Positions 1-64,000 of a DNA stretch of 64,000 nucleotides are shown here, in pieces. Location: the NCBI RefSeq assembly GCF_016865445.1, contig NZ_AP024412.1, positions 806,001 through 870,000 on the forward strand. The letters are read 5' to 3'. Source of the DNA: Mariniplasma anaerobium (GTDB taxonomy: Bacteria; Bacillota_I; Bacilli_A; Acholeplasmatales; Acholeplasmataceae). The notes beneath the pieces are model-generated. The model did no database searches and had not been told where the DNA came from. It was given only the letters and a program-made list of their open reading frames with translations. How positions within the stretch are numbered: the first letter of the stretch is position 1; each line of letters starts with the position of its first letter. Position numbers and translations under genes: made by a program.

Positions 1-780
1 AATTTTGGTAATAGTGATGATGCTCTTTATAAACCAGATAGTGGATTAGGAGTTAATCTAAATTATGTTAGCGATACAACAGCTTATACAGGACTAATCG
101 ATAAAAATAATGAAGATTCAGATAATGAAGATATCATTAATTTAATGAAAACTATAGCCTCTGGTGAGCCATTAGATGATGTATTTGATGTTTCTAGCTA
201 TCTTAAATATTTAGCAGTATCAACATATACAGTTAATCTAGATTCATATCAAGGTGGTATATATCATAATTACTATCTATACTTAAATCAAGGTGTTTTT
301 GAATGGGTTGCATGGGATTTAAATATGGCTTTTAATGGATTTCTAATGATGCCATTAACAGATAGTCAAGCTGTATCATTTTTAATTGATGAACCTGTTG
401 TTGGAGCGCTAAGCAATAGCGCATTAAATGATGCTATTTTGTCTCAAGAAAGCTATTTAGAAGAATATCACACATATATGCAAACGTTACTTGATACATA
501 CTTTAAAGCTGATTCATTTGAAGAAAGAGTTCTTGAAGTCAAAGATATGATTGATAGTTATGTCGAAACAGATTTAAATAGTTTTTACACATATGAAGCA
601 TTTGAAAATGCTTGTTCAACTTCTACAGAAAATGCATATAGTATTATAGAATTTGTTGAAAAGAGAAGCCAAAACGTTCAAGCTCAATTGTTAGGAACTA
701 TTCCAAGTACAAATAATGGCCAAGGCAATATCATTGATGGAGGAAATACACGTCCACCATTTGTCCCTGGAAGACCTTAA
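1..780 (+). CDS. CotH-like spore-coat kinase family protein, C-terminal part (5' end outside window)
   Basis: The reading frame is open from base 1, so only the C-terminal 259 residues are visible. The stretch ALYKPDSG followed by GVNLNYV near the left edge, the YHNYYLY segment and the WVAWDLNMAFNGF segment match the CotH family, whose members are atypical protein kinases; the WDLN-type motif is in the metal-binding region. The tail is rich in G, N and P (GNIIDGGNTRPPF), as in surface-exposed proteins. In non-sporulating bacteria such proteins are often secreted or cell-surface. Substrate unknown. The missing N-terminus would show whether it carries a signal peptide. Confidence 0.7.
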   Translation, partial: NFGNSDDALYKPDSGLGVNLNYVSDTTAYTGLIDKNNEDSDNEDIINLMKTIASGEPLDDVFDVSSYLKYLAVSTYTVNLDSYQGGIYHNYYLYLNQGVFEWVAWDLNMAFNGFLMMPLTDSQAVSFLIDEPVVGALSNSALNDAILSQESYLEEYHTYMQTLLDTYFKADSFEERVLEVKDMIDSYVETDLNSFYTYEAFENACSTSTENAYSIIEFVEKRSQNVQAQLLGTIPSTNNGQGNIIDGGNTRPPFVPGRP

Positions 781-800
781 GATATATTAAATATTTATAA

Positions 801-842
801 AAAAAGCGTGCATTCAATATAAAAATTGAGTGCATGCTTTTT
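801..842. terminator. Bidirectional Rho-independent terminator
   Basis: An 18-bp stem with wobble pairs (801-818 with 825-842) is flanked by A and T runs. It lies between the convergent CotH-like and YolD-like genes and can serve both. Confidence 0.85.
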
Positions 843-851
843 ATGTGAAGA

Positions 852-1178
852 CTATGAATAAGTTAAATCTAAAATAGAAGTACTATCAATTTTTTCATAG
901 GTAGATAAAATAATTTGTTTATGAATAAAATCAAGTCTTTTAATTTTCCCATAACTGGTTTTCGTATAGCCATCATGATAGTATTCAACGATGATTTCTA
1001 TTTGATGGTGATAAACAAAATTTAATGTACGGTTAAGTTCTTCAAATTGATCTTCGCTTAAAAGGGGTTTATCCTTTTTACCGAGTTTATAGCGTAGTTC
1101 ACTTAAAAGTCCTTGATATCCTACTAAAGCATCAAATGGTGCCCATTTGATAATGCCACGATCAACATAGTTATGCAT
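852..1178 (-). CDS. YolD-like protein
   Basis: A 108-residue protein opening MHNYVDRGIIKWAPFDAL; the RGxIKWAPF block is the hallmark of the YolD-like family. These small proteins are encoded next to UvrX/YqjW-type Y-family polymerases in Firmicutes and are thought to act with them in translesion synthesis. The start is ATG at 1178: a possible TTG at 1190 would lie inside the ribosome binding site (GGAGG at about 1185-1189). It overlaps the end of the polymerase gene by 8 nt, so the pair is an operon with translational coupling. Confidence 0.8.
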   Translation of the reverse strand: MHNYVDRGIIKWAPFDALVGYQGLLSELRYKLGKKDKPLLSEDQFEELNRTLNFVYHHQIEIIVEYYHDGYTKTSYGKIKRLDFIHKQIILSTYEKIDSTSILDLTYS

Positions 1179-2445
1179 GGTGACCTCCAATCATTTTGTT
1201 TCTAGCTTTTGTTGTAGAAGCTTTAAGTTCACTAGAAGCACGATTGATTTTGTTTCTTCCATATTTATATTTCATTTCATCCATTGCTTGAAATAGATTT
1301 TGTTCTTTGATGATCAAATCGGGGTTTTCAAATAGCGAAAATTGATAAACATGAGATTCTTTTAAATTGGTTAGACTTACATGAACACGTCTAATGGGTT
1401 CATCTTGGTAATATTTATTAAAAATAGATAGACAAGTCTCATAGATGATGTGTGTGGAAGAAGTCGGCTGTTCTAAAGACATCTGTCTTGAAAAACCGCC
1501 ACCGACATCTTTACTATAAGAAATGCCTAGATGAATCGTTTTAGCAACTTTTTTTGATAATCTAAGTCGTCTTGAAACATCATCAATCATTTCTAAGATG
1601 ATTTGAAAGATATCAGGGACATAATAATCAGAGAAAAGTGTTTGTCCAACACCATAACTTTTATGTTTTGATCGGATGTTATGTTTATGTTGGATCATAC
1701 TCATATCAATGCCATGTGTGTGATAATATAACTCTTCACCTAAAATACCGAACTGTCTTTTTAATTCTTTTGGGTTATATTGAGCAATGTCACCTATTTT
1801 GATCAAACCAAGGCGATTTAGATTTTTTTCCATGCGATAGCCAATACCCCACATTTCGCTTAATGGTTCAACTGGCCATAATTTTTCTTCAATACTCTCA
1901 TAGGTCCATTTTGCAATAAAATCAGGTGCCTTTTTGGATTCAATATCTAGTGCTAACTTAGAAATTAACATGTTTGGACCAATGCCAACAGTAGCAAATA
2001 GTTTGGTTTCTTCATAAATTTTTGCAAGTATTTTCTTTGCGAGTTGGACATCAGTCATTTTATAATATGCCAAATATTCAGTGACATCTAAAAAAGCTTC
2101 ATCAATAGAATAGACATATAAATCATCTTCAGAAATAAACTTTAAATAGACCTCTATAATCTTTGCTGAATACTCTAAATAAAGGTGCATGCGTGGCTTT
2201 GCAACAATGATGCCTAAGTCTGTAGGCAGTTCGTAAAAACGTAAGCGACTGGGTATGCCAAGCGTCTTAAGATAAGGAGATACAGCGAGGACGATAGATC
2301 CTCCGCCACGTCCTGCATCTGCAACTACTAATGGCGTTTTAAAGGGGTCAAGTCCTCTTACAGCACACTCAACAGAAGCATAAAAACTTTTAAGATCAAT
2401 GCATAAAATGTTTCGATGTAGTTTATATGATTCCATGTAGTCCAC
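1171..2445 (-). CDS. Y-family DNA polymerase (UvrX/YqjW type)
   Basis: A 424-residue lesion-bypass polymerase. The N-terminal catalytic block DLKSFYASVECAVRGLDP carries the first metal-binding Asp, and SIDEAFLDVT near residue 116 carries the second acidic pair. The helix-hairpin-helix thumb (WGIGYRMEKNLNRLGL) and a little-finger domain follow. The D-L-K-S-F-Y variant and the downstream YolD partner point to the UvrX/YqjW branch rather than classical DinB. The GTG at 2445 gives the longest frame; an ATG at 2436 sits behind AGGTGG and is an equally credible start. No LexA-type box was recognised upstream. Confidence 0.88.
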   Translation of the reverse strand: MDYMESYKLHRNILCIDLKSFYASVECAVRGLDPFKTPLVVADAGRGGGSIVLAVSPYLKTLGIPSRLRFYELPTDLGIIVAKPRMHLYLEYSAKIIEVYLKFISEDDLYVYSIDEAFLDVTEYLAYYKMTDVQLAKKILAKIYEETKLFATVGIGPNMLISKLALDIESKKAPDFIAKWTYESIEEKLWPVEPLSEMWGIGYRMEKNLNRLGLIKIGDIAQYNPKELKRQFGILGEELYYHTHGIDMSMIQHKHNIRSKHKSYGVGQTLFSDYYVPDIFQIILEMIDDVSRRLRLSKKVAKTIHLGISYSKDVGGGFSRQMSLEQPTSSTHIIYETCLSIFNKYYQDEPIRRVHVSLTNLKESHVYQFSLFENPDLIIKEQNLFQAMDEMKYKYGRNKINRASSELKASTTKARNKMIGGHHA

Positions 2446-2575
2446 CTACCTTTTGCATTTATTATATCAATTATTTTGTTAAATAAAAGACCAAAATGTA
2501 ATGTTGGTAGATGAAAGTGTTATCAGTAAATTCTTACATTTGTTTACATTATAAACAAGGCTAAAATTATAAAAA

Positions 2576-2599
2576 AAACACAAGTTTTAACTTGTGTTT
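2576..2599 (-). terminator. Terminator of the cyclophilin operon
   Basis: An 11-bp perfect stem (2576-2586 with 2589-2599) is followed on the minus strand by an 8-T run. It overlaps the cyclophilin stop codon. Confidence 0.8.
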
Positions 2600-3125
2600 A
2601 TAAGTATAATTCAGGTTTAGGATAAACTTTTCCTTTTAAATCTACTTCAATTTTTTCAATGACTATATCATCATAAGGTCTATCTTTAACATCTCTTGGT
2701 TGATTAACAATTAAATCAACAACTTCTATACCAGAAGTTACACCACCAAATGCTGCATAAGCACTATCTAAATGATTAGAATCTTGATGCATAATGAAGA
2801 ATTGAGAAGAAGCTGAATTAGGATCATTGGTGCGTGCCATAGAGATGACACCTCTTGTGTGATTTAAAGGATTTTCAAAACCGTTTTGTGCAAATTCACC
2901 GGTAATTGATTTAACTTTATCACCTTGACCGCCTTGAATCATAAAGCCAGGTATAATTCTGTGAAAGATAAGATCTGTATAGTAGTCTTTATTAATCAAA
3001 GAGATAAAATTGTTAACTGTATTTGGAGCAACTTGGTAAAATAATTCCAAAGTAATTTGTCCAAATTTCTTAACTGTGATTGTGACAACTGGGTTGTCTT
3101 TGTGTAAATAATTTCTATAATTCAT
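2598..3125 (-). CDS. Cyclophilin-type peptidyl-prolyl cis-trans isomerase
   Basis: A 175-residue cytoplasmic cyclophilin with no signal peptide. It catalyses cis-trans isomerisation of X-Pro bonds. The motif FHRIIPGFMIQGGQGD carries the catalytic Arg and Gln, followed by GVISMART, SASSQFFIM and YAAFGGVTSGIEVVD, all canonical. The start ATG at 3125 follows AAAGGAT. Only 18 nt separate it from the upstream methyltransferase gene, so the two are likely cotranscribed. The length is typical of single-domain bacterial cyclophilins. Confidence 0.93.
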   Translation of the reverse strand: MNYRNYLHKDNPVVTITVKKFGQITLELFYQVAPNTVNNFISLINKDYYTDLIFHRIIPGFMIQGGQGDKVKSITGEFAQNGFENPLNHTRGVISMARTNDPNSASSQFFIMHQDSNHLDSAYAAFGGVTSGIEVVDLIVNQPRDVKDRPYDDIVIEKIEVDLKGKVYPKPELYL

Positions 3126-3143
3126 ATGTTGTATCCTTTCGTT

Positions 3144-3836
3144 TTATATATTTTTAAACACGATATATACGTGTGAGTCATCGTATTGATAAGAAGCGAA
3201 ATCAGGTTTTCCAAACAATTCAACTTCAAAGCCATATTGCTTACCTATATCAATTAAAGCTAAATGTGTATAAGGATATAGAGTCGCAGAACCAAGATTA
3301 AAGATGTCGTCGTCTTTAAATAAAATAGTTTCAAAGGTGATGTGGTCTTTATAGTATATATAATTTCTTTTTAATAATACATGATCATCAGAAAGATCAG
3401 GAAGACTATCAGGCTTTTCAATTAAGATTTTCGTGTAATTAAGCAATTGAACAATAAAATATTTGTTTTTATCTAAGTGAAGCTTGATTTGTCTAAAAAG
3501 GTGATGAATTGAAGCATAATCCAGATGAACAATAGTATTACCAAAACAAGTTATCAAATCATACATTTGATTTGAATGATCCATATATTCAAGGATATCT
3601 GTGACTTCAAAAGATAAATTAGGATATTTAGATCTGGCCATATCTATCATGTGATGATCTAGGTCAATACCATAAGCATTCATATCTAATGTATGAATCA
3701 TATGTGTAAGTCTACCTGTTCCACACCCTAAATCAAGTGCATGTTTTTGTTTGGTTATATAAGGAAAAACAAAATCTTTTAATTTTGGATTAAACTTAAA
3801 TAACTTGTCATAATACGAACTTAGTAGTTGATACAT
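3144..3836 (-). CDS. Class I SAM-dependent methyltransferase
   Basis: A 230-residue soluble methyltransferase. Motif I is LDLGCGTGRLTHMI (SAM binding, residues about 35-48), the acidic motif II residue is in GIDLDHHM, and post-I features follow in ITCFGNTIVHL. Firmicutes proteins of this layout (YqeM-like) have no assigned substrate. The start at 3836 has a good AAGGTGAT site. It is first in a two-gene operon with the cyclophilin. Substrate cannot be inferred. Confidence 0.8.
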   Translation of the reverse strand: MYQLLSSYYDKLFKFNPKLKDFVFPYITKQKHALDLGCGTGRLTHMIHTLDMNAYGIDLDHHMIDMARSKYPNLSFEVTDILEYMDHSNQMYDLITCFGNTIVHLDYASIHHLFRQIKLHLDKNKYFIVQLLNYTKILIEKPDSLPDLSDDHVLLKRNYIYYKDHITFETILFKDDDIFNLGSATLYPYTHLALIDIGKQYGFEVELFGKPDFASYQYDDSHVYIVFKNI

Positions 3837-3848
3837 ATGATCACCTTT

Positions 3849-3877
3849 TAAAAACAGCTACACGTATCATGTAGCTG
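3849..3877 (-). terminator. Terminator of the nitroreductase gene
   Basis: CAGCTACA (3855-3862) pairs with TGTAGCTG (3870-3877) across a 7-nt loop, followed on the minus strand by a T run. Confidence 0.8.
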
Positions 3878-3954
3878 AGTTTTTTGTTATATAACGTGAA
3901 TGATTATAAATGTATTTTATCACGTTTATTTAAGTTTCAAAAGATATATGATAT

Positions 3955-4779
3955 TTAATTGTTAAGTTTTACAGAAAATGCATATTCTAAATGAGGTAAA
4001 TCAATATTTACAAAGTCATTAGTGACTTCAAATTTAATTTTTTTATCTTCTAAGCCTTTAACAAAATGACTTAAAGCGATTCCCATATCAATAGCTTGAA
4101 CATCAAATTCTAATTGTTGTTGGTATGCTGCAGTTCTATGAAGATAGAAATGGACGTTATTTTTCTTAACTAATACGCGCCAAGGTTGTTTATTGTCTGC
4201 AGATGGTGCGAATCTTACAAGTTCGAATAATTCAGCTAGTTTGTGACTTTCTGAAAGTGGTTGATCAAAAGATTCGTTAAAAAACAATGTTTCAAATGGC
4301 ACTCTTTGATCTGCATGTACATGTTCTCTAACATCTTGTTCTTTTTGTGATTGAACTTTGTCTTCATAGCCAACAGGTGTGATTGTAGGAACAATCTCAT
4401 GATCTTTTTGCATGAAATCAAAAGTCTTGCGTTCAAATGTACCACCTAGCCATACTGTAGATAGATGATTTTTTGATAATTCAAGAATCATATTTTCAAA
4501 AATAAAACCGTAATCTACCATACCATAAAAAGAATTATCAACACAACCAGCAATAAAGCATCTAGGGTTTGTAACAAATCCATACGTCCCGATTTTAGTT
4601 TTTTTACTATCATTAAGAAATGGTTTTTTAAAAAACTGAAGTTTTACTTTGTGCTTGAAAAATCCTTCAGCATTGTTATAAGTTTCAATGATTTTTTCAA
4701 CAGTCTTTAAGTCTTTTTCAGTTAAATCTTTATCAAGATAAGTTCTTACAGATTTTCTTTCTTTAATTAAATTTAGCAT
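3955..4779 (-). CDS. Putative TM-nitroreductase family protein
   Basis: A 274-residue flavin-type nitroreductase-fold protein. It begins with the family signature IKERKSVRTYLDKDL, and the second half repeats FMN-site features (ELVRFAPSADNKQPWRVLV). The two-part layout fits the longer 'putative TM nitroreductase' family rather than NfsB. Likely an FMN/NAD(P)H-dependent reductase; substrate unknown. The ATG at 4779 follows TAGGAGG. It appears monocistronic. Confidence 0.75.
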   Translation of the reverse strand: MLNLIKERKSVRTYLDKDLTEKDLKTVEKIIETYNNAEGFFKHKVKLQFFKKPFLNDSKKTKIGTYGFVTNPRCFIAGCVDNSFYGMVDYGFIFENMILELSKNHLSTVWLGGTFERKTFDFMQKDHEIVPTITPVGYEDKVQSQKEQDVREHVHADQRVPFETLFFNESFDQPLSESHKLAELFELVRFAPSADNKQPWRVLVKKNNVHFYLHRTAAYQQQLEFDVQAIDMGIALSHFVKGLEDKKIKFEVTNDFVNIDLPHLEYAFSVKLNN

Positions 4780-4965
4780 ATAAGCCTCCTATAAGTTTAA
4801 AAATAAACAAGATATTTCTTAATTTTATTATAAGTGTTACAAGCATAAATTACAATGAAAAGGCTTTAGATAAGAAATATTATATTGAGAATATATAAAA
4901 AGCATAGAATTTTCATTATTTTTGACTTTTTTAAAATAAAAAGTAAAAAAAATAATATTATATTA

Positions 4966-4995
4966 TTGACAATAGTGTATGTCATACAGTATAAT
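4966..4995 (+). promoter_or_regulatory. Promoter with palindromic operator for the PadR/HAAS operon
   Basis: TTGACA (4966-4971) and TATAAT (4990-4995) are both consensus, with an 18-nt spacer. TGTATG-T-CATACA (4976-4988), a perfect 6-bp inverted repeat, lies inside the spacer. A repressor bound here would block polymerase, so PadR autoregulation is likely (inference). Confidence 0.7.
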
Positions 4996-5014
4996 GAAAT
5001 CAAGAGGTGAGAAT

Positions 5015-5353
5015 ATGGCAAATAAAGATCTATTAGACAACATGGTTATGGAATTAAAAAGAGGCACACAAATCATGATTGTATTGGATGCATTGAAAGA
5101 TATGCAATATGGATATAGTTTATTACAAGTCTTAAATGAAAAAAAAGTCAATATAGAAGCTGGAACATTATATCCACTACTTAGAAGACTAGACAAACAA
5201 GGATTGCTAGATTCTACATGGGACACAACAGAATCTAGACCTAGAAAGTATTATAAATTAAATGAACAAGGGACTGAAATATTAAAAGATTTAACAAGTG
5301 CTTGGTTAGATATGGTTAAAGAAGTTAACCAAATTATTGAGGAGAATAAATAA
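5015..5353 (+). CDS. PadR family transcriptional regulator
   Basis: A 112-residue winged-helix regulator. DALKDMQYGYSLLQVL is the recognition region and AGTLYPLLRRLDKQGLL is the diagnostic PadR helix/wing motif. The start ATG at 5015 is set by AGAGGTGAG seven bases upstream; an upstream in-frame ATG at 4979 lies inside the promoter and is not credible. Its stop overlaps the next start by 1 nt (TAATG), so it is coupled to the HAAS membrane protein. PadR proteins paired with such membrane proteins usually repress their own operon. Confidence 0.88.
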   Translation: MANKDLLDNMVMELKRGTQIMIVLDALKDMQYGYSLLQVLNEKKVNIEAGTLYPLLRRLDKQGLLDSTWDTTESRPRKYYKLNEQGTEILKDLTSAWLDMVKEVNQIIEENK

Positions 5354-6348
5354 TGAAAAAATATGTAGAGCGTTATATTTACGATGTAACAAGAAGACTT
5401 CCTAAGGAAATGCAAGAAGATGTTAAAGAAGAGTTAAATGCACATATCTATGATATGTTGGATGAAAATCCAACAGATGATGATATTAGTGAAGTTCTTC
5501 ACAAGCTAGGAAGCCCTAGAGTGATTGCAAATAATTATAAAGAGGATAAAAGATATGTCATTTCACCACTTTATTATGATGATTATATTAGAGTTTTAAA
5601 ACTAGTTGCGATTATTGCCTTAACTATCTCATTAGTGATTTCATCAATTGAAGCAATTATTCATATCAATGAAGCTACAGTATTTGAGACTATATTTGCT
5701 ATTTTTGGAAGTATACTAAATGAATTATGTTCGACTCTCATGACAGTTTTCTTCTTTGTGACTATTATATTTTGGCTTATTGATCGTTATCAAGGGAAAA
5801 CTAGCCCAAATGAATGGAAAGTTAAAGATCTGCCTGATTTACCAGATGTTAAATCATCAAAAATATCTAGAACAGGCAGCATAGTAGGTCTTATATTCAA
5901 CACTATATTTTCAGTGATTTTCATTGTTATACTCTTAAGATATATAAATGTTATCGGTTGGTATGAAAATGACGTTTTGATTACGAGAATATTTGATAAA
6001 AATATTACAGATCAATTTATTATATTTTTCATCATTTCAGCAATTATTGGATTTATGGTTCAATTGTTAAAAATCTACTACAAGAAGTGGAATATACAAC
6101 TAGCTGCAGCTTATACAGCTTCCACAATTTTATCCGTCATTATAGGTCTTGTATTTATCAATCAAGTAGGACTAATAACTACAGGATTTCTTACAAAACT
6201 TGCAAATGAAATGGAAGTAACTGTTGTTTATCTTAAAGATGGTATAAAAACAGGAGCGATTTGGATTAGTGTTATCGTAAGTATACTATCAGCGATAGAT
6301 CTTATCGCAACATGGATAAAAACGCTAAGACCAAAAAATGCTAAATAA
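5353..6348 (+). CDS. HAAS-domain multi-pass membrane protein
   Basis: 331 residues. The N-terminal ~75 residues form a HAAS-type helical domain (YVERYIYDVTRRLP, VKEELNAHIYDML, LGSPRVIANNY), known from proteins encoded beside PadR regulators. About seven hydrophobic segments follow (roughly 80-105, 120-145, 180-200, 215-240, 250-275, 300-320). Function is unknown; the family is often linked to envelope-stress responses. It is translationally coupled to the PadR gene and ends at a strong bidirectional terminator. Confidence 0.75.
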   Translation: MKKYVERYIYDVTRRLPKEMQEDVKEELNAHIYDMLDENPTDDDISEVLHKLGSPRVIANNYKEDKRYVISPLYYDDYIRVLKLVAIIALTISLVISSIEAIIHINEATVFETIFAIFGSILNELCSTLMTVFFFVTIIFWLIDRYQGKTSPNEWKVKDLPDLPDVKSSKISRTGSIVGLIFNTIFSVIFIVILLRYINVIGWYENDVLITRIFDKNITDQFIIFFIISAIIGFMVQLLKIYYKKWNIQLAAAYTASTILSVIIGLVFINQVGLITTGFLTKLANEMEVTVVYLKDGIKTGAIWISVIVSILSAIDLIATWIKTLRPKNAK

Positions 6349-6354
6349 AAATAA

Positions 6355-6377
6355 AAAGCGCCTTAATAAGGCGCTTT
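6355..6377. terminator. Bidirectional terminator
   Basis: AAAGCGCCTT (6355-6364) pairs perfectly with AAGGCGCTTT (6368-6377) between convergent genes, flanked by A and T runs. Confidence 0.9.
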
Positions 6378-7286
6378 AATATTTTTTTTACTCCTAGCAT
6401 TAAACCTTACAGTACCATAAACACCGGTGATAATAAAAATACTTCCAATAACATGATAAATGGTTACAGATTCATTTAATAAAAGGACTCCAGCTATGAT
6501 TGCAACAATTGTAGATAGATTTGCATAAATTGATGAAACATGTGCTGGAACTTTTGATAAAACTAGATTGACTAAGAAGAAACCACCAATGGATGCAACA
6601 ACTCCAAGATATAATATAGGACCTATGATCTCAAATTGAGCAAGATTGGTAATGAAATCTGACACTCTATTTTCAATGAGTAATTGAATAATATAAATAA
6701 TATTGAATATCAAAGCACCAAATAACATCATAAAGTATGTCACTTCCATAGGTCTTAGTGACTTAGTGGAAGCAGTTCTTGAAGCAATATTAAATAGTGC
6801 TGCAGAAATAACTGCAAATAATAATAAAACAAAGCCTAAAAATTGAGATGTTTCTTCTTGACCAATTTTACTTAATTGTATGAAAAGAACGCCAACAAAA
6901 CTAAGTAAAATAAATAAAACTTGAATACCTTTTGGCTTTTCTTTTATAATCACAGCACTTAAGATAGCTACAAAAATTGGAATTAAAGCAATCATCATGC
7001 CAGCTTCTCCACTTGAAACTAACTGCAACCCATATGTTTCAAACAAGAAATATAAAATTGGTTGAAATAATACAACATATATAAGATATTTAAATTGTGA
7101 TCTTTGGATCTTTATTTTGATGACTTTCGTCAATCGCAAAATTTCAAATGCAATAAAAGCAATTAAAAAGCGATATGCAATTAAGCCAATAGGACTGACA
7201 TAATTTAATGCAATTTTTGAAAATAAAAATGAAAATCCAAATATAGTTGCAAATAATATGCCTGCGATATGAACATTTCTTGTCAT
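6363..7286 (-). CDS. EamA/DMT-family transporter
   Basis: 307 residues with ten predicted hydrophobic helices and two EamA halves. The first half has FGFSFLFSKIALNYVSP and YGLQLVSSGEAGMMIALIPIFVAILS; the second repeats the pattern (LGVVASIGGFFLVNLVLSKVPA). This is the drug/metabolite exporter superfamily; the substrate cannot be told from sequence. The start ATG at 7286 follows AAGGAGAATC. No partner gene nearby suggests a substrate. Confidence 0.88.
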   Translation of the reverse strand: MTRNVHIAGILFATIFGFSFLFSKIALNYVSPIGLIAYRFLIAFIAFEILRLTKVIKIKIQRSQFKYLIYVVLFQPILYFLFETYGLQLVSSGEAGMMIALIPIFVAILSAVIIKEKPKGIQVLFILLSFVGVLFIQLSKIGQEETSQFLGFVLLLFAVISAALFNIASRTASTKSLRPMEVTYFMMLFGALIFNIIYIIQLLIENRVSDFITNLAQFEIIGPILYLGVVASIGGFFLVNLVLSKVPAHVSSIYANLSTIVAIIAGVLLLNESVTIYHVIGSIFIITGVYGTVRFNARSKKNIKAPY

Positions 7287-7309
7287 GTGATTCTCCTTAT
7301 AATGCTTAA

Positions 7310-7336
7310 AAAAACACTGATATAGTCAGTGTTTTT
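7310..7336 (-). terminator. Terminator of the 7344-8003 gene
   Basis: An 11-bp perfect stem (7310-7320 with 7326-7336), loop TATAG, with a T run on the minus strand. Confidence 0.85.
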
Positions 7337-7343
7337 AATATAT

Positions 7344-8003
7344 TTAGTTTACGTATGGTCTTTTTTCTTCAGGTTCTTCGATGACTGGTTGAGGCGCTTG
7401 TTTTTGTTTTTTCTTAGTTGCTGCATCACCATCATTTAACTCAAGAGAGTATTGTCTATATTTCTTATAGCCACCATATCCATCATAACCAAGATATCCT
7501 GCTCCAAATAAAGAGATGATTAAGAAAAAGATTCCTACCACGTTATAGTCAAAATTTGGATAGACAGCGATAATCGCACCTAAGGATAATACAACTATAT
7601 GAATCCAAAATTTAGGGACTTCAGTTTTTTCACCTAAGAAGACAACAGAATTAAAGAATACTAAGCCTCTTGCATAAAAGAAGAACGCAAGAGAAAATCT
7701 ATAAACTTGACTCCAAAGATTTCCATCACTTAATGAATCTTTATAAGTAAATGCAATATAAATAATGAGGACACCAATTAATGTATCAAAAATAATTTCA
7801 ATTAAATTTATAGTTCTTAAGACTTCTTTATTTAATGATTTGATTAATGGGTAAACTCTAAATAATGAAAAAATAACTATTGTTATCCCAGTGATTGCAT
7901 AAACCACCTGGTCAGCAAATACCATATAGATACCAACACCTAATAAAATAGCTGCTAAAACAAATTTTAAAACCCAACCATAACCATATTTAGCTTTATT
8001 CAT
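7344..8003 (-). CDS. Six-helix membrane protein of unknown function
   Basis: A 219-residue protein with about six transmembrane helices between residues 8 and 175 and a charged, Lys- and Pro-rich cytoplasmic tail (KKKQKQAPQPVIEEPEEKRPYVN). The start is ATG at 8003, eight bases after GGAGGT; an in-frame ATG at 8018 would overlap that site. I do not recognise a family; the helix pattern is loosely reminiscent of HdeD-like proteins. It shares a 115-bp divergent intergenic region with the 8119 gene. Confidence 0.6.
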   Translation of the reverse strand: MNKAKYGYGWVLKFVLAAILLGVGIYMVFADQVVYAITGITIVIFSLFRVYPLIKSLNKEVLRTINLIEIIFDTLIGVLIIYIAFTYKDSLSDGNLWSQVYRFSLAFFFYARGLVFFNSVVFLGEKTEVPKFWIHIVVLSLGAIIAVYPNFDYNVVGIFFLIISLFGAGYLGYDGYGGYKKYRQYSLELNDGDAATKKKQKQAPQPVIEEPEEKRPYVN

Positions 8004-8071
8004 AATACTTACCTCCATCTATTAATTGAATTATATATTAAATGTAAATATATTTCAATCAATTGAAGTTA

Positions 8072-8099
8072 TTTACTTGTTTTTATTGTATGATATAAT
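8072..8099 (+). promoter_or_regulatory. Promoter of the 8119 gene
   Basis: TTTACT (8072-8077), 16-nt spacer, consensus TATAAT (8094-8099). The start codon lies 20 nt further on. Confidence 0.55.
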
Positions 8100-8118
8100 A
8101 TACAAAAGAGGTGATCTT

Positions 8119-8637
8119 ATGAGAAGAAGACTTTTAGCAGCAATGCCATTGATTTCAACAATGCTATTCTTAGTAGCAGGATTATATTTAGAAAATTGGA
8201 AATTAGGATGGTCGTTTTTTCTGTTAATTCCATTGAGTTGGATATTATTATCAAAAAATGTATTTAAAAAAGTAAATGATTTAATACCATTAATAGCCCT
8301 TATTGTATTTTTATGGTTAGGTTTTGGATTTGAGTTATGGCATCCAGGATGGACAGTGTTTTTACTTATACCACTTGTTAACATGATTGTAGAAAAAAGA
8401 TTCACACCTAGAAAAATAGTTACTGTTGGTATTTCTGTTATATATATTACTATTGGATTTGTAACAAATGTGTGGCATCCTACTTGGATCATGTTACTAT
8501 TGATTCCTATTATTAATACAATCTTTTTTCCATATAGTTTTAATTCATTTAAGAGTAATAACAATGGATGGAAATCAGATATTAGTAAATACTTTAAAGA
8601 TAAAATTATTATAAATGAAGAAGAAGATGAAGCATAG
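8119..8637 (+). CDS. Membrane protein with three WHPGW-type repeat units
   Basis: 172 residues. The same unit occurs three times: ENWKLGWSFFLLIPLSWIL, then ELWHPGWTVFLLIPLVNMI, then NVWHPTWIMLLLIPIINTI. Each is a short amphipathic turn with WHPGW followed by a LLIP transmembrane helix, and each is preceded by another hydrophobic helix. Similar units occur at the C-termini of membrane-tethered XRE regulators in Firmicutes, but here there is no DNA-binding domain. The ATG at 8119 is set by AGAGGTGAT. The C-terminus is acidic (NEEEDEA). Function unknown. Confidence 0.7.
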   Translation: MRRRLLAAMPLISTMLFLVAGLYLENWKLGWSFFLLIPLSWILLSKNVFKKVNDLIPLIALIVFLWLGFGFELWHPGWTVFLLIPLVNMIVEKRFTPRKIVTVGISVIYITIGFVTNVWHPTWIMLLLIPIINTIFFPYSFNSFKSNNNGWKSDISKYFKDKIIINEEEDEA

Positions 8638-8684
8638 GTCGAATTATTTAAATATCAATCGATCTTTAAATTGGAGCAAATAAA

Positions 8685-9302
8685 ATGAAAACAGATGAAA
8701 AAAATATAGCACGATATGAGCAAATAGCTTATCAACTTGCAAAAGATATTGTTTCAGGAAATATTAAAGAACTAGAAAAGTTAAGTGGTAGATCTTTATT
8801 ATCTTCTAAATATAATGTATCTAGTGAAACCATTAGAAAAGCCATTGAACTATTACATGCTTATCATGTTGTAAAAGTTAAAGATAGAAGTGGCATCATT
8901 GTAATATCTAGTGAAAACGCGAGTGCCTATATTCGTGATTACAAAAAGAAGAACTCATCAAAAAAACATTTTGAAGAAACATTGGATTTGTTAGAACAGT
9001 CTACAAAAATGAATCAAGATCTTCATAAAAAAATAAAAAAAATCATGCAATTAACTAAAAGCGAACTTTTCCCTTTTGAGTACTTTGTTATTAAATTAAA
9101 TGAGCAATCTAATCATATAGGCGAAACCATAGCATCCATAAATCTTTATGATAAAGCAGAAACTATGATTGTAGCTTATGAAAAAGAAAAATTATTTTAT
9201 CAAGCCCCTAGTCCAGATACATGCTTAAGTGCTTCGATGAAACTCTACATTTTAGGAAACGATGAGATTGAAAGAAAAGTTAAAAAGTTTTTTAACTCTT
9301 AA
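8685..9302 (+). CDS. busR: GntR/RCK_C regulator, BusR-like (candidate c-di-AMP sensor)
   Basis: 205 residues in three parts: a GntR-type winged helix (residues 8-80, SRSLLSSKYN-like block and SSETIRKAIELL), a Lys-rich coiled coil (90-122), and an RCK_C/TrkA-C domain (128-205, with HIGETIASINLYDKAETMIV and a D-x-L-type strand). This architecture and length match BusR of Lactococcus and Streptococcus, a c-di-AMP-activated repressor of the betaine importer BusAB. Directly downstream is a complete importer of that class, which strongly supports the call. The effector is inferred from the family; no ligand residue was verified. Confidence 0.8.
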   Translation: MKTDEKNIARYEQIAYQLAKDIVSGNIKELEKLSGRSLLSSKYNVSSETIRKAIELLHAYHVVKVKDRSGIIVISSENASAYIRDYKKKNSSKKHFEETLDLLEQSTKMNQDLHKKIKKIMQLTKSELFPFEYFVIKLNEQSNHIGETIASINLYDKAETMIVAYEKEKLFYQAPSPDTCLSASMKLYILGNDEIERKVKKFFNS

Positions 9303-9321
9303 AGCCCTTAACAAGGGCTTT
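9301..9321 (+). terminator. Terminator between the regulator and the importer operon
   Basis: AAAGCCCTT (9301-9309) pairs with AAGGGCTTT (9313-9321), then T-rich. It separates the regulator transcript from the importer operon. Confidence 0.8.
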
Positions 9322-9360
9322 TATTTTGCAATATTATGTTTAATGATAACGTTTTTATAA

Positions 9361-9432
9361 ACTGTTAAAACAGTATTTTTCCGCTTAATAAAGCCTTTAA
9401 TTCTTTACAAACTGACAACCTTATGATAGAAT
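9361..9432 (+). promoter_or_regulatory. Promoter and candidate operator of the betaine importer
   Basis: TTTACA (9404-9409), 17-nt spacer, TAGAAT (9427-9432). Upstream lies the inverted repeat ACTGTT-AA-AACAGT (9361-9374), and AAACTGACAA (9409-9418) partly repeats its half-site over the -35. These are candidates for the BusR-like regulator; no known operator was matched. Confidence 0.5.
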
Positions 9433-9465
9433 ATGGATTGTAGAAAGCAAACGGAGGACAAAAAT

Positions 9466-10434
9466 ATGAAAAAACTATTATTTATGACACTGGTTTTAAT
9501 TTCAGCTCTAGGATTATCTGCTTGTCAGTATGATTCTAATGAAATTGTTATTGGTGAAGGTGATTGGCAATCCAATCAATTTTATAATCAAGTAGCAAAA
9601 ATTATTATTGAAGAAGGGTATGGCGTAACAGTAGACATTAAAGTTGTTGATACACCATTATTGATAGCATCACTTACAGAAGGATCTATTAATTTAAACA
9701 TTGAAACATGGTCAGATAATATGCCAACATATCAAGCCGATCTTGATGAAGGTAATTATGAAGAGTTAGGTACTAACTTTAATGATAATTATCAAGGTAT
9801 TTATGTGCCTGCATATTTAGCAGAAGCATACGATTTAGAATATATAACTGATTTAGTAGATCATAAAGAATTGTTTCCTGACCCAGAAGTAACAAACTGG
9901 AATGCGGAAACTGATAAAGCTGTTGTTTTTGGTGGTCCATCAGGATGGCAAGTAACAGCATTCTTAATGAATAAGTTTACAAACACTGAAAGTTATCCAG
10001 AATTAGAAGCAAATTTTGAATTTAGACCTTTAGAATCTTCAGCATTATTAGATGCAACATTAATGTCTGCATATGAAGATGAAGAACCTTGGGTTGGCTA
10101 TAACTGGGAACCTACAACAATTATGGGTTTATTAGACATGGTGTTATTGAAAGATGATGCAGTCTATAATAAAGATACTGGTGCTGGAATGGTTCCAACT
10201 AATGATGTTACTATTGTAGTATCTATTGGATTTAGAGAAAGTTATCCAGAAATCACAGCATTTTTAGAAAACTATAAAACATCTGCACAAGTCGCATCTG
10301 ATGCGCTTGCATATATGGCAGAAAATGATCTAAGTGCAGCTGATACAGCAGCATGGTGGTTATCAAATAATGTTGAGATGTGGGGTAGTTGGGTACCTGA
10401 AGATATTAAAGATAAAGTAGAGGCTTCACTATAA
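9466..10434 (+). CDS. opuAC: Glycine betaine/proline-type ABC substrate-binding lipoprotein
   Basis: 322 residues. Signal peptide with lipobox LSAC (Cys about residue 20), so it is a membrane-anchored binding protein. The OpuAC fold is shown by GEGDWQSNQFYNQVAKII, the INLNIETWSDNMP hinge, GGPSGWQVTAF, and WVGYNWEPTTIMG; aromatic residues in these blocks form the cage for quaternary amines in this family. The ATG at 9466 follows CGGAGGAC; an in-frame ATG at 9433 abuts the -10 box. Ligand is probably glycine betaine or a related osmolyte. Confidence 0.88.
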   Translation: MKKLLFMTLVLISALGLSACQYDSNEIVIGEGDWQSNQFYNQVAKIIIEEGYGVTVDIKVVDTPLLIASLTEGSINLNIETWSDNMPTYQADLDEGNYEELGTNFNDNYQGIYVPAYLAEAYDLEYITDLVDHKELFPDPEVTNWNAETDKAVVFGGPSGWQVTAFLMNKFTNTESYPELEANFEFRPLESSALLDATLMSAYEDEEPWVGYNWEPTTIMGLLDMVLLKDDAVYNKDTGAGMVPTNDVTIVVSIGFRESYPEITAFLENYKTSAQVASDALAYMAENDLSAADTAAWWLSNNVEMWGSWVPEDIKDKVEASL

Positions 10435-10452
10435 TAAAGTGAGCCTGGAATG

Positions 10453-10480
10453 ATATGTAGTGCCGCGCACTACATATTAT
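10453..10480 (+). terminator. Intra-operon hairpin between binding-protein and permease genes
   Basis: ATATGTAGTGC (10453-10463) and GCACTACATAT (10467-10477) form a perfect 11-bp stem with loop CGC, followed by only a short T-rich run. It could be a partial terminator or an RNA-stabilising element that keeps the binding protein in excess over the permease. Confidence 0.65.
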
Positions 10481-10484
10481 TTTT

Positions 10485-11543
10485 ATGAAAGGAATGAAAA
10501 TAAATATGTTTAATTTTCCAGAGTTTTTAGATTTTGGTCAGCAAACAGCAGAAATCATAGATAGCATTTTTAATTGGATTAAAAATGTATTTTCTTGGCT
10601 ATTTGAATTTTTTAGAATTGTTATACTTACATCAATTGATTTTGTAAGTAATTTATTAACACAAACACCATGGTGGATTTGGGGTGCTGCGGTTGTTTTA
10701 TATCTTGTATTAGTTAAATTTAAGAAAGTTAAGTTTGCATGGGGATATGTAGTGGGTTTAATATTTGTGTGGCTTTTATTTTATAATCTTGTCATACAAA
10801 ATCCTGCAATTGATTTGAATTTAGGAAACTTAGATACACCATGGTGGATTTTTGTAATCTTACTATTTTTTGTATCTAAGTATTTATACAATTATAAAAC
10901 AGCAATTGTTTTATCATCTTTATTACTACTTATAGGTATTTTTGGAGTATGGGATGAAATGATATCGACATTGACAATCATTATTATTTCTGTTTTTATA
11001 AGTTTTTTAATTGGGATTCCAGTTGGAATTTGGATGGCTAAATCATATAGGGTAGAAAGCATTTTAAAACCAGTATTAGATATGATGCAAACGATTCCGT
11101 CATTTGTTTATTTAATACCAGCAGTTATGTTATTTAGTATAGGTAGAGTTCCAGCAACATTTGCTACTATCATATATGCGGTTCCACCGCTTATTCGATT
11201 AACTTTTTTAGGTATTAAAAATGTAGATAAAGAGATGATTGAAGCAGGTAAATCATTTGGATCAACTTCAAAACAGTTGTTATTCAAAGTAGAAATACCA
11301 CAAGCTTTATCAACAATAGCAACTGGACTTAATCAAACTACAATGATGGCTGTAGCTATGGTAGTTATTGCATCAATGATTGGTGCAGGTGGACTTGGAT
11401 CTATTGTATTGGTTGCAAATCGTAATATTGATATTGGTAGTGGGTTTGTAGGAGGGTTTGCAATTGTATTCTTAGCAATTATTTTAGATAGACTCTTACA
11501 AGGTGTCGCAAAAAAACTTGAAGTGAAAAAAGGTGAAGCTTAA
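10485..11543 (+). CDS. opuAB: Glycine betaine ABC transporter permease
   Basis: Up to 352 residues with about seven or eight helices. The N-terminal ~150 residues are extra membrane segments with two TPWWI repeats; the C-terminal half is the BPD permease domain, with the EAA loop DKEMIEAGKSFGSTSKQLL that contacts the ATPase. GIPVGIWMAKSYRVE and DMMQTIPSFVYLIPAVMLF are typical of ProW/OpuAB. Three in-frame ATGs (10485, 10494, 10506) compete; 10506 fits AAAGGA best, though with a long spacing. It overlaps the ATPase start by 1 nt (TAATG). Confidence 0.88.
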   Translation: MKGMKINMFNFPEFLDFGQQTAEIIDSIFNWIKNVFSWLFEFFRIVILTSIDFVSNLLTQTPWWIWGAAVVLYLVLVKFKKVKFAWGYVVGLIFVWLLFYNLVIQNPAIDLNLGNLDTPWWIFVILLFFVSKYLYNYKTAIVLSSLLLLIGIFGVWDEMISTLTIIIISVFISFLIGIPVGIWMAKSYRVESILKPVLDMMQTIPSFVYLIPAVMLFSIGRVPATFATIIYAVPPLIRLTFLGIKNVDKEMIEAGKSFGSTSKQLLFKVEIPQALSTIATGLNQTTMMAVAMVVIASMIGAGGLGSIVLVANRNIDIGSGFVGGFAIVFLAIILDRLLQGVAKKLEVKKGEA

Positions 11544-12721
11544 TGGGTGTAGCAATTAAAGTTGAAAATTTAACCGTTGTTTTTGGTACGCCAAAACAGA
11601 AAAAAGAAGCCTTGAAACTAATTGATGAAGGGTTTTCTCCAACAGAAATTAAAGAAAAAATTGGAGCAACTGTTGCAAACAAAAACGTGAATTTTGAAAT
11701 TGAAGAAGATCAATTATTTGTTATTGTTGGGCTTTCAGGAAGTGGTAAATCAACATTTATTAGAACCCTAAATTTATTAAATAAACCAACTAGAGGTCAT
11801 ATTTATGTTGATGGGAAAGATATTACTTTATTTGATAAAAATGAGTTATTAGCATATAGAAGAAAAGATGTATCGATGATATTCCAACATTTTGGTCTAT
11901 TTTCTCATCGTACTGTATTAGGAAATGTTGAATATCCATTAGAAATACAAAAAGCTGATAAAAAAACAATTTTAGAAAAAAGTATGGAAGCTATAGAAAC
12001 AGTTGGTTTAAAAACTTGGGAACATTCTATGCCTAAAGAATTAAGTGGCGGAATGAGACAAAGAGTAGGGCTTGCAAGAGCTTTAACTAACGATCCTAAA
12101 TTACTATTAATGGATGAACCATATAGTGCATTAGATCCTTTAATTAGAAGAGAAATGCAAAACGAGCTTTTGACTTTAGAAGATGATGAACAACGTACCA
12201 TAGTTTTTATCACACATGATATGAATGAAGCATTTAGAATGGGTGATAAAATTGCGCTAATGAAAGATGGAGAAGTTGTTCAAATTGGTACATTTACGGA
12301 CTTTTTCAAAAATCCTGCAAATGATTATGTCAGAGACTTTATTGCAGATGTGGATAGAACACGTATCTTAAAAGTTAGAAATGTCATGAGAAAAATTAAA
12401 AATTCTGCTTCAGTTAATGATCAGGTAGATGATGTAATTAAATTCATGGAAGATAAAGAAATAGAAGTATGCTATGTAACAGATGAAAAAAATATATTAA
12501 TAGGGTATGTTGAAAAAGAAGCACTAGAAAAAACAAGAAATAAAACATTAAGAGCTCTTGTAGTAACAGAAGGTTATCAAATCATCTTAAGAAATAGTTA
12601 TCTGAAAGACGTTTTAAAAGATTTGAAAGAATCTGATTATGATGTACCAGTAACTGATTCAAAAGGTCGACTTAGAGGCGTCCTTGGTTATGATGATGTC
12701 TTAGAAGCCCTTACCGAATAA
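11543..12721 (+). CDS. opuAA: Glycine betaine ABC transporter ATPase with CBS domains
   Basis: 392 residues. Walker A GLSGSGKST, Q-loop IFQHFGLF, signature LSGGMRQRVGLARAL, Walker B LLLMDEPYSALDP and the switch His in FITHDMNEAF are all intact. Two C-terminal CBS domains (about 275-392) are the osmosensing or nucleotide-responsive module of OpuA-type ATPases; in some relatives c-di-AMP binds here. With the BusR-like regulator this suggests control at both the expression and activity levels. No obvious terminator follows. Confidence 0.92.
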   Translation: MGVAIKVENLTVVFGTPKQKKEALKLIDEGFSPTEIKEKIGATVANKNVNFEIEEDQLFVIVGLSGSGKSTFIRTLNLLNKPTRGHIYVDGKDITLFDKNELLAYRRKDVSMIFQHFGLFSHRTVLGNVEYPLEIQKADKKTILEKSMEAIETVGLKTWEHSMPKELSGGMRQRVGLARALTNDPKLLLMDEPYSALDPLIRREMQNELLTLEDDEQRTIVFITHDMNEAFRMGDKIALMKDGEVVQIGTFTDFFKNPANDYVRDFIADVDRTRILKVRNVMRKIKNSASVNDQVDDVIKFMEDKEIEVCYVTDEKNILIGYVEKEALEKTRNKTLRALVVTEGYQIILRNSYLKDVLKDLKESDYDVPVTDSKGRLRGVLGYDDVLEALTE

Positions 12722-12762
12722 AATATTTTAGTGTTTAAAAAATAAATTAATAACTTTTTATC

Positions 12763-12791
12763 TTTAAGTTTCTTAAATATTTATGTATAAT
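12763..12791 (+). promoter_or_regulatory. Promoter of the GMP reductase gene
   Basis: TTTAAG (12763-12768), 17-nt spacer, consensus TATAAT (12786-12791). An in-frame ATG at 12783 overlaps this -10 and is therefore excluded as the start. Confidence 0.55.
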
Positions 12792-12827
12792 GATAAGGGG
12801 ATCATAAAGATAAGGGGATTAGAAAAT

Positions 12828-13925
12828 ATGCGTATAGAAGATGACCAAAAACTGGATTTTAGTGATGTATTAATCCGTCCTAAAAGATCTACCTTAAAAA
12901 GTAGAAAAGATGTTGATTTAAATAGAACGTATCAATTCAAACACAGTAATAAAACATATACTGGTATACCAATCATGGCTTCAAATATGGATGGTGTCGG
13001 TATGATTGATGTTGCTTTAGCTTTACAAGAGCATAGTCTATTTACATGTTTAGTCAAAACATATGAAAAAGAAGATTTAGATAAAGTAAAAGATAAAATC
13101 AATCCTAAATTATTTGCTGTAAGTACAGGAACTAATCAAAAAGATTATCAAAATTTGATTTCTATTTTAAAAGCACATCCAACCATTGAATATATTTGTA
13201 TAGATGTAGCTAATGGATATTCTGAAAATTTTGGAGATTTTGTTCAAAAAGTTAGAAAAGCTTATCCAAAACATACAATTATTGCAGGCAATGTTGTGAC
13301 AGCTGATATGACACAAGAACTTATATTAAGAGGTGCGGATATTGTTAAAGTCGGTATTGGACCTGGTAGTGTATGTACAACTAGAATTCAAACAGGAGTA
13401 GGCTATCCTCAACTTTCAGCTATTATTGAGTGCGCTGATGCGGCTCATGGTCTTGGTGCACATATCATTAGTGATGGTGGATGTACATGTCCAGGAGATG
13501 TTGCAAAAGCTTTTGGAGCTGGTGCAGACTTTGTTATGTTGGGTGGTATGCTTGCAGGACATGATCAAGGTGGTGGAGAAGTCATTACTGAATATGTCTT
13601 AAATGGTAAAGTTAATTTAGAAACTAGCAAACCTTATATTGATGAAAAGAAATATATTAGATTTTATGGAATGAGTTCAGAAACTGCTATGAAAAAGAAT
13701 TATGGACAAGTTGCTGAATATAGATCAAGTGAAGGTAAGACTGTTAGAATACCTTATCGTGGAAATCTAAATCATACAGTATTAGATATATTAGGTGGTT
13801 TAAGATCTACGTGTACTTATGTTGGTGCGCCAACATTAAAGAATTTAGCTAGATCAACAACATTCGTTAGAGTTCATCGCCAGTTTAATCAAATATTTGG
13901 TGATGGAAGAGAGCCAAATAAATAA
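12828..13925 (+). CDS. guaC: GMP reductase
   Basis: 365 residues of the IMPDH/GMPR barrel without CBS insertion. [21 protein letters not shown] opens the GuaC-type N-terminus; [20 protein letters not shown] carries the catalytic Cys, and [26 protein letters not shown] and FYGMSSE complete the nucleotide site. It reduces GMP to IMP with NADPH in purine interconversion. The ATG at 12828 follows AAGGGGAT. Length and absence of CBS domains separate it from IMP dehydrogenase. Monocistronic, ending at a strong terminator. Confidence 0.9.
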
Positions 13926-13933
13926 GAATTTAT

Positions 13934-13981
13934 GTGCTTTATAAGACAATCTAATTAGTTGTCTTATAAGCACTTTTTTTT
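13934..13981 (+). terminator. Terminator of guaC
   Basis: GTGCTT/ATAAGACAA (13934-13949, one bulge) pairs with TTGTCTTATAAGCAC (13959-13973), then eight T. Confidence 0.92.
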
Positions 13982-14008
13982 ATATTAAAAAGAAATATGG
14001 AAAATATA

Positions 14009-14106
14009 TAAAAGCGCTTTCATTTTTTTTAATCATATGTTACAATATTTATGGAAGACAGATGAGTTAAAAAAATCATGAAGATATGTAGAGATTAATG
14101 GTCTCT
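14009..14106 (+). promoter_or_regulatory. cre-like box, promoter and leader hairpin of glutamate dehydrogenase
   Basis: TAAAAGCGCTTTCA (14009-14022) matches the CcpA cre consensus at all but one position. It overlaps a plausible -35 (TTTCAT, 14018-14023) spaced 17 nt from TACAAT (14041-14046). The ~130-nt leader contains a 6-bp hairpin (14090-14095 with 14101-14106) followed by TTTT, a weak attenuator candidate. Confidence 0.55.
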
Positions 14107-14181
14107 TTTTAAACACGGTTATACTTAGATAAGTAAAGTAATTAAAAACAAAAATGCAAAATTTACAAGGGAGAAAATGCT

Positions 14182-15471
14182 GTGAAAGAACAAAATTACA
14201 ATGCATACTTAATTGCACAAAAACAATTTGACAACGTTGCAGAAAACATTAATTTAGAACAGGCTGCAAAAGATATTCTTAGACAACCAAAAAGAGAAAT
14301 CCATATTACAATACCTGTAAAAATGGACAATGGAATTACTAAAGTATTTAAAGGTTTTAGAATTAGTCATAATGATGCAAGAGGTCCTGCAAAAGGTGGG
14401 ATTAGATTTCATCCAGAAGAAACAGTAGATACAGTTAGAGCGCTATCTATGTGGATGACATGGAAATGTGCTGTAGTTGATATACCTCTTGGTGGAGGTA
14501 AAGGTGGCGTTATTTGTGATCCAAGAGAAATGTCTTTAGGTGAACAAGAAAGATTATGCCGTGGATATGTTAGAGAATTGTCGAAAAATGTTGGTCCAGT
14601 GATTGACGTAGCTGCTCCTGATGTAATGACAAACTCACAACATATGTTATGGATGTTAGATGAATTAGAAGTTATTTATGGTGGACATTATCCAGGTGCT
14701 ATTACCGGAAAACCTGTTGGAATGGGTGGTTCTTTAGGGCGTAATGAAGCCACTGGCTATGGTGTTATATATACAGTAAGAGAAGCATTAAAAGCTTTAG
14801 GACTTGATATTAAAAATACAACTGCATCTCTTCAAGGATTTGGTAAAGTTGGATTATATGCTGCTAAGTTGTATACAAAACTAGGTGGAAAAGTTATTGC
14901 AATAAGCAGTTGGGATATACATGATAAAAAAGCATACACATATAGAAATTTAGATGGTATTCCTATTTTAGAGATTGAAAAAATCACTAATGGATATGGA
15001 ACAATTAATAAAACAGAAGCTATAGAAAAACTTGGATGTGAATGTTTAGATGGTGACGATTGGATTAAACAAGATGTTGATATTTTACTTCCTTGTGCAC
15101 TTGAAAATCAAATCACTAAAGATAATGTTAAACAAATATCAAAACAAGTTAAAATGATTGCAGAAGGCGCGAATGGTCCTACAACTCCAGAAGCTGATGA
15201 AGTTATTAAAAATAGAAAAATATTTTTGATTCCTGACTTTTTATGTAATGCTGGTGGTGTTACATGTAGTTATTTTGAACAAGTTCAATGTAATATGAAT
15301 TATTATTGGGGACTTGATGAAGTCTTAACAAAACTTGATATTAAAATGACTGATGCATTTCATGCAGTTTATAAATTAGCTATGAAAAAAGATTTATATA
15401 TGAGAGATGCAGCATATGGTATCGCAATTACTAGAGTTGCAGATGCTGTTAGATTAAGAGGTTGGATTTAA
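14182..15471 (+). CDS. gdhA: Glutamate dehydrogenase
   Basis: 429 residues of the Glu/Leu/Phe/Val dehydrogenase family, RocG/GudB-like in length. AKGGIRFHPEE, the catalytic-Lys block PLGGGKGGVICDP, DVMTNSQHMLWMLDE, GSLGRNEATGYGV and the Rossmann stretch LQGFGKVGLYAA are all present. It interconverts glutamate with 2-oxoglutarate and ammonia; cofactor preference is not resolved. The start is GTG at 14182, set by AAGGGAG; the nearby ATG at 14177 is out of frame. The cre-like box suggests carbon repression, as for B. subtilis rocG. Confidence 0.93.
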   Translation: MKEQNYNAYLIAQKQFDNVAENINLEQAAKDILRQPKREIHITIPVKMDNGITKVFKGFRISHNDARGPAKGGIRFHPEETVDTVRALSMWMTWKCAVVDIPLGGGKGGVICDPREMSLGEQERLCRGYVRELSKNVGPVIDVAAPDVMTNSQHMLWMLDELEVIYGGHYPGAITGKPVGMGGSLGRNEATGYGVIYTVREALKALGLDIKNTTASLQGFGKVGLYAAKLYTKLGGKVIAISSWDIHDKKAYTYRNLDGIPILEIEKITNGYGTINKTEAIEKLGCECLDGDDWIKQDVDILLPCALENQITKDNVKQISKQVKMIAEGANGPTTPEADEVIKNRKIFLIPDFLCNAGGVTCSYFEQVQCNMNYYWGLDEVLTKLDIKMTDAFHAVYKLAMKKDLYMRDAAYGIAITRVADAVRLRGWI

Positions 15472-15496
15472 AGGGGATTATATCCCCTTTTTTTTT
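15470..15496 (+). terminator. Terminator of glutamate dehydrogenase
   Basis: AAAGGGGAT (15470-15478) pairs with ATCCCCTTT (15482-15490), then T run; overlaps the stop codon. Confidence 0.9.
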
Positions 15497-15537
15497 GAAA
15501 TATTTTATCAAAAGATAAAAATAGATACTTTTATGAT

Positions 15538-15565
15538 TTGATTTCAAGTATACTAGTGCTATAAG
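15538..15565 (+). promoter_or_regulatory. Promoter of the GH18 lipoprotein gene
   Basis: TTGATT (15538-15543), 16-nt spacer, TATAAG (15560-15565), then AGAGGAAAGG before the ATG at 15588. Confidence 0.5.
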
Positions 15566-15587
15566 CGTAAAGAGGAAAGGTGATTTT

Positions 15588-17762
15588 ATGAAAAAAAGCT
15601 TTGCAATGATAGCAATATTTATGTTTATCATAATTTTATCGAGTTGTAATCAAATACAAACACTTAAAGATGCAAGTCTTTATATTGATATAGATACAGA
15701 AGTGCTTTCTTTTGATTCTGAAAATTTTCAAGCAACTTTATCTAAAGATGATACATATATAGTTGTGATTGAATTAAATGAAGAAGTATTTTTTTCAGAG
15801 AGTTTTAAATTTTATATTAATGATATGCTAATCAATGAAAACACATATTTCATTAATGAATCAAGATTAACATATAGTTTTGGAAATATCGATGATATTA
15901 ATCCTAATGTATTAGTAGAAGTTGAAGCAACCTTTAATCTTAATGGTGGAGAACTTACTAAACATGATTTCATGGATGTTGAACCCGATCAAAGATTAAC
16001 CATTCAAAGTTTAAATGATGGTTCAGGTGAAACATTTACTATAGTAGATAGTGATCGTTATTCATTAAGATGGTTTCATAAAATATTTATTAATTACAAC
16101 GAGTTATATGATGCATATGAGGTTGTATTCATAGATGCAGCAACAAATAGTGTTGAAAATTTTGAATTACCAGAATATGATTTTATTTTAGCTTTGGATA
16201 ATTATTATCCAGTTGCAGAAACACTTACAGCAATTGAATCATATACATCACTTGCTAAAGAATTAAGGTTTGTTATCTTTGATCAAAATGTTTTAAGCTA
16301 TCAATCAGGGGATATGCAAGTATCATTTTATACTTCTGATATTATTGGAGAACAATTTAGTAAAACACTTTATGAACAACAAGAACTTCCAACACCTATT
16401 AGAGATGAATATCGCTTTATTGGATGGTTTAATGGTGATCTAGAAGTTACAACTTATCTAGGATATCAACGTATTGATGAAATCTTTGAAGTGACTTATG
16501 AAGCTAGATGGGAGGCATATTCAATGATAGATTTAAATAATTATCTTCGATCAATTATACCTGATGAAACAGAGTCAAGTATTAGTCTTCCAACACAGTA
16601 TTCTAGTTTTGATATTTCTTGGACATCAAGCGATGATGAAGTCATTGATAGTCAAGGTGTATTTAATCGTCCTTATCAACAAAAAACAATTACTTTAACT
16701 GCACATATAACATCTGAAGATTCAGATGATACAAGCACTTTTGATGTGATATCTCTTGGATATAAGTCTTTAGAAAAACCAATAGCTTCAAGCTATATTT
16801 ATAGAGAATATCAAGCTGTTAATGATGCCTTCTTTGAAACATTAGATGTCATAAACACAGCTTTTATAGTTGCAAATGATCAAGGTAATTTAGCGGGTTC
16901 TAATTTTTTAAATAACGTAACAACATATATTATGCCAAAAGCTAAAATACATGGAAATTGGGTAGTTATGTCAATTGCACCGAGTTCATCATGGTCTACA
17001 ATTGCAAGCAGTTCAGCAACTATAACAAACTTTGCTAATCAAATTGTTTTATTCATTAATGAATATGGATTTGATGGAGTAGATATTGATTGGGAAACAC
17101 CATCAACTGCAGAAACTACACGATTTACAGCACTAATGAAAGAAGTTTATGAGAAAGTTAAAGATAATAATCCAAATCATTTAGTAACAGCTGCAATAGG
17201 TGGTGGCATGTGGCAACCTCCTAAATATGATTTAAATTTTTCAGCTCAATATCTTGATTATATTAATTTAATGACATATGGTGCCACTGGCGCTAATGGT
17301 CAATATCAAAATCCACTATATCGTCAAACAACATATCATAATCCTACATATCTAGTGGGTAGAACATTATCAACAGCTTCAATAGATGAAAGTGTAAAAG
17401 ATTATAAGGCTAGTTATAATATCGATTATGAAAAAATTATTGTTGGAGTTGCGTTTTATGGCATGAAGCAAGTTAAATCTGGAACGTCATGGATAGCAGC
17501 TGGATCAGTATATTACCATGAGATTTATAATACATATTTAAATCTTTCAACATATACAGAGTATTACGATCAAGCAGCAGGAGTTCCTTATTTATTAAAA
17601 AATGATGGAACTGAATTCATTTCTTATGATAGTCCAAGATCGATTCTTCAAAAAAGTAATTATATTATCGACCAAGGACTTGGTGGCATGATGTTTTGGG
17701 AATATGGAACGGATACCTCAGGTGTCTTACTACAAGCGATGAGAACAGGATTACAAAAATAA
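15588..17762 (+). CDS. GH18 family (chitinase-like) lipoprotein with accessory domains
   Basis: 724 residues. Lipobox LSSC with Cys20 anchors it outside the membrane. Accessory regions: an InlB-type/Flg_new repeat (about 246-306, ending RFIGWFNGDLEVT and TYEARW) and an Ig-like region (about 310-395, SWTSSDDEVIDSQGVF). The GH18 barrel covers about 405-724 with the catalytic signature FDGVDIDWE (Glu503; Asp499 and Asp501 intact), INLMTYGATG, GVAFYGMKQ and GGMMFWEYGTD. It should hydrolyse beta-1,4-GlcNAc polymers such as chitin or act as an endoglucosaminidase; the substrate is uncertain. Confidence 0.88.
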   Translation: MKKSFAMIAIFMFIIILSSCNQIQTLKDASLYIDIDTEVLSFDSENFQATLSKDDTYIVVIELNEEVFFSESFKFYINDMLINENTYFINESRLTYSFGNIDDINPNVLVEVEATFNLNGGELTKHDFMDVEPDQRLTIQSLNDGSGETFTIVDSDRYSLRWFHKIFINYNELYDAYEVVFIDAATNSVENFELPEYDFILALDNYYPVAETLTAIESYTSLAKELRFVIFDQNVLSYQSGDMQVSFYTSDIIGEQFSKTLYEQQELPTPIRDEYRFIGWFNGDLEVTTYLGYQRIDEIFEVTYEARWEAYSMIDLNNYLRSIIPDETESSISLPTQYSSFDISWTSSDDEVIDSQGVFNRPYQQKTITLTAHITSEDSDDTSTFDVISLGYKSLEKPIASSYIYREYQAVNDAFFETLDVINTAFIVANDQGNLAGSNFLNNVTTYIMPKAKIHGNWVVMSIAPSSSWSTIASSSATITNFANQIVLFINEYGFDGVDIDWETPSTAETTRFTALMKEVYEKVKDNNPNHLVTAAIGGGMWQPPKYDLNFSAQYLDYINLMTYGATGANGQYQNPLYRQTTYHNPTYLVGRTLSTASIDESVKDYKASYNIDYEKIIVGVAFYGMKQVKSGTSWIAAGSVYYHEIYNTYLNLSTYTEYYDQAAGVPYLLKNDGTEFISYDSPRSILQKSNYIIDQGLGGMMFWEYGTDTSGVLLQAMRTGLQK

Positions 17763-17770
17763 AAATAAAG

Positions 17771-17799
17771 ATAAAGTCATAGATTGTCTATGACTTTAT
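17771..17799 (+). terminator. Terminator of the GH18 gene
   Basis: A perfect 13-bp stem (17771-17783 with 17787-17799), loop TTG, then a short T/A run. Confidence 0.88.
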
Positions 17800-17813
17800 T
17801 ATTTTAAATATGC

Positions 17814-17833
17814 TATACTTAAGTATACTTAAG
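17814..17833 (+). repeat. 10-bp tandem repeat/16-bp palindrome at an RluA-type promoter
   Basis: TATACTTAAG occurs twice in tandem (17814-17823, 17824-17833), creating the perfect palindrome CTTAAGTATACTTAAG (17818-17833). It spans the likely -10 (TATACT) and runs into the ribosome binding site AAGGAG. Confidence 0.8.
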
Positions 17834-17843
17834 GAGTGATTTT

Positions 17844-18677
17844 ATGATTAATTTTCAAATAGATGCACAATTTAATCAATTAAAGATTAGAGAGTTTTTA
17901 GCATCTTTTCATTTATCAAAATCAAAGATATACAATTTTGAACTACATAAAAGTGCATTGCTTAATCATGTGTATAAAGGTCTTGATGAACGTCTTCAAA
18001 CAAATGATCAATTATCACTAGATTTTATTGGATTTCATACAAATCCTTTGATTCCTTTTGATGGAGATATTAAAGTAATTTATGAAGATGAAGATATTCT
18101 TATTTTAAATAAACAAGCATTTATATTAGTACATACAGATGGAATTACAAATGATACATTAACTAATAGAATTGCATTTCATTATGAAACGAATTATCCT
18201 ATATTACCTGTTCATCGTATTGATTATGAGACAAGTGGTCTTTTAGTCTTTGCTAAACATCCATTATCTCATGCTTATTTATCTAGACTTTTTGAAGAAA
18301 GAGAAGTAGAAAAGACATATTTAGCTTATGTAAATGGTGTGGTTGAAAAAGACGAAGGATGGATCAAGGAATCTATTGGAAAAGATAGACATAAAAACAG
18401 ACAAAGAGTAACAAAAGATGGACAAGATGCCCAAACTTATTATAAAGTTATTAAAAGATTTAAAAATCAAACACTATTAGAGGTGAATATTATCGGTGGT
18501 AGAAAACACCAAATAAGAGTTCATCTTGCATATATCAATCATCCAGTTATAAATGATGAAATATATGGAGTGAAAAAAAATGAAGATCAAGGATTGAAAT
18601 TGCATTTTAAACATATTAAATTCATACATCCTAGAAGTAGAACGTTGTTTGAAATAGATACAAATCAAAGCGCGTAA
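17844..18677 (+). CDS. RluA-family pseudouridine synthase
   Basis: 277 residues. The catalytic block HRIDYETSGLLVFAK contains the invariant Asp; VIYEDEDILILNKQAFILVH and GGRKHQIRVHLAYINHPVINDEIYG are RluA-family motifs II and III. An S4-like N-terminal segment (RISKSKIYNFE region) is short. It isomerises uridine in 23S rRNA or tRNA; the exact site cannot be assigned (RluD-like group most likely). Strong ribosome binding site AAGGAGTG. Monocistronic. Confidence 0.88.
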   Translation: MINFQIDAQFNQLKIREFLASFHLSKSKIYNFELHKSALLNHVYKGLDERLQTNDQLSLDFIGFHTNPLIPFDGDIKVIYEDEDILILNKQAFILVHTDGITNDTLTNRIAFHYETNYPILPVHRIDYETSGLLVFAKHPLSHAYLSRLFEEREVEKTYLAYVNGVVEKDEGWIKESIGKDRHKNRQRVTKDGQDAQTYYKVIKRFKNQTLLEVNIIGGRKHQIRVHLAYINHPVINDEIYGVKKNEDQGLKLHFKHIKFIHPRSRTLFEIDTNQSA

Positions 18678-18679
18678 AA

Positions 18680-18700
18680 AAAAGAGCTTATAGCTCTTTT
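18680..18700. terminator. Bidirectional terminator
   Basis: AAAAGAGCT (18680-18688) pairs with AGCTCTTTT (18692-18700) between convergent genes. Confidence 0.88.
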
Positions 18701-19530
18701 TTATTTTTATTTTTTTCTCTTTTTAATATGGTGAGATTTGTATCTCGTCTAATAATGTAATAAGATAGGGAAATTAATAATACCGTAAACATGGAGATAG
18801 ATATTAATAAGATGTCATTATCTATTCCAATTTGAAATAGAGCATATTCAATATATGACATTGAAACTCTAGAAGGTTCTTGATCACTTCGATATGAAGC
18901 TATATATAGTTCATAAATTTCCATATCATAAGTGAAACTTACATAATCATAGACATTCATATAAATTGCTTCTAAAATTTCATAATACATGAGCATAATT
19001 GGTAAATCAATATAATCATCATCATCCCAAGTTGCATGATATAACGTCTGATCAACAATGAGTTCTAACTGAGCTTTAGTGATGAAATTTTCTAATCTAG
19101 TACCCACTTCAATTTTTGTGTCAATAAGCTCAATTCTTGTATCTGTTTTTTCAAAGAAAATAAGAACCAATAAACCCATTTCTTCCCTTCCTACAGCCCA
19201 TTGATAAAACAGATTAGAAGAATCAAATGCATCAATATCTTCTTGATTATCAACTAAGAAAGTAGAAACAACGAGTTCAGTACCACTATTTATATAGGAA
19301 TTCGTATCCTTATATAAACGTTTCCCTTCATTTGCGATATTAATTACGGTTGCATCAGTTAAAACTTCTGCAAAATCATTGATATAAAATAAGTTAGTTG
19401 GTTTTGGGACTTGACTTGTTTCACAGCCTAAAAGAACTAGTGACAAAGTTAAAAAAGTCATCAGCACAAGTAGTTTAGTGATAAACCTATGATATGTAGT
19501 TATATTGGTTTTATGCTGAATTTGATTCAT
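18688..19530 (-). CDS. TPM-domain lipoprotein
   Basis: 280 residues. A charged start and hydrophobic stretch end in lipobox LLGC (Cys about 36). The TPM domain (about 48-190) shows YINDFAEVLTDATVINIANEG, ELVVSTFLVD and EEMGLLVLIFFEK, the usual phosphatase-like/YgcG core. A single C-terminal transmembrane helix (about 240-262) and a Lys-rich tail follow, so the domain is held outside. Family members take part in membrane-protein maintenance; activity here is unverified. Strong TTTGGAGG site before ATG 19530. Confidence 0.82.
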   Translation of the reverse strand: MNQIQHKTNITTYHRFITKLLVLMTFLTLSLVLLGCETSQVPKPTNLFYINDFAEVLTDATVINIANEGKRLYKDTNSYINSGTELVVSTFLVDNQEDIDAFDSSNLFYQWAVGREEMGLLVLIFFEKTDTRIELIDTKIEVGTRLENFITKAQLELIVDQTLYHATWDDDDYIDLPIMLMYYEILEAIYMNVYDYVSFTYDMEIYELYIASYRSDQEPSRVSMSYIEYALFQIGIDNDILLISISMFTVLLISLSYYIIRRDTNLTILKREKNKNKKEL

Positions 19531-19773
19531 AAAAAACCTCCAAATATCACAAAAACAAGAAAAACTTGTTTAAATTATTATATACTTTAATCTCATAGAT
19601 AGCAAAGAAATTAAATTAAAAAGAAGTATTTTTAATGAGTTTTATATGTTTATAATATGTTTATGCAATAGAATTAAGTCAAACTCATAAATAACTATGT
19701 TAAAATATATATAGCATTGAACTGATGGATAAGCCGTTTTTAAGTATGACTATATAAAAGAGGAGGAACAACC

Positions 19774-20703
19774 ATGAGATCAGAAGATTTAAGAAAATTA
19801 TTTTTAACTGAATTTGATGAAGTTGGTATTATACATACTGATACGTATCAAAAAGAAGCTAAAAAACTTCATAAAAAACAAATTGATATTAATTATCCTA
19901 CTATGGTTGTTGTTGCATTAAGCTATCCTAAAAGGTTTATCAAACACACACACACACATCTAGTCCCATCATTTTATACTTTTGGACAAGATTATCATTA
20001 TGTTTTAAAAAACAGGATTAAAAAAGTCATGGAACAACTTGACTATAAATATGAACTAGGTGTAGATAATCATCCGTATGATGAAAGATTAGCTGCAGTA
20101 TTGGCAGGTATTGGATTTTTTGGTAAGAACCAACTAATAATTAATAAAAATTATGGATCTTATATGTTTTTAGGAATTGTTTTAATCGATTGCCCACTAG
20201 ATCAGGAATTTGTTTTAGATGTTTTCGATGATTGTGGCACATGTGACATTTGTATTAAAGCTTGTCCAACACAGGCATTAGAAGAAAACAAATATCATAT
20301 GGAAAAATGTATGAGTTATTTTAATCAAGAAAAAAAAGTTTTAACAGAAGCACAAATTAAATCAAATCACAGTCTTTTTGGGTGTGACATATGCCAGATG
20401 GTTTGTCCTAAAAACATTAATAAAGGGATTGTTCAGCATTCGGAATTCGATTTGTCGGGTAAGGAGACAGTATCAATAAAAGATTTATTTAGTTTATCAA
20501 ACAAAGCATTTGAAGAGAGTTATAAAGACATGGCCTATCTTTGGAAAGGTAAAACTATATTGATGAGAAATGCACTTACATTGATGCTAAAACAAAAAAA
20601 CAAAGATTATATTGATTTAATTGAAAAATCTTTAGATAAAAAAACTGTATCTTGGTATCAAGATACAGCATATAACATATTAGATAAGCTTAAAAAGATA
20701 TAA
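19774..20703 (+). CDS. queG: Epoxyqueuosine reductase QueG
   Basis: 309 residues, shorter than E. coli QueG (379), lacking most of the C-terminal helical repeats. Two ferredoxin clusters are present: CGTCDICIKACPTQAL and CDICQMVCPKN. The catalytic-domain blocks VALSYPKRF, LGVDNHPYDERLAAVLAGIGFFGKNQL and YGSYMFLGIVL are conserved. This cobalamin-dependent enzyme performs the last step of queuosine synthesis in tRNA. It is not clustered with tgt or queT, which lie 40 kb away. The start ATG at 19774 follows AGGAGGAAC. Confidence 0.93.
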   Translation: MRSEDLRKLFLTEFDEVGIIHTDTYQKEAKKLHKKQIDINYPTMVVVALSYPKRFIKHTHTHLVPSFYTFGQDYHYVLKNRIKKVMEQLDYKYELGVDNHPYDERLAAVLAGIGFFGKNQLIINKNYGSYMFLGIVLIDCPLDQEFVLDVFDDCGTCDICIKACPTQALEENKYHMEKCMSYFNQEKKVLTEAQIKSNHSLFGCDICQMVCPKNINKGIVQHSEFDLSGKETVSIKDLFSLSNKAFEESYKDMAYLWKGKTILMRNALTLMLKQKNKDYIDLIEKSLDKKTVSWYQDTAYNILDKLKKI

Positions 20704-20721
20704 AGCCACAAGAGTGGCTTT
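20702..20721 (+). terminator. Terminator of queG
   Basis: AAAGCCAC (20702-20709) pairs with GTGGCTTT (20714-20721). Confidence 0.8.
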
Positions 20722-20732
20722 ATTTATTATTT

Positions 20733-21689
20733 TTAATTATATTCAGATAAGATATCCATAAGTAATTCTGGATAGTCGGTAATGATACCATCAGCACCGA
20801 TTTCTATTAAGTGTCTCATCTCATCGGGATCATTAATGGTCCAATAGTGCATTGCCATATTGTGTTGGTGTAATGTAGCAACTAGAAATTTTGTATCTAG
20901 GTTTATTGTTTGTATCACAGGTAAACCATAAGAAGTAGGAACCTGTACAGCAGCATATTTAGGTGCTTTTCTAAATGAAGAAGTCAATATATAAATTGAA
21001 ATAACAAGTGATTGTGCACTTCCATAACTAGTTGAAATATAGAGATCAGGATAGGTACTAATTAAATAGTCACTGATATCATCAAATGCCACAGCTACTA
21101 AAACATAATCCATTAAATCATAGACTTCAATTAGATCATATAATTTGTCGGCTGTTCTTTGTCTTGGAGCATCTGCATCAGCTTTTATTTCTATGTTATA
21201 GAGTGTATTTTTACCAAATTTAATAAAAACCTCTTCTAATGTTGGTAGATATACTTTAGCATCTTGCCATTGATCCTTTGTCATATCACGATAAAGATAA
21301 GTTTCATCATCTTCTTGATAATTATATCCAAAATTACAATTTTGGTATAAATAATCATAGTCTTGTTCCCATACGACAACGTCGCAATTGCTATGAGATA
21401 TAGTATTTCCAGTATTATTTTGTCCATGAAGAAGAACTAAAACATCATCTTGAGTTAATTGGACATCCATTTCTAAGACATCAACACCAAGATCAAATGA
21501 ATATTCATAGGCAAGCATTGTATTATCAGGATAGACCCCTTTACCTCCGGCATGTGCCATAACCAATGGTAAATCCTCTGATAAAAAAGGGTTTGTTCTT
21601 TCAAATTTTGGTTTAGGTACAAAAATTAGGGTTGCAGCAATAACTGACATAATTAATAGAATGATTGTTAGTCGTTTAATTGTTTTCAT
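20733..21689 (-). CDS. Membrane-anchored glycerophosphodiester phosphodiesterase
   Basis: 318 residues with one N-terminal transmembrane helix (residues 7-25). GDPD motifs: MAHAGGKGVYPDNTMLAYEY (catalytic His region), VLEMDVQLTQDDVLVLLHG (metal-binding Glu/Asp and second His), YNIEIKAD, and the C-terminal HYWTINDPDEM and GADGIITDYPELL. The usual HD after the third motif is HG here. It should hydrolyse glycerophosphodiesters from phospholipid turnover, outside the membrane. Minus-strand start at 21689 follows AAAGGA. Confidence 0.88.
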   Translation of the reverse strand: MKTIKRLTIILLIMSVIAATLIFVPKPKFERTNPFLSEDLPLVMAHAGGKGVYPDNTMLAYEYSFDLGVDVLEMDVQLTQDDVLVLLHGQNNTGNTISHSNCDVVVWEQDYDYLYQNCNFGYNYQEDDETYLYRDMTKDQWQDAKVYLPTLEEVFIKFGKNTLYNIEIKADADAPRQRTADKLYDLIEVYDLMDYVLVAVAFDDISDYLISTYPDLYISTSYGSAQSLVISIYILTSSFRKAPKYAAVQVPTSYGLPVIQTINLDTKFLVATLHQHNMAMHYWTINDPDEMRHLIEIGADGIITDYPELLMDILSEYN

Positions 21690-21808
21690 AAAATTTCCTT
21701 TAAGCTTTTTTTTAATTGTATCATAAAATATAGGAATATATTTGGATTAGCGTTATATTAAGTAAATAAAATATAAATGTTATAATAGATATGAAGGAAG
21801 TGAGTTAT

Positions 21809-22753
21809 ATGCCAAAAAGTAAAGTAGTTATTGTTGGGACTGGTATGGTTGGAATGAGTTATGCGTATTCAGTTTTTAATCAAGGGACTTGTGAGGAATT
21901 AGTCTTAATAGATATTGATAAAAATAGAGCAGAAGGCGAAGCGATGGATTTAAACCATGGTATGGCTTTTGCACCTAGAAAAATGAAAATTTATGCAGGA
22001 GAATATAGTGATTGTAAAGATGCAGATTTAGTGGTTATAACTGCAGGTGTAAGTCAAAAAGAAGGCGAAACACGTATAGATCTATTAAATAGAAATGCAA
22101 AAATTATGAAATTAGTTGTTAATGACGTCATGAAAAGCGGTTTTGATGGCATTATTATGGTTGCATCTAATCCAGTGGATATTTTAGCTTATGTTGCGAA
22201 AAAAGCATCAGGACTACCTTCTGGAAAAGTTATAGGAAGCGGAACATCTCTAGATACTGCAAGATTAAGATATGAAATCTCAAAAAAAATCAATATATCT
22301 GTTTCTAACATTCATGCTTATATTTTAGGTGAACATGGAGATAGTGAATTTGCTTGCTGGTCTAATGCATATATTGGTGTTAAACCTATGGTTGATGTTA
22401 TTGAATCGATGAGCGAAATCACATTTGATGATTTAGAATCTATTCATAATAGTGTAAAACATTCTGCTTATGAAATCATTAAAAGAAAAAAAGCAACTTA
22501 TTATGGTATTGGAATGACTTTAGAAAGCATAACACACGCTATTATCAATAATGAAAATAGAATTATACCAATATCTGTTTATAATGATGGTGTATATGAT
22601 ATTGATCCTGACTTGTATATTGGTTTACCTGCAGTTTTAAATAGTGCAGGTGTTCATCACATTGTCAAATTGAAATTAAACGAAAAAGAACAAGTTCAGT
22701 TAAAAGAATCAGCTAAAATACTTAAAGATATTTTAGATCAAATGGAATTCTAA
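21809..22753 (+). CDS. ldh: L-lactate dehydrogenase
   Basis: 314 residues. NAD-binding VGTGMVGMSYAYSV, the active-site loop region SQKEGETRIDLLNRN (Gln and Arg), VASNPVDILAY, GSGTSLDTARLRYEIS and the catalytic-His block AYILGEHGDSEF identify a classical L-LDH rather than malate dehydrogenase. It regenerates NAD+ by reducing pyruvate, consistent with fermentation. The start is ATG at 21809 behind AAGGAAGTGA; an in-frame ATG at 21791 lies only a few bases after the -10 box TATAAT (21781-21786). Confidence 0.93.
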   Translation: MPKSKVVIVGTGMVGMSYAYSVFNQGTCEELVLIDIDKNRAEGEAMDLNHGMAFAPRKMKIYAGEYSDCKDADLVVITAGVSQKEGETRIDLLNRNAKIMKLVVNDVMKSGFDGIIMVASNPVDILAYVAKKASGLPSGKVIGSGTSLDTARLRYEISKKINISVSNIHAYILGEHGDSEFACWSNAYIGVKPMVDVIESMSEITFDDLESIHNSVKHSAYEIIKRKKATYYGIGMTLESITHAIINNENRIIPISVYNDGVYDIDPDLYIGLPAVLNSAGVHHIVKLKLNEKEQVQLKESAKILKDILDQMEF

Positions 22754-22758
22754 AAAAT

Positions 22759-22784
22759 ATGCATGATTATATCATGCATTTTTT
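22759..22784 (+). terminator. Terminator of ldh
   Basis: ATGCATGAT (22759-22767) pairs with ATCATGCAT (22771-22779), then a T run. Confidence 0.88.
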
Positions 22785-22861
22785 ATTTTAATTTAATATT
22801 TATAAATAGGTATTGCATTACGTATACTACTGTGTTATGATTAATACATAAGGAGGTTATT

Positions 22862-23218
22862 ATGAATGCACAATTTAAAAGAGGTATTGTAGAATTATGT
22901 GTTTTATCAATACTTGTTGAAAAAGATAATTATGGATATGAGATTATCAATCAATTATCAGAGCACATTGATGTAAGCGAAAATGCAATCTATCCTATAT
23001 TAAGAAGACTTACAAAAGAAGGCTATTTTGAAACATATTTAAAAGAATCGAATGAAGGTGCACCTAGAAAATATTACAAGATGTCTGAAAAAGGTTTTGT
23101 ATACTATATCAAATTAAGAGAACAATGGGATCAATTCATTGGTGGTGTGTACCACATTATTAATAAAGGAGGAAAAAAATATGAAGAAATTTTTAGAAGA
23201 TTTAAAGAAAGAACTTGA
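22862..23218 (+). CDS. PadR family transcriptional regulator (second copy)
   Basis: 118 residues. VLSILVEKDNYGYEIINQL and the diagnostic AIYPILRRLTKEGYF wing region define PadR. The promoter is probably TTGCAT/TATGAT with a 17-nt spacer containing GTATAC. The C-terminus runs 38 nt into the following HAAS gene, whose ribosome binding site (GGAGG, about 23168-23172) therefore lies inside this coding sequence. This mirrors the 5015-6348 pair, so the two PadR/HAAS modules are paralogous in layout. Confidence 0.87.
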   Translation: MNAQFKRGIVELCVLSILVEKDNYGYEIINQLSEHIDVSENAIYPILRRLTKEGYFETYLKESNEGAPRKYYKMSEKGFVYYIKLREQWDQFIGGVYHIINKGGKKYEEIFRRFKERT

Positions 23219-24134
23219 ATTAAAAGGCATGAGTAAAAAAGAAATTGAAGATATTATAAATGATCATGAAGAAATGATTAGTCAGGCTATTGACGATGGT
23301 GTTAGTGAAGAGGATTTGAACTCTAGATTTGGCTCACCAAAAGTCTTAGCAGATGAATTAGCGTTTGATGAAAAATCTGAACCTAATGAAAAAGAAGCTA
23401 AAAAAACATTAGCTAAAAAAATGAGTTTTAAGCTTAATGGTAAACCTATTGACATAGTTATAGATCTTGTAGTTGATGATGTATCTATCGAACTTTCAGA
23501 TGATCAAGAAATCCATGTCTTAAGCAAAAAGGAAATTAAAGAAGATAAATATGAAGTTTCATTTAATGATAATGAATTGCGTATAGTTGCAAAAAATAAA
23601 AATAAATCTAGTTTCTTTAGCTCTTCTTCATCAAATGATTTTAAAATCTTTATTCCTGAAAAAGCACTTATTGATACAATAATGTGTAATATGGTTAATG
23701 GTGATTTGGAAGTAAACGATCTTACTTCAAATAGTTTAAAGCTTAGCGGAGTAAATGGTGATTTAGAACTTGAAAAATTGATAACTAAAAAAGCAAAATT
23801 AAATATTGTAAATGGAGATATTGTATTAAAGTCATTTAATGCAGATCAGTTAATTGTTTCTTTAGTTAGTGGGGATATGGAAATAAAGCATGCTGAAATT
23901 GAACATGATCTTATATTAAATACCGTAAGTGGTGATTTCCAAATCAGGAACACAACATGTGATACACTTGAACTTCATACTGTAAGTGGCGATATTGATG
24001 GAGAAGAATTATACCCAAATAGAGTTAAACTTCAATCCGTTAGTGGAGATATCAATATAGAAAATAAAGAAAAAAAAGATATTGAAATCGTTAGCAAATC
24101 TACAATAAGTGGTCATATTAATATAGAAATTTAA
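23181..24134 (+). CDS. HAAS plus DUF4097-type beta-helix protein
   Basis: 317 residues. The HAAS domain is at 1-65 (KKFLEDLKKELELKGMS, LNSRFGSPKVLADEL). The rest is a DUF4097-like beta-solenoid with at least seven repeats of the form V-N/S-G-D: MVNGDLEV, GVNGDLEL, IVNGDIVL, LVSGDMEI, TVSGDFQI, TVSGDIDG, SVSGDINI. There is no transmembrane helix. Function unknown; such proteins pair with PadR regulators. The ATG at 23181 is set by AGGAGGAA; an upstream frame extension to 23139 has no ribosome binding site. Confidence 0.82.
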   Translation: MKKFLEDLKKELELKGMSKKEIEDIINDHEEMISQAIDDGVSEEDLNSRFGSPKVLADELAFDEKSEPNEKEAKKTLAKKMSFKLNGKPIDIVIDLVVDDVSIELSDDQEIHVLSKKEIKEDKYEVSFNDNELRIVAKNKNKSSFFSSSSSNDFKIFIPEKALIDTIMCNMVNGDLEVNDLTSNSLKLSGVNGDLELEKLITKKAKLNIVNGDIVLKSFNADQLIVSLVSGDMEIKHAEIEHDLILNTVSGDFQIRNTTCDTLELHTVSGDIDGEELYPNRVKLQSVSGDINIENKEKKDIEIVSKSTISGHINIEI

Positions 24135-24146
24135 GTTTAAATAGAA

Positions 24147-24173
24147 AAAGGATGAGTAAATTACTCATCCTTT
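24147..24173. terminator. Bidirectional terminator
   Basis: A 13-bp stem (24147-24159 with 24161-24173) between convergent genes, with A and T flanks. Confidence 0.88.
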
Positions 24174-25146
24174 ATTTTATATATTTTCTTAAATTTGACC
24201 AAGTTTTTTGAATAACAAAACCTTCTTGTTCATATATTTTTCTTGCTGGATTATTATCTCCAGTAAAAAGTGTCATATAATGTGCACCAAGTAGTTTTAA
24301 ATTCAAACAGAGTTTAGAAAAAAGCAATGAACCTATACCAAGATTTCGATATTCAGCATGTATACCAATACCAGCAAAATATCCTCTCATGTTGCTTTCT
24401 ACATAAAGTGGACCTGCAAACCCAATGATTAAATCGTTTTTAACGGCAACTAAAACTGGAAGTTTTTGTTTTTCAATAGCTGATTTAATTTCAAATTCCC
24501 ATGTTTTGCTGTGTAAAGAATCGAAGAGTTGATCAAATCCATAATGTTTATGTGCATCATAAAAAGTGATTTCAATTTCTTTTACCAGTAAGTTATTAAG
24601 TTTACGTAGTGTATATTCTGATTGAGTATAATCTTTTAAATTCCTATAATATATATTTTGAATTGCAAATTCTTCATATCCATATTTTGTAAAAAACTTA
24701 GATGCATAGCTATCTCTATCGATGCCAGGCGCATTAGGATGCTCTATTAGGTCATTAAACGGCATATGCCACTTTAGATGAACAGGGTTAAAAAAAACGA
24801 TATCTAAGCTAGAAATATTTTGATTTGTCGCACTCAATATAGTTTCAAGTTTATGTAATAATGAACTTCCAATTCCTTTTTTTTGATGATTTATGTCAAC
24901 CATTAGAAAAGTTATATAAGCTTTATTTTGTTTTGGTATATACGAAGCACTCGCAAGACCAATGATTTGATCTTTATCCTTATAAATAAGTGTTATTGTA
25001 TGATATAAAGAACTAATAGAAAAGAAACTTGAAACAAATGTCTCTAAATCAAAAGGTTTATATAGTAAATCATATTGATTTATATTTTTATTTAAAAATG
25101 TTAATGCAAAGTTTATATCTTTTTCTTGTAAAAGAGTGATTGACAT
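24172..25146 (-). CDS. Tandem GNAT acetyltransferase
   Basis: 324 residues with two GNAT folds. The N-terminal half has ITFLMVDINHQKKGIGSSLL (acetyl-CoA loop Q-x-x-G-I-G), and the C-terminal half has IGIHAEYRNLGIGSLLFSKL (R-x-x-G-I-G) followed by LFTGDNNPARKIYEQEGF. Both pyrophosphate loops look intact. Double-GNAT proteins of this kind include antibiotic- and small-molecule N-acetyltransferases; no substrate can be proposed. The start ATG at 25146 has GGAGATC upstream. Monocistronic. Confidence 0.83.
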   Translation of the reverse strand: MSITLLQEKDINFALTFLNKNINQYDLLYKPFDLETFVSSFFSISSLYHTITLIYKDKDQIIGLASASYIPKQNKAYITFLMVDINHQKKGIGSSLLHKLETILSATNQNISSLDIVFFNPVHLKWHMPFNDLIEHPNAPGIDRDSYASKFFTKYGYEEFAIQNIYYRNLKDYTQSEYTLRKLNNLLVKEIEITFYDAHKHYGFDQLFDSLHSKTWEFEIKSAIEKQKLPVLVAVKNDLIIGFAGPLYVESNMRGYFAGIGIHAEYRNLGIGSLLFSKLCLNLKLLGAHYMTLFTGDNNPARKIYEQEGFVIQKTWSNLRKYIK

Positions 25147-25342
25147 ATAATGATCTCCAATTGCTTTTTATAATCACATTATATCAAATCTTATAAGTAA
25201 TAAATTAAAAGCAAGAAATTATTCGTTTTTAGACATATATTTTCATTAATTACTGATTTTTATGTTTAGTTGTTAACACTTTATTTAAGTTCTTGATATA
25301 CTATAAGTAGAAAAGATTAAATCTAGAACACGTGGAGGATAT

Positions 25343-26437
25343 ATGAAAATTATAAAAATATTATCAAAAGTTGTACTTGCATTAATAGTGATTGCGGGTA
25401 TATTTGTAGGGACTTTAACTGTATTTGAATATAGACCTGATGATTTAGAAACAGTTCAAATATCAAATAATCAAGAAGAAACAATTAATTTAGATCAGAT
25501 ATACCAAATCATGACGTTTAATATAGGTTATGCAGGATTAGGTGAAGATGAAGATTTTGTGATGGATGGTGGTCAAAAAGGTAGAGCAGATTCTTTAAGT
25601 GTAGTCGAAGATTATTTTGAGGGCATTAAAGGCATTTTAAATGATTATCCTTCAGATTTTTATTTACTTCAAGAAGTTGATCATAAAGCTAGAAGAAGTT
25701 ATAATTTAAATGAAGTAGATGGTATAAAAGAATCTTTAGGTGACATGTATTCAAGTCAATATGCACTTAACTTTAAATCAATATTCGTTCCATTTCCATT
25801 ATCTTTAACAGACTATATAGGATCTGTTGAAAGTGGCATACAAACATTAACTAAATATGATGTATCTGATAGTGAACGTCATCAATTTCCAGGAGCATTT
25901 AGTTGGCCTTTAAGAGTTGCTAACTTAAAACGAGCAATGATGGTTTCATCATTTGAAATTAATGGTAGTGATAAAGAACTTATTATTGTAAATCTGCATA
26001 TGTCAGCTTATGATAGTGATGGATCTTTAAGAGATCAAGAAATGGCATATTTAAAAGCATTTTTAGAAGAACAAAAGCAATTGGGTAATTATGTTGTAGT
26101 GGGTGGAGATTTTAACCAAACTTTTCCAGAGGCAGCCAATTTATATCCAGTTAACTCTGATTTTTATGAAGCATATACGATTGAAGATGAATTTATACCT
26201 AATGGATATCGATTTGAAGTTGATTTAAGCGAGCCAACATGTAGACTTTTAAATCAACCTTATGACAAAGATTCAGAAAATACACAATATTATTTAATTG
26301 ATGGATTTATCGTTTCAGATAATATTGAACTAACACAAGTAGAACCATTAACAGCATATAATGTCATGACGATTAATCATGAATTCTTATATAGTGATCA
26401 CAATCCTGTTGTGATGAAATTTAAGCTGATAGATTAA
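25343..26437 (+). CDS. Membrane-anchored endonuclease/exonuclease/phosphatase family protein
   Basis: 364 residues: an N-terminal transmembrane anchor (8-28), then the EEP fold on the outside. Motifs: MTFNIGYAGLGEDE (Asn), DFYLLQEVD (metal-binding Glu), NLHMSA, VVGGDFNQTF (Asp-Asn pair) and the final YSDHNPVVMKF (catalytic Asp-His). Relatives hydrolyse phosphodiesters in nucleic acids, phosphoinositides or sphingomyelin; substrate unresolved. Start at 25343 follows GTGGAGGAT. An extracellular nuclease role would fit a nucleotide-scavenging organism, but that is inference. Confidence 0.8.
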   Translation: MKIIKILSKVVLALIVIAGIFVGTLTVFEYRPDDLETVQISNNQEETINLDQIYQIMTFNIGYAGLGEDEDFVMDGGQKGRADSLSVVEDYFEGIKGILNDYPSDFYLLQEVDHKARRSYNLNEVDGIKESLGDMYSSQYALNFKSIFVPFPLSLTDYIGSVESGIQTLTKYDVSDSERHQFPGAFSWPLRVANLKRAMMVSSFEINGSDKELIIVNLHMSAYDSDGSLRDQEMAYLKAFLEEQKQLGNYVVVGGDFNQTFPEAANLYPVNSDFYEAYTIEDEFIPNGYRFEVDLSEPTCRLLNQPYDKDSENTQYYLIDGFIVSDNIELTQVEPLTAYNVMTINHEFLYSDHNPVVMKFKLID

Positions 26438-26466
26438 ATATTATAAAACAATTATATACAAAAGAT

Positions 26467-26553
26467 AAAAACAATAATCATAAGGTTGTTTTTATTTTAT
26501 AAAAATATCTATATAAGAAAAATTAATTTTTCGATTTATATAGACTTTTTTTT
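26467..26553 (+). terminator. Two successive hairpins after the EEP gene
   Basis: First: AAAAACAA (26467-26474) with TTGTTTTT (26486-26493). Second: CTATATAA-GAAAAATT (26509-26524) with AATTTTTC (26525-26532) and TTATATAG (26536-26543), separated by a 3-nt bulge, then a long T run. The second is the stronger terminator. Confidence 0.65.
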
Positions 26554-26692
26554 ATTTATAAATTATAATATTATATATATTTTGAAATCTCTTCAAAAAT
26601 GTTTCAAAAATGATTTATCTAGAAGTATTTAACACGTCCACAATTTTTATTTTATAAACTAAAAATCTTTTCTAAGAGTATTTGGAGGAACT

Positions 26693-28897
26693 ATGAAAAA
26701 ATCTTATGGACTATTAATTCTATCTATTTTTTTTATACTCATTTTTTACATTCTTAGTTTAATAAACTATGATTTATTTCATTTAATAAATGAAACAATT
26801 ATGTTAATAATTGCTATTTCAATTTTTATAATTGGTAGTTTATCACAAGAACTAAACAAAAGTTCTCGTATGAAAATGGCTAGTTATATAATTATACTAT
26901 CATCTTCAGTTATATTTTTACATGCACTGACATATAAAGGTATGAATTTGATTGATGGTATCGATTCTAATTTACCAACGCAATTGTGGATTATTGCAAA
27001 TTATATATTATCACTTGGGCTCTTATTTATCGTTATAAATATTAATAAAGAGGTAAAAACTAATCTCTTGATATTTATATTTATTGGATTAAGTGCTTTT
27101 TTTGTTATACTTGCTTTTGTTGGATTATTTCCGAATTGCTATATTGAAGGATCAGGGTTAACACAGTTTAAAAAGGTTTCAGAAGTTATCATTATTTTTA
27201 TATATGCATTTATAGTGTTTTTGATATATCTTAGAAAAAAATTATTTGAAACTGAAGTGTTTATCAATCTAATATTAGTTTTTTGCTTTCTTATATTAGG
27301 GGAATTTGTTTTTATCTTTTATGTAGATGTTTATGGGATATTAAATTTCAGTGGCCATATTTTTAGATTGATTGCATTTCTCATATTATTTAATTTCATC
27401 TATAAATGGAGTGTTAAAAAACCAATTGATAGTCTATTACTAGAATTGGAAGAAGATGAAACAGAAATATTAAATGCGCAAAAAGATACCAAAAGAGTTT
27501 CAGAAATATTCAAAAATAGCATTATGAACGCACCTGTTCCAATAATGATACATGTTGAAGATGGAACCGTATTAAACATAAGTGATACCTTTACAAGATT
27601 AACGAACTATACAAAAGAAAATATAAAAACCGCTTCTGAATGGACTGAAAAAGCCTATGGTAAAAATAAAGATGAAGTAATCGATTTTATTACTATGCTA
27701 TATAAATATCCAGAAGCTAGACATGAAGGTGAATTTGAAGTAACTACAAAGGATGGAAGAAAACTTATCTGGAAATTTAATTCTGGAGTTATTGGCAAGT
27801 TATCTGATGGTAAAGCTGTTGCTATGAGTGTTGCTATAGATATAACTGATAGAATTGCTGAAGAGAATAAGATTATATATATGAGTACTCATGATTATTT
27901 AACTGATCTTTATAATCGTAGATTTTTTAGTGAGCAATATAAAAAAATGGATCATATAGACTTTTATCCTCTTGGTGTGATGATGCTTGATATTAATGGA
28001 TTAAAGATTATTAATGATGCTTTTGGTCACAAAAGTGGAGATAGTGCTCTAAAAAAAGTTGCGAATATCTTGAAGAGCTCATTTAGAAAATCAGATATTA
28101 TTGCAAGATTAGGTGGAGATGAATTTGCAGTTATTTTACCAAATATAACAGCTCCTGAGCTTGAATTGCTAAAAGATAGTCTTAAGAATAAATTATCTAA
28201 TGAAAAAATAGAAAACATCGTTTTATCAGTTGCAACTGGATATGAAATTAAAAATTCTGGAGTTATAATGGATGCAGATGAAATCTTAAAATTTGCTGAA
28301 AATCATATGTATCGACATAAAGTTACTGAAGGCAAGAGTGTTAGAAATCATGCAATTAATGCTATTTTAAAAACTTTAACAGATAAATATGATAATGAAA
28401 GAATTCATTCACAAAGAGTAAGTAATTTATGCAAATGTATTGGTGAAGGATTAGGCATTAAAAACGAAGATTTAAAAGAATTAGAACTTGCAGGTTTATA
28501 TCATGATATTGGCAAAATCTCAATACCCGATGCTATTTTAAATAAGCCTGGAAGATTAACAAAAGAAGAATTTGATGTTATAAAAACACACCCAGAAATA
28601 TCTTATCAAATACTTAGAGCTGCTGATGAATATTCTGATCTCGCTATTCATGCACTACACCATCATGAGAGATGGGATGGCAATGGTTATCCTAGTGGAT
28701 TAAAAGGAGAAAATATTCCATTGTTTTCTAGAATTATTTGTGTTGCAGATTCATTTGAAGCAATGACTGCCTTAAGACCTTATAAAGATAAAATGTCTGT
28801 TGAAGATGCAATTGATGAAATTATTAGATGTTCTGGTACACAGTTTGATCCGAAAATTGCAGATGCATTTATTAAAACATGTAAATTAGATTCTTAA
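26693..28897 (+). CDS. MASE3-like / PAS / GGDEF / HD-GYP signalling protein
   Basis: 734 residues. About eight N-terminal helices (1-240) resemble the MASE3 sensor (FHLINETIMLIIAISIFIIG). A PAS domain lies at about 270-390 (VLNISDTFTRLTNYTKENI). The GGDEF domain (395-540) has an intact active site RLGGDEFAVILP. The HD-GYP domain (about 550-730) has LYHDIGKISIPDAIL and HHERWDGNGYPSGLKGENI, with metal and GYP residues intact. By motif it could both make and degrade c-di-GMP. It is preceded by TTTGGAGGAAC and is monocistronic. Confidence 0.92.
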   Translation: MKKSYGLLILSIFFILIFYILSLINYDLFHLINETIMLIIAISIFIIGSLSQELNKSSRMKMASYIIILSSSVIFLHALTYKGMNLIDGIDSNLPTQLWIIANYILSLGLLFIVININKEVKTNLLIFIFIGLSAFFVILAFVGLFPNCYIEGSGLTQFKKVSEVIIIFIYAFIVFLIYLRKKLFETEVFINLILVFCFLILGEFVFIFYVDVYGILNFSGHIFRLIAFLILFNFIYKWSVKKPIDSLLLELEEDETEILNAQKDTKRVSEIFKNSIMNAPVPIMIHVEDGTVLNISDTFTRLTNYTKENIKTASEWTEKAYGKNKDEVIDFITMLYKYPEARHEGEFEVTTKDGRKLIWKFNSGVIGKLSDGKAVAMSVAIDITDRIAEENKIIYMSTHDYLTDLYNRRFFSEQYKKMDHIDFYPLGVMMLDINGLKIINDAFGHKSGDSALKKVANILKSSFRKSDIIARLGGDEFAVILPNITAPELELLKDSLKNKLSNEKIENIVLSVATGYEIKNSGVIMDADEILKFAENHMYRHKVTEGKSVRNHAINAILKTLTDKYDNERIHSQRVSNLCKCIGEGLGIKNEDLKELELAGLYHDIGKISIPDAILNKPGRLTKEEFDVIKTHPEISYQILRAADEYSDLAIHALHHHERWDGNGYPSGLKGENIPLFSRIICVADSFEAMTALRPYKDKMSVEDAIDEIIRCSGTQFDPKIADAFIKTCKLDS

Positions 28898-28932
28898 TAA
28901 TTGTTTTGTAAATTAATAGAAATTAAGTTCAT

Positions 28933-28964
28933 ACCAGAGCATCTTTAAATGCTCTGGTTATTTT
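28933..28964 (+). terminator. Terminator of the GGDEF/HD-GYP gene
   Basis: ACCAGAGCAT (28933-28942) pairs with ATGCTCTGGT (28949-28958), then T-rich. Confidence 0.9.
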
Positions 28965-29215
28965 TTAATATAAAGCTATAAAAGTAATCATATAGTTAGC
29001 ATTTAAATAATACAGAAAATGTATATATCATTTATAGAGATAAATTTTAATGATAATTCAAAAAAAATGGATTAATGCTTTAGTTATGGGGGATTCTCAG
29101 AATAAAATTTTCTTTTTTAATATAAATGTATAATGAAATACAGTATCCAAATCATGAGAAATCAGGTTAAAAAATCACTTTTTTAAAAATAAAATTACAT
29201 AAGTGAAATTACGTA
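28965..29215. other. Intergenic stretch without a recognised gene
   Basis: Very AT-rich. A TATAAT-like hexamer occurs near 29129, but no ORF with a ribosome binding site and no RNA family was recognised. Together with 29216-29387 it forms a 423-bp gap before the small basic ORF. Confidence 0.4.
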
Positions 29216-29387
29216 TTGCAAACTGTAAAAAAAAGTATATAATGATGTTGAACATCAATAATTTACACTATGAAATCATAGAGTTTTAAAGTAAATAGAA
29301 TAAGGATATACTGACATTAAAATGCAGATTAATCTTTATTGATCATATAGGTTTCACATTTAATTAAAAGTAGAAAGGAGAGATACA
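29216..29387 (+). promoter_or_regulatory. Promoter and ~138-nt structured leader of the 40-residue ORF
   Basis: TTGCAA (29216-29221), 16-nt spacer, consensus TATAAT (29238-29243). The leader contains small inverted repeats (GATGT-TGA-ACATC near 29244, CTATGA-AA-TCATAG near 29269) before AAAGGAGAG. A leader longer than the ORF it serves suggests post-transcriptional control. Confidence 0.55.
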
Positions 29388-29510
29388 ATGGGATTTAAAC
29401 CTGAACAAAAAAAAGATTTTGGTAAAAAAGATGCAAAAGCTCCATTCAAACAAAATAATAAACAAGTACCTGCTGGGAAAAACATAAGTTCAAAAACAGT
29501 TAAAAAATAG
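29388..29510 (+). CDS. Small Lys-rich protein (40 residues)
   Basis: Starts MGFKPEQKKDFGKKD and ends TVKK; 12 Lys against 3 acidic residues, with no hydrophobic segment. It is supported by a perfect AAAGGAG site seven bases before ATG, a consensus promoter with a long leader, and its own terminator at 29584-29614. I recognise no family; the composition resembles small disordered nucleic-acid- or ribosome-binding proteins, but that is only compositional. Confidence 0.65.
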   Translation: MGFKPEQKKDFGKKDAKAPFKQNNKQVPAGKNISSKTVKK

Positions 29511-29583
29511 ATATATGTATATTTACATATGTATATGATATAAGGTATTATATCAAAACTATTTTTAATCAATAATGAATAAC

Positions 29584-29618
29584 AGATGATTGTCTCAGAA
29601 ATGGGAAATCATCTTTTT
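29584..29618 (+). terminator. Terminator of the small basic ORF
   Basis: AGATGATT (29584-29591) pairs with AATCATCT (29607-29614), then a T run. Confidence 0.82.
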
Positions 29619-29714
29619 GTTAATAAAAGATTATATTTTTGGGAGTATTAATAGCTAGAAACCTAATACGAAATAATAGTTATTTATCTATTATTTAATA
29701 AGGAGAATAATAAA

Positions 29715-30206
29715 ATGAAAAAAGTTACAAGTTTAATAGTTTTTATAGTATTTATGTTTTTATTAGTAGGGTGTGGATCCTTAACTAAAGATGAAATTAT
29801 GACTGCCCATTTAGAAAGTGGCTCATCTATTAATTTAGATTCTAGTATGTATACATTTTCTAAAACAGTCAATGCATCCTTTGGAGACATTGATACATCA
29901 TTAGAAGTTAATATCATATCAATTTATCTATATGAATATATTTCTATGGATTCAAATTCAGAATATGCTTATGCATACGTAATGGTTGAAGATAAGTATG
30001 CATTAAAAAATGGCGCTAGCTTATCTGTTGATTCTTCAAAATATATTATTATTTATTGTGAAGAAAATCAGTCAACTACAGCAAATGAAGAAATATTAAC
30101 TGAAAATTCTATATCTATATTTAACGACCATAGAGTTCCTTCTGGACTAGAAGTACCTACTTTTGATTTGACAGAAATAATTTTAAGTAGTGTTAATTTA
30201 GATTAG
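29715..30206 (+). CDS. Small lipoprotein of unknown function
   Basis: 163 residues. Signal peptide with lipobox LVGC (Cys about 19); the mature part is acidic and beta-rich (SINLDSSMYTF, AYAYVMVEDKYAL, KYIIIYCEEN) with no transmembrane helix. AAGGAGAATAATAAA precedes the ATG. No family recognised. The nearest genes on this strand, the small basic ORF and the flavodiiron gene, give no functional hint. Confidence 0.75.
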   Translation: MKKVTSLIVFIVFMFLLVGCGSLTKDEIMTAHLESGSSINLDSSMYTFSKTVNASFGDIDTSLEVNIISIYLYEYISMDSNSEYAYAYVMVEDKYALKNGASLSVDSSKYIIIYCEENQSTTANEEILTENSISIFNDHRVPSGLEVPTFDLTEIILSSVNLD

Positions 30207-30233
30207 ATAATAAATTTAATGCATTATAAAGAA

Positions 30234-30257
30234 AAAACTCAGAATATTCTGAGTTTT
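30234..30257. terminator. Bidirectional terminator
   Basis: A perfect 24-bp palindrome (12-bp arms, 30234-30257) between convergent genes; it overlaps the rluF stop codon. Confidence 0.85.
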
Positions 30258-30951
30258 ATTTTTTTAATAATTGCATTAGGGTTTTCATTTCGTTTTGCGT
30301 AAGTTCTCTATATTTTCCAACAGGAACATCTAACTTAATATTCATTATACGGACTCTTTTTAAAGACACTACATTATATCCAAAATATTCACACATTCTT
30401 CTAATTTGTCTATTCATACCTTCTGTTAAGATAATTTTAAATTCTTTTGAACCTAATTTTTCAACAAGACAAGGCTTTGTTATTGTATTTAAAATTGGTA
30501 CACCAGAAGCCATTTTATTTGCAAAATCGCTTGTTAGTACATGATCAACAACAACAATATATTCCTTTTCATGCGCATTTTCTGATCTTAGTATTTCATT
30601 AACAATATCTCCATCATTAGTCATTAATATAAGACCTTCAGAGTCTTTATCTAATCTTCCAATATGAAATATTCGTCTAGGATATTTCATGAAATCCACA
30701 ATATTGCCTTTTATATTTCTATCTGTTGTTGATGTGATACCTAAAGGTTTATTTAAAGCAATATATACAAAATCATTATGAGGTTTTATATCTACGCCAT
30801 TAACACTGACTTGATCATTATTTTCAACTTGATCTCCAAGTGAAGCTATTTTGCCATTTATTTTCACTTTAGATTGTTCTATTAAGCGATCAGCTCCTCT
30901 TCTTGAACAATAGCCTACTTCGCTTAAATATTTATTAATTCGAGTTCCCAT
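30256..30951 (-). CDS. rluF: 23S rRNA pseudouridine synthase RluF-like
   Basis: 231 residues: an S4 RNA-binding domain (2-60, RINKYLSEVGYCSRRGADRLI) and an RsuA/RluF catalytic domain with HIGRLDKDSEGLILMTNDGD (catalytic Asp), EKEYIVVVD and GMNRQIRRMCEYFGYNVVSLKRVRI. The pattern fits RluF (23S U2604, also RluF/YjbC group) better than RluB or RsuA. No clear ribosome binding site precedes ATG 30951, unusual in this window, though the N-terminus aligns well with the family, so the start is probably right. Confidence 0.85.
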   Translation of the reverse strand: MGTRINKYLSEVGYCSRRGADRLIEQSKVKINGKIASLGDQVENNDQVSVNGVDIKPHNDFVYIALNKPLGITSTTDRNIKGNIVDFMKYPRRIFHIGRLDKDSEGLILMTNDGDIVNEILRSENAHEKEYIVVVDHVLTSDFANKMASGVPILNTITKPCLVEKLGSKEFKIILTEGMNRQIRRMCEYFGYNVVSLKRVRIMNIKLDVPVGKYRELTQNEMKTLMQLLKK

Positions 30952-31183
30952 TTTATATGTAAGTGATGAGAACTAACATATTTTTTATATTGTTATGAAT
31001 TTGTAAGTTCATCATCTTATCCTTTCTTTATGAAATTATATGTATTATTATACCTTAAAACACATAAAAATTAATATAAAGAATACGAGTGCATAAAATA
31101 TTATATATTTTGTGTTTTTTAAAATTTTAAAAATTTTTTTAAATCAAGTAGAAAATTTACTTTATATTTTAGCCTATCAGCGG

Positions 31184-31189
31184 TATAAT
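31184..31189 (+). promoter_or_regulatory. -10 box of the flavodiiron gene
   Basis: Consensus TATAAT with a weak -35 (TTTATA, 31161-31166, 17-nt spacer). The 5' UTR is about 50 nt. Confidence 0.45.
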
Positions 31190-31247
31190 AAATATAGTAT
31201 ATTTATTTATGCAATAAAAATATCAACATAGACAAGGAGTAAGAAAT

Positions 31248-32432
31248 ATGGATGCAGTTTTAATTAAAGAAAATGTTTATTGGGTAGGAGTAATCGATTG
31301 GAATTTAAGAGATTTTCATGGATATTCAACAAGTAGAGGGGGCACTTATAATGCATATCTTATTATTGATGAAAAAATCACATTAATAGATAACGTATAT
31401 GCGCCTTTTGCAAATGAAATGATCTCTAAAATCAAGTCAGTCATTGATCCATCTAAAATTGATATTATCATTTCAAATCATAGTGAACCTGATCACAGTG
31501 GAAGTATTCAAGAAATTCTTAAATACGCAACACATGCTAAAATTTATGCATCGGGTCCTGCAGGTGTTCGTTCAATGATGGGAACATATCATGATATTGA
31601 AGTTTTACCAGTCAAAACTAATGAAACTCTAAATATAGGGAAAAGAACTTTGCAATTTATTCAAACACCTTTAGTTCATTGGCCAGATAATATGGTTACA
31701 TATAGTGAATATGATAAGATATTATTCTCAAATGATATGTTTGGACAACACATTGCATCATTTAACAGATATGATGATCAATATGAATTATGTATTTTAA
31801 TCGAAGAATTAAAGAAATATTATGTCAATATAGTATTGCCATATGGTGCACAAACACAAAGAGCATTAAATGCAGTTAAAGATCTTGATATTGAACTTAT
31901 TTGTACAAGTCATGGTGCAATATTGAAAAAATATATTAAAGAAGCAATTGATGCTTATCAAAAGATGAGCACATATCAAAAAGAAAATAAAGCTGTTGTT
32001 GTATATGACACAATGTGGGGATCAACTGAAAAAATGGCTTTAGAGGTTGCTGAAGCTTTTGAACAATCTGGCATTGAAACATTAGTTCGTAATGTAAGAA
32101 AGAATCCTCAATCAGATTTAATTTACGATTTAATGGATGCTAAATATATCGCAGTTGGTTCACCAACTCTAAATAATAATATGATGTCATCAATTGCAAG
32201 TTTCTTTTGTTATTTAAGAGGACTTAATCCAAGAGATTTAAATTTTGTTGTTTTTGGTAGTTATGGATGGGGTGGCCAAGGAGTAACACACGCTGATAGA
32301 GATCTTGAAGAGATGGGGCATCATAGATTATGCAAACCTATTCGTATCCAATATAGTCCTTCAGATGAACGAAGAGCAGAATTAAAAGAAGAAATAAAGA
32401 AGGCAATTAAAGAATTTCAAGATAAAGAATAA
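31248..32432 (+). CDS. Flavodiiron protein (FprA-type, O2/NO reductase)
   Basis: 394 residues. The beta-lactamase-like diiron domain carries SNHSEPDHSGS, TPLVHWPDNM, SNDMFGQH and CTSHGAIL, supplying the usual His, Glu and Asp iron ligands. The C-terminal flavodoxin domain (about 250-394) has VVYDTMWGSTEKMA as FMN-phosphate loop and SYGWGGQG. It lacks the rubredoxin extension seen in some relatives. It reduces O2 to water and/or NO to N2O, a standard defence in anaerobes, matching the oxygen-sensitive hydrogenase downstream. Confidence 0.94.
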   Translation: MDAVLIKENVYWVGVIDWNLRDFHGYSTSRGGTYNAYLIIDEKITLIDNVYAPFANEMISKIKSVIDPSKIDIIISNHSEPDHSGSIQEILKYATHAKIYASGPAGVRSMMGTYHDIEVLPVKTNETLNIGKRTLQFIQTPLVHWPDNMVTYSEYDKILFSNDMFGQHIASFNRYDDQYELCILIEELKKYYVNIVLPYGAQTQRALNAVKDLDIELICTSHGAILKKYIKEAIDAYQKMSTYQKENKAVVVYDTMWGSTEKMALEVAEAFEQSGIETLVRNVRKNPQSDLIYDLMDAKYIAVGSPTLNNNMMSSIASFFCYLRGLNPRDLNFVVFGSYGWGGQGVTHADRDLEEMGHHRLCKPIRIQYSPSDERRAELKEEIKKAIKEFQDKE

Positions 32433-32445
32433 TTCAATAATAAAT

Positions 32446-32477
32446 AAAAACGATATACCAATTGATATATCGTTTTT
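32446..32477. terminator. Bidirectional terminator
   Basis: AAAAACGATATA (32446-32457) pairs with TATATCGTTTTT (32466-32477) between convergent genes. Confidence 0.87.
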
Positions 32478-32480
32478 TTA

Positions 32481-33530
32481 TTATGCTTTTATGGCCCATC
32501 TAAGTTTTGCTGATCTTGATCGACTATTAGAACTTTGTTCTTCCATAGATGGTCTTATTGGACCTTCTGATATTTCTTTATAGACACCTTGTCTATAATT
32601 GAGTTGGAAAGATTTTTTAACTAATCTATCTTCTCCAGAATGAAATGATAAAATAGCAATACGCCCTCCAGATTTAAGTGATTCTGGCAATTTTTCTAAA
32701 AAGTCATATAAAGATTCAAACTCATGATTTACATCTATTCTAAGGGCTTGAAACGTTCTTTGAGAAGATTTCTTTATCTCATCATCTTTACGATCTTTGT
32801 GTAAAAATGATAAGGCTTTTTGTATAGTGTTATATAGTTGAGTTGTTGTTTCTATCATATTGCCTTTTCGATATTCAGAAATGATCGCTTCAGCAATTTT
32901 TTCTGCGTGAGGTTCATCAGAATTTTCTATAAGCATACCTACAATTTCATCTTTTGAAAGTTCTCTTAAACGTAGGGCTGCAGACACACCTTTGTTTGGA
33001 TTCATTCTTAAATCAAGTGGACCTTCAGTTTTAAATGAAAATCCTCTTTCGGGATTATCAATTTGCATGGATGAAACACCTAAATCTGCTAATACAAAAT
33101 CAAATGGTCCTGAATCCAAAATGAGATAATCAATATCAGAGAAATTGATATTTCTTATAGATAATATATCTTCATTGTAACCAAGATTGAAGAGTCGTTC
33201 TTTTGTACGTTCTAATTCAATAGGATCTTGATCTATAGCATAGAGATGGCCACTTGGAGCGATTTTCTTGAGTATCTCTAAAGTGTGTCCTCCATAGCCA
33301 AGTGTTGCATCTAGTCCAGTTTGTCCAGGTTTAGGATTTAAAAAATCTAGAATTTCATCGACACATATCGGACGATGCATACCAGCAGGAGTGTTTCCTT
33401 TTTGCATCACTTTTTCTATAGTTTCAGCATATTTGTCTGGTTGAAGTTCTTTATATTTAGCATCAAATGTTTTAGGATGAGTCCCTTTATAACGTGGTCT
33501 TCTTTGATGTTTTTTATCTGAATTATCCAT
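32481..33530 (-). CDS. rsmH: 16S rRNA C1402 N4-methyltransferase RsmH, N-terminally extended
   Basis: 349 residues against about 313 usual. The core has HRPICVDEIL, DATLGYGGHTLEIL (SAM site), FDFVLADLGVSSMQIDNPERGFSF, FQALRIDVNHE and ILSFHSGEDRLVK, all RsmH hallmarks. About 50 residues rich in Lys, Arg and Tyr (HQRRPRYKGTHPKTFDAKY) precede the first motif. The ATG at 33530 has AAAGG upstream; a longer frame to 33578 has no support. It stands alone rather than in a dcw cluster with ftsZ. Confidence 0.9.
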   Translation of the reverse strand: MDNSDKKHQRRPRYKGTHPKTFDAKYKELQPDKYAETIEKVMQKGNTPAGMHRPICVDEILDFLNPKPGQTGLDATLGYGGHTLEILKKIAPSGHLYAIDQDPIELERTKERLFNLGYNEDILSIRNINFSDIDYLILDSGPFDFVLADLGVSSMQIDNPERGFSFKTEGPLDLRMNPNKGVSAALRLRELSKDEIVGMLIENSDEPHAEKIAEAIISEYRKGNMIETTTQLYNTIQKALSFLHKDRKDDEIKKSSQRTFQALRIDVNHEFESLYDFLEKLPESLKSGGRIAILSFHSGEDRLVKKSFQLNYRQGVYKEISEGPIRPSMEEQSSNSRSRSAKLRWAIKA

Positions 33531-33656
33531 AAATAGTTTTCGCCTTTCTAAAGATATATATATATACTTTAAATACAAAATATATCATACCAAATACACC
33601 TATGAAAAGCAAACTTAATTGAATATAAGAAATATGAAGATATAATTAAAAACAAA

Positions 33657-33688
33657 AAATGCCACATACACATATGTACGTAGCATTT
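33657..33688 (-). terminator. Terminator of the small lipoprotein operon
   Basis: AAATGC (33657-33662) pairs with GCATTT (33683-33688); the interior ACATAC/GTACGT region extends the stem with mismatches and wobble pairs. T run on the minus strand. Confidence 0.65.
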
Positions 33689-33706
33689 ATTTAAATATAT
33701 CGTTTA

Positions 33707-33868
33707 CTAATCTTCAAATACCTCTTTAACTTGGCCAGCTAGATCATCAACTAATGAACTATTGGGAACAAAAACTTTTTCATCACTTAAAGTTGAATCA
33801 TTATCATCACATGAGATTAAAGTTAAAACTAAAGTAAATAAAACTAAAACCAAAAGTAGTTTTCTCAT
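33707..33868 (-). CDS. 53-residue lipoprotein, coupled to upstream gene
   Basis: MRKLLLVLVLFTLVLTLISC is a compact lipoprotein signal with Cys20, followed by only 33 residues (acidic, DDNDSTLSDEK ending VKEVFED). Its ATG overlaps the preceding gene's TGA by four bases (ATGA, 33865-33868), a classic coupling arrangement, so it is almost certainly translated. Family unknown. A terminator follows at 33657-33688. Confidence 0.75.
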   Translation of the reverse strand: MRKLLLVLVLFTLVLTLISCDDNDSTLSDEKVFVPNSSLVDDLAGQVKEVFED

Positions 33869-34437
33869 TCTTCAATCACCTCTATATAAGCAGATATAAG
33901 GATATCCAAATCTTCTTCAATAATTAGGGAACCATCAATCATTAGAAACTCATTATTTAAATTATCTACAAATTTATAATTATGAATTACTAAATCTTCA
34001 ATATAACCAATTGAAAATTGATCACCACTAAAGTCTTTGATGACACCTACGTTGGGATCAATAGTAATCCAAGATCCATAAAATTCACTTCTATAGGTCT
34101 CTAAGTCAGAAGAACCACTGTTATTAAGCCAAGTCGCAATATCCTCTCCTAGAGCATTTGTTACAATCATAATCGACCCAGAACCTTGTACGGGTTGATC
34201 CTCAAATATAAACTCCAAATTTCCCACATAAACCGTGATAATTTCATTAAGTTCTACTTGCCCATATAAAAATGAGGTTTCAAGTGGTTCTTCATCAATT
34301 AAAATATCAAATTTGAATGCGGAAACAATTCTAATGGAATCGAAAGGATAAGTCAAAATTTCTTCTGCATTTGAATCCATTTTGAATATAGTAAAAATAC
34401 TGATGACTAACATAAACAATAATAGAATTTTTTTCAT
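33865..34437 (-). CDS. Exported protein of unknown function
   Basis: 190 residues with a Sec signal peptide (MKKILLLFMLVISIFTIF, cleavage probably after SNA) and no lipobox Cys. The mature part is acidic and beta-rich (PFDSIRIVSAFKFDIL, GSIMIVTNALGEDIATWL). The start is ATG at 34437 behind AAAGGAG; an in-frame ATG at 34458 precedes that site. Translationally coupled to the 53-residue lipoprotein. No family recognised; the pair looks like an envelope-associated module. Confidence 0.7.
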   Translation of the reverse strand: MKKILLLFMLVISIFTIFKMDSNAEEILTYPFDSIRIVSAFKFDILIDEEPLETSFLYGQVELNEIITVYVGNLEFIFEDQPVQGSGSIMIVTNALGEDIATWLNNSGSSDLETYRSEFYGSWITIDPNVGVIKDFSGDQFSIGYIEDLVIHNYKFVDNLNNEFLMIDGSLIIEEDLDILISAYIEVIEE

Positions 34438-34519
34438 AGTAAGTCTCCTTTCAACCAAATTATATCACTTAGTTTACTATGCGAATAAAAAGTAAGGAAT
34501 TCTTAATATAAATCATCTA

Positions 34520-35197
34520 TTAATCATTGTTTTTAACTCTTTTTTTAGTCATGGATAATAAGAAACCTAAAACCACAGAAAGATATGCAGCCATTAAGAC
34601 TCTATAATTTTCAGGTAACAAAAATGTTATCGTATGAGCTGGTATCCAAAACAAAGGAATAGTTTTAAGAACAACAAAATTTAAAAAATGCGGAAAATCA
34701 ATATGATGTGTTACTTGTTCAAAAGGTACATGAATAACCTTTTTTAAGTTTCCATCACCTAATTCTATATATGTATCAGTTATTCGGTGGAATAACATAA
34801 AAGTAGGTGCAAAAAATATATTCATTAAAAAGCTAATCATAAATGCTGTAAGCAATGAAGCTATAAATGAAGCATTTTGAATACTAGGTAATAAATTTGC
34901 AGCTTGTGCACTAGCGACACCGCTTGAAAACAATTTAAAGATTATCACAAAAACCATACCTAAAAATCCCCAAACTACAAATTTAAGCAAAATTCCGTGA
35001 TCTCCAAAATATGAACCTGTTTTAATTCTATGTACTAATCTTTCCCCAAGACTTGCTAATATAGCAGTCTTTAAAAATCCCATTAAATATGGATAAGAAG
35101 CAGTAGATTTTTCAAAAACTAATCTAGATTGTGGAATGATTACAATCAAAGAAAGACTGATAAGAATCAATACCCATAAAATATCACTTTTTTTCAT
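34520..35197 (-). CDS. Polytopic membrane protein, possibly Mpv17/PMP22-like
   Basis: 225 residues with about five hydrophobic helices. YPYLMGFLKTAILASLGERL near residues 35-54 and a P-x-x-W-I-P-A-H-T segment near 185 loosely recall the Mpv17/PMP22 fold, but I cannot confirm it. The ATG at 35197 follows TTGGGAGGAAATC. It is separated from the upstream hydrogenase operon by a terminator and has no evident link to it. Confidence 0.5.
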   Translation of the reverse strand: MKKSDILWVLILISLSLIVIIPQSRLVFEKSTASYPYLMGFLKTAILASLGERLVHRIKTGSYFGDHGILLKFVVWGFLGMVFVIIFKLFSSGVASAQAANLLPSIQNASFIASLLTAFMISFLMNIFFAPTFMLFHRITDTYIELGDGNLKKVIHVPFEQVTHHIDFPHFLNFVVLKTIPLFWIPAHTITFLLPENYRVLMAAYLSVVLGFLLSMTKKRVKNND

Positions 35198-35221
35198 GAT
35201 TTCCTCCCAATATAAAATATG

Positions 35222-35247
35222 AAAAAGGGCACAACTTGCATACCCTT
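35222..35247 (-). terminator. Terminator of the hydrogenase operon
   Basis: AAGGG (35225-35229) pairs with CCCTT (35243-35247), with CAA/TTG inside; a T run follows on the minus strand. Confidence 0.7.
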
Positions 35248-35272
35248 ATCATATCATTAAATTCTTATTTTT

Positions 35273-36994
35273 TTATTTATTTTTACGATCACTATAATGC
35301 GTATGAAGTAAATGATGTGATAATTCTCCAAGAGGCTCTTTCAAAAAATCTTTATAAAGTGCAATAACCTCTGGATTTTCATGTGATTTACGTAGAGTCA
35401 TACTGGCATCAAGACGATATGTTGAATCAATTCTTTCTTGACGAACTTTATTAGTTGTTCCATAAGGTTGTCCGCCACCACCAATACATCCACCTGGACA
35501 AGTCATGATTTCGATGAACGCATAAGGAGATGTTCCTTCTCTGACTTGATCACATAAGACTTTAGCCATAGATAGCGTGTGTGCAACAGCTACTTTAACC
35601 ATTGAACCACCTAAATTAACTTCAGCTTCTTTAATGCCTTCTAAACCCCTTAATTCTTTGAAATCAAGGCTTTCTAAAGGTTTCTTATTAACGACTTCAT
35701 AAACTGTTCTAATAGCAGCTTCCATAACGCCACCGGTTGCTCCAAAGATAGCTGCAGCTCCAGTTGTGATACCAAATGGTGAATCAAATGGAGTTTCTTT
35801 TAAGTTTTCAAAATTAATACCCATTTGCTTAATCATTTTACCTAACTCACGTGTTGTTAAAACAACATCGATATCAGGACTATTTTCATCAACACTCATT
35901 TCTTCACGTTTTGCTTCATATTTTTTAGCAGTACAAGGCATAACAGAAACGACAAACACATCTTTAGGGTCTAATCCTGCTTTTTGAGGATAATAAGATT
36001 TAGCAAGTGCACCAAACATTTGTTGAGGTGACTTACATGATGAGATATGATCTAGAATATCTGGATATCTTTGCTCAGCATAACTAATCCAACCAGGACA
36101 GCATGATGTCATCATTGGAAGTATGCCACCATTAGTTACACGTTGAATTAATTCATTGCCTTCTTCAATAATGGTTAAATCAGCAGTAAAATCTGTATCA
36201 AATACTTGATCAAAACCTAATATTTTCATAGCGGTTACCATCTTACCGGTAACGATTGTACCTATTGCTTGATTAACTTCTTCACCTAATGAAACACGAA
36301 CAGCAGGTGCAACTTGTACGATAACATGTTTCTTAGGATCTGTTAATGCATGCCAGACTAAATCTGTATCATCTTTTTCTGTGATTGCTCCAACAGGACA
36401 TACGCTTGCGCATTGCCCACAAAACGTACAAAAATCATCGTTTAAATCTTCATCAAACACAGCAGAGACTCTAGTTTCATGTCCCCTACCTAATATGGCT
36501 AGAACACTAGTGCCTTGGACATTATTACAGACATCAACACATCGTCCGCATTTAATACATAAATTAGGATTTCTAACAATAGCTGGATTGTTATCATCAA
36601 TGTCGCATTTTTCAAAAACACTAGGAAATCTATTTTCATCAATTCCTAAATTTCTAGCTAAACTTTGAAGTTCACACTTCATATTTTTAACGCATGTTGT
36701 ACAGTTTGTATCATGATTTGATAAGATGAGTTCAACTATTGTTTTACGTGCATTTAATACTCTAGGTGAATTGGTATTTACAACCATACCTTCACGAACA
36801 GGAGTAGAACAAGCTGAAGTTAACCCTTTTTTGCCATCAATTTCAACAACACAAACACGACAATCAGATTTAATATTTAAATCTTCATAGTAACATAAAG
36901 TAGGAATGTTCATACTATATTGTTTTGCTGCTTGTAAAATAGAAGTATCTTCCTTAACTGAAACTTTTACATTGTTTATTGTTAAATTTACCAT
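35273..36994 (-). CDS. hydA: [FeFe]-hydrogenase catalytic subunit (HydA/HndD type)
   Basis: 573 residues. Order: a plant-type [2Fe-2S] domain (residues 1-75, CYYEDLNIKSDCRVCVVE), a His-Cys cluster segment (NHDTNCTTCVKNMKC), two [4Fe-4S] motifs (CIKCGRCVDVC, CTFCGQCASVCP), then the H-cluster domain with TSCCPGW, MPCTAKKYE and EIMTCPGGCIGGGGQP, followed by the small-subunit-like C-terminus. All H-cluster Cys are present. The start is ATG at 36994, eight bases after AAGGAGG; the ATG at 37000 is too close. No HydE, F or G maturase lies in this window. Confidence 0.95.
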   Translation of the reverse strand: MVNLTINNVKVSVKEDTSILQAAKQYSMNIPTLCYYEDLNIKSDCRVCVVEIDGKKGLTSACSTPVREGMVVNTNSPRVLNARKTIVELILSNHDTNCTTCVKNMKCELQSLARNLGIDENRFPSVFEKCDIDDNNPAIVRNPNLCIKCGRCVDVCNNVQGTSVLAILGRGHETRVSAVFDEDLNDDFCTFCGQCASVCPVGAITEKDDTDLVWHALTDPKKHVIVQVAPAVRVSLGEEVNQAIGTIVTGKMVTAMKILGFDQVFDTDFTADLTIIEEGNELIQRVTNGGILPMMTSCCPGWISYAEQRYPDILDHISSCKSPQQMFGALAKSYYPQKAGLDPKDVFVVSVMPCTAKKYEAKREEMSVDENSPDIDVVLTTRELGKMIKQMGINFENLKETPFDSPFGITTGAAAIFGATGGVMEAAIRTVYEVVNKKPLESLDFKELRGLEGIKEAEVNLGGSMVKVAVAHTLSMAKVLCDQVREGTSPYAFIEIMTCPGGCIGGGGQPYGTTNKVRQERIDSTYRLDASMTLRKSHENPEVIALYKDFLKEPLGELSHHLLHTHYSDRKNK

Positions 36995-37007
36995 GTTCAT
37001 ATCCTCC

Positions 37008-38267
37008 TTATCCTTTCTGTGGATGTTCAATACGATCGATATAATCGTCTCTAAAATATCTAAGTGATGAAATAATAGCTGTAGGTGATGTTTGACCAAG
37101 ACCACAAAGGGAAGCTTGGTGAATCACACGAGCTAGAGATTCTAAAGAAATAATATCTTTGACAGTTGCTTTTCTTTCAATAAATTTAATAATCAAATTT
37201 GCTAATTGAATGTGACCTTCTCGACATGGTGTACATTTACCACATGATTCATGTTGGAAGAAGCGAACTACTTTGAGCAGAATATCAAACAAATCAAATC
37301 TTTCATCCATGACAATGATTGCTCCTGCACCAGTTTTTGATTCAAACTCTTCAAAGCGTTCATAATCAATAATCATATCAAGCATATAATCAGGAATAAT
37401 TGGACCACAAGCTCCACCCAATTGAACCATTTTAATTTTACGATCTTTTTCAATGCCGCCACCTAGTTTATAGATGACATCACGAATAGGGACACCATAA
37501 GGTATTTCAAAAACGCCTTTATGTTTAACATTACCAGATAAAGAGATTAATTTTGTTCCAGTTGAAGAAGGTGTACCAATTTTAGCAAATTCTAATCCAC
37601 CCATTTCAATAAGTGAAGGTATTGTTGAAAATGTTTCAACATTATTAATTAAAGTTGGCTTATTATGCAATCCAACAGAAGTAGGAAATGGAGGTTTAAC
37701 TCTAGTTCTACCTGGTTTACCTTCAAGAGATTCGATTAAAGCAAATTCTTCACCACAAACATATGAACCTGCACCAGATCTAACTTCTATATCAAAATTA
37801 AATTTAGATCCTAGTATGTTTTTACCTAAATAACCATTTTTTTTAGCTTCATCAATAGACCATTTTAAAAGGCTAATCGATTTTTGATATTCGCCACGAA
37901 CATAAATATAACCTTTAGTAGCTCCAGTTGCATAAGCAACAATAAGCATACCTTCTAAAACTTGATGTGGATCGTTTTCCATTAAGTAACGGTCTTTAAA
38001 ATTACCAGGTTCACCTTCATCAGCATTACAAATGATGAATTTTTCTTTATTTGTTTCTTTAGCTAGACCCATCATTTTAATTGCTGTAGGGAACCCTGCT
38101 CCACCTCGACCACGTAAGTAAGCTTTTTCAACTTCCTCTATAATTGAAGTTTTTTCCATTTTTAAAGCTTTCTTTAAGTTTTTATACCCATCAAAATTAA
38201 TATATTCATCAATGGATAAAGGATTAATCTTTCCAAATCTTTTAGATACCAATTTCATCTCTTTCAT
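37008..38267 (-). CDS. hydB: NuoF-like diaphorase subunit of the hydrogenase
   Basis: 419 residues. NADH site GRGGAGFPTAIKM, FMN site EVRSGAGSYVCGEEFALIESLEG (split across residues ~160-185), NNVETF, and the [4Fe-4S] motif HESCGKCTPCREGH. Unlike typical HydB or HndC, it lacks both the N-terminal thioredoxin-like [2Fe-2S] domain and the C-terminal ferredoxin domain, so it matches bare NuoF. It overlaps the previous stop by 1 nt (TAATG); M4 at 38258 is an alternative start. Confidence 0.92.
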   Translation of the reverse strand: MKEMKLVSKRFGKINPLSIDEYINFDGYKNLKKALKMEKTSIIEEVEKAYLRGRGGAGFPTAIKMMGLAKETNKEKFIICNADEGEPGNFKDRYLMENDPHQVLEGMLIVAYATGATKGYIYVRGEYQKSISLLKWSIDEAKKNGYLGKNILGSKFNFDIEVRSGAGSYVCGEEFALIESLEGKPGRTRVKPPFPTSVGLHNKPTLINNVETFSTIPSLIEMGGLEFAKIGTPSSTGTKLISLSGNVKHKGVFEIPYGVPIRDVIYKLGGGIEKDRKIKMVQLGGACGPIIPDYMLDMIIDYERFEEFESKTGAGAIIVMDERFDLFDILLKVVRFFQHESCGKCTPCREGHIQLANLIIKFIERKATVKDIISLESLARVIHQASLCGLGQTSPTAIISSLRYFRDDYIDRIEHPQKG

Positions 38268-38722
38268 TACATGTACACCCGATACTCAGATAAAATCGCT
38301 TTAATTTTATCAGCTGTTAGATGCGTATAAATCTTATCGTTAATTCTCATCACAGGTCCAGCTTCACAACATCCCAAACAGCTTGTATACTCTAAAGTAA
38401 ACTGTTTATTTGAAGTTGTCTCATTAACACGAATTCCAAGTTCCTTTTCTATAATATTTAAAACATTTACATCTGAACTTATATAGCAAGGGATATCCTT
38501 GCATACTTGAATGATGTATTTTCCTCGTGGTTTGTCTGAAAAGAATGTATAAAATGACAAAACACTACATACCTTACTTTCAGGTATGCTTAGATAATCA
38601 GCAATCTCTTTAATATCATCTTTTGATATGAAATGATCACTTTTTACGACTTGACATTCTAATAGAATTTCAAGTAGAAGATCTTCTTTCTTTTCGTATT
38701 TTTCTAATAATTCTTTTAACAT
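38267..38722 (-). CDS. hydC: NuoE-like [2Fe-2S] subunit of the hydrogenase
   Basis: 151 residues. A helical N-terminus and a thioredoxin-like [2Fe-2S] domain with ligands in IIQVCKDIPCYIS and TSCLGCCEAGPVM. First gene of a three-gene operon (NuoE-, NuoF-, HydA-like) that links NAD(P)H to proton reduction, possibly with flavin-based bifurcation of reduced ferredoxin. ATG at 38722 follows AGGAGGAT. A long leader with terminator-like hairpins precedes it. Confidence 0.92.
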   Translation of the reverse strand: MLKELLEKYEKKEDLLLEILLECQVVKSDHFISKDDIKEIADYLSIPESKVCSVLSFYTFFSDKPRGKYIIQVCKDIPCYISSDVNVLNIIEKELGIRVNETTSNKQFTLEYTSCLGCCEAGPVMRINDKIYTHLTADKIKAILSEYRVYM

Positions 38723-38978
38723 TGTTTATCCTCCTATTTATAAGTAAAAAATAACAATTCAAAAAAATTGTTTGTGTGTCGGTTTCCTATGCCAGTTGTG
38801 TTTAAACGTAAGATGCTTTTAAAAGACTATTTGTGTAAAGTAGTCTAATAAGTTTTTAAAAAAGTAAAAACTCAAAGTTAAAAAGCTTCATGTCAATCAA
38901 AAAAAAGTTAGTTCCTCCATTTCTTCAGTTAAACGGTTTATTTGCCTTTACTATATAATGATTTAGTTTGAATGTCAA
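38723..38978 (-). promoter_or_regulatory. Promoter and ~220-nt leader of the hydrogenase operon, with attenuator-like hairpins
   Basis: On the minus strand: -35 TTGACA (38973-38978), 17-nt spacer, -10 TATAGT (38950-38955), start near 38943. The leader holds AGACTA/TAGTCT (38841-38846 with 38824-38829) followed by T, and AACAATT/AATTGTT (38766-38772 with 38753-38759) followed by ATTTTTT only 30 nt before the ATG. No known riboswitch class was recognised. Confidence 0.6.
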
Positions 38979-39000
38979 TGCAATTTATAGGTATTATAAT

Positions 39001-39207
39001 GAAAAAAAATAATAATACTTCACTTTTCTGGTTAATTTAATATAAAAGAATAAATCAAAGGTTTTTTGTTAAAATATCTAACTATTCAATAAAGATTAAT
39101 AATATATTACTTTACTTTTCTTTTTGACTTAATACTTTATTAGATTGAATTAAAAAGGTATACTATAAATATAATTAAAGTAAGTGCTAGAATATGGAAT
39201 TATAGCC
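39001..39207. other. AT-rich intergenic stretch
   Basis: No gene or RNA family recognised. It separates the divergent hydrogenase promoter from the gene remnant at 39208; TTGACT near 39125 and TATACT near 39160 could be promoter elements for the latter. Confidence 0.35.
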
Positions 39208-39357
39208 ATGAAAAAAACTAAACTTTTAGATCAATTGGACACATTGAGAAAAAGTTTAAATGAAGAAGATAGAACTAAGTTAATATGTAGTGATCAAGCA
39301 CTATAAGAAATGTCTAAGAAAAATCCAGATAGATTCGTGATTTTTAAGAACATCTAG
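39208..39357 (+). pseudogene. Remnant of a short gene interrupted by a stop
   Basis: MKKTKLLDQLDTLRKSLNEED continues to a TAA at 39304, after which the same frame reads EMSKKNPDRFVIFKNI before TAG at 39355. The codon character is coding-like on both sides of the stop, suggesting a decayed gene rather than a real 32-residue product. Family unknown. Confidence 0.35.
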
Positions 39358-39497
39358 AATTGATAGAGGGTTTTTAGAGGTGAATGAACATCTTATATGA
39401 AATTCATTATTGCATATACTTAAAAAAACTAGGATGATTTAAGTGTGGCTGGAAATATAAAGATTTTTCTATATTTGAAAAAGATGGATGTGATACT

Positions 39498-40067
39498 ATG
39501 TTTTCACTTTACGACTTATTTATGAGACCTTTAGAAAAAAGAGGAATCAAACAAGCCAGAAAGAGATTAATGGCTCAAGCTAGTGGTTCGGTACTAGAAA
39601 TTGGTTCTGGAACAGGGGCTAACATAAAATTTTATAATTTTGATTTAATTACTGACTTAACGATTACAGATAAGAAATTATCAAAACGAATTAAGAAATT
39701 AGATCAAATACCTGCTAAATTTATAGAAGCCGATGTGTCTGCTCTTCCTTTTTCTGATGATTCATTTGACACAATCATTCATACATTAGTTTTTTGTAGT
39801 GTTAAAGATGTATCAAAAGGTTTACTTGAACTAGAAAGAGTTTTAAAACCAAATGGGAAAATCATATTTATAGAACATATCCTACCAGAGCATGGTTTTC
39901 TGAAAAGAACTTTTAAGTTTATAAATCCATTATGGAAAAGAGTTTCTTCTGGATGTAATTTAACTAGATCTTATGTAGATTCTTTGGAACAAGAAGGATT
40001 TGAAATCGTTGAATCAAGCAAGTTTATGAAAACAGTATTTGTTAGTGGCATAGCAATAAAAAAATAA
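39498..40067 (+). CDS. Class I SAM-dependent methyltransferase
   Basis: 189 residues. SAM motif VLEIGSGTGANIKFYN (residues ~31-46), acidic DKKLSK region, FIEADVSALPFSDDSFDTI and LKPNGKIIFIEHILPE are typical of the Methyltransf_11/UbiE-like group; FKFINPLWKRVSSGCNLTRSY is shared with small bacterial phospholipid or metabolite methyltransferases. The frame is open upstream to about 39438 (CGWKYKDFSIFEKDG), so a longer product is possible, but ATG 39498 fits the family start. Substrate unknown. Confidence 0.78.
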   Translation: MFSLYDLFMRPLEKRGIKQARKRLMAQASGSVLEIGSGTGANIKFYNFDLITDLTITDKKLSKRIKKLDQIPAKFIEADVSALPFSDDSFDTIIHTLVFCSVKDVSKGLLELERVLKPNGKIIFIEHILPEHGFLKRTFKFINPLWKRVSSGCNLTRSYVDSLEQEGFEIVESSKFMKTVFVSGIAIKK

Positions 40068-40088
40068 ATATATGTATTTATAATATAG

Positions 40089-40115
40089 AAAAGCATTTAA
40101 TATGCTTTTTTTATG
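40089..40115 (+). terminator. Terminator of the methyltransferase gene
   Basis: AAAAGCAT (40089-40096) pairs with ATGCTTTT (40102-40109), then T run. Confidence 0.83.
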
Positions 40116-40203
40116 GGTCGAAAAATGTGAAATTTTGAGATTAAATCAATATAATATTCATAATATCTCTATAAATGTTACAATATTATAAAGAGGTGAA
40201 CAC

Positions 40204-42105
40204 ATGAAAAAAGAATTAATAAAAACAAATTACTATGAAGCAGTCAACGAAGAATGGTTAAAAAACGCTGTAATTCCAGGTGATAAACCATCTATGTCTG
40301 CATTTTTAGAATTGCATCTAGGTATTGAAGATATACTACTAGACCTAACTGCAAAATGGGAAAAAGATCAAACAGGTCTAAATGAGAACACTAAGAAATT
40401 CATTAAACTTTATCAAATGACAAAAGATTTTGATAAGAGAAGTGAACTAGGAACAAAACCATTTGAAGTGGTTTTAAATCAAATAAATCAATTAAAAAAC
40501 TTAAAAGATTTAGATAAAGCATTTAAAGACCTGACATTAGCATCTATAGAAACACCGTTTGGTTTTTCTGTGATGCAAGATTTCATGAATAGTAATAATC
40601 AAGTACTATATTTTGGTGCTTCAAGATTATTTTTACCAGATACTACTTATTACAAGGATGAGAAATCAAAAGCACAATTAATTGGACTTTTCACTCAAAC
40701 AACAACACAACTATTAAATCTATATGGTTTTTCTAAAGAAGAAAAAGAAAAACTAATATCTGATGCTCTAGCTTTTGATGAATTACTAGTTCCAGTAACA
40801 AAATCAAGTGTAGAAGCTGCGGATTATGTAAAGATGTATAATCCTTTAAGTAAATCTGATGCTAAAAAATTAACTAAAAACTTTGATATCATGGGTAATG
40901 CAGAAGCACTTGTTAAACAAGATGTTGATCAATTAATCGTTTTAAATCTAGATTTCATCAATGCTTTTGATTCAATTATTAGTGATGAAAACTTTGAAAT
41001 CATTAAATCATGGATGGTTGTTAATAATGCTAGAAGTTTTGCATCTGATTTAACAGATGAATTAAGAGTTGCTGCTGGAGCATTTGGCAGAGCTTTATCA
41101 GGTACTAAAGAAGCTCAAAGCAAAGAAAAATTTGCTTTTTATCAAGCTTATAACAGATTTAGCCAAGTCGTAGGTCTTTATTATGGAGAAAACTTCTTTG
41201 GACCAGTGGCTAAAGAAGATGTTAAAAAGATGGTTCATGAAATCATAGGTATATATAATGAACGTATTACAAATAATGATTGGTTAAATGAAAAAACTAA
41301 AGCAAAAGCAATCAAAAAATTGACTACCCTATCAGTTCATGTTGGTTATCCTGATGAACTACCTCCATATTATGATATGTTCGAAGTTAAAGGATATGAA
41401 GAAGGATCTAACATATTAAATGAAAAATTAAAGATGACTAGAATTATGTCTGAATTAAACTTTGAAAAATATAATAAAGCACCAAATAAAAATATTTGGC
41501 ACATGCCAGCTAGTATGGTTAATGCTTATTATAGTCCTACAAATAATCAAATCGTATTTCCAGCAGCAATATTACAAAAACCATATTACTCTCTAGAACA
41601 AAGCCCATCTGAAAACTATGGTGGTATTGGTGCAGTTATGGCTCATGAGATTTCACATGCATTTGATAATAATGGTGCTAAATTTGATGAATTTGGATCA
41701 CTAAGCAATTGGTGGACAGATGAAGATCTAGAAGCATTTAAGAAAAAATCTAAAGATATGATAGATTTATTTGATGGTGTTGAAACAGGTAATGGCGTTT
41801 GTAATGGCGAATTAACAGTTTCAGAAAACATCGCAGATAGTGGCGGATTAAGATGCGCTCTAGAAGCAAGTAAAAAGAGAAAAGATCATGATTTAGAAGG
41901 TTTCTTTAAAAATTGGGCAAGTGTATGGAGACAAAAAGCATCTCCTGAATATAGCCAATTATTATTAAGAGTTGATGTTCATGGTCCAACTATCTTAAGA
42001 GCAAATATGCAATTAAGTAATTTACCAGAATTCCAAGACTTTTATCAAATTACAGAAGAAGACAAAATGTATTTAGCTAAAGATAAGATGGTTAGTATTT
42101 GGTAA
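40204..42105 (+). CDS. pepO: M13-family metallopeptidase (PepO-like)
   Basis: 633 residues, no signal peptide, so cytoplasmic as for lactococcal PepO. The zinc site is VMAHEISHAFDNNG (HExxH) with the third ligand in ENIADSGGLRCAL; NAYYSPTNNQIVFPAAILQ and the C-terminal RVDVHGPTILRANMQL substrate-binding block are canonical neprilysin-family features. It cleaves oligopeptides up to about 30 residues. AAGAGGTGAAC precedes ATG 40204. Monocistronic with its own terminator. Confidence 0.94.
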   Translation: MKKELIKTNYYEAVNEEWLKNAVIPGDKPSMSAFLELHLGIEDILLDLTAKWEKDQTGLNENTKKFIKLYQMTKDFDKRSELGTKPFEVVLNQINQLKNLKDLDKAFKDLTLASIETPFGFSVMQDFMNSNNQVLYFGASRLFLPDTTYYKDEKSKAQLIGLFTQTTTQLLNLYGFSKEEKEKLISDALAFDELLVPVTKSSVEAADYVKMYNPLSKSDAKKLTKNFDIMGNAEALVKQDVDQLIVLNLDFINAFDSIISDENFEIIKSWMVVNNARSFASDLTDELRVAAGAFGRALSGTKEAQSKEKFAFYQAYNRFSQVVGLYYGENFFGPVAKEDVKKMVHEIIGIYNERITNNDWLNEKTKAKAIKKLTTLSVHVGYPDELPPYYDMFEVKGYEEGSNILNEKLKMTRIMSELNFEKYNKAPNKNIWHMPASMVNAYYSPTNNQIVFPAAILQKPYYSLEQSPSENYGGIGAVMAHEISHAFDNNGAKFDEFGSLSNWWTDEDLEAFKKKSKDMIDLFDGVETGNGVCNGELTVSENIADSGGLRCALEASKKRKDHDLEGFFKNWASVWRQKASPEYSQLLLRVDVHGPTILRANMQLSNLPEFQDFYQITEEDKMYLAKDKMVSIW

Positions 42106-42127
42106 TTAATTTAATATAGTTTAAAGA

Positions 42128-42164
42128 ACATCTCAAAAATTTATTTTTATGAGGTGTTTTTTTT
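42128..42164 (+). terminator. Terminator of pepO
   Basis: ACATCTCA (42128-42135) pairs with TGAGGTGT (42150-42157), then T run. Confidence 0.82.
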
Positions 42165-42200
42165 ATCGCTTTTTGTTTTAATTTTTTTGTCATCAGGTTG

Positions 42201-42233
42201 AAAAAATGCACTTGAAATGTTAACTTCAAGTGC
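42201..42233 (-). terminator. Terminator of the two-component operon
   Basis: GCACTTGAA (42208-42216) pairs with TTCAAGTGC (42225-42233); six T follow on the minus strand. Confidence 0.87.
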
Positions 42234-42271
42234 TCGTATTTTAACTGCAAGTATTTATTTAGAAAACATTT

Positions 42272-44035
42272 TTATAAAATTTGAATAGTAAACCAAAAAT
42301 GTACACCTTTTTCAACATTTTTCACATGGCATTCAGATCGAAATTGATTAAGTGTTTGATTTACGATATAAAGTCCAAGACCTGTGGAACCTTCATGACG
42401 ACTGCGTTCTTTACTTACACGATAAAACGGTTCAAATAGACGTTCAATTTCTTCATCAGGAATAGTAATTCCATAATTTGTAACACTGATAGTTAAATCA
42501 TTTTTGTCTTGGATAACTTTGATTTCAATAGTTTCATTTGTAGGTGTATATTTTATTGCATTGGTCAATAGATTTGACAAAACTAATTCTAATTTTTGTG
42601 GATCCGAGAGTAATTCAACATGAAGCAAATCCATTTTTATCTCAAGTTCTTTTTGAAAAGCCAATAATTGTAAACGTGAGACAACTTGTTCAATTAAATT
42701 ATCGATATAAAACTTTTGATAATATTGTTTATACTGTGGAGTATCTGATTGATAAACAAGCATCATATTTTTAATCATTTTATTCGTATTTTTTATTTCT
42801 TGTTGAATCAATTTAAGTTGTTTAGTTTGTTCCGCTTTAGTTTCAAATAGATTATGTTCCAACGCTTCAGAAGAAGCTTGTATCACACTTAAAGGTGTTT
42901 TTAACTCATGAGACATTCCGCGAATAAATTCTTTTCTTCTCTCATCATTTTTATTTTCAATTTCTAAGGATTGTGACAATTGTTTATTTTGTTTTGATAA
43001 TTGTGATAAAGTCATTTCTAAATTGGCACTTAAAGTATTGATGTTGAAAGCTAATTCTTGAAATTCATCTTTTGTTTCAATTGTTATTGGGTTATGAGAG
43101 AAATCAAGATTGCTTAATTTTTTTGCAGCGTTATTTAGGGTAACCAGTGGTTTAGAAAATTGTTTTGAATAGAAAAAGGCAGCAATCATTAACACGCCAA
43201 CAACTATGATGAAAGTATAAATGTTTAAAGTTCTTACTGCAGAAACGATGCGTGTTATTTGTGACATTGGATATACTGCAATCAATGTATATGGAGTATC
43301 CTCAATTGATGTGTTTACAAAATAAACAAGACTTTGTTCATTATTTGTTTCATTGGTGCTTACATAATAATAAGATGATTCACTAAAAACTGTCAAATCT
43401 TCATAGTTTTCTGATAAGATATTTAATATTTCATTTGAGATGATTGGATTTATTGGACTTTGAGTAGTATTTTTAATTACCTCAGAACTTAAGATCTCTC
43501 CTGTGATTGTAAATGTAGAGCTAAGATCTAAATCTGGTGAATAATCGCTAAACATAGGATTGATTCTCCCGCTACCAGAATGAATAATACGTTCACCATT
43601 CACACTCAGTGACACAGGGATATAGCGTTCTGTTGGCGCATGATATACAATTGTTGCATCTACTGTAGAACCAATTAAATACACATCATCGTGATTTGGC
43701 ATATATATTTCATAAGTTATATTATCTTGTATGACTTCAACGATTTGTAGTTGCAGTAAGCCCAATTGATTTGTAAGACTGTTAGTAGGCACGAGTAGAG
43801 AAGTTGTTTGTGTTTCTTGTGAGAAATCCAATATAATTTCATTTATATCAGCTACGGATTCTAAAGGTAAAATATTTTCAATTTCATTTTTAGTCGTATT
43901 AATTGTACGATTCGTGTAAAATTGTTCAAATACTGTGCTTTGAAATAAAAAAATAACTAAGAAAATTAAAATATATAAGAGTGTTAACGATAAAAATAGT
44001 TTTTTGATAAAACTTTTTTTAATATTTTTGAACAT
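42272..44035 (-). CDS. Membrane sensor histidine kinase
   Basis: 587 residues. TM1 (about 12-34), a ~230-residue extracellular sensor, TM2 (about 270-292), HAMP (about 293-350), a coiled coil, then the kinase core: phospho-acceptor His376 in MSHELKTPLSVIQ, N box LLTNAIKYTP and G box STGLGLYIVNQ. The kinase looks catalytically complete. The sensor domain has no recognised ligand motif. It overlaps the response-regulator gene by 17 nt. Its likely targets are the neighbouring genes with CACAA repeats. Confidence 0.92.
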   Translation of the reverse strand: MFKNIKKSFIKKLFLSLTLLYILIFLVIFLFQSTVFEQFYTNRTINTTKNEIENILPLESVADINEIILDFSQETQTTSLLVPTNSLTNQLGLLQLQIVEVIQDNITYEIYMPNHDDVYLIGSTVDATIVYHAPTERYIPVSLSVNGERIIHSGSGRINPMFSDYSPDLDLSSTFTITGEILSSEVIKNTTQSPINPIISNEILNILSENYEDLTVFSESSYYYVSTNETNNEQSLVYFVNTSIEDTPYTLIAVYPMSQITRIVSAVRTLNIYTFIIVVGVLMIAAFFYSKQFSKPLVTLNNAAKKLSNLDFSHNPITIETKDEFQELAFNINTLSANLEMTLSQLSKQNKQLSQSLEIENKNDERRKEFIRGMSHELKTPLSVIQASSEALEHNLFETKAEQTKQLKLIQQEIKNTNKMIKNMMLVYQSDTPQYKQYYQKFYIDNLIEQVVSRLQLLAFQKELEIKMDLLHVELLSDPQKLELVLSNLLTNAIKYTPTNETIEIKVIQDKNDLTISVTNYGITIPDEEIERLFEPFYRVSKERSRHEGSTGLGLYIVNQTLNQFRSECHVKNVEKGVHFWFTIQIL

Positions 44036-44702
44036 TCAATTTATACCCCACTTTAAATATAGTTTCAATCATGTCGCCGTAAGGATTTAATTTTTTTCTG
44101 AGCATTTTAATATTTGTATCGACTACACGTTCTTCAACATATACATCCATACCCCAGACTTCATCTAAAAAATCGGCACGCGAAAGCACTTCATTAGGAT
44201 TTTTTCCCATAAATACAAGCATATCAAATTCAGTTTTTGACAATTGCAATCGCTGATGATCAAGAGTAACCGTATGCGCGGGAATATTGATAGATACCTG
44301 GTTAAACTCTAAAATATGTCCATTTTGTTTATGTGAAGAGTCAATTCTCTGTAAAATCGCTTTAACTTTCATCACTAAAACTAGTGGCGAAAACGGCTTT
44401 GTAACGTATTCATCAATTTGTAATTCATAACCTTTTAGCTGATCTTCTTCAGTATCTAATGCAGTTAATAATATGATGGGGACATCGCTATCTTCGCGAA
44501 TTTTTTCTGCGACTTCAAACCCATCTACTTTAGGCATCATGATGTCTGAACATACAAAATCAACATTATGTTTCTTAAAAGATAATATACCGTCTAAACC
44601 ATTTGAAGCAGTCAATACAGTAAATCCTTCTTTTTTAAAATAGGATACCAATATTTCAAGAAGTGATGTTTCATCTTCGATTAGTAAAATAGTTTTATTC
44701 AT
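44019..44702 (-). CDS. OmpR/PhoB-family response regulator
   Basis: 227 residues. Receiver domain: acidic pocket IEDE, phospho-acceptor Asp53 in VCSDIMMPKVDG, LLTALD and the Lys in EYVTKPFSP. C-terminal winged helix: LSKTEFDMLVFMGKNPNEVLSR and EERVVDTNIKMLRKKL recognition helix. The ATG at 44702 follows GAGGTG; an in-frame ATG at 44726 precedes that site. OmpR-family proteins bind tandem half-sites about 11 nt apart, exactly the spacing of the CACAA repeats at its own promoter and those of 44943, 46030 and 46682. Confidence 0.93.
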   Translation of the reverse strand: MNKTILLIEDETSLLEILVSYFKKEGFTVLTASNGLDGILSFKKHNVDFVCSDIMMPKVDGFEVAEKIREDSDVPIILLTALDTEEDQLKGYELQIDEYVTKPFSPLVLVMKVKAILQRIDSSHKQNGHILEFNQVSINIPAHTVTLDHQRLQLSKTEFDMLVFMGKNPNEVLSRADFLDEVWGMDVYVEERVVDTNIKMLRKKLNPYGDMIETIFKVGYKLNVQKY

Positions 44703-44724
44703 AAAAAACACCTCGTATAACAAC

Positions 44725-44764
44725 ATTATAACAGTAATCTATCATTTTATGTGAGAGTTTTGTG
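44725..44764 (-). promoter_or_regulatory. TCS promoter with two phased CACA repeats
   Basis: Minus strand: CACAAAA (44758-44764) and CACATAA (44747-44753), 11 nt apart, then 16 nt to the consensus -10 TATAAT (44725-44730). The downstream repeat occupies the -35 position, as expected for autoactivation by an OmpR-type regulator. Confidence 0.65.
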
Positions 44765-44871
44765 AAGATGAAAAACTATCATTAGACAAATCAAAACATT
44801 ACGATTAATCTTTTTTCTTTATTGATATAGTTTTTTCTATAATGATATTTGGATAACAGTCAATTAAAAAA

Positions 44872-44912
44872 CACAAAAATATCACAACTTTTTTCAAAAG
44901 ATTTAATATACT
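44872..44912 (+). promoter_or_regulatory. FMN-binding gene promoter with phased CACA repeats
   Basis: CACAAAA (44872-44878) and CACAACT (44883-44889), 11 nt apart; 17 nt further is the -10 TATACT (44907-44912). There is no -35 consensus; CACAACT takes its place. Confidence 0.65.
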
Positions 44913-44942
44913 ATGTTTAATAAAAAAAATATGGAGGAAAAA

Positions 44943-45923
44943 ATGATTATAATTCTTATCATTATCTTGGCATTAATCGCTTATGTTTATCCGAAAATAA
45001 TCACGAAAACATTTGTACCTACTACAATTTTATTCACTTTAATTAGCGCAACTGCATTTTTTGTTGACTTTTCTTTACTAAGTCCATTTAAAACTGGGTT
45101 TTTGGGGTTAGCATTTTTTATAATTGTCATGTTTGCAGGTGCTATGCCTAAACATTCAGTTTTGGAAAAGAAATTTAAAAGTGTCCGTAAAGAATACTCT
45201 ATTTACGGATTCATTACAATTACACCTCATGCTATTTTATTTTTCATTGATATGCTTAACGAAACAATGAATTTTGAGTGGTTTGGTGTTATGACTTACT
45301 TAATTATGGTTCCCTTATTTATAACGTCTTTCTATATAATAAGGAAAAAGATGTCTAACAAAACTTGGAAAATATTACAAAAAGCATCCTATATTATATA
45401 TTTACTTCTGTATATTCATTTAATTTTGTTTTATACAGGAAACAATATTTATCTATATACAGCTTTATTTGTTTTTTATGTAGCACTCAAAAATTATAAT
45501 CATTTTTCTTTTTCAAAAACTGTCATCAGAAAATTGATAATTTCTAGTGTCGCTGTGGTACTTATTTTATCTATTGCTTATATAGGAACAGATGGTCAAA
45601 TCATCGCATCTCATGCTGTTAATAAACTATACATGTCAGATTTATCAATTGAAGATGGAGTGTATTATGGATCAGCTGATGGTTATGAAGACTACACTGT
45701 TGTTGTTGAAGTCATCATTGAACAAGGCGTCATCAAGTCTATTATTCTACTTGATGATGGAAGTAGTGAGCCAAGAAAAGAATATGACTATACAGAAATC
45801 GCAAAAGATGTCATTGAAGAAATCATTGAAAAACAACACACAGATATAGATGTTGTTAGTGGGGCGACCCATACAGTTGATGGAGTCGTCAACGCTGTCT
45901 TAGATGCTTTACTAGAGCATTAA
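44943..45923 (+). CDS. Membrane protein with C-terminal FMN-binding (flavinylated) domain
   Basis: 326 residues: about seven helices (1-215) with the look of a ferric-reductase-like core, then an extracellular FMN_bind domain (about 235-326). SGATHT (306-311) matches the [S/T]GA[S/T]x[S/T] signal at which ApbE transferases link FMN to the final Thr. GVYYGSADGYEDYTVVVEV is the domain's typical start. It probably carries electrons across the membrane to an external acceptor (inference). The ATG at 44943 follows TGGAGG; the in-frame ATG at 44913 overlaps the -10 region. Confidence 0.82.
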   Translation: MIIILIIILALIAYVYPKIITKTFVPTTILFTLISATAFFVDFSLLSPFKTGFLGLAFFIIVMFAGAMPKHSVLEKKFKSVRKEYSIYGFITITPHAILFFIDMLNETMNFEWFGVMTYLIMVPLFITSFYIIRKKMSNKTWKILQKASYIIYLLLYIHLILFYTGNNIYLYTALFVFYVALKNYNHFSFSKTVIRKLIISSVAVVLILSIAYIGTDGQIIASHAVNKLYMSDLSIEDGVYYGSADGYEDYTVVVEVIIEQGVIKSIILLDDGSSEPRKEYDYTEIAKDVIEEIIEKQHTDIDVVSGATHTVDGVVNAVLDALLEH

Positions 45924-45942
45924 ATGCATTTCATAACTCTAT

Positions 45943-45993
45943 CACAACTAAGCACAACTTCATCACAACTTCATGCATCAAAGCATATAAAAT
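45943..45993 (+). promoter_or_regulatory. Copy 1 promoter with three phased CACAACT repeats
   Basis: CACAACT at 45943-45949, 45953-45959 and 45964-45970 (10- and 11-nt steps). 17 nt after the last is TAAAAT (45988-45993), inside TATAAAAT. No -35 consensus. The arrangement is that of class II activation by an OmpR-family regulator. Confidence 0.7.
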
Positions 45994-46029
45994 AGAAGTA
46001 TCTTAAAAAAAGAAAAGGAGAAAAACAAA

Positions 46030-46512
46030 ATGAATTTATTATTAGCAGGTGTCATGTTATTTTCAGGAGGAAGCGTAATCGCAATGCAAAACGAAGAAAT
46101 TAGCGATGTAGTCAATGATACAGTTGAACATGTTTCACAATATGTACAAAATCGTTTAGGTCGTCGTATAGCAGATACAGTATCAGAAACTGGATTTCCA
46201 TATCCTCAAGAAGCTTTCTTATCTACATTAACAGAAGATCAAGTATTTGCCATCACATCTGAAATTGATGTCATCAACGCAACATATGATTGGTCAAATA
46301 TGACAGAAGAAGAAATTAGTGTAGCACTTCAAGAAGTACATCAAATGCTTGATGACCTTTATACTGAACTTGGCGTTGAAGCACCACAAACTCAAAATCA
46401 ATACCGTGGAGCAAATAGCAAAGCAAAAGGTAAAGCGTCAAGCGAAAATGCTGGAACATATGATGGCGAATGTCCATATGACGATATCGTCGATGATTCA
46501 GACATATTATAA
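46030..46512 (+). CDS. Exported small protein of unknown family, copy 1
   Basis: 160 residues. A hydrophobic N-terminus (NLLLAGVMLFSGGSVIA) resembles a signal peptide but has no positive residue before the core, which is atypical. The rest is helical and acidic (ISDVVNDTVEHVSQYVQNRL, TEEEISVALQEVHQMLDDLY), then a Gln/Asn/Gly/Lys linker (QTQNQYRGANSKAKGK) and an acidic tail ending DGECPYDDIVDDSDIL with one Cys. Strong AAAAGGAG site. No family recognised. Presumed target of the adjacent TCS. Confidence 0.8.
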   Translation: MNLLLAGVMLFSGGSVIAMQNEEISDVVNDTVEHVSQYVQNRLGRRIADTVSETGFPYPQEAFLSTLTEDQVFAITSEIDVINATYDWSNMTEEEISVALQEVHQMLDDLYTELGVEAPQTQNQYRGANSKAKGKASSENAGTYDGECPYDDIVDDSDIL

Positions 46513-46594
46513 TTTAGAAAAATATTTATAAACTTATGTCTGATGAAGTTAGATAACTTAGTTTTTAAAAGATAAAAATTATTCACTATTCTAT

Positions 46595-46645
46595 CACAAC
46601 TAAGCACAACTTCATCACAACTTCATGCATCAAAGCATATAAAAT
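46595..46645 (+). promoter_or_regulatory. Copy 2 promoter with three phased CACAACT repeats
   Basis: Identical to copy 1: CACAACT at 46595-46601, 46605-46611 and 46616-46622, then TAAAAT at 46640-46645. Confidence 0.7.
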
Positions 46646-46681
46646 AGAAGTATCTTAAAAAAAGAAAAGGAGAAAAACAAA

Positions 46682-47164
46682 ATGAATTTATTATTAGCAG
46701 GTGTCATGTTATTTTCAGGAGGAAGCGTAATCGCAATGCAAAACGAAGAAATTAGCGATGTAGTCAATGATACAGTTGAACATGTTTCACAATATGTACA
46801 AAATCGTTTAGGTCGTCGTATAGCAGATACAGTATCAGAAACTGGATTTCCATATCCTCAAGAAGCTTTCTTATCTACATTAACAGAAGATCAAGTATTT
46901 GCCATCACATCTGAAATTGATGTCATCAACGCAACATATGATTGGTCAAATATGACAGAAGAAGAAATTAGTGTAGCACTTCAAGAAGTACATCAAATGC
47001 TTGATGACCTTTATACTGAACTTGGCGTTGAAGCACCACAAACTCAAAATCAATACCGTGGAGCAAATAGCAAAGCAAAAGGTAAAATGGCAAGCGAAAA
47101 TGCTGGAACATATGATGGCGAATGTCCATATGACGATATCGTCGATGATTCAGACATATTATAA
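46682..47164 (+). CDS. Exported small protein of unknown family, copy 2
   Basis: 160 residues, identical to the 46030-46512 product except that the linker reads KGKMASEN instead of KGKASSEN. Synonymous positions are also identical, so the copy is recent or kept uniform by gene conversion. Unlike copy 1 it is followed by a strong terminator (47198-47252). Two copies with separate promoters suggest selection for dose. Confidence 0.8.
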   Translation: MNLLLAGVMLFSGGSVIAMQNEEISDVVNDTVEHVSQYVQNRLGRRIADTVSETGFPYPQEAFLSTLTEDQVFAITSEIDVINATYDWSNMTEEEISVALQEVHQMLDDLYTELGVEAPQTQNQYRGANSKAKGKMASENAGTYDGECPYDDIVDDSDIL

Positions 47165-47197
47165 TTTAGAAAAATATTTATAAACTTATTCCCTTAC

Positions 47198-47252
47198 AAA
47201 AGAACTTATTCCTAGACACAACGAAATACTTGTGAATAGGATAGGTTCTTTT
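47198..47252 (+). terminator. Terminator after copy 2
   Basis: AAAAGAAC (47198-47205) pairs with GTTCTTTT (47245-47252); inner TATTCCTA/TAGGATAG extends the stem. T-rich downstream. Confidence 0.8.
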
Positions 47253-47377
47253 ACTTTTAGTAGTGTAATAATTTAGTTTTAGTGCACTGCTACGGTTTTA
47301 CTAAAAAACACCCAAGTTCAAATCCCCTCAGTTCTTGAGTTTTACTTCTAGTGTTTATGTAAACATAAAAGGTATAT

Positions 47378-47422
47378 AAAAGACAAAAATCGACCTAATT
47401 TAGATCGATTTTGTCTTTTTTA
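47378..47422. terminator. Strong hairpin, probable bidirectional terminator
   Basis: A 16-nt arm (47378-47393) pairs with 47405-47420 with one bulge, flanked by A and T runs. Confidence 0.75.
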
Positions 47423-47534
47423 ACTTAAAGAGTTGCTTTTGATTAAACGCTAAATAAAGCCGTTTTAAGCGTTTACGTAATAAAAAGCAATTCGGTATGA
47501 TTGAGATGGGTTGTATGACCTATTTTGCTACAAT

Positions 47535-47590
47535 TTTACACCCCTAGCGAGAATTTTTACACCCCCACCTAAAAAAAATGCACCCCTAAA
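47535..47590. repeat. Three iterated TTTACACCCC-type repeats (IS21-like end)
   Basis: Units ACACCCC at 47538 and 47559 and GCACCCC at 47580, exactly 21 nt apart. IS21-family ends carry such multiple transposase-binding repeats. No istA or istB gene is present. Confidence 0.5.
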
Positions 47591-47647
47591 ATACGGCTTT
47601 GTTTAGCCTTTTTATTTTGAAGAGATTTTCAAGTAGTATTTTCTTTG

Positions 47648-47666
47648 TGTCAAAATAGGTTATTCC
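47648..47666. repeat. Imperfect 19-bp direct repeat, left copy
   Basis: GTGTCAAAATAGGTTATTC; matches 17 of 19 positions of the right copy at 50038-50056. The pair brackets the regulator/acyltransferase segment. Confidence 0.5.
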
Positions 47667-47729
47667 ACTATGTGCTTACTATGGGGTGTTGAACCCATAC
47701 TTCCGTATTTAAATATTAGAATAGAATGT

Positions 47730-47936
47730 CTAACCCCAAATTCCAAAAAAGAATAAAGAACTTAGCCCCATTAGAATGACACCTACTACTATAAAGAATG
47801 AATGAACGTTGTCACCCCATAGCAGTTTTGCTCTTGCTACAAAGAGTTTATAGATAATAAACTCACTTTTCTTTAATGCGCTCACTAGTAAGAATAAACC
47901 AATCAACGCCATTAAACTACCCCATAAATAATTCAT
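47730..47936 (-). CDS. Small two-helix membrane protein
   Basis: 68 residues with two transmembrane helices (about 4-22 and 46-66). The ATG overlaps the XRE gene's TGA by 4 nt, and GGAGG lies inside the regulator's last codons, so the two are translationally coupled. Such tiny membrane partners of membrane-tethered XRE regulators may act as modulators or antitoxin-like partners; no family was recognised. Confidence 0.65.
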   Translation of the reverse strand: MNYLWGSLMALIGLFLLVSALKKSEFIIYKLFVARAKLLWGDNVHSFFIVVGVILMGLSSLFFFGIWG

Positions 47937-48634
47937 TTCTTTTCCTCCTTATTATTATCTATTTTTATTTTGTATAAAACTTGCTTTAAATCCATGATAT
48001 CAAGGATATCTCTAACCACTATTGATTGTTGATCAGTTGTAAATATTTTTAAGTATCCAACATTTTCATAAATACGTATGCCAGTATAAAACTGATACTT
48101 TTTTATCTCAAACTTCTGAATTCTACTTTTGTCAATCGTAGGATTTCCTTTGGAAAACATAATTTTATCATGATATACGTCAAACAAATCGTTTGGTAAA
48201 TTTAAATAAATGTATCTCCAACGGGAAATGACATACAGCATAAATAACAAAAAGACTGTAAACAATCCAAATCCAAATGCGAAATGCCATGTTAAGATTT
48301 CAATCGTTGATATGTAAGCTGTTGTAATAATCATTGCTAGTGACAAGAAAATCAGTAAACCGATAAAGAAATCATAATATTTCCTCATTCTTAGATCTTT
48401 TGATGCTGTGTAAATCAACCCTTTATATAACACATCTGTTTCACCAACAAACAATTCGTCATGTGAAATATGAAATATTTTTGTCATTTCTGTAATTATT
48501 TGAAATCCGGGTTCAGACAAATCATTTTCCCATTTAGATATTGTTTGTGGTGTAACATGAAGTAAAATGGCCAAATTCTGTTGACTCATATTATTCTTTA
48601 TCCGATTCGATCTGATTCTTTCACCAAAAGTCAT
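47933..48634 (-). CDS. Membrane-tethered XRE-family regulator with PH-like domain
   Basis: 233 residues. XRE helix-turn-helix at 4-62 (NNMSQQNLAILLHVTPQTIS then KWENDLSEPGF), two transmembrane helices at about 90-140, and a C-terminal region (DLFDVYHDKIMFSKG, RIQKFEIKKYQFYTGIRI) resembling a bacterial PH-like domain. The layout suggests a membrane-associated sensor that also binds DNA. AGGAGGTG precedes ATG 48634. First gene of a two-gene operon within the accessory segment. Confidence 0.82.
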   Translation of the reverse strand: MTFGERIRSNRIKNNMSQQNLAILLHVTPQTISKWENDLSEPGFQIITEMTKIFHISHDELFVGETDVLYKGLIYTASKDLRMRKYYDFFIGLLIFLSLAMIITTAYISTIEILTWHFAFGFGLFTVFLLFMLYVISRWRYIYLNLPNDLFDVYHDKIMFSKGNPTIDKSRIQKFEIKKYQFYTGIRIYENVGYLKIFTTDQQSIVVRDILDIMDLKQVLYKIKIDNNKEEKK

Positions 48635-48725
48635 AGAGACACCTCCTTTACAATGTCCATTATACTATATTTTTAGTTAACTATTCTCAACGTTTCATTG
48701 ATATGTAATCTTTTACCAATAATCT

Positions 48726-49841
48726 CTATGCTATTTTCGCTACAATTTTGATTTTTCTTAGTAAATATGATATCCCAAAACTGATGATAAACCCAAGAAT
48801 GAACACCAATACTCCTTCTAAAATACCGTTAAAATCAATTCTATAGAAGATACCCTGTAACGCTGATACTACTCCATAGTGCAGTATGTAAATCATAAAA
48901 GCATTCTCAGATAGAACAATTAAAAATTTTGGTTCTTGATTTAAATGATTACTAAATAATGCTATCAGCCCTATTGTGATCAAAACAAACATTAGCGTTG
49001 TTAGAACATCACCAATATAATAGAGTATTTCAAAATGAGAGTTCATTAATAATAGCGCAAAAAATAGTCCAGATATAATTCCTAACACTAATATGAAAAT
49101 ATAATTTTTCATTCGATATCTCTGTACAATAAACGTATTTTCAATTCCGTTTCTTCCTAGTACTATTCCAAATAGATACATCATAAAATAAACTGGAACA
49201 CGTCCAATTTGAGCACTGAAAGGTCCAAACAATGTAACAAAATCATAACCTAAAAATAAAGAGCCAGTTCTATATAACAACAAACCTAAAACAAGCATAG
49301 TTACTAAAAAAATCACCTCATTCTTACGAAGTAGTTTCGATACTTTATTCTCTTTTTTAAAGAATGGAGAAATCACAGTGAAAATAACATTGAACAGTAA
49401 TAGCACCCATAGAAACCACAAATGTTGAGTAGGAAAAAAATTTATAACAACGAATTCATAGTATCCTGCGAAATTACTTAAACCAAAATTAATGTTTGGA
49501 TCAGTTCCCTTGAATACTTCCATTAGATAAAAACCAACGATATTGACTGTATACGTAGCAATAAAAAATACTGCCACTAATCGTAGTAATCTTGACAACA
49601 AATAGGATACTTTTCCTCTTGAAACTAAACTTTTATATGCAAACAGACCTGCAATGAAGAAAAACGTATACATAAAGAAATTATCAAATAAGACTGTCAC
49701 ATATGAAAATATTATCGTTCTATTTCCATCATGTATGGGTGATGCCGTTCCTGATGGTGTGAATGCTAAAAACGCATGATGTGCTACAACAAACATTGTA
49801 AGCATTAATTTCAAATAACTAATTCCATTGTATTTTTTCAT
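48726..49841 (-). CDS. Acyltransferase-3 family membrane protein
   Basis: 371 residues with ten or more helices. The N-terminal block SYLKLMLTMFVVAHHAFLAF carries the conserved His pair region of family 3 acyltransferases (OafA/NolL/YrhL), and FFFIAGLFAYKSL and HLWFLWVLLLFNVIF are typical. It probably transfers acyl groups to a surface glycan or lipid; the substrate is unknown. AAGGAGGATT before ATG 49841. It lies inside the putative transposon-bounded segment. Confidence 0.87.
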   Translation of the reverse strand: MKKYNGISYLKLMLTMFVVAHHAFLAFTPSGTASPIHDGNRTIIFSYVTVLFDNFFMYTFFFIAGLFAYKSLVSRGKVSYLLSRLLRLVAVFFIATYTVNIVGFYLMEVFKGTDPNINFGLSNFAGYYEFVVINFFPTQHLWFLWVLLLFNVIFTVISPFFKKENKVSKLLRKNEVIFLVTMLVLGLLLYRTGSLFLGYDFVTLFGPFSAQIGRVPVYFMMYLFGIVLGRNGIENTFIVQRYRMKNYIFILVLGIISGLFFALLLMNSHFEILYYIGDVLTTLMFVLITIGLIALFSNHLNQEPKFLIVLSENAFMIYILHYGVVSALQGIFYRIDFNGILEGVLVFILGFIISFGISYLLRKIKIVAKIA

Positions 49842-49960
49842 ATTAATCCTCCTTAGACTTTCAAATAATATTCATTAGTATAAATTGATTTCTAAAGAAA
49901 AACTATCAACGTTTCATTGAATCACTTGTATTTATTTAATTATAAACTAAATATTATTGG

Positions 49961-50012
49961 TAATCGTGTAAATCCATTTTAAATCGTGTATTTTGAAATG
50001 TAATCGTGTAGC
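49961..50012. repeat. Three iterated TAATCGTGTA repeats (IS21-like end)
   Basis: Units at 49963-49970, 49983-49990 and 50003-50010; 20-nt period. Their complement TACACGAT shares the TTACAC core with the left set. Confidence 0.5.
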
Positions 50013-50037
50013 GTAATCTATTTTTCTACTGATTTTG

Positions 50038-50056
50038 TATCAAAATAGGTAATTCT
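50038..50056. repeat. Imperfect 19-bp direct repeat, right copy
   Basis: GTATCAAAATAGGTAATTC; partner of 47648-47666, same orientation. Confidence 0.5.
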
Positions 50057-50117
50057 CTACCTATTGAGTTACATATTTTAACACAACACTAATAACTAGA
50101 ACTGGCTAAATAAAGAC

Positions 50118-50149
50118 AAAAAAGCCTGATACCTAATCGTATCAGGCTA
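50118..50149 (-). terminator. Terminator of ssrA
   Basis: AGCCTGATAC (50124-50133) pairs with GTATCAGGCT (50140-50149); six to seven T follow on the minus strand. Confidence 0.92.
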
Positions 50150-50161
50150 ATGCTTTGCTAA

Positions 50162-50502
50162 TGGTGGAGATGAGGGGAATTGAACCCCTGTGCAAAACAC
50201 TTCATAACATACTTTCTACATGTTTATTTTATTTATATTTTCTTATGGTTAACTAAACAAACAAAAGTCAAACATTATATCCTAAAGTATTCGTTTAACA
50301 GACTAGGAAATCTGAGAAGTATAACTTACTGAATTGGACCGTGTATGAACCGTAAGTAAATTCATAGTTGGCTCGCACCTATTCTTAGGCAGCGTAAGAA
50401 AAATTTTGGTTTCCGGTTATTAGATAACCTCGGCTTTTTTACATGAGCAACCATGACATGCTTATATGTTATTCCATGCCGTGACGAATCCAGAACATCC
50501 CC
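50162..50502 (-). ncRNA. ssrA: tmRNA
   Basis: 341 nt. The 5' end GGGGATGTTCTGGATTCG and the 3' end (T-arm GGTTCAATTCCCCTC, acceptor, CCA at 50162-50164) form the alanine-tRNA-like domain; a 7-bp acceptor stem pairs GGGGATG with CATCTCC. The tag template most likely reads GGA to TAA at 50414-50385, encoding GNQNFSYAA after the charged Ala, shorter than the common LAA-ending tags. It rescues stalled ribosomes. One-piece form, with its own promoter and terminator. Confidence 0.95.
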
Positions 50503-50511
50503 AGCGGATAT

Positions 50512-50540
50512 ATATTACAATAAAAGATGATAAATGTAAA
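50512..50540 (-). promoter_or_regulatory. Promoter of ssrA
   Basis: Minus strand -35 TTTACA (50535-50540), 17-nt spacer, -10 TAATAT (50512-50517), nine bases before the RNA 5' end. Confidence 0.7.
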
Positions 50541-50603
50541 GAAAAAGTGAATAAAATAGCTAAATCGGACATATACGCCCTACTCAAACTTCAAAATTCA
50601 TTA

Positions 50604-50744
50604 TATAGTACACTTGAAGACAAATCATTTGTCTAAATAAAGGTGTGTTAGTATGGTATCTGTGCTACTAAATTTAGTGGAGGGGGATATCCATCCTAAA
50701 GCCTACAGGGCAATAAACAATTTTATTATTGTTGCCCTTTTTAT
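50604..50744 (+). ncRNA. Candidate small RNA of unknown class
   Basis: -10 box TATAGT (50604-50609), then about 130 nt with no ORF: a GACAAAT/ATTTGTC hairpin (50618-50632), a structured middle (TAGTA...TACTA, ACTAAATTTAGT, GGAGGGGGATATCC) and a strong terminator (AGGGCAA 50707-50713 with TTGCCCT 50732-50738 plus T run). It is not recognised as SRP RNA, RNase P RNA or a known riboswitch; 6S-like RNA remains possible. It could also be a leader of the HAD gene, but the terminator argues for an independent transcript. Confidence 0.5.
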
Positions 50745-50861
50745 TTAATAATTTCATCCTTTATTGTATAATGTATAATGTACGATAAAACGATATTCAT
50801 ATATATGATATGCAAAATATATCTATGATATAATGATAAAAACAATAGAATGGAGAACAAG

Positions 50862-51515
50862 ATGATCAAAGGAATAATTTTTGACATGGATGGAACCATA
50901 TTAAACACTATAGACGATATAAAAGATAGTGTAAATCATGCGATGAAAATTTGTGATCTACCTTTAAAGACCCTGCAAGAAGTTAAAGATGGTGTAGGTA
51001 GAGGTGCAATCAATTTAATAGAGGATGTTGTTCCAAAACATTTATCACAAGAAGATATAAAAATAGTATATAAAATCTATCAAGATCACTATGATAAAAA
51101 CTCTAATCATAAAACAGGACCTTATCCTGGTATTTTAGCATTATTAAAAAAATTAAAAGAAATGAATTATAAATTAGCAGTTGTTTCAAATAAGCATAAA
51201 TATTTAGTTGAAGAGCTCAATCATAATATATTTAAAGATTACTTTGACTTTTCTATGGGAGAAGTTAAAGGTGTTCCTATAAAACCTGAACCAGATATGC
51301 TATATATGGCACTTGATCATTTAGGTTTAAAAAAGTCTGAAGTCCTCTTCATTGGTGACTCAGATGTTGATATGATAACAGCTAACAATGCAGGAATCAC
51401 CAGTGTAGGTGTTACTTGGGGATTTAGATCAAAGGACGTCTTGATTAAGCATCAAGCTTCATATATCATTGATCAACCAGATCAATTATTAGAAATTATT
51501 AAAGAGGTAGAATAA
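50862..51515 (+). CDS. HAD-superfamily phosphatase (PGP/PpaX-like)
   Basis: 217 residues. Motif I DMDGTILNT (nucleophile Asp), motif II VVSNKHK, motif III Lys in GVPIKPEPD and motif IV FIGDSDVDMITANNAG are complete; a helical cap follows motif I. Likely a phosphoglycolate- or pyrophosphate-type phosphatase. The ATG at 50862 follows TGGAGA; an in-frame ATG at 50850 overlaps that site. It is 1 nt before the ABC exporter start, so it may be cotranscribed. Confidence 0.87.
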   Translation: MIKGIIFDMDGTILNTIDDIKDSVNHAMKICDLPLKTLQEVKDGVGRGAINLIEDVVPKHLSQEDIKIVYKIYQDHYDKNSNHKTGPYPGILALLKKLKEMNYKLAVVSNKHKYLVEELNHNIFKDYFDFSMGEVKGVPIKPEPDMLYMALDHLGLKKSEVLFIGDSDVDMITANNAGITSVGVTWGFRSKDVLIKHQASYIIDQPDQLLEIIKEVE

Positions 51516-51516
51516 A

Positions 51517-53745
51517 ATGGCAATGATTAAATTAGATCAAGTATCAAAATATTATCGTTCTGAAGATACAGTATCTGTTGGGATGAAAAATATTAGCCTA
51601 GAATTTGAACTAGGTGAATTTGTTGCGGTTACTGGTGAATCAGGAAGTGGGAAATCTACACTACTTAACGTTATTAGTGGACTAGATGGTTATGAAGATG
51701 GTGAACTTTTCTTATTTGGAGAAGAAACATCACATTATACGATTGCTGATTGGGAGCGTTATAGAGGCACATATATAGGTTTTGTTTTTCAAAGTTATAA
51801 TATTATTGATTCTTATACAGTCTATCAAAATGTCATGCTTGCATTAGAAATTCAAGGATATGATAAACATAAAAGAAAACAAAGAGCATTAGAACTTATT
51901 GATCAAGTAGGTCTAACATCACATAAAAACCATAAAGCATCTAAATTATCAGGTGGTCAAAAGCAAAGAGCTGTTATTGCAAGAGCACTTGCAAAAGACT
52001 GTCCTGTTATTGTTGCAGATGAACCTACAGGTAATCTTGATTCAAAATCTGCAGAACAAGTTATGGATTTACTTTTTAGTATTTCTAAAAATAAATTAGT
52101 TATCGTTGTAACCCATGATTATTCACAGGTTCAAGCGTATGCTACTAGAAAAATTAAAATGCATGATGGTGAAGTTGTAGAAGATAAACCGATTAAAAAG
52201 CCTGAAAAAGTAGAACCAGGCAAGGTTATACAACCTAAACGCATGCCGTTTCTATCACTTTTAAGATTTGCAGTAAGAAATCTTTTAGCAACTCCTAAAA
52301 AACTATTTTTCTTGATGATTATGCAAATCTTGGTCATTGGGGTATTTACAATTGTTTATACAAATCAAATTAGTAATATAAGAGAAATAGGGTTAGAACA
52401 ATCTTCAGTCTATCCATCAGTACCAGAAACAAGACTCATAGTAGAAAAAAGAGATGGTACAGCTTTTACAGCTGCTGAGATAGAAGAATTAGAAAGCAAT
52501 AGAAGAGTAGAAGCCGTTTATCCAAATGCAATGAATTTTTATAATGAAACTAGTTTATATGTCGTTAAAGAAAATCAATTTGAATACGGTAGAGCAAATG
52601 TAGATGGCACTGATAGTGTGGTTTCCTTAAGTCAAAGAGATGTTGACGGAGAATTACCTGTATTAGCTAATGAAATCGTCATGAGTGCGAATTATGATTT
52701 CAATGTTGGTGACACAGTAGTCATCAATGTAGGGAATGCATATTATTGGCAACCTGAAGGCGCAAGTACTATATCCGTTGGTACATTTGTTGTTAGTGGT
52801 ATTGATAAACAAGATAGAGATATCATTTATTTTTCAGAAGCATATCTTAATCAGCCATCAGCAAATGAATCATTAATTGATTATCAAAAACTTTCAAATT
52901 TAAGCGATAGAATAAATTATGAATTAATGATCAACTTTGATGGTGATCAAATGTATGGGTATAGAAAAGAAGGAACAAATATCACTGAGGATATCCTTTT
53001 TGATGGTGGTGGGACGCGTACAATTTTAACAAATCAAACTATCCAATTTAGCATATATGATGTAAATTATCAATCACAAATTTCTATGACGTTAACAGGA
53101 TTAACATTAAATGTTCCTGAAGAGATATATTATGGTTTTACAGTAAATCAAAATACACATGATGATATTAGAGATTATTTTTTAACTTTACTAGAAAGTA
53201 CATATACTATAGAACCAAAACAATATGTATCAGTTAGTGTTAGTGGATTTTATGCAGGGAATAGATTATTAAACACTTTAGATTCAGATGCATATAAGAT
53301 ATATTACCCAGCTAACATTTCTGGGGCTATGAGAGAAATACAAGTCTTTTTTGCAAGTTTCTTAGCAGTCATCTTATTGACTTTATTTGGCATGTTTTTA
53401 TATTCAATTGTACATGCAGTTACTAAGAATGTCATGAACGCAAGGAAAAAAGATTTTGCGATCTACAGGTCTATTGGAGCAAATAAGGCAACACTTGCAC
53501 AATTGGTAGTTATCGAGCAGGTGATGATGTCTACCATTGGATTTGCAATTACCATATTGTTAATAACAGTTTTAAGCAACAATATATATGTCTTAACTGC
53601 AACGATTAAGTACATGGAAGTTAAAGATTATTTCATCTTGTTAGGTGCATTCATGTTCTTTGGTGCATGGCTTGGTTTAAGATTTAATAAAAAAGTGTTT
53701 AATCAATCAGTTATTGAAACACTTACACAAAGTAGGGGTGAATAA
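51517..53745 (+). CDS. Fused ABC ATPase-FtsX-type permease (MacB-like exporter)
   Basis: 742 residues. The N-terminal ATPase (1-225) has GESGSGKST, SGGQKQRAVIARAL and VIVADEPTGNLDS. A transmembrane helix (about 265-285) is followed by a ~330-residue extracellular region and three C-terminal FtsX helices (about 610-735). MacB/LolD-type systems move lipoproteins, peptides or toxins by mechanotransmission. It pairs with the next gene, so a heterodimer is likely. GAGGTAGAA precedes the ATG at 51517. Confidence 0.9.
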   Translation: MAMIKLDQVSKYYRSEDTVSVGMKNISLEFELGEFVAVTGESGSGKSTLLNVISGLDGYEDGELFLFGEETSHYTIADWERYRGTYIGFVFQSYNIIDSYTVYQNVMLALEIQGYDKHKRKQRALELIDQVGLTSHKNHKASKLSGGQKQRAVIARALAKDCPVIVADEPTGNLDSKSAEQVMDLLFSISKNKLVIVVTHDYSQVQAYATRKIKMHDGEVVEDKPIKKPEKVEPGKVIQPKRMPFLSLLRFAVRNLLATPKKLFFLMIMQILVIGVFTIVYTNQISNIREIGLEQSSVYPSVPETRLIVEKRDGTAFTAAEIEELESNRRVEAVYPNAMNFYNETSLYVVKENQFEYGRANVDGTDSVVSLSQRDVDGELPVLANEIVMSANYDFNVGDTVVINVGNAYYWQPEGASTISVGTFVVSGIDKQDRDIIYFSEAYLNQPSANESLIDYQKLSNLSDRINYELMINFDGDQMYGYRKEGTNITEDILFDGGGTRTILTNQTIQFSIYDVNYQSQISMTLTGLTLNVPEEIYYGFTVNQNTHDDIRDYFLTLLESTYTIEPKQYVSVSVSGFYAGNRLLNTLDSDAYKIYYPANISGAMREIQVFFASFLAVILLTLFGMFLYSIVHAVTKNVMNARKKDFAIYRSIGANKATLAQLVVIEQVMMSTIGFAITILLITVLSNNIYVLTATIKYMEVKDYFILLGAFMFFGAWLGLRFNKKVFNQSVIETLTQSRGE

Positions 53746-53747
53746 TC

Positions 53748-56183
53748 ATGATTAAAGTTAATCAGTTAAATAAATACTTTAATAAACGTAAGAAAAATGA
53801 AATTCACGTCTTAAATGATATCACTGTAGAATTTCCTGAAAAAGGATTAGTCGTTCTACTAGGACCTTCAGGCTCTGGTAAAACAACACTATTAAATGTA
53901 TTAGGTGGACTTGATAAAGTTCAAAATGGTTCTATTGATTTTGATGGCAATATGATTATGGGATATGATGTTCATACATGGGATAAAATTAGAAATGAAT
54001 ATGTAGGATATATTTTCCAAAATTATAATTTATTACCAGAACTTTCAGTTTATGATAATATAGCATTTGTTTTAAAGATGATGGGAATCAAAGATCCTGA
54101 AATTATTGATCAAAGAGTGCTCTACATTTTAAATGCAGTGCATATGTATCCATTTAGAAAGAAAAAGGCATTACAGTTATCAGGTGGTCAACAACAAAGA
54201 GTTGCAATCGCAAGAGCTTTAGTTAAAAATCCTAAGGTAATTATTGCAGATGAACCTACTGGTAATTTAGATAGTAAAAATACGTTAGACATTATGAATG
54301 TCATCAAACAAATATCTAGTGAAAAACTAGTTGTTTTAGTGACACATGAAAGACATATAGCAGAGTTTTATGGAGATAGAATCATCGAAGTTAAAGATGG
54401 TCAAATTATTTCTGATGTAGTTAATACATCATCAGATGATCATAATATCGCAAAAGATGATACGATTTATTTAAAAGACTATAATCATATTGCAGATGAT
54501 TCACAACATGGCGTTAATCTAAGTTTATATTGTGATGAAGAAGATGATTTAAAAGATGTTGATATTAAATTGATTGTAAAAAATAAGACACTTTATTTGG
54601 ATGTTAAATCACCTTATAAGAAAATGAAATTTGTTGATCAACATGCAGGTGTTGTTATTAAAGATGAACACTATGTTAAAAAAACAAAAGAAGAATTGAT
54701 AGAAACTACATTTGATACAGATATGCTTGATAATAAAAATGTGGATAGACAATCTAAACTAATGGTTTCTATTAAACAATCCCTATGGTTAGCATTCCAA
54801 AAAGTATTAAAAACAAGTCGTAAAGGTAAATTGATGTTATTTTCATTCTTAGTTGCTGGTATGGTTATTGCTGTAACAGTCTCAATGTTAGCATCAGTAG
54901 CTATTCTACAACCAGAACAATACATGAGTATGCCTGAAGGCTATGTCTTAGTTTCAAGAGTAAGTACATCAACTCCTTTTGATGAAGCTGAGTTATTAGC
55001 ACTTAAAGATGCTGATGATGATTCATTTTATATCAATACGCTTGGTCAAGCTCAATTACAGTTTGTTCAACCTAATGGTTCGCTATCTTCTGTAAGTTTT
55101 AGTGGTCAAATTGAATTGACTGATCATGTTACAAAACGTGATCTTGAATATGGAGACTTACCTATAAATGATAATGAAATACTAGTATCTCAATTAATTG
55201 CAGATACGATGATAGATGGAAGTTTATTTATGGGAGGACCTCAAGGACAAGAAATTGGTATTTGGTCTTATGATCATTTAACTAAAGAAGAAGTAAGTAT
55301 TAATGGCGAAAATATTAAGATAGTCGGTATTGTTAAAAGCGATCTTAATTTAGTATATATGTCTGAAAGTTTAGCTAATCTATACTTTAGTACAAAAAAT
55401 AACTTTGGTGCTTTACCATATACATATTTTGATCAAGATTTAGTAGCTGGTAGTCAACCAGAAAAAGGTCAAATTTTAATATCTGAAACTTATTATCAAT
55501 TGATTTTTGGAAATAATGATTATACAGCAGGTTTTCCTAAAGCAATGGTTGGTCTTGATATTGATGAAATAGCAGGAGTTTTTGCAGATCAAAGTGATTA
55601 TAATATCGTTGTTAGAAATGATGATTTCAATACCCTAAGACTACAAAGCACTGATACATTTGGTTTTTACGTTTACTCAGATAATAGTGCTCAATTGGCA
55701 CTAGATATTGAAGATGATCTTGGTTATAAATCATATGATGTATACCAAGAAGCTTTAACCAACGCAAAAGAAATGAGAGCGGATGTTATTGTTCCGACTT
55801 TAACGACTTCCGCAATTCTAATTGGCTTTGCGATGGTTGGATTCTATTTCGTTATTCGTTCAAGTTTAATTTCAAGAATTTATGAGGTTTCAGTATATCG
55901 TGCATTAGGTGTTAAGAAGAATGATATCTTTGTATCCTTCATTGTTGAGATTTTTGTATTAACAAGTATTTCTACATTAATAGGATATATTATTGCATCT
56001 GTGAGTTTATCAAAATTATCTAATGGATTAATAGGAGAATTTAATTTCTTCTTAGTAAATCCTTTAACATTTTTACTTGGATTATTAATAGCTTATGTGA
56101 TCAATATGTTGGCTGGAATTTTACCAGTTTATCTATTGTTAAGAAAGACACCAGCACAAATATTATCTCAATACGATATTTAA
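53748..56183 (+). CDS. Fused ABC ATPase-FtsX-type permease (MacB-like exporter), second subunit
   Basis: 811 residues. ATPase domain: GPSGSGKTT, SGGQQQRVAIARALVKN, VIIADEPTGNLDSKN. An acidic linker (about 225-350) precedes TM1 (about 365-388), an extracellular domain, and three C-terminal helices with the FtsX block SRIYEVSVYRALGVKKNDI. It starts 3 nt after the upstream gene's stop codon. The close relative next to it and matching layout suggest a heterodimeric exporter, as in BceAB- or MacB-like systems. Substrate unknown. Confidence 0.9.
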   Translation: MIKVNQLNKYFNKRKKNEIHVLNDITVEFPEKGLVVLLGPSGSGKTTLLNVLGGLDKVQNGSIDFDGNMIMGYDVHTWDKIRNEYVGYIFQNYNLLPELSVYDNIAFVLKMMGIKDPEIIDQRVLYILNAVHMYPFRKKKALQLSGGQQQRVAIARALVKNPKVIIADEPTGNLDSKNTLDIMNVIKQISSEKLVVLVTHERHIAEFYGDRIIEVKDGQIISDVVNTSSDDHNIAKDDTIYLKDYNHIADDSQHGVNLSLYCDEEDDLKDVDIKLIVKNKTLYLDVKSPYKKMKFVDQHAGVVIKDEHYVKKTKEELIETTFDTDMLDNKNVDRQSKLMVSIKQSLWLAFQKVLKTSRKGKLMLFSFLVAGMVIAVTVSMLASVAILQPEQYMSMPEGYVLVSRVSTSTPFDEAELLALKDADDDSFYINTLGQAQLQFVQPNGSLSSVSFSGQIELTDHVTKRDLEYGDLPINDNEILVSQLIADTMIDGSLFMGGPQGQEIGIWSYDHLTKEEVSINGENIKIVGIVKSDLNLVYMSESLANLYFSTKNNFGALPYTYFDQDLVAGSQPEKGQILISETYYQLIFGNNDYTAGFPKAMVGLDIDEIAGVFADQSDYNIVVRNDDFNTLRLQSTDTFGFYVYSDNSAQLALDIEDDLGYKSYDVYQEALTNAKEMRADVIVPTLTTSAILIGFAMVGFYFVIRSSLISRIYEVSVYRALGVKKNDIFVSFIVEIFVLTSISTLIGYIIASVSLSKLSNGLIGEFNFFLVNPLTFLLGLLIAYVINMLAGILPVYLLLRKTPAQILSQYDI

Positions 56184-56203
56184 AATTAAAGAAGAGGGAT
56201 TAT

Positions 56204-56413
56204 ATGTTCGAAAAACTAAAAAATATGTTTATGTTTAAGAATACTAGAAGACAAAAAATTATATATTTAAGTATTTGGACGATTTTTACTGGACTTATAT
56301 TTATCTCTATATTTGATTCATTTGATGATAAGGTTTTATTAATTGCACTTTATGTATTAACTTGGATTATCAATTTATCCTTAGCTTTACTACCCATTAG
56401 AAATAAGGATTAA
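56204..56413 (+). CDS. Small two-helix membrane protein of the exporter operon
   Basis: 69 residues: a basic N-terminus (KNMFMFKNTRRQK) and two transmembrane helices (about 19-38 and 43-63). AAGAGGGATTAT precedes the ATG, and it is 20 nt after the second exporter gene, so it is probably cotranscribed. Unknown family; perhaps an accessory subunit. Confidence 0.65.
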   Translation: MFEKLKNMFMFKNTRRQKIIYLSIWTIFTGLIFISIFDSFDDKVLLIALYVLTWIINLSLALLPIRNKD

Positions 56414-56435
56414 TAAATAAGTTCTTATAAATAAA

Positions 56436-56458
56436 AAAAGGCTCAATAGAGCCCTTTT
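56436..56458. terminator. Bidirectional terminator
   Basis: GGCTC (56440-56444) pairs with GAGCC (56449-56453), extended by AAAA/TTTT with one bulged C. Confidence 0.8.
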
Positions 56459-56459
56459 A

Positions 56460-57068
56460 CTATAACCAGGTTGTAATATCTTTTGAATCTAGTCGAACTG
56501 AATGATAACCATCTTCAGCTCTTTTACCAATCGATAATATCATGACAGGTTTATATCTGTTTTTATCAATCGATAAAGCTTCTGCAATCTCTTCATGTTT
56601 AAATCCACCAATTGGACATGTATCATATCCATGTGATCTTGCAACATGCATAAGTTGCATTGAAACTAAACCTCCATCAAGCCATCCAGTTTTTTCTATA
56701 GAGATTTCTGTAAGATTATCTACCATGTTTGAAATTGATCTGAGTTGTCTTTCTTTGACATCTGATGGCATGATTTTATGATCAATAGCTTTATCAAATA
56801 TTTTTTCTGCATATTGAAATTTTTTTAAGTCTGTAAATATGCAAATCATTGCTGCTGATGTATCTAGTTGTGATTGATTACCATATAATATAGGTCTTAA
56901 TTTTTCTTTTGCTTCAGGTGTTTCTACTATATAAAATCTCCAAGACTGCATATTCATTGATGAAGGAGCACGAGTTGCTTTTTCAAGCATTTCTGTCATT
57001 TCAGTTTTTGATATTTTTACAGTTGGATCATATATTCTAATGGATCTTCTTTCTAATAATTCTTTCAT
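56460..57068 (-). CDS. Nitroreductase family protein
   Basis: 202 residues. LLERRSIRIYDPTVKISK, ATRAPSSMNMQSWRF (FMN binding) and DTCPIGGFKHEEIAEAL are classic for oxygen-insensitive NAD(P)H nitroreductases of the NfsB/YodC group. It is distinct from the longer protein at 3955-4779. ATG 57068 follows AAAGGAGG. Substrates may include quinones or nitroaromatics. Confidence 0.88.
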   Translation of the reverse strand: MKELLERRSIRIYDPTVKISKTEMTEMLEKATRAPSSMNMQSWRFYIVETPEAKEKLRPILYGNQSQLDTSAAMICIFTDLKKFQYAEKIFDKAIDHKIMPSDVKERQLRSISNMVDNLTEISIEKTGWLDGGLVSMQLMHVARSHGYDTCPIGGFKHEEIAEALSIDKNRYKPVMILSIGKRAEDGYHSVRLDSKDITTWL

Positions 57069-57241
57069 TATTTAACCTCCTTTAATTCATATTGATTATA
57101 ACATTTATATTATTTTATTAAGTGCAAAATGCTTAAATTCTAAAATTAGAAGAACAAATTTATGAATTATTTTTATAAAATTATGTGAAAGCTAATTATA
57201 AGATTTCTTTGTGATATAATGATTTTGAAAGGGTGATTCAT

Positions 57242-57766
57242 ATGACAACACATTTTATTTTAATTAGACATGGTGAGCCTCGGTATGATGAAGTTACTGA
57301 TAAAGGATATGTAGGTATGGGCTATGAATTTGGCAAACTTACAGAAAACGGAATTGCTCAAGCAGAAAGCAGAGCAAAAGATCCTCTACTTCAAGATTCA
57401 GAAATTATTATATCTTCACCTTATACACGTGCACTTCAGACAGCAGCAATCATTTCTAGACAAACGGGTATTAAACTTGTTGTAGAACATGATTTACATG
57501 AATGGATGCCAGATACTAAATTTATTTATGATTATGAAGTAAGTGGTGCTTTTCAAGAATATTTCGAAGCAGAAGGCAAAAGAAATGTTGGTCATAAGTT
57601 CCGTTGGGAAGCATATGATGATTTAAAGAAAAGAGTCCATTTAACATTATTAAAATATAAAAACTACAAGCGTGTTATCGTTGTATGTCATGGTATTGTT
57701 ATGTCTTCATTAACAAGGTTTGATGATATTATTGAACATTGCGGTGTTAGAGAAGTAGATTTATAA
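57242..57766 (+). CDS. Histidine phosphatase superfamily protein
   Basis: 174 residues. The phospho-acceptor motif LIRHGEPRYDEV, SSPYTRALQTA and the second catalytic His in VVCHGIVMSS place it in branch 1 (PGAM-like). Length and motifs fit phosphoserine- or sugar-phosphate phosphatases; no mutase-specific features. The ATG at 57242 follows AAAGGGTG. It overlaps mutY by 1 nt (TAATG). Confidence 0.87.
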   Translation: MTTHFILIRHGEPRYDEVTDKGYVGMGYEFGKLTENGIAQAESRAKDPLLQDSEIIISSPYTRALQTAAIISRQTGIKLVVEHDLHEWMPDTKFIYDYEVSGAFQEYFEAEGKRNVGHKFRWEAYDDLKKRVHLTLLKYKNYKRVIVVCHGIVMSSLTRFDDIIEHCGVREVDL

Positions 57767-58767
57767 TGGATATTAAAAAACTAGAAGCTTGGTATGAGTC
57801 AAATCATCGCAAGCTTTTATTTAGAGAAACATCGGATCCTTACAAAATATGGGTATCAGAGATTATGCTTCAACAAACCCAAGTTGAAACTGTCTTACCT
57901 TTTTTTAAGTCTTTTATTAAAAAGTATCCGACTGTTGAAAGATTAGCAAAAACAGATCAAGAAACTTTAAAAAAAGATGTTGAAGGTCTGGGATATTATA
58001 GAAGATTTAAATATATGTTATTAGCTGCAAAACAAATCGTAGATAAAAATTCAGGGTTTCCAAGTAAGTATCAAGATGTTTTAGCACTTCCTGGTGTTGG
58101 AAAATACACAGCAGGAGCAATCATGTCTATTGCTTACAATGAGCCTTATAGCGCGCTTGATGGAAATGTTATTAGAGTTTTATCAAGATATTTGAATCTT
58201 AATGATGATTTTAGAGTAGAAAAGAATAAAAAGAATCTTGATCAAATCAATCAAGAGATTATAGAATCTGCCAGACCGAGGATTTACACACAAAGTTTAA
58301 TGGAATTAGGGGCATTAATCTGTAGACCTAAAAATCCTAAATGTGAGATCTGTCCATTAAATGAACATTGTATTGCTTATGAATTAAACATTCAAGAAAC
58401 TCTTCCTGTTATGGCGAAACTTAAGGATAAAAAAGAATTTAATTACATAACATTAAAGCTTTATGATAAAAACGATCAAATTGTATTAAGAAAAAGAACA
58501 GAAAGTTTACTTGAAGGTATGTATGAATACCCTCAATTTGAAAGTGAATCTATATTTGATGTCATCTCAACTTTAGAAAGTAATGGCGTAGTTATTGATG
58601 TCATCAATAAAGAAATGAATTACAAACATATTTTCACCCACCAAATTTGGTATATGAAAGTATTTGAAGCTAGATTACTTAAAGGTAAGGATTTATCTTG
58701 GATGATGGTTGATAAAGAAAAAATCAAACAATTACCAATGGCTGTAGCTCATCGTAAAATAAAATGA
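57766..58767 (+). CDS. mutY: A/G-specific adenine glycosylase MutY
   Basis: 333 residues. Catalytic Glu in EIMLQQTQVETV, helix-hairpin-helix LPGVGKYTAGAI, the catalytic Asp in ALDGNVIRVL, and the [4Fe-4S] motif CRPKNPKCEICPLNEHC. A C-terminal NUDT1-like domain (about 220-333) checks for 8-oxoG. It removes A mispaired with 8-oxoguanine. Translationally coupled to both neighbours (TAATG upstream, ATGA downstream), an unexpected operon with galM. Confidence 0.93.
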   Translation: MDIKKLEAWYESNHRKLLFRETSDPYKIWVSEIMLQQTQVETVLPFFKSFIKKYPTVERLAKTDQETLKKDVEGLGYYRRFKYMLLAAKQIVDKNSGFPSKYQDVLALPGVGKYTAGAIMSIAYNEPYSALDGNVIRVLSRYLNLNDDFRVEKNKKNLDQINQEIIESARPRIYTQSLMELGALICRPKNPKCEICPLNEHCIAYELNIQETLPVMAKLKDKKEFNYITLKLYDKNDQIVLRKRTESLLEGMYEYPQFESESIFDVISTLESNGVVIDVINKEMNYKHIFTHQIWYMKVFEARLLKGKDLSWMMVDKEKIKQLPMAVAHRKIK

Positions 58768-59810
58768 AAGTAGATGATTATATGAAAAATGAATTATTAA
58801 TTGAAAAACAAAACTCGTCTAAAGGTTTACTAGAAATTATCACAATGACAAATGACAATGCAGAAGTTGTATTGATATCCAATGGTGCAGGGATTTTTTC
58901 ATATGAGTATTTAGGCAAAGATTTAGTCATTACACCAGCCTCAATTGAAAGCTATATTAAAGATAGCGCATATTATGGGAAGACCATAGGTAGAACAAGT
59001 GGACGTTTGGTTATGCCAAGTTTTAAAATAGATGATAAAGAATATCCAATCAAGGCATATAATTCAAAATACACTCAACTACATGGTGGAGCAACAGGAT
59101 TTTCAAAAAGAAACTTCTTCGTGACTCATGTCGATAAAAATGATGAATTTGTTAAAGTTGTTTTAAGATATGTCTCAAAAGATTTAGAAGAAGGCTTTCC
59201 TGGAGAACTAACTTTAGATGTAGCTTATCAATTAAATTTAGATGGATATCTAGATATTACGCATGACGCAACATCAACAAAAGATACTTTATGTAATATT
59301 ACCAATCATGCATATTTTAATTTTGATCAAAGTCAAGCAACGATATACAATCATGAAATTAAAGTAAATGCTTCTCATTATTTAGACATAGATGATGACA
59401 ATATCATTAAAGCAAAAAAAGATGTGTCAAATACAGCATTTGATTTAAGAAAAACAACAAATTTTAAATCTGCTATAGATAAAATGCAAAACACATCATT
59501 TAGTGGATTTGATCACACATGGATTTTTGATTCAAATGAAAATGATATAAAAGCCAAAGTTTATGATCCAGCAACAAAAATCGGATTAAATTTATATACA
59601 TCATACCCTGCGGTTGTAATCTATACGCACAATGTTGTATCAGGTATTGATTTAAAAGGACCTTTCGATGCTAAAGCTAAACATTGTTCATTCACATTAG
59701 AATGTCAGTTTGAACCAGGTGGCATACATCATAAAGGCCTAAATCAAGCGATTTTAAGAAAAAACGAACACTATCATCACACTATTAAATTTGAACCATA
59801 TAAAAAATAA
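58764..59810 (+). CDS. galM: Aldose 1-epimerase
   Basis: 348 residues. GKTIGRTSGRLV, the substrate-binding His in LHGGATGF, CNITNHAYFNF (second His), GFDHTWIF and the catalytic Glu region FTLECQFEPGG are typical of GalM. It interconverts alpha and beta anomers of aldoses. ATG 58764 overlaps the mutY stop (ATGA); the in-frame ATG at 58782 is possible, but neither has a strong ribosome binding site, so coupling probably drives initiation. Confidence 0.9.
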   Translation: MKVDDYMKNELLIEKQNSSKGLLEIITMTNDNAEVVLISNGAGIFSYEYLGKDLVITPASIESYIKDSAYYGKTIGRTSGRLVMPSFKIDDKEYPIKAYNSKYTQLHGGATGFSKRNFFVTHVDKNDEFVKVVLRYVSKDLEEGFPGELTLDVAYQLNLDGYLDITHDATSTKDTLCNITNHAYFNFDQSQATIYNHEIKVNASHYLDIDDDNIIKAKKDVSNTAFDLRKTTNFKSAIDKMQNTSFSGFDHTWIFDSNENDIKAKVYDPATKIGLNLYTSYPAVVIYTHNVVSGIDLKGPFDAKAKHCSFTLECQFEPGGIHHKGLNQAILRKNEHYHHTIKFEPYKK

Positions 59811-59814
59811 AAAA

Positions 59815-59837
59815 GATGGGAAGCTTAGCTTCCCATC
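59815..59837. terminator. Bidirectional terminator
   Basis: GATGGGAAGC (59815-59824) pairs perfectly with GCTTCCCATC (59828-59837) between convergent galM and queT; the T run is better on the minus strand. Confidence 0.9.
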
Positions 59838-60310
59838 ATTTCTTTAAAGTGTTTGTTTTTATTAAAATAAATGTATAAAGGATATCCAACAACATACATA
59901 ACAACTGCTTCACCTAAGAATACCCATGAAGCAATTGGAAGAAATGGTATATCATTCATCAGTGATATCATTAATCCAATAACTAAAGCATTACTTAATG
60001 CTGGGAATATGAGTGAAATGAGCTTATATTTACTAAATATCATCATAAGAACTAGTGCTAGGAAACTTGCTAGTGTTCCAAATAATGCATCGACTAAACC
60101 ATAAGGACTCATCAAATAGTTGGCTAAAAATGTACCTATTAATAATCCAACAATGCTTTTTTTATCAAAAAATACTAAAATTAACAAAAATTCAGCAATT
60201 CTAAACTGTATGGTTTCAAAGCTTAAAAATTGGAAAATGAAGACCAATACGACATAAATTGAAGCAATCGTTGATTGCTTAATAAAATCTTTTAATTCAA
60301 AGTTTTTCAT
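59825..60310 (-). CDS. queT: Queuosine precursor transporter QueT
   Basis: 161 residues with five to six helices. QFRIAEFLLILVFFDKKSIVGLLIGTFLANYLMSPYG (split across ~35-72) is the QueT signature; YGLVDALFGTLASFLALVL follows. QueT proteins are S components of energy-coupling-factor transporters for preQ1 or related bases. The upstream preQ1-I-like riboswitch and divergent tgt support this. ATG 60310 has its CAGGGAG site inside the riboswitch. Confidence 0.93.
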   Translation of the reverse strand: MKNFELKDFIKQSTIASIYVVLVFIFQFLSFETIQFRIAEFLLILVFFDKKSIVGLLIGTFLANYLMSPYGLVDALFGTLASFLALVLMMIFSKYKLISLIFPALSNALVIGLMISLMNDIPFLPIASWVFLGEAVVMYVVGYPLYIYFNKNKHFKEMMGS

Positions 60311-60318
60311 GTTTTTAA

Positions 60319-60360
60319 CTCCCTGTTTTTTTTTAGCTGGTTTCCTAGGGTACAGCTAGT
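60319..60360 (-). promoter_or_regulatory. preQ1-I-like riboswitch in the queT leader
   Basis: Minus strand: P1 AGCTG/CAGCT (60357-60353 with 60339-60335), a 13-nt loop containing CCCT (60350-60347), a 9-A tail (60334-60326), then AGGG (60324-60321) that can pair with CCCT as an H-type pseudoknot. AGGG is part of the ribosome binding site for ATG 60310, so ligand binding would block translation. It resembles the short translational preQ1-I class. Confidence 0.75.
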
Positions 60361-60422
60361 TTTACTACTATACAATTGTATCAAAACTATGTTATAATTA
60401 CAAGAGCAAAGGAATGATCTAA

Positions 60423-61538
<1,116 letters not shown>

Positions 61539-61600
61539 ATATCTTTATTTTAAACGGTAAATCGTGTAAAATAGATATAGTAACTAGGAGGGATTTACCT

Positions 61601-62764
61601 ATGGTATTCGGAGAAACAGATAATTTCAATCAAAAACCAATTATAAAAGTTATTGGTGTCGGTGGCGGCGGCGGTAATGCAATCAATCGTATGATTGAAA
61701 ATGATGTCAAAGGCGTCGTTTTTGTTGCCATGAACACAGATGCTCAAGTTTTAAAAGTATCGAAAGCAGAAACACGTGTTCAACTTGGTAAATATTTAAC
61801 TAGAGGATTAGGTGCTGGAGCAAAATCAGAAGTCGGTAAAGAAGCCGCTCTCGAATCTATTGATGAAATAGAAGATGTTTTAAAAGATGCTGATATGGTT
61901 TTCATCACTGCTGGTATGGGTGGCGGAACTGGAACAGGTGCTGCACCAATAATCGCTAAAAAAGCTAAAGAGATGGGTTGTTTAACAATTGGTATTGTAA
62001 CAAAACCATTTGCTTTTGAGGGACCTGCAAGAATGCAAGCCGCTATATACGGTCTTGAAGAGTTAAAACCTCATGTAGATACATTAATTGTTGTTCCTAA
62101 TGAAAGATTACTTGCTGTATCAGGACCTACAACACAATTATTAGATGCATTTAGAGAATCTGATAATGTATTGCGTCAAGGTGTACAAGGTATTGCAGAA
62201 ATTATTGCTATTCCTGGTTTAATCAATGTGGATTTTGCTGATGTTAAAACAGTTATGGAAAATAAAGGGACTGCTTTAATGGGTATTGGGATTTCTTCAG
62301 GCGAAGATCGTGCGATTGAAGCTGCAAGAAAAGCAATACATTCAAAACTCTTAGAAGTTTCTATTGATGGAGCAACTGATGCCATTGTTAATATTACTTC
62401 TGGAACAAACATTACATTAATTGAAACAGAACAAGCATTATCTGAAATAAGAAATGCAACAGATAGAGATTTAAATATCATTTATGGTACAACTGTAAAT
62501 GAAGATCTTGATGACGAAATGATCGTAACAGTTATTGCAACAGGTTATGAACTTAAAGCAAAAGGATCAACAATTGAAAATCTTGCATTAGAAATATTTA
62601 ATAAAACTTCAGAAGAACAAATGCAAATTACTGATGAAGGTTTAAAACGAAAAAGTGAAGATGATGACGATGAAGATGATGACGATGAAGATAATGATCC
62701 TGGTGTTAAACCTGGTCAAAAAAGAAATCTACCATCTTGGCTTGTCAAAAAGTCAAAATTTTAA
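61601..62764 (+). CDS. ftsZ: Cell division protein FtsZ
   Basis: 387 residues. The tubulin signature [15 protein letters not shown] binds [16 protein letters not shown] opens the Rossmann core, and [11 protein letters not shown] is the T7 synergy loop. The C-terminal linker is short and very acidic ([12 protein letters not shown]), followed by a basic end [11 protein letters not shown] in place of the usual conserved C-terminal peptide. FtsZ forms the division ring. AGGAGGG precedes the ATG. It lies between tgt and ychF, outside any dcw cluster. Confidence 0.95.
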
Positions 62765-62784
62765 AAAGGCGTAAAGCCTTTTTT
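62763..62784 (+). terminator. Terminator of ftsZ
   Basis: AAAAAGGC (62763-62770) pairs with GCCTTTTT (62776-62783), then T; it precedes the ychF ribosome binding site by about 10 nt. Confidence 0.8.
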
Positions 62785-62803
62785 ACTGAAAAGAGGAAAT
62801 ATC

Positions 62804-63901
62804 ATGTTAAAAGCTGGTATCGTTGGTCTACCAAATGTAGGCAAATCAACATTATTTAATGCCATAACAAAAGCAGAAGCACTTGCTGCAAACTATCCGT
62901 TTGCAACCATTGATCCTAATGTGGGTGTAGTTTATGTCCAAGATGAAAGATTAGATGTTTTAGAATCTATATATAAACCTAAAAAAGTAGTTCCTACAGC
63001 ATATGAGTTTATTGATATAGCAGGACTTGTAAAAGGCGCTTCAAAAGGTGAAGGTTTAGGGAACCAATTTTTAAGTCACATCAGAGAAGTTGACGCTATT
63101 TGTCAAGTTGTTCGTTGTTTTGAAGATGAAAATATTACGCATGTTGAAGGTAATATTGATCCTATTAGAGATATAGAAACTATAAAACTAGAACTCAATT
63201 TAGCTGATTTAGAAGTTGTTGATAAAAGAATATCTAGATTAGATAAAAAAGCAAAAGCTAAACTAAAAGATGCAATTTTAGAGCATGAAATATTAACTAA
63301 AATTAAAGAAACACTTGATCAAAATATAAGTCCAAGAACTTTAGAGTTTCCTGAAGAAGAGTTAAAGATTATTAAAAGTTTTAATCTTTTATCACTAAAA
63401 CCTATGATTTATATCGCAAATGTTGCTGAAGAGGATTTAGCTGATCCTTCATCAAATAAACATTATCAAAATATTTTAAAATTTGCGACTCAAGAAAATA
63501 CTGATGTTGTTTTAATTTCTGCCCAAGTAGAAATGGAAATCGCATCTTTAAATCCTGAAGAACAAATCGAATTTTTAGAAGGTTATGGACTGGAAAAATC
63601 AGGATTAAATGAAGTCATCGATAAGAGTTATGAACTTCTAGGATTAAAAACTTACTTTACAGCTGGTGAACCAGAAGTAAGAGCTTGGACTTTTAAAAAT
63701 GGTATGAAAGCTCCAGCATGTGCAGGGATTATTCATAGTGACTTTGAAAGAGGATTTATTAAAGCAGAAACACTTTCTTATTCAGATTTACTAATATATA
63801 AAACTCCTCAAAAAGCTAAAGAAGCGGGTAAAGTTCGCTTGGAGGGTAAAGAGTATGTCGTCAAAGATGGAGATATCATGCTTTTTAGATTCAACGTATG
63901 A
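62804..63901 (+). CDS. ychF: Obg-like ATPase YchF
   Basis: 365 residues, full length. G1 GLPNVGKSTLFNAIT, switch region NYPFATIDPNVGVV, G3-like DIAGLVKGASKGEGLGNQFL, the coiled coil at about 140-200, and a C-terminal TGS domain (DLLIYKTPQKAKEAG, VKDGDIMLFRFNV). YchF is a ribosome-associated ATPase in stress response. GAGGAAATATC precedes the ATG. It overlaps the next gene by 4 nt (ATGA). Confidence 0.95.
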   Translation: MLKAGIVGLPNVGKSTLFNAITKAEALAANYPFATIDPNVGVVYVQDERLDVLESIYKPKKVVPTAYEFIDIAGLVKGASKGEGLGNQFLSHIREVDAICQVVRCFEDENITHVEGNIDPIRDIETIKLELNLADLEVVDKRISRLDKKAKAKLKDAILEHEILTKIKETLDQNISPRTLEFPEEELKIIKSFNLLSLKPMIYIANVAEEDLADPSSNKHYQNILKFATQENTDVVLISAQVEMEIASLNPEEQIEFLEGYGLEKSGLNEVIDKSYELLGLKTYFTAGEPEVRAWTFKNGMKAPACAGIIHSDFERGFIKAETLSYSDLLIYKTPQKAKEAGKVRLEGKEYVVKDGDIMLFRFNV

Positions 63902-64000
63902 TTAAAGATTATAATGGTGTTATCGTTTGCGCATCTAAATATTTTAGTTGTGATGAAATCAGAACGATTTATCAAAAAGGATACCATGATTTTGGTGAAA
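63898..64000 (+). CDS. yggS: YggS/PLP-homeostasis protein, 5' part (cut by window end)
   Basis: The first 34 residues begin MIKDYNGVIVCASKYFSCDE and continue to a GYHDFGE end. CASKYF holds the Lys that binds PLP in the YggS/PROSC family (normally AVSKT), and G-x-x-D-F-G-E matches the family. Coupled to ychF by ATGA. YggS lies near ftsZ in many Gram-positives (ftsZ-ylmE-sepF), which supports the call. Confidence 0.72.
   Translation, partial: MIKDYNGVIVCASKYFSCDEIRTIYQKGYHDFGE

Follow-up and report, generated by a model that had tools for sequence, protein, structure and literature searches.

Phased direct repeats at the promoters of an OmpR/PhoB-type two-component system and of a small predicted secreted protein: a candidate autoregulated circuit

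The locus described here raises the question of whether short phased repeats in front of several neighbouring genes are the sites through which an adjacent response regulator controls them. It lies within a 64,000-nt stretch of DNA (the window) from a genome of 1.9 Mb, where a two-component system (TCS), a membrane oxidoreductase gene and two copies of a gene for a small protein stand side by side (Table 1). A sequence-only reading of the window had proposed that CACA-type repeats unite these genes into one regulon. Overall, an autoregulated OmpR/PhoB-type TCS that would activate the small-protein gene and a few membrane genes through repeats phased at 10-11 nt can be proposed with good confidence, and the block very probably represents a real control circuit, small and previously undescribed but of a familiar kind. 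No relevant study came up when open papers were searched for Acholeplasma together with two-component systems and response regulators, and nothing on point was found in the literature on TCSs with FMN or ferric-reductase proteins. For a lineage whose gene regulation is hardly documented, the probable targets of a TCS were read from sequence alone, with confirmation on held-out genomes.

Both domains of the response regulator (RR) scored above the Pfam cut-off, the receiver domain (PF00072) at 2.4e-25 and the C-terminal winged-helix domain (PF00486) at 1.6e-21. The sensor histidine kinase (HK) has an extracellular sensor region of approximately 235 aa, whose model (pTM 0.80) showed no significant match to PDB folds, and HK orthologs in other genomes were 35-55% identical. 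The oxidoreductase gene (FRE-FMN) is divergent from RR-HK. ORFs called from 44726 for RR and from 44913 for FRE-FMN probably have wrong starts since both begin in or beside -10 boxes; the true RR start is probably at about 44702 rather than at the upstream ATG at 44726, and transcripts would begin a few nt upstream of the RR start and of the FRE-FMN start at 44943. The two small-protein genes (SP1 and SP2) arose by a recent tandem duplication of 652 bp that included the promoter (window 45930-46881), with 99% identity over a 300-nt repeat that also includes the promoter. SP is a new protein family: no relatives were found in Pfam, NCBIfam or PDB sequences and nothing credible on plasmids. Its members share the conserved stretches LTEEQ and YDW-NMTDEEI, some carry an internal duplication, and the SP model was helical at low confidence (pTM 0.45) with no match to PDB folds.

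Table 1. Positions of the genes and promoters of the block (window coordinates) and of FtsX-type ABC permease loci in other genomes (locus coordinates)
Feature	Position	Strand	Description
HK	42272..44035	-	membrane sensor histidine kinase; HAMP, HisKA, HATPase_c (Pfam)
RR	44019..44702	-	OmpR/PhoB-family response regulator; Response_reg and Trans_reg_C (Pfam)
TCS promoter	44725..44764	-	CACA at 44764 and 44753 (11 nt apart); -10 TATAAT 44730-44725
FRE-FMN promoter	44872..44912	+	CACA at 44872 and 44883 (11 nt apart); -10 TATACT 44907-44912
FRE-FMN	44943..45923	+	326 aa; ferric-reductase-like transmembrane domain PF01794 and C-terminal FMN-binding domain PF04205 (Pfam)
SP1 promoter	45932..45993	+	CACA at 45943, 45953 and 45964; -10 TATAAA 45986-45991 or TAAAAT 45988-45993
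SP1	46030..46512	+	160 aa; signal-like N-terminus; predicted secreted or membrane-tethered helical protein
SP2 promoter	46582..46645	+	CACA at 46595, 46605 and 46616; copied along with the gene
SP2	46682..47164	+	tandem copy of SP1; protein 99% identical
FtsX-type ABC permease, L282	4489-5877		
FtsX-type ABC permease, L283	4664-6714		
FtsX-type ABC permease, L300			
FtsX-type ABC permease, L301			

The half-sites in this block include TATCACAAC and CTTCATAA and have the consensus TNTCAYA(A). CACA half-sites in 10-11-nt tandem were found at all four promoters for which they had been reported, although the TCS pair lies at 44764/44753 and not at 44758/44747, a displacement of 6 nt; its repeat spacing and its -10 box were otherwise as described. 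The SP1 promoter has an additional degenerate fourth unit, CATA at 45932, that the earlier reading did not contain. When a hexamer was started at the promoter-proximal CACA, the spacer to the -10 box was 16-18 nt at all promoters (16-17 nt had been given), and the proximal repeat does occupy the -35 position as claimed. The count of four repeat-bearing promoters holds only in part, since those of SP1 and SP2 are products of one duplication, which leaves three independent promoters.

The rarity of the repeats was assessed by pattern searches for the whole genome and by a matrix scan for the 64-kb window. The pattern CACA-N7-CACA-N18-20-TANNNT had five matches genome-wide, four of them in the block, and the reversed control pattern had three. 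The one match outside the block (L012) overlaps the 5' end of a gene on the opposite strand, with no same-strand gene closely downstream within the stretch read. The genome scan for the looser CACAA-N6-CACAA that had been suggested as a check gave seven matches, and the four outside the block were all within ORFs. Repeats at unrelated promoters would have spoken against a single regulon, and with these two patterns none occurred there in the host genome. A tandem-unit matrix built from seven units of the three promoters gave eight scores of at least 13.5 in the window, all intergenic and all in the block, while the highest score elsewhere in the window was 13.1. MacB-type ABC transporter genes near the TCS (51517-56183) were rejected as regulon members, as the best matrix score in 49500-57500 was 10.9. 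Such genes also occur near the TCS in another genome, G110 (L103 16633-18000), and the promoters in both places are without repeats. More weight was placed on held-out genomes than on the rarity counts: the pattern had been derived from the sites themselves, which makes those counts post hoc in part.

Among the other 87 genomes of the host family, no relative of HK or SP was found, and none of the ferric-reductase relatives in that family was linked to a TCS. When the genome contigs were scanned with the RR alignment, the matches were all generic response regulators of at most 47% identity. RR relatives were located in other families by a class-wide search, and in the tree the window RR, the G110 RR and ten others formed a clade (RR-A; support 98/97), with the window RR sister to that of G110 (support 100/100). 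A paralog adjacent to gidA (RR-B) was separate from RR-A. The recognition-helix segment is near-invariant in RR-A (ERVVDTNIKxLRKKL or a close variant) and similar in RR-B. The closest relative of the block is an RR-HK-SP cluster in G110 (L103), with identities of 72% for RR, 55% for HK and 64% for SP, and the fixed pattern had exactly two matches in L103, at the RR promoter and at the SP promoter. An SP profile extended the family to a dozen further genomes, where the gene is mostly unlinked to RR.

Promoters of these genomes were scored as held-out data with a matrix trained on the host window alone, and p values were obtained against dinucleotide shuffles. The promoters of nine SP genes in eight genomes (G110, G101, G208, G315, G291 with two, G121, G461 and G464) scored at p≤0.022. 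The SP promoter of G123 has a visible CTTCAYAA triplet (CTTCACAAGAATTTCATAAGTGCTTCATAG) that the CACA-trained matrix did not score as significant. For RR-A, each of the nine promoters that could be tested scored at p≤0.036. The FtsX-type ABC permease was found only in four genomes that bear RR-A, and all four of its promoters carry the repeats (p≤0.001). When 206 upstream regions from 17 loci were ranked, the top 15 were SP, ABC-permease or RR promoters, or a divergent neighbour that shares the intergenic region, and several of the repeat-bearing target genes are unlinked to the regulator. The repeats are conserved in other families in front of RR and SP orthologs, unlinked SP genes included, which supports the proposal of a regulon. 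A highly improbable origin of the repeats is chance in AT-rich DNA or a side effect of local duplication: the SP1 and SP2 promoters are indeed copies of each other, but those of RR, FRE-FMN and SP are not mutual duplicates, and neither the genome-wide rarity nor the conservation at RR and SP in held-out genomes of other families fits that explanation. In most genomes of families f14 and f5, the repeats at the RR promoter are reversed in orientation and farther from the -10 box, and autoregulation may for this reason be negative there.

Seven SP promoters scored poorly (p 0.08-0.88: G156, G132, G350, G098, G399, G241 and G459), and most of them share another conserved element, TTTTCCAAYAAAA, which suggests a second regulator for the same SP family. 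This element was observed upstream of the SP genes at L207, L210, L211, L213, L214, L215 and L239, in genomes mostly without RR-A. Repeats at SP and RR-A occurred together in eight genomes, RR-A only in one, repeats only in two and neither in six (Fisher p=0.013, in counts that ignore phylogeny and genome incompleteness and in which G123 was scored positive by eye). The single genome with RR-A and an SP promoter without repeats was G098. The two with repeats at SP in which RR-B was found and RR-A was not were G208 (99% complete) and G464 (53% complete). In addition, TCACA-N6-TCACA promoters are conserved before an orthologous lipoprotein gene in G132 and G350 (L273, L275) and before a small membrane-protein gene in G098 and G350 (L274, L281), all genomes with RR-B, and these genes are possibly RR-B targets. 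From the G208 and G464 repeats and from those at the lipoprotein and small-membrane-protein genes, RR-B may read similar repeats in other genomes.

The same exceptions, together with the similar recognition helix of RR-B and the conserved repeats before other genes in RR-B genomes, would also fit a real operator whose main or additional reader is another OmpR-family regulator, with the neighbouring RR one of several. This was considered quite unlikely for the host, where RR-B was not found, the other OmpR-family response regulators are at most 35% identical to RR and strict repeats are confined, among gene promoters, to those of the block. The absence of RR-B and the distance of the other regulators leave the neighbouring RR as the only good candidate in the host genome.

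For the preferred reading, in which the neighbouring RR is the regulator, the following course of events is proposed. An extracellular signal would act on HK, which would phosphorylate RR, and phosphorylated RR would bind head-to-tail, as dimers or trimers, on TNTCAYAA repeats phased at 10-11 nt. With the promoter-proximal repeat at the -35 position, RR would stand in for a -35 element by recruiting RNA polymerase, and would activate rather than repress its targets. In the host these would comprise the operon of RR and HK itself, the membrane oxidoreductase FRE-FMN and both copies of SP; regulators of the RR-A clade in related genomes would control SP wherever it is located and, in four genomes, the FtsX-type ABC transporter as well. 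Activation of the OmpR/PhoB type, as the sequence-only reading had suggested, fits the RR domains, the close relation of the DNA-binding domain to those of PhoB and ArlR, and published direct-repeat sites, to which proteins of this family attach as tandem dimers. The E. coli PhoB sites at phoB (TTTCATAAATCTGTCATA) and pstS (TGTCATAAAACTGTCATA) are of this kind, and PhoB turns on pstS via RNA polymerase recruitment (PMC10294691). The block shares with E. coli PhoR-PhoB an OmpR/PhoB-family regulator with a closely related DNA-binding domain (1gxp and others), head-to-tail repeats of 11 nt with a TCAYA core beside the -10 box, and the apparent autoregulation; the half-site is TNTCAYAA here and TGTCAYA in the Pho box.

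This likeness leads to the alternative that the block is the PhoR-PhoB phosphate system of the lineage with a shrunken or rewired regulon, and that the repeats are Pho boxes. Apart from the half-site, the top NCBIfam matches point the same way (PhoB for RR; PnpS, WalK and PhoR for HK), but all of them fell below the curated cut-offs, including the PhoB equivalog: RR reached 191.5 bits against 270 (NF053854) and 186.6 against 296 (TIGR02154), and HK 173 against 400 (PnpS) and 166 against 334 (PhoR). The strict CACA pattern, CAYA variants aside, marks no other gene promoter and hence no pst operon, and the targets seen (SP, ABC permease and FRE-FMN) are not phosphate genes. A phosphate system was accordingly rated as unlikely. 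Another regulator with comparable sites is PhoP of M. tuberculosis, which binds TCACAGC-N4-TCACAGC direct repeats as a cooperative tandem dimer (PMC4832192). The TCACA core and the 11-nt period are common to both, whereas PhoP belongs to a different phylum and its targets are unrelated. Judged by alignment, several base-contacting helix positions of PhoP presumably differ from those of RR.

Once the signal is known, the function of SP could be tested directly. The finding also opens a way into a secreted protein family that has no name yet, is found in several families and time and again appears as the target of RR. In the Gram-negative Cpx and Zra systems, small periplasmic proteins (CpxP, Spy and ZraP) are found. 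The RR-HK-SP system would resemble these as a TCS with a small secreted helical protein as conserved output and with LTEEQ-like stretches. However, no match to the LTXXQ (Spy/CpxP/ZraP) Pfam family was found at E≤1 in 13 SP members, and the host lineage is monoderm. A role in membrane, metal or redox stress is plausible, as is the earlier label of an envelope response. A tentative extension, which we regard as possible but doubtful, is that SP is the dominant and conserved output of a new system for extracytoplasmic stress, be it of the membrane, redox or metal kind, in Acholeplasma-type and related monoderm Bacilli, that it acts as a secreted helical protector or feedback factor like CpxP, Spy or ZraP, and that it has spread horizontally with the TCS and been rewired to different membrane partners, an FMN oxidoreductase here and an ABC permease elsewhere.

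The third partner of the system varies. FRE-FMN is linked to RR-HK only in the host genome, and four other genomes have the FtsX-type permease, with an ATPase after it wherever the sequence was read. In two genomes (G462 and G463) the permease was present and SP was not detected. Finally, two SP genes adjoin genes for heavy-metal P-type ATPases (L288 4420-7989 and L296 6075-9839), a possible hint of a metal-related role.

Follow-up and report, generated by a model that had tools for sequence, protein, structure and literature searches.

CpxP, Spy and ZraP are two-component-regulated envelope proteins. Among regulators of the OmpR/PhoB family, ArcA binds direct repeats that lie 11 bp apart, often with more than two repeats to a site, and PhoB boxes are spaced alike (PMC3798270). 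In the window, the 64,000-nucleotide stretch analysed here of the genome of Mariniplasma anaerobium, which is related to wall-less bacteria, a gene for a small protein lies in two near-identical copies beside a two-component system with an OmpR/PhoB-type regulator. The features of the locus are as follows.

42272–44035, minus strand: sensor histidine kinase with HAMP, HisKA and HATPase domains (domain search)
44019–44726, minus strand: OmpR/PhoB-type response regulator, with TCACAA repeats before the gene (domain search, repeat scoring)
44913–45923, plus strand: membrane protein, Ferric_reduct fused to a C-terminal FMN_bind domain, with a TCACAA repeat before the gene at 44872–44889 (domain search, repeat scoring)
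45930–45970, plus strand: TCACAA-like direct repeats at 10–11 nt spacing before copy 1, a proposed operator (repeat scoring)
45938–46537, plus strand: copy 1, comprising promoter region, gene and 25-nt 3' flank (self-alignment, genome search)
46030–46512, plus strand: gene copy 1, 160 aa, with hydrophobic N-terminus, helical core and acidic tail, reading KGKASSEN (ORF, alignment, AlphaFold)
46435–46438, plus strand: three-difference site, GCGT in copy 1 and ATGG in copy 2 (47087–47090) (alignment)
46538–46589, no strand: unique spacer, 52 bp, 21% GC (flank comparison with shuffles)
46582–46622, plus strand: the same TCACAA-like repeat array before copy 2, a proposed operator (repeat scoring)
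46590–47189, plus strand: copy 2, comprising promoter region, gene and 3' flank (self-alignment, genome search)
46682–47164, plus strand: gene copy 2, 160 aa, reading KGKMASEN (ORF)
47198–47252, plus strand: strong hairpin after copy 2, a probable terminator, −22.1 kcal/mol, z −4.95 (folding against shuffles)

Alignment at an offset of 652 shows 597 of 600 positions to be identical between 45938–46537 and 46590–47189, with mismatches only at 46435 (G/A), 46436 (C/T) and 46438 (T/G). The first-pass annotation had described a 600-bp duplication with three clustered changes and two intact copies, and it was right on both counts; the ORFs at 46030–46512 and 46682–47164 are complete, with 160 aa each. 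Its term ‘tandem’ holds in that the copies stand side by side in the same orientation, the form of a recent tandem gene duplicate, but they do not abut head to tail: the period of 652 exceeds the duplicated unit by a unique spacer of 52 bp. This is the sole direct repeat of at least 60 bases in the window (20-base seeds). Exactly two copies exist in the genome (1,898,628 bases, 2 contigs), the whole of which was searched without finding a third copy or a diverged paralogue. On the 5' side of 45938, TTCA (45930–45933) is common to both copies; mismatches cluster again at 45934, 45935 and 45937, and the boundary of the copies lies there. From the sequence, the duplication looks real and recent.

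A repeat of this length is short enough to mislead short reads, and one cluster alone separates the copies, as judged from the assembled sequence, so that two variants from mixed strains might have been merged in assembly into a false second copy. The contig that carries the repeat (1,885,846 bases) nevertheless resolves two rRNA operons, with two complete 23S genes at a distance of 1.27 Mb, and the spacer between the copies is unique, which makes a false copy unlikely; the assembly as a whole has a completeness of 99.98 and a contamination of 0.52. We consider an artefact of this kind most improbable, and the assembly difference that the first-pass annotation had offered as one source of the three changes is unlikely on the same grounds (the resolved 23S genes and the unique spacer).

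The likeness of the 52-bp spacer to the 3 kb on either side does not go beyond that of shuffled controls. A plain head-to-tail duplication was rejected for this reason: it would leave a second copy of the spacer, so that three routes come into question: gain of the spacer, loss of its outer copy, or homogenisation confined to the inner 600 bp. Later gain or loss of the spacer is possible. Homogenisation would imply an older duplication in which gene conversion kept the copies identical while flanks and spacer diverged, with the three-base patch either a relic or a newly arisen change. Spacer and outer flanks indeed have nothing in common next to 600 bp of near-identity, as if the inner tract alone had been homogenised, and the noncoding stretches 5' and 3' of the gene match as closely as the gene does; the nearest relatives (genomes G110 and G464), however, carry the small gene in single copy and the absence of a diverged paralogue from the genome leaves no sign of age. 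An old, converted pair is thus a rather unlikely reading, albeit one to be taken seriously.

From copy 1 to copy 2, the three differences replace GCG by ATG in codon 136 and TCA by GCA in codon 137, that is A136M and S137A, which is the exchange of AS for MA noted in the first pass; there are no synonymous differences between the copies. Three random changes among 600 bases would all fall within 4 bases with P = 5.0e-5, which makes one multi-base event, as had been proposed, the better reading, and the best reading of the sequence is a single multinucleotide mutation. Two of the mechanisms put forward for that event fared less well. Conversion from a third copy is unlikely since the genome has only two, and no donor for the variant patch, as a gene conversion tract would call for, was found in the genome or nearby. 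A templated switch is not shown: within 1.5 kb, the sole match of at least 7 bases that spans the patch is an opposite-strand 7-mer, which is within the chance level by our own estimate, and no template can be named from it. Through the patch, copy 2 has gained over copy 1 an ATG that is in frame and preceded by AAAAGG (47077–47089). The ATG at 47087 may be an internal start for a 25-residue acidic tail peptide.

The window protein has no curated Pfam match, and the five Pfam families found below threshold do not include LTXXQ; the LTXXQ profile does not place it in the Spy/CpxP family. Fifteen aligned members gave only scattered weak matches among the best 25 of 65 Pfam families and nothing consistent among the best 25 of 30 NCBIfam families, and a sequence search of solved structures gave a best E of 0.13. 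The members align over an N-terminus that is short and hydrophobic, a conserved core (LTEEQ...ID..NATYDW.NMTDEE...LG) and an acidic tail that varies, and the hydrophobic start suggests a small protein that is exported or anchored in the membrane. AlphaFold predicts helices at residues 24–54, 69–85 and 93–114 of the window protein with a mean pLDDT of 58.9; the tail, including codons 136–137, lies under pLDDT 50, and the change at these codons in the low-confidence part of the model is probably neutral. Four genomes (G156, G132, G098 and G291) have the core repeated within a single ORF, so that the second matches in the first three and one of the three in G291 are internal repeats and not extra genes; G291 has a second small gene besides. 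Doubling thus recurs in the family. A two-repeat model of an Izimaplasma-type relative is better (mean pLDDT 69.7). In a check for a cradle-shaped helical fold, neither the single-repeat nor the two-repeat model matched a solved structure at E ≤ 0.001; the best match of the latter, VIA (Z 5.0, 54 aligned residues, r.m.s.d. 2.6), is within noise for helical proteins, and Spy, CpxP and ZraP are absent among the fold matches listed. The proteins form an undescribed family of small helical proteins, probably exported. As the family has no name to search by, we make no claim that it is absent from print.

The small protein has no match in four genus mates, and of the 88 genomes of its own family only the one that carries it here has a match at E ≤ 1e-3. 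First single-protein scans of genome-contig and viral-contig collections returned no relative. In a class-wide draw (own genome included), 17 of 395 genomes match at E ≤ 0.01, with strong matches in f14, another taxonomic family of the ‘Candidatus Izimaplasma’ lineage (Izimaplasma-type; 49 genomes), and weaker true-looking relatives in G101, a genome of another family. Nine weak genome matches from the window's own taxonomic family (E 0.0138–0.253), mostly inside larger ORFs, were dropped as chance, as was a 35-residue match in Alteromonas (L096). By profile search the small-protein family is present in 14 of the 49 f14 genomes; the kinase is found there at E ≤ 1e-60 in eight, six of which carry the small family, compared with 8 of the 41 others (Fisher P = 0.004). 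For the window kinase, the four genus mates offer no ortholog (29% identity at best); in the kinase tree it pairs with that of G110 (support 100/99). The window protein groups with those of G110 and G464 in the small-protein tree (support 99/99), from which G101 and its L083 gene were omitted; neither the alignments nor the operator count include L084, the second and weaker relative in G101. The regulator, kinase and small genes of G110 lie next to one another, and the kinase-regulator pair of G101 neighbours the small gene in divergent orientation. Since kinase and small protein group with one Izimaplasma-type lineage and are absent from the four genus mates, the block of kinase, regulator, reductase and small gene, or its core, was probably acquired horizontally, and the simplest account has the block reach the window species first and the duplication come later.

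The flanking peptidase gene is retained in the genus mates, and G003 retains the HAD and transporter genes as well; other genes occupy the space between, and the stretch from peptidase to HAD is variable across the genus. This variability, and the apparent movement of the small-protein family between taxonomic families in the trees, would also suit a second copy that came separately from a related donor and was inserted beside the first. Identity at 597 of 600 positions, noncoding parts included, would however require nearly the same donor, and no such donor was found; we judge a separate arrival very unlikely. At seven further loci (L137–L143), each in a different Izimaplasma-type genome, the kinase-regulator pair lies in conserved position beside a ParA/ParB-like pair (named by eye). 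Near small-gene relatives at L075, L084 and L077 there are genes resembling those for copper-transport ATPases, HMA-domain proteins or an ArsR-type regulator (annotated by eye), neighbours that hint at a role in metal stress.

Direct repeats about 11 bp apart, of OmpR/PhoB type, precede both copies of the gene, each array scoring 11 of 12 (shuffle P = 0.015 for copy 1 and 0.010 for copy 2), and lend support to the separate promoters that the first-pass annotation had assumed. The element CACAACTNNNNCACAACT with at most two mismatches occurs six times in the window (0.38 expected); genome-wide it occurs 12 + 8 times (20), hardly above the 10 + 5 (15) of a reversed control. Of 18 upstream regions of small genes, 11 (in 9 of 16 genomes) score at least 10 of 12 at 11-nt spacing and seven score 9 or less, with a cut-off set post hoc, after the data had been seen, and with related genomes. 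All but one of the 11 exceed shuffles at P < 0.05, the exception being G110 (P = 0.17). The kinase is present in 7 of the 9 genomes with repeats and in 1 of the 7 without (G098), a difference (P = 0.02) that is subject to the same post hoc cut-off and relatedness; presence was taken from the f14 search at E ≤ 1e-60 and, for the window and G101, from inspection of the loci. G208 and G464 have repeats and no kinase. The upstream regions of the regulator at eight other loci (L083 and L137–L143, one of only 45 nt) score 9 of 12 or less, so that self-regulation is suggested for the window species and G110 only. From the arrays, the neighbouring sensor system probably switches on the small gene.

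Downstream, the spacer hairpin does not go beyond shuffles (z −1.0) and none is comparable to that at 47198–47252; with a strong hairpin only after copy 2, transcription that runs on from copy 1 through copy 2 may raise output further. The Ferric_reduct/FMN_bind fusion gene is not beside the kinase-regulator pair in the other loci examined; genus mates have the reductase part only (34–46% identity), and in G002 a separate ORF matches the FMN_bind part. Elsewhere in the window are two adjacent 21-nt TTTTACACCCC-like copies, 76% alike (47534–47575), and a tmRNA gene on the minus strand (50162–50502) with the tag GNQNFSYAA.

We favour, as moderately probable, a recent in-place duplication of a two-component-regulated gene for an exported protein, followed by one multinucleotide mutation in its flexible tail. 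Under this recent duplication, kinase, regulator, reductase and small gene would form one two-component regulon in which the phosphorylated regulator binds the TCACAA repeats and activates each copy from its own promoter; the small protein would be a helical protein that works on the outer side of the membrane, in stress or as a partner of the sensor. Two equally regulated copies would double output, and a dosage benefit, for which the first-pass annotation supposed selection, is plausible. The mutation in codons 136–137 of one copy would have come after the duplication. A bolder extension, which we regard as unlikely, is that the family serves a transferable two-component system in Acholeplasma/Izimaplasma-type bacteria in the manner of CpxP/Spy (a stress chaperone and sensor feedback partner), its dose doubled here and its copies beginning to diverge in function, with the ATG of copy 2 (47087) as a possible start of a tail peptide.

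As biology the duplication is ordinary, though the protein family in which it took place is undescribed. Clean, apparently recent and marked by one multi-base difference, it is useful for dating and for work on mutation spectra. The larger value is the lead to a family of exported proteins that has no name and for which an operator is predicted. It seems to move between families of wall-less bacteria together with one two-component system, and doubling recurs in it, as a gene here and as repeats within the protein elsewhere.

Like CpxP, Spy and ZraP, the window protein is small, exported-looking and helical, has LTEEQ-like motifs and is linked to a two-component system; it differs from them in lacking an LTXXQ match and a fold match, and a functional parallel is speculative. 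Recent bacterial tandem gene duplications in general likewise have neighbouring intact copies that are near-identical, point the same way and carry a promoter region each, whereas the present pair has a unique spacer and one multi-base cluster in place of scattered changes. The cluster resembles multinucleotide mutation and short-range template switching (PMC7954356) in that several neighbouring bases changed in one event, but here there is no convincing template nearby. The TCACAA repeats at 11-nt spacing have the pattern expected for an OmpR/PhoB-type regulator, as with ArcA and PhoB (PMC3798270).
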